A program made the translations under genes and the position numbers. Source: Chloroflexota bacterium (GTDB lineage: Bacteria; Chloroflexota; Anaerolineae; Ardenticatenales; Ardenticatenaceae). From it: DNA of 6,599 bases. The notes under the pieces are model-generated. The model made no database searches. It worked only from the letters and a program-made list of their open reading frames with translations, and was not told the DNA's origin. The stretch is from assembly GCA_003520455.1 (NCBI GenBank), contig DOUV01000404.1, forward strand, positions 279-6,877. The letters run 5' to 3'. Positions 1 through 6,599 of the stretch are shown here, piece after piece. Position 1 is the first letter of the stretch, and every line of letters starts with the position of its first letter.

Positions 1-1
1 G

Positions 2-286
2 TTACTGCAGGCTCGGCTTCACTTGTGCTCTTTGGGGACGTGGTGCAGGAATCCCATAGAGCATGCCTGCCGCACTGATGTCCTCATCAATGTCCGGCCA
101 GTGAACTCCCTCTCCGTCTCCAATGATTTCATACCTGGCCCTTTGCTCGGGAGTTGCTTCGGCCAGGCGCCATGACCAGACTAAGGGCACGCTGATTGTG
201 CGCCCATCGGTGAGGTGGGCAGTCATCGTGTCATCTGTGACTTCGATTTCCGTAATCAGGATCTCTGCTGTCACCACAGTGTTCAT
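2..286 (-). CDS. DUF2442 domain protein (intact)
   Basis: This is a complete 94-residue protein starting at ATG 286 and ending with TAA at 2-4. It matches the DUF2442 family: an N-terminal beta-rich half containing LTDGRTISVPLVWSWRL, then the family hallmark HWPDIDEDISAAGML near residues 62-75. A GAGG Shine-Dalgarno-like stretch lies six bases before the ATG. DUF2442 proteins are small, cytoplasmic and of unknown biochemical function. They are often encoded directly downstream of a DUF4160 gene, and some authors treat the pair as toxin-antitoxin-like; that role is unproven. No intact DUF4160 gene precedes it here, though the leader may hold a decayed one. It is the lowest-coordinate gene of the window, so its own attC site would lie beyond base 1. 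Confidence 0.88.
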   Translation of the reverse strand: MNTVVTAEILITEIEVTDDTMTAHLTDGRTISVPLVWSWRLAEATPEQRARYEIIGDGEGVHWPDIDEDISAAGMLYGIPAPRPQRAQVKPSLQ

Positions 287-402
287 ACCAGGCCTCGATT
301 ATCTTCTACTGCTGACAGACGTCGCCAGCGAGACCAAACGTATGGGCTGAGCTGCTTCCATCCGAACGCAGATAAAGGGGTTCCAAGGGCCGTCGCGATG
401 GG
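287..402 (-). other. Cassette leader, possible DUF4160 remnant
   Basis: These 116 bases lie between an attC-like site and the DUF2442 start and contain no intact gene. Two pieces recall DUF4160 proteins, in different frames. One is QPIRLVSLA, resembling the family's central 'PVRL' segment. The other is KIIEAWYEHCG, resembling its C-terminal 'LLEAWHEHFG' segment, and it overlaps the DUF2442 start codon as real DUF4160 genes often do. A TAG stop precedes the second piece. The match rests on short stretches and needs frame changes, so it may be chance. Confidence 0.25.
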
Positions 403-486
403 CTTCAACCTGTGTGCCGGATGGCGACGTTCAGCCGCGCGGGGGCGATGCGGCCGCAACGCCCGGCTTCGCGCACACCGTTGGTG
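403..486 (-). other. attC-like site, degenerate (DUF1028 cassette)
   Basis: Nested complementary blocks converge on a centre near 445. CAAC 406-409 pairs with GTTG 480-483, GTGTGC 412-417 with GCACAC 473-478, and AGCCG 433-437 with CGGCT 464-468. On the minus strand the outer boxes read CACCAAC (R''-like) and GTTGAAG (R'-like), each deviating from RYYYAAC or GTTRRRY. It lies seven bases after the stop of the DUF1028 fragment, the correct place for that cassette's attC. Spacing and nesting favour a degenerate or divergent attC, but an unrelated palindrome is possible. Confidence 0.45.
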
Positions 487-492
487 GGCGCC

Positions 493-762
493 TCAATGAG
501 GCAGGATGGCCCGCGCCTGGCGTATGGCCGCGCCGGAATCCTGGCTCAGCAATTGCTCGAGTATAGCCCGTGGTTTCAGACCGGCGCGCAATCCTCGTAA
601 CGCTTCATTACCATAGACTGGATTAACAAAGGATTGCGATGCGACGACACCCACGCCTGCCTCAATCCAGGGCACATGTCGCCCTGCTGCGAAGGAGCGT
701 GATTGAATCGCTATACCCAATTCCCCGGTGCTCCGATCGCGAGCAATGATTGAGTAAGTCAT
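493..762 (-). pseudogene. DUF1028 protein, N-terminal fragment
   Basis: The 89-residue frame starts at ATG 762 with a GAGGTG Shine-Dalgarno-like stretch four bases upstream. It opens with MTYSIIARDRSTGELGIAIQ and continues with VPWIEAGVGVVASQSFVNPVYG, the conserved N-terminal block of DUF1028 proteins (related to Ntn-hydrolase-like folds; function not firmly known). Family members normally exceed 200 residues. This frame follows them to about residue 80 (AAIRQ), then runs into eight unrelated residues and a TGA. The other two frames downstream do not restore the family sequence. The stop sits directly beside an attC-like palindrome, so the gene appears to have been truncated where the recombination site was joined. 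It may still be translated as a short protein, but it is unlikely to fold as a complete DUF1028 domain. Confidence 0.8.
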
Positions 763-818
763 ACGTCACCTCACGATGTTTCGATGACTGCCTTACACCC
801 TAATGCGCCCGTTCCGCC

Positions 819-882
819 GCCCAACGGTCCGGTTCAGCGGCGGGCCGCGCAGCGGTCCATCCGCTGCAACCGGTTGTTAGGC
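819..882 (-). other. attC site of the GNAT cassette
   Basis: The outer boxes on the plus strand are GCCCAAC (819-825) and GTTAGGC (876-882). The inner arms CCGGTTCAGCGG (829-840) and CCGCTGCAACCGG (861-873) are complementary except for one extra C in the right arm, which is an extrahelical G on the minus strand. The extra base lies on the side expected when the cassette gene is on the minus strand. The 64-bp site begins 17 bases after the acetyltransferase stop. Confidence 0.92.
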
Positions 883-899
883 GCGGAGCGGTGCGCATG

Positions 900-1448
900 T
901 TACTTTCCGGCGCCGAGTTCCAATCGCATGACGTGCCGACGTGAGCCCAGCTGTCCCACCTCATGAAATCCTTCCCGTTTAAAGAACGGCACGAATCCTC
1001 CGAACCGGTAGCTGGGGGAGTCCGGATCGACGGGGTACGCCTCCAGTGCCATCGCTCCCGCTTTGCGCGCTTCGGCAAGGGCCGCCTGCAGCAGCATCCG
1101 CATGACACCACTGCATCGGAACTCGCGGTGGACGTAGAAGCAGGTCACGGACCACACTGGATCGGATTGCTCTCCAACCACGGCCAAGCCACGAAAGCTC
1201 TCTCGAGGCCCTAACGAACACCAAGCGACCGGAGCCCCGTCAGAATATCCCAGGAGTCCCAGGCGTACACCAGTGTGGACCAACTCGCGCATGGCACGCT
1301 TGCGCTCCGGACCATTGGCTTTGGGGACCCTTCCGTCAAGGGCGGCGCGGAAGAGCATGCACCAACAGCCCCGCAACGTCCCGCGGCTTTCGAAAAGCCG
1401 TTCCAAGTCCGGCCAGCGATTCGGAGTCACCTGATGGATCTTGATCAT
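900..1448 (-). CDS. GNAT family N-acetyltransferase
   Basis: This is a GCN5-related N-acetyltransferase of about 182 residues, predicted to move an acetyl group from acetyl-CoA to an amine; the substrate is unknown. Near the N-terminus is GCWCMLF, common in a subgroup of environmental GNATs. The central acetyl-CoA-binding motif A is FYVHREFRCSGVMRMLLQAAL, which keeps the R-x-x-G-V core. The C-terminal half has LEAYPVDPDSPSYRFGG and FFKREGFHEVG, typical of motif B and the last strand. Two in-frame ATGs compete. The one at 1460 directly abuts the only good Shine-Dalgarno (GGAGG, 1462-1466), leaving one base of spacing. The one at 1448 leaves 13 bases and begins MIKIHQV as homologues usually do, so 1448 is preferred. 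The frame is intact, with an attC site on each side. GNATs are frequent integron cargo, some conferring drug resistance, but nothing here points to an antibiotic substrate. Confidence 0.9.
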   Translation of the reverse strand: MIKIHQVTPNRWPDLERLFESRGTLRGCWCMLFRAALDGRVPKANGPERKRAMRELVHTGVRLGLLGYSDGAPVAWCSLGPRESFRGLAVVGEQSDPVWSVTCFYVHREFRCSGVMRMLLQAALAEARKAGAMALEAYPVDPDSPSYRFGGFVPFFKREGFHEVGQLGSRRHVMRLELGAGK

Positions 1449-1473
1449 GTCACGTGCCATTCCTCCAAGGCGC

Positions 1474-1539
1474 GCCTAACGCCTTGCCAATAAGCTGCGG
1501 GCGCCGCAGGCGCCCGTCAGCTTCATCGGCTTGTTAGGC
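1474..1539 (-). other. attC site of the DUF1579-like cassette
   Basis: The outer boxes are GCCTAAC (1474-1480) and GTTAGGC (1533-1539). On the minus strand the arms are GCCGATGAAGCTG and CAGCTTATTGGC, complementary apart from one extra G in the left arm and a G-T pair. The centre is a perfect seven-base inverted repeat, GGGCGCC (1499-1505) and GGCGCCC (1509-1515), around a GCA loop. This is the most regular attC in the window. Confidence 0.95.
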
Positions 1540-1654
1540 CGCATCGTTCAGGGAGGACTTCATGTTCCAAGGAACCGTACAACGATTTGCAGGAGCGGAA
1601 CGGGATCATGACCGTATTTGGAGCGAGCAACCGCCTGGGCCAGGCCCGGTGGCG

Positions 1655-2104
1655 TTAGCTGTCTACTCTGCGGAGGATGAGGTCGAAGTCGGTCGTGTAG
1701 TTGATGCCATCTTCGGCGATCTCCCAGCGTCCGGTGATCGTTTTCCCGTCGTCGCTGAACGTCGCTGTGAAGCGCTGGGAGAACGGCTCGCCATCCCGCC
1801 AGAGCTTCCACTTGCCGTTGCCGATACTCATCTCGTAGATACGACAGACGCCGCGCTCGTCGGAGTACAGCTGGAAGTACGTCCCGTTGGCCGCATCGCA
1901 TCCCATGATAGAGACGTTGTCGGGCGCGTCGGGATGCTCGGCCGTCCCACGTTGGATCAGGTGAGCCCCCGAGTCGTGCCACTCGAAAGTGACCCTTCCG
2001 CCGCCCGGCCACGGCTCTCCGCTGGGCCATTTGGCCTCCAAGGTCCACTCACCGACCAGAGGCTCGAGCTGGCGTAGCGCTTGCTCCGCAGTTGGTTGGT
2101 CCAT
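1655..2104 (-). CDS. DUF1579-like small beta-barrel protein
   Basis: This is an intact 149-residue protein beginning MDQPTAEQALRQLEPLVGEW. The LVGEW stretch, followed by alternating beta strands with VTFEWHDSGAHLIQRG, GCDAANGTYFQLYSDERGV and a closing GRWEIAEDG then FDLILRRV, matches DUF1579-like, lipocalin or nitrobindin-like proteins of unknown function that are common in soil bacteria. The start at 2104 is chosen because AAGGAG (2112-2117) lies seven bases upstream and homologues begin here. An upstream in-frame ATG at 2176 would add 24 residues encoded by the cassette leader and lacks a ribosome site. No signal peptide or membrane segment is seen, so it is probably cytoplasmic. After the TAA, the 115 bases up to the attC site (1540-1654) hold no gene, only a GC-rich imperfect palindrome near 1633-1645. 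Confidence 0.85.
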   Translation of the reverse strand: MDQPTAEQALRQLEPLVGEWTLEAKWPSGEPWPGGGRVTFEWHDSGAHLIQRGTAEHPDAPDNVSIMGCDAANGTYFQLYSDERGVCRIYEMSIGNGKWKLWRDGEPFSQRFTATFSDDGKTITGRWEIAEDGINYTTDFDLILRRVDS

Positions 2105-2179
2105 CGATCCGCTCCTTCCTCTTGTGATCGCTCGCAGTCGCGCCGCACTCGCAGGGCCTAAGTCCTCACGGAGCATGCA

Positions 2180-2279
2180 GCCTAACGATTACGCTCAGCG
2201 GCGCGCCTGGCCGGCGCGATTCTTGCGTACGCAAGAATCGTGACAGTTAGGCGCGTCCGTCTGCAGCGCATTGTCAGGC
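2180..2279 (-). other. attC site of the nucleotidyltransferase cassette
   Basis: This is a long (100 bp) attC bounded by GCCTAAC (2180-2186) and GTCAGGC (2273-2279). The minus-strand arms GCGCTGCAG and CGCTGAGCG pair with one extra G in the left arm. Inside are a second stem (CGCGCC 2202-2207 with GGCGCG 2250-2255) and a perfect 24-base palindrome (2217-2240), so three stems nest around one centre. The stop codon of the nucleotidyltransferase (TGA, 2274-2276) lies within the R'' box. A GTTAGGC at 2246-2252 looks like another R box, but part of it belongs to the second stem. Confidence 0.9.
2217..2240. repeat. Perfect 24-base palindrome at the tip of an attC
   Basis: The two halves are exact reverse complements with the centre between 2228 and 2229 (core TGCGTACGCA). 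It forms the variable terminal structure of the surrounding attC. A perfect palindrome with no loop is unusual, since attC tips normally keep a few unpaired bases. Confidence 0.95.
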
Positions 2280-2675
2280 GCGAGCGGCCTGGTTAGCCGC
2301 CCGGAGTAACTGCTTCGGATCGTACAGTACCTTGACGCCGTCAGTCAGGACCCTCTTCGTTCCCGCGTCAAGCGGTATACTCGCCCAGTTCGGCGCGGCG
2401 ATGCCGAACTCAACCTCAAGCCCGTTGCAATAGAAAATACGGCGAGACTTCGAGGCACCGTAATCCTCGATCGACGAAGACTGGACGTCACCAAAGCGCG
2501 CCGGCCAACTTCCATCGAGCAAATCCGCAGGAGACTCGGAGAGGATGACGAGATCGATATCCGAATCCGGTCTCGCCACGCCTCGAGCGTACGAGCCGAC
2601 GAGCGCTCTGCCAACAACGTCGCAACGGTCCTCGGCCCATGCGATCACCGCTTCCAGGAAGGCTGTGATGTTCAC
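2274..2675 (-). CDS. Nucleotidyltransferase domain protein (MNT/Pol-beta type)
   Basis: This is an intact protein of about 133 residues beginning MNITAFLEAVIAW. The catalytic signature of the Pol-beta nucleotidyltransferase superfamily is clear: LVGSYARGVARPDSDIDLVI, with the G-S motif and the metal-binding D-x-D. The later EVEFGIAAPNW probably supplies the third acidic residue. The end is typical of minimal nucleotidyltransferases (VLTDGVKVLYDP). Such enzymes transfer a nucleoside monophosphate to a protein, RNA or small molecule; MntA antitoxins and aminoglycoside nucleotidyltransferases share the fold. No HEPN partner toxin is adjacent, so its target is unknown. The GTG start at 2675 is chosen because AGGAG (2686-2690) lies ten bases upstream. 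A longer frame could begin at a TTG at 2699, but that TTG is inside the attC crossover box. The stop is inside the R'' box of its own attC. Confidence 0.9.
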   Translation of the reverse strand: MNITAFLEAVIAWAEDRCDVVGRALVGSYARGVARPDSDIDLVILSESPADLLDGSWPARFGDVQSSSIEDYGASKSRRIFYCNGLEVEFGIAAPNWASIPLDAGTKRVLTDGVKVLYDPKQLLRAANQAARA

Positions 2676-2693
2676 TGGACTTTCACTCCTCCC

Positions 2694-2848
2694 GCCCAAC
2701 GCCTATCGGCCGTTCGGAGACCCAAGCCGTCGCTACGTCTGTTATCAATCGTAAGAAACATCCCCGTCGCCTGCCTCCAACGTAGAGCTCGGTATCCGAT
2801 CTCACTTCGGTCTCCCCACGGCTACTGCTCGAGCGCCTAGTGTTTGGC
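2694..2848 (-). other. attC site, degenerate and long (cassette 4)
   Basis: The right-hand part on the minus strand is canonical: R' box GTTGGGC (2694-2700) preceded by an L'-like arm CCGAACGGCCGATAGG. No fully complementary left arm is found. The best R'' candidate is GCCAAAC (2842-2848, one mismatch to the R' box), three bases after a TAG stop, but its L'' arm pairs only in short pieces. Between them lie nested inverted repeats (2716-2815). Either this is a 155-bp divergent attC, or only the R'/L' half survives. Confidence 0.5.
2716..2815. repeat. Nested inverted repeats inside degenerate attC
   Basis: GGAGACC (2716-2722) and GGTCTCC (2809-2815) are exact complements. The pairing continues one base further in with AAG (2724-2726) and CTT (2805-2807). 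A second pair, CTACGT (2733-2738) and ACGTAG (2780-2785), nests inside. The element is about 100 bp and encodes nothing recognisable. It could be the terminal structure of the attC, a small structured RNA, or a tiny mobile element with 11-base imperfect ends. Confidence 0.6.
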
Positions 2849-2850
2849 GC

Positions 2851-3798
2851 CTAAGTGATGCCGGCAGCCATGGCAGGGGCGCGCGGGAGCCACTTGTGGC
2901 CGCCGACGCTGCCAGGAAGTCGGAGGCGCTCGTGATCGGTACAGAAGTTGGTGACGGCGCCAACCAGATACATGCCCGTCTCCAAGGTCGCAGAGTGACG
3001 AGCCAGAGCACGCGTCCGGCGGGCCAGGGGCGCCAGCCGTGCGCGGAAGGTGGCGTTGAGGCGCTCGATGGAGGCGGTATTGAGCACGCCCGGGCCTTGG
3101 GTCTAGCGAATCAGGGGTGCCACCACCGCATCGGCTCCCTGGACGATCCGGCGCGAGACCCCGACGACCTGTCGCCCCGCATCCTGCTTGATGACTGGCC
3201 CAATACAGAGGTCGTCCCAGGGGCGCAGGCGCGGCCGGCCGCGTCTGCCAGTCGGGATCGGCTCGCGAAAGACGGCCTGGATCGCACTCACGTAGCTGCT
3301 CAGGCCATCAACCGCGATCAGCAACGGCCGACAGAGCGCACAGGCCCGAATGATGGCGACCACGCGGGTGATCAAGGCCCCGTCGCGCGCCGCACTGATC
3401 GCCCCGCCCAACCACAAGCGCGTCGAGACCTGGATCGCCAGGGCCATCCACACCCGTCGGCCTTGTTGTTTGACCCAGAGTTCGTCGGCTTGGACCTGTC
3501 CCAGGTCACGCGCCTGCACCACCAAGTGCTTGTGCCCCCGCTGACACTGCGCCCCGGCACGACCAGGCCACGCCCGCGCCGTCCGTTCATCCAACCCCAA
3601 GGCTATCACGATCGCTTGAATCGGACAGCCATCGGCCAACAACGTCACCACCACCGTCACCAGGGCCGCATCCGTCCGCAGCCGATAGAACGCCGTCCCG
3701 TTGCGCTCGCTGAACGTCCGCCCGCATTCCGTGCAGCGATATCGCCGCTCCTTCTGGCTGTGGATGGTAATGTTCCCGGCGTCCCGTCGCCCTCTTGC
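2851..3798 (-). pseudogene. IS1-like DDE transposase, truncated, with in-frame stop
   Basis: The frame begins within foreign sequence (an apparent ATG at 3837 lies in the oxidoreductase fragment). It becomes transposase-like at about ARGRRDAGNITIHSQKERRY, followed by a zinc-ribbon piece YRCTECGRTF, a helix-turn-helix (GCPIQAIVIALGLDERTARAW, split here as GCPIQAIVIAL and GLDERTARAW), then QADELWV (first D), AVDGLSSY (second D) and, after the stop, NTASIERLNATFR (catalytic E). A TAG at 3103-3105 interrupts it in frame, between APLIR and TQGPGVLNTASIERL, so the E region is separated from both aspartates. The C-terminus ends at RAPAMAAGIT where relatives continue about 30 residues. The first ten or so N-terminal residues are also missing. 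No inverted-repeat ends are recognisable. The type resembles IS1-related transposases I associate with Chloroflexota. It is inactive as it stands. Confidence 0.85.
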
Positions 3799-4027
3799 CG
3801 TGTACGTCCTGCGGCAGAAACGGCAGCGGCGGCGCATGACGTACCACGATCCAGGCCGTCATCTCGTCCGGCAGGCCGCGCACGTAGTCGCGGTGAAACC
3901 GTATGTACGCCTTCGCGTCTTCGAACTTCTTGATGATCAGTCCCGAGTAAACCTCGGGGCCGATGGCCACACACCTGAACCGGAAGGAGGTGACGATGCC
4001 GAAGTTGCCGCCGCCGCCTCGGATGCC
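3794..4027 (-). pseudogene. FAD-linked oxidoreductase, internal fragment
   Basis: About 78 residues in one frame match the middle of FAD/FMN-containing dehydrogenases of the BBE-like (berberine-bridge, PCMH-type FAD domain) family. The end of the FAD-binding domain is IRGGGGNFGIVTSFRFRC, then GPEVYSGLIIKKFEDAKAY and, near the end, APPLPFLPQDVHGK. Full members have over 450 residues, so both ends are missing. The upstream end joins the truncated DUF2442 gene near 4028; the downstream end joins the transposase fragment near 3794-3798. The transposase is read in a different frame. The piece has no start or stop of its own and is a passenger fragment. Confidence 0.85.
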
Positions 4028-4028
4028 C

Positions 4029-4187
4029 CCTGACCTGGGAGAAATACTCGCGATCCCGAAGGGGCTCAAAAATGCCGGTGAACTCAACCAGTTTGGTTAC
4101 ATCGATCACGCCTTCCGTACCATCTTCGAAGCGCAGCTGAACCTGAAACTCGCCGACTGCCTGCACCGCGACAATATCCTTCAACAT
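4029..4187 (-). pseudogene. DUF2442 protein, C-terminally truncated
   Basis: The gene starts at ATG 4187, six bases after the DUF4160 stop, and reads MLKDIVAVQAVGEFQVQLRF, then EDGTEGVIDVTKLVEFTG and REYFSQVR, a good match to the first 53 residues of small DUF2442 proteins. These are normally about 75-90 residues and end with a segment containing 'WPNGADLDPD'. After codon 53 the DNA changes to oxidoreductase sequence, so the hallmark C-terminal segment is gone. The remaining frame runs on as low-complexity arginine-rich read-through to 3657. The pairing with DUF4160 upstream is the standard arrangement. Confidence 0.85.
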
Positions 4188-4192
4188 CGCTG

Positions 4193-4453
4193 CTACTCCA
4201 ATGGGGCTATGGGATTGAGGGGTGCCTGGTCGCGCGCCAGCTTCCAGTTCTGCCTCAATTCATCCTGATGGGCTGCGGCCCACTCAACAACCATGCCAGC
4301 GACCCTGGGGGACAGTTGCCCCCGAAGAAGGCCGAGCGTTTCAATGGCTACCAGCGCTCTCTGGTCCCCATATCAGGCGTGGAAATGTGGCGCCTAATGA
4401 TCGTTGTAGTACATCGTGATCACAATCCCGAAGAAGCGACTGAGCTCTGGCAT
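4193..4453 (-). pseudogene. DUF4160 protein with two in-frame stops
   Basis: From ATG 4453 to TAG 4193-4195 lie 87 codons in one frame, interrupted at codon 20 (TAG, 4394-4396) and codon 27 (TGA, 4373-4375). Reading through gives MPELSRFFGIVITMYYNDH, stop, APHFHA, stop, YGDQRALVAIETLGLLRGQL, then VVEWAAAHQDELRQNW and NPIAPLE at the end. This matches DUF4160 proteins over the whole length, including the family motif 'NDHxPPHFHA', which the stops flank. The second stop is one transition away from CGA (Arg), the usual residue there. Length and both termini are correct, so the gene decayed by point mutation. No strong promoter is seen; the leader (4454-4544) has a TATGAT that could be a -10 element, without a clear -35. 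Confidence 0.88.
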
Positions 4454-4544
4454 GGAAGCCTATCCGCCTCGTTTGCTGTTCAACCCGGTCAACCCGATCA
4501 TAACCCAGTTTACACTACCGGCATCCGTGGGAGCAGCATCGGCC

Positions 4545-4666
4545 GCCCAACGCCCGAGCTTAGCGGCGCTCCTGTGATCTCCCATTCACTTTTGCTGAAC
4601 CCACGCCTCGCTTCAATCGGCCTTAAGGCCCTGCTTTCGGCGTCCGCTGCAGGCGAGATGTTGGGC
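4545..4666 (-). other. attC site of the epimerase cassette
   Basis: The outer boxes on the plus strand are GCCCAAC (4545-4551) and GTTGGGC (4660-4666), exact complements. The next arms, AGCTTAGCGGCGC on the left and GCGTCCGCTGCAGGC on the right, pair over TAGCGG/CCGCTG(C) with interruptions. The 122-bp site starts 22 bases after the epimerase stop. The long central part holds CCTTAAGG (4620-4627) and no gene. Confidence 0.85.
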
Positions 4667-4688
4667 GGCGGCCCTGTATGAGCACCCT

Positions 4689-5715
4689 TCATCGACCACC
4701 TGCTGCAATTGCGAGGGCCTCATCTTCAGCGGCGTAGTCGAACTTTGATTGGTCAAAATCCTTTGGCGGATTGGCACGTTCCCACGCCACAGCACGTCGC
4801 ATGGCTTCATCTGGCGGCGTCGGCTCCGTGTATCCCAACTCCGTACGGATACGCGATGAGTCCAGTGACCAATGTTGAGAAGTATCGTAATCGGACTTCA
4901 AGTGCAGCGGCATGTGCTCTTCGGGTAATGTCACAATCTCGCCGCTCCAACCTGCCGCTCGAGCGATGCGACGTACCCATGCCGCTTCCGCCAGGTTCTC
5001 GGGGTCGGCTACATGGTAGATGCGCCCTGCCGCTCGGTCGTTGGCAACACAGAGCGCGATCGCCTTGCCCATGTCCTCGACATAACCGCGCAACCCTCGC
5101 CACATTGCCTGGCCTCTGGAAAGCAGAATAGCCCGGCGCTTGTCATCCATCCGTTTGAGGTACTCAAACAGACGATGCTGGTAATCACCTGGGCCATAGA
5201 CCATTGGCAAGCGTAGCACAGTAGCGGGTAGGTCCGGCTCACTCATCACGGCGCGTTCCATAAGAATCTTCTCGTACTTGAAAAGAAAATCATCAGGCCC
5301 TCGCGCCTGATCCCGATAAGGAAAAAGGCGGTCGCGCAGTGGGGAATCTTCGGTGAGCGGGGTTGGGTCGGGTGGGCCTGGGTCTACACGGCGGAAGCGA
5401 TCGTAGGCGCGGTAGACATCGCCGCTACTGATGGCGACCACACGGCGGGCGATCCCTTTGAACAGGACAACCAATGTTTTACCTTCCTGCTCGGTGCAAG
5501 GAAGCATATCGAGGACAATATCGGGCGCGAAGTTTCGGAAATCATGGATAATCAGGCGGCCGTTCGCGGTCGCCGTGGAGATGGAGTACGCTTGGCGACA
5601 ATGAGGCTTCCGTTTGGCCGCGATGAAAGAGTGCAACTTCGTGCCCAGTTTGGACAAGCCAGCGGACAGCATGTGGCCCTATGAAGTTGGTTCCGCCGAG
5701 GACAAGGACACGCAT
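4689..5715 (-). pseudogene. NAD-dependent epimerase/dehydratase with frameshift
   Basis: This is an extended short-chain dehydrogenase of about 341 residues, split between two frames. The N-terminal part starts at ATG 5715 (MRVLVLGGTNFIGPHAVRWL), with the NAD(P)-binding GGTNFIG motif at residues 7-13, and runs to a TGA at 5542-5544 (codon 58). The remainder continues in the +1-shifted frame from about DFRNFAPDIVLDMLP to the stop at 4689. It includes VVAISSGDVYRAY, YEKILMERAV, VLRLPMVYGPGDYQHR, RGYVEDMGKAIALC, and an end rich in family residues (AVAWERANPP, FDYAAEDEAL). A one-base insertion or two-base loss near 5545 explains the shift. The apparent start at 5672 of the downstream frame is an artefact. 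Family members act on nucleotide sugars or related substrates; this one's substrate is unknown. A sequencing error is the alternative explanation. Confidence 0.88.
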
Positions 5716-5757
5716 CCTGCTTTCCGGCCTTCGCTATGATGTGGCGTCGCTGCCGAG

Positions 5758-5954
5758 GCCTAACGACCTCGAGCTCAGCGGTCCGGGCTTCAACCTCGCC
5801 CGATCATGGCGCCTTGCGCCGTTCGAGGACGCTCTACGGGTCCGCTGCCCCCGAAGGCGATCCCTCCCGAAGGACATCGGCCGTAGGTCCCCGTCAGGGG
5901 GAACGATGTCCCGAAAGAGATCGGGATGGTATGCGGGACAGCGAGGTTTTGGGC
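5758..5954 (-). other. attC-like site, long and degenerate (DUF1801 cassette)
   Basis: The R' box GCCTAAC (5758-5764) is canonical and is followed by the arm ACCTCGAGCTCAGCGG. The best partner on the other side is CGAGGT (5942-5947) and TTGGGC (5949-5954), which pair with ACCTCG and GCCTAA respectively. The inner L boxes match poorly, and at about 197 bp the site would be unusually long. It lies 38 bases after the DUF1801 stop, where an attC is expected, and encloses a strong hairpin at 5860-5927. There is no gene in this stretch. Confidence 0.5.
5860..5927. repeat. Nested hairpin in non-coding DNA
   Basis: Three pairs share a centre near 5894: ATCCC (5860-5864) with GGGAT (5923-5927), GGACATCG (5872-5879) with CGATGTCC (5904-5911), and TCCCC (5888-5892) with GGGGA (5898-5902) around a GTCAG loop. 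CCGAA stretches flank the middle stem. It is probably the terminal structure of the surrounding attC-like site. A transcription terminator or structured RNA is possible, but no U-tract follows. Confidence 0.7.
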
Positions 5955-5991
5955 AGTGATTCTTGTCATGGGCACAATGCCGCGAGGTCCT

Positions 5992-6191
5992 CTATTCCTT
6001 CTTCCCTTTCGCTTTTCCTCGTCCCAAGTTCTCTCTTACCCTGAATTTGACGATCTGGCTGATCAGGGTGTTCGGAATCGGTCTGTCAAATGGAAACTTC
6101 ACCGAACCCTTTGCAGAATCTCCTGGATATCTCGCGGGAAGCCCGCGATGTACTCATCAACATTCTTGGGTGCGGTCGGATTGGTTTTCAC
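5992..6191 (-). pseudogene. DUF1801 (YdhG-like) protein with large internal deletion
   Basis: The N-terminal piece starts at GTG 6191 (GGAGG at 6196-6200, four bases upstream) and reads MKTNPTAPKNVDEYIAGFP, then RDIQEILQ, the usual beginning of DUF1801/YdhG proteins. In the next frame the sequence continues directly as KGSVKFPFDRPIPNTLISQI, VKFRVRENLG and RGKAKGKKE before TAG at 5992-5994, the usual end of the same family. The two halves meet at about 6110, within CAAAGGG. Members have roughly 110-140 residues, so some 60-70 codons including the core of the domain are missing, and the reading frame is broken (TGA 6099-6101). The protein is a frataxin-like fold of unknown function; this copy cannot make it. 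The deletion is read directly from the sequence; the deleted length is inferred from the family. Confidence 0.85.
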
Positions 6192-6228
6192 GTCTCCTCC
6201 CACGACATAGGTACGAGCCTTCTGAACC

Positions 6229-6294
6229 GCCCAACGCCTCGGGCGTAACCTGCAGGCGCCGAAGGCGACCGTCAGGTTCACGGCCACGTGAGGC
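6229..6294 (-). other. attC site of the methyltransferase cassette
   Basis: The plus-strand boxes are GCCCAAC (6229-6235) and GTGAGGC (6288-6294; one deviation from GTTRRRY). The minus-strand arms GCCGTGAACCTG and CAGGTTACGCC are complementary with one extra G in the left arm. The tip is CGCC-GAA-GGCG. The site begins 11 bases after the methyltransferase stop. Confidence 0.9.
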
Positions 6295-6305
6295 GGCAAT
6301 TTTGA

Positions 6306-6599
6306 TCAGGTCGTGCCTCGGACGCCCCAAGCACGCGCAATCAAGGGAAGCGTTCCGTCTGCTGCAGGCGGGAGGCGGCTTGCCAGTGCTGTGCGCAACC
6401 TCGCGCGCTCCTCATCGTTGAGCGCAACGACGTAGCCGGGCGCCGGGCCCTGGCCGCCCTCGAAGGGCGCCCAGTAGTCGTCGAAGTTCTGGAATCGCGT
6501 CGGAATTTCTAATGAGCGTACTTCAACACTTTTGAGTCCAACATTCTCGAACAGTCGCCTGAGCGGGTCCGGCCGGCAAAGCGAGAATCGCGCCCCCTC
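6306..6599 (-). CDS. Class I SAM-dependent methyltransferase, C-terminal part
   Basis: The frame is open from the window edge (first codon GAG at 6597-6599) to TGA at 6306-6308, giving 97 residues without a start in view. It reads RFSLCRPDPLRRLFENVGL, SVEVRSLEIPTRFQNFDDYW, APFEGGQGPAPGYV, then LNDEERARLRTALASRLP and finally LIARAWGVRGTT. This arrangement (a strand with F..AGL-like and IPT.F..FDDYW, a glycine-proline loop, an L.d..R..LR.aL helix, and a final A.AWAVRG-type strand) is characteristic of the C-terminal third of small class I methyltransferases annotated as ubiquinone/menaquinone-type or unspecified. The SAM-binding motif would lie beyond the window, so the substrate cannot be judged. 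Position and attC at its 3' end make it the first cassette here. Confidence 0.82.
   Translation of the reverse strand, partial: EGARFSLCRPDPLRRLFENVGLKSVEVRSLEIPTRFQNFDDYWAPFEGGQGPAPGYVVALNDEERARLRTALASRLPPAADGTLPLIARAWGVRGTT

Follow-up and report, generated by a model that had tools for sequence, protein, structure and literature searches.

Does a run of genes on one strand, separated by palindromes, belong to an integron in a contig (DOUV01000404.1) of a Chloroflexota bacterium, and how much of it consists of gene cassettes? The window, i.e., the whole stretch of 6,599 nucleotides that was analysed, almost certainly comes from the interior of an integron gene-cassette array, with both ends cut by the contig. 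This degree of confidence applies to the array reading; the presence of an integrase is a separate question, and the integron itself is what we infer from a window without an integrase. What is observed directly is the sites and the strand on which they lie, their location between genes and how well they match integrase-linked attCs.

attC sites and their strand

A covariance model for attC was built from 32 attC sites of integrase-linked arrays, the training sites coming from two bacterial groups. The window was scored with filters off; an 80-locus search and a 638 kb search used default filters. Five attC sites were found, with scores of 21.2–47.1 bits, all on the minus strand, which is the strand of the genes:

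819-882, minus strand: attC, 64 nt (47.1 bits, E 1.3e-11)
1474-1539, minus strand: attC, 66 nt (39.3 bits, E 1.7e-9)
2180-2279, minus strand: attC, 100 nt, in which the hairpin arms and the fold reveal a long inner hairpin, 2202-2255 (39.6 bits, E 1.4e-9)
4545-4666, minus strand: attC, 122 nt (31.9 bits, E 1.8e-7)
6229-6294, minus strand: attC, 66 nt, the weakest of the five, with a degenerate left box (21.2 bits, E 1.4e-4)

An earlier note on this DNA had described eight attC sites, separating nine units, in a uniform orientation. The orientation was borne out by all five sites, and five of the eight sites hold; the remaining three found no support from the covariance model, and the count was thus too high. 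Three sites had been named in advance as the test (819-882, 1474-1539 and 6229-6294), and all were matched in the right orientation, the last one weakly: its left outer box is GCCTCAC, compared with RYYYAAC. The boundary of the site starting at 2180 had to be corrected, as the model match continues past the inner box (2252) to 2279. The TGA stop of the nucleotidyltransferase gene falls within the left outer box of this site, GCCTGAC (2273-2279). A box scan of the window for exact RYYYAAC/GTTRRRY pairs 40-170 nt apart gave four pairs, and one of them, 2180-2252, relies on the inner box.

The weight of such scores can be seen from a check set of 16 intI-linked loci outside the training set and 10 control loci. 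All 19 matches of at least 23 bits were in intI-linked loci (nine of the 16; seven had none), and all 19 were on the strand expected from intI. The control loci gave a single match, of 10.3 bits. Three of the eight weaker matches (15.5, 13.2 and 12.0 bits) were in intI-linked loci on the strand opposite to that expected, which marks where noise begins. In 20 Burkholderiales stretches (training sites included; 19 with matches), 127 of 127 matches were on the expected strand. A 638 kb search under default filters returned four of the window's five sites at E<=0.01, all but 6229-6294; in a 336 kb search, 6229-6294 passed as well (21.3 bits, E 0.0069).

GC-rich hairpins after gene ends, as all of these are, could also be terminators or other dispersed repeats (REP-like). 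This is highly improbable, as it is the outer and inner boxes, with their one-base bulge, that produce the scores, and the strands are asymmetric, 819-882 scoring 47.1 bits on one strand and 15.5 bits on the other; the plus-strand matches that overlap the five sites score 15.5, 12.8, 11.5, 10.0 and 5.9 bits. Furthermore, 80 loci fetched for another reason, as neighbourhoods of acetyltransferase relatives (1,409,454 bases, i.e., 1.41 Mb; default filters; loci not otherwise checked for integrons), gave a top model score of 15.5 bits. The window gave no Rfam match at E<=1, a result from which no conclusion is drawn, as the presence of an attC family in Rfam is not established.

The palindromes left unsupported are of two kinds. 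The stretch 403-475 was folded and rejected, as only 416-467 (minus strand) inside it scores, and its 13.1 bits equal those of a chance match in coding DNA at 4947-5044, i.e., noise level. The stretches 2694-2847 and 5758-5857 were also folded, and neither gave a model match even at E<=10 with filters off; in each, a right-hand outer box lacks an arm that would pair with it:

2694-2700, minus strand: outer box GTTGGGC, in a suitable position immediately before the nucleotidyltransferase gene, no partner arm found (box scan; no model match)
5758-5781, minus strand: right half of an attC recognised by eye (outer and inner box), partner arm not found (box scan; no model match)

Cassette genes and the interrupted middle

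In each cassette, an attC site would follow a short gene. Between 819 and 2279, there is one gene per attC interval (the GNAT gene and the gene for a 149-aa protein). Between 2280 and 4544, successive attCs enclose a nucleotidyltransferase gene, a transposase gene, an FAD fragment and a DUF4160/DUF2442 pair, and between 4667 and 6228 a half site is all that separates two units. From the crossover point to the next gene start, with starts chosen by the analyst, there are 19, 25, 62, 81 and 97 nt; from the upstream stop to the site, there are -6 (an overlap), 11, 17, 22 and 115 nt. The genes are the following:

2-286, minus strand: cassette gene, DUF2442 protein, 94 aa (Pfam PF10387, 1.2e-20)
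493-762, minus strand: cassette gene, N-terminal part of a DUF1028 protein, profile positions 1-85 of 193 (Pfam PF06267, 4.1e-27)
900-1460, minus strand: cassette gene, GNAT acetyltransferase, 186 aa (Pfam PF00583, 6.8e-9)
1655-2104, minus strand: cassette gene, 149 aa from the homologues' start (longest frame starts at 2176), distantly DUF1579-like (PF07617, below cut-off)
2274-2675, minus strand: cassette gene for a minimal nucleotidyltransferase, ending within the left box of the attC (Pfam PF01909, 4.6e-9 on 2274-2699)
2851-3837, minus strand: IS1/IS6-like transposase containing an in-frame stop (TAG, 3103-3105), inserted DNA and not a cassette (NF033587, NF033558; frames)
3779-4030, minus strand: FAD-linked oxidase gene fragment, overlapping the transposase start (NF041227, 2.3e-7, far below cut-off)
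4038-4187, minus strand: second DUF2442 gene, N-terminal part, cut off by the FAD fragment (PF10387, 2.5e-4, 21.6 bits, cut-off 23.9)
4193-4453, minus strand: broken DUF4160 gene with two in-frame stops (PF13711, 1.6e-9 on 4193-4372; frames)
4689-5715, minus strand: NAD-dependent epimerase/dehydratase gene in two overlapping frames, i.e., frameshifted (PF01370; frames)
5995-6209, minus strand: small gene remnant in two frames (frames)
6306-6599, minus strand: end of a cassette gene running off the contig, 97 aa present (open frame)

The GNAT protein has relatives up to 81% identical, the window's own protein aside, and one weak match among solved structures (3f8k_A, E 1.3e-4). Among its relatives in genome contigs, the flanks of the best 80 of 519 (<=56% identical) contain no attC above 15.5 bits, so these relatives do not show the gene as a cassette elsewhere; in IMG/VR there were 18 pattern matches, none of them confirmed. 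Two contigs are listed for a protein cluster that is 100% identical to the GNAT protein. The 149-aa protein matches PF07617 at E 0.033 (14.5 bits, cut-off 25.2) and has 2290 homologues at E<=0.001, the best being 89% identical. It was matched in four of 200 genomes of the phylum of a Gemmatimonadetes MAG (G005) and four of 201 of the phylum of a Chloroflexi MAG (G007), at 36-48% identity, too distant to help. For the nucleotidyltransferase, the GTG start at 2675 was picked by eye (the longest frame extends to 2699); it has one weak match to a solved structure (1wot_A, E 0.0063). Eight proteins were run through PADLOC, which gave weak matches (PDC-S09, PDC-M05A) for the nucleotidyltransferase only, and no defence role is claimed.

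The earlier note had taken mobile cassettes to explain the whole window. This does not extend to about 2851-4030, where one cassette is interrupted by the FAD-oxidase fragment together with a transposase containing an in-frame stop. The transposase matches NF033587 at 4.1e-7 and NF033558 at 1.1e-6, both far below cut-off, and at the DNA level the FAD-oxidase fragment matches genes annotated as FAD-binding in plasmid records. None of the 33 pairs of inverted repeats within 2690-4200 was judged to be transposon ends. A plasmid DNA search with the transposase stretch gave no match, and one with the whole window gave 11 records, each covering 1-5%. Further along, 4355-4454 has a 76.2% DNA match to an annotated DUF4160 gene, and the epimerase matches PF01370 at 1e-5 in 4689-5672 and at 4.1e-4 in 5542-5715, the latter just under cut-off. 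Neither piece of 5995-6209 matches Pfam or NCBIfam; the remnant presumably resembles DUF1801/YdhG proteins. The product of 6306-6599 has no family match in Pfam or NCBIfam.

These broken genes in the middle of the array (fragment and transposase in one cassette, in-frame stops, frameshift) imply that several cassettes are probably silent passengers. Could the breaks instead be mostly sequencing or assembly errors in a normal, functional integron? The epimerase break does resemble a single frameshift, with both pieces recognisable; however, in-frame stops (in DUF4160 and the transposase) and a gene fragment within another gene are, in our judgement, atypical of indel errors, and we regard this explanation as improbable.

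The extrahelical base

In the model alignment, all five sites have a G at the bulge position on the gene-sense strand, in the arm next to the upstream gene. The earlier note had counted a clear extrahelical G in four sites, and this count was right: in the fifth (4545-4666), a plain arm alignment puts the extra base at a neighbouring C, making its identity ambiguous. On the recombining (bottom) strand, the extra base is C. Among the 127 sites of 19 Burkholderiales stretches, 11 have a bottom-strand C as the second extrahelical base; intI-linked loci of the Pirellulales phylum vary in this respect, with C at 19 of 33 sites once locus L185 is left out.

According to PMC3053210, the type of the bulge base affects the efficiency of excision by different integrases, and the attC of dfrA1 (of the A-N7-8-C type) has, as do the window sites, C and not G as its second extrahelical bottom-strand base, a likeness of base type alone. 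Perhaps the array belongs to an integron whose integrase favours attCs with a bottom-strand C at this position, a tentative idea that we consider rather unlikely. The type of the bulge base is the one useful lead, as it may differ between bacterial groups. If so, it could be a source marker for cassettes and hint at the integrases able to take them up.

The integrase side and known systems

Pfam and NCBIfam profiles revealed no intI in the window, and tblastn of seven IntI proteins against it gave a best E of 0.05 over 46 residues. The observation that no integrase is visible thus stands for the window, but cannot be read as a property of the element, as the contig ends on the high-coordinate side, where intI would lie, within the gene at 6306-6599. 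An attI site and a cassette promoter would likewise be located past base 6599. By analogy with known integrons, the tyrosine recombinase IntI, if the integron is still complete, would be encoded on that side; it would fold the plus strand of each attC, which is the bottom strand with respect to the genes, and cut it, with the right-hand outer box as the predicted cut point, and cassettes could thereby be inserted or removed in one orientation.

According to PMC9024848, a CALIN has at least two attC sites (the IntegronFinder 2 default) and no integrase nearby. Within the array reading, the window could be a true CALIN, an attC cluster degenerating on the spot after loss of its integrase. Consistent with this are the broken genes (two stops in DUF4160, truncation of DUF1028 and DUF2442, the frameshift in the epimerase, the in-frame stop of the transposase), two half attC sites and one degenerate site. 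However, the contig ends inside the array on the intI side, so that loss of intI and truncation look the same; CALINs are overestimated from draft data, according to the same paper; and four of the five sites have good scores. We consider a true CALIN possible, if somewhat doubtful.

Three results support the reading of uniformly oriented cassettes with attI and intI on the high-coordinate side: the covariance-model matches, the strand test and a near-identical attC beside intI. The last of these (locus L170, 16841-16904) is from genome G262, of the same phylum as a Pirellulales MAG (G006): it is identical to 819-882 at 58 of 64 positions and is 3.1 kb from the start of an intI scoring 492.9 bits. 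This attC of an integrase-linked integron has the same extra G as 819-882, a likeness at the level of the attC.

CALIN and integron arrays (CALIN as IntegronFinder 2 uses the term, PMC9024848) differ from the window in that its absence of intI is set by the contig end, several of its cassettes are broken and one is interrupted by a transposase and a gene fragment. They share with it at least two attCs, a uniform orientation, short genes between the sites and no integrase on the sequence. The find is a commonplace one within a well-known system: a further cassette array, carrying genes whose uses are unknown (DUF2442, DUF1028, a GNAT enzyme and a minimal nucleotidyltransferase).

A covariance model of attC sites

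Integron integrases were found by searches with the NCBIfam profile TIGR02249, which matched in 63 of 150 genomes (E<=1e-80) from the order of a Brachymonas MAG (G001, the genome of locus L032), hence taken as Burkholderiales, and in 32 of 199 genomes (E<=1e-70) from the phylum of a Pirellulales MAG (G006, the genome of locus L077), hence taken as Planctomycetota. For part of these intI genes, 39 start-side stretches were fetched (20 from Burkholderiales and 19 from the Pirellulales phylum), and 23 of them yielded 64 candidates, i.e., outer-box pairs with pairing arms. Of 35 non-redundant short sites, 32 were used to build the alignment A2 and, from it, the covariance model R1, which has 16 base pairs.

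The 16 intI-linked stretches outside the training, which are those with nothing in a stricter box scan, were searched together with 10 control loci. All 19 R1 matches of at least 23 bits were in nine of the 16 intI-linked stretches, on the strand predicted by intI; the other seven had no match of at least 23 bits, and the control loci gave a single match of 10.3 bits. A further seven, weaker matches in the 16 stretches included three on the unexpected strand (15.5, 13.2 and 12.0 bits). In the 20 Burkholderiales stretches, training sites included, the expected strand was matched in 127/127 cases (E<=0.01, from 19 stretches). Across 80 loci retrieved as GNAT relatives (1,409,454 bases), the top R1 score was 15.5 bits.

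attC sites and the expected integrase side

With filters off, five R1 matches above 15.5 bits are present in the window, all five on the minus strand.

attC sites of the window, with the score of the overlapping plus-strand match
819-882, minus strand, attC: 47.1 bits (plus strand 15.5)
2180-2279, minus strand, attC: 39.6 bits (plus strand 11.5)
1474-1539, minus strand, attC: 39.3 bits (plus strand 12.8)
4545-4666, minus strand, attC: 31.9 bits (plus strand 10.0)
6229-6294, minus strand, attC, weakest of the five: 21.2 bits (plus strand 5.9)

With default filters, a 638 kb search recovers the four best sites at E<=0.01 and misses 6229-6294, which does reach E<=0.01 with R1 in a 336 kb search. 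The site at 2180-2279 extends beyond the end given by a simple box search: the outer box favoured by R1 (2273-2279) surrounds the nucleotidyltransferase stop codon, and the inner loop is a long hairpin. Rfam gave no match over the window at E<=1.

The earlier note had counted eight attC or attC-like palindromes as borders between nine leftward gene units. Its test sites, 819-882, 1474-1539 and 6229-6294 (the weakest), are borne out by R1 as attC sites oriented with the genes, and five of the eight match. The remaining three fail: 416-467 scores 13.1 bits, as does an other-strand match within coding sequence, and R1 with filters off matches neither 2694-2847 nor 5758-5857. The note's observation is borne out in part, and its reading as a cassette array was mostly right, the attC sites being overcounted (five versus eight). 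The window is very probably a genuine, ordinary fragment of an integron cassette array, and there is little new in it beyond known cassette arrays.

Family searches of the main frames found no integrase in the window, and tblastn of seven IntI proteins against it gave at best E 0.05 over 46 residues. This absence is uninformative on the element, because the attI/intI side would be beyond base 6599. Inflation of the counts of integrase-less clusters by draft assemblies is described in PMC9024848.

Gene content and possible decay

Genes of the array (minus strand), from high to low coordinates
6306-6599: open frame running off the contig
5995-6209: remnant in two frames
4689-5715: epimerase in two frames
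Within 4038-4453: DUF4160 gene with two in-frame stops, then truncated DUF2442 gene
Next: FAD-oxidase fragment, joined to transposase
Next: transposase with in-frame TAG
Low-coordinate side of the transposase: nucleotidyltransferase gene
Next below: gene for a 149-aa protein
Next below: GNAT enzyme gene
Next below: DUF1028 gene, profile positions 1-85 of 193 present
2-286: DUF2442 gene

With such breaks, fragments and a transposase, the central part of the window does not form a clean series of cassettes, and several genes are unable to yield a full protein. The in-frame stops and gene-in-gene junctions suggest that the array has decayed, rather than been misassembled.

The remnant at 5995-6209 had no match in family searches (Pfam, NCBIfam). 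The FAD-oxidase and transposase frames overlap at 3779-3837, each plausible as read, so that the junction is approximate. DUF4160 and DUF2442 stand in tandem in one cassette (4038-4453), and another, lone DUF2442 (2-286) is in the same array. The 149-aa protein has 2290 homologues (E<=0.001), with a top identity of 89% among 120 listed. A relative of the GNAT cassette protein at 77% identity, P0024, is ascribed by one source to a Candidatus Hadarchaeum MAG; it may lie in an archaeal integron or reflect a binning error.

Relatives of the sites and the bulged base

The 819-882 site is identical at 58/64 positions to L170:16841-16904 (G262:C11:126250-126313), which is 3.1 kb from the start of a 492.9-bit intI. 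G262 belongs to the Pirellulales phylum, and a 19-base arm of 819-882 (<=1 mismatch) occurs in 12/199 genomes of that phylum. The arm is also present in 6/200 genomes from the phylum to which G005, a Gemmatimonadetes MAG, belongs; when reversed, the pattern occurs in two and one genomes, respectively. Of 14 loci fetched by arm pattern, 10 have an R1 match of at least 20 bits.

The 22-base left arm of 819-882 is also found exactly in two IMG/VR viral contigs (L081, 1231-1252; L082, 2570-2591), near frames that by eye resemble DNA methyltransferases; L082 has one truncated R1 match at its end (11.9 bits) and L081 none. In another locus, L200 (G318:C35:67065-70083), the attC matches are found beyond the stop codon of the intI at G318:C35:70963-71907 and share its strand, an inverted-integrase layout; inverted IntIs appear as a sub-clade in PMC8352920.

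In the R1 alignment, the bulge base of all five window sites is a G on the gene-sense strand, in the arm beside the gene stop, and therefore a C on the recombining strand; at 4545-4666, G or C both fit in a plain arm alignment. In the Burkholderiales stretches, the bulge base is C in 114/127, G in 11/127 and T in 2/127 sites. Among Pirellulales-phylum loci linked to an intI, counted without L185, it is G in 19/33, C in 13/33 and T in 1/33; L196-L202 were omitted because their selecting pattern includes the G. L185 (G165:C8:40154-60152) is a long attC array of closely alike sites, mostly 88-93 nt; 31 of its sites rank in the 150 best R1 matches, and every one of these has G. By its bulge base, the window differs from the Burkholderiales type, and the counts support no firmer statement.

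Models of attC already serve to predict source taxa, Planctomycetes included (PMC8352920). The bottom-strand C at the bulge is in itself not new, because it is already known in the dfrA1 attC, where it alters excision by different integrases, and it is this base that the window sites have in common with dfrA1 as described in PMC3053210.
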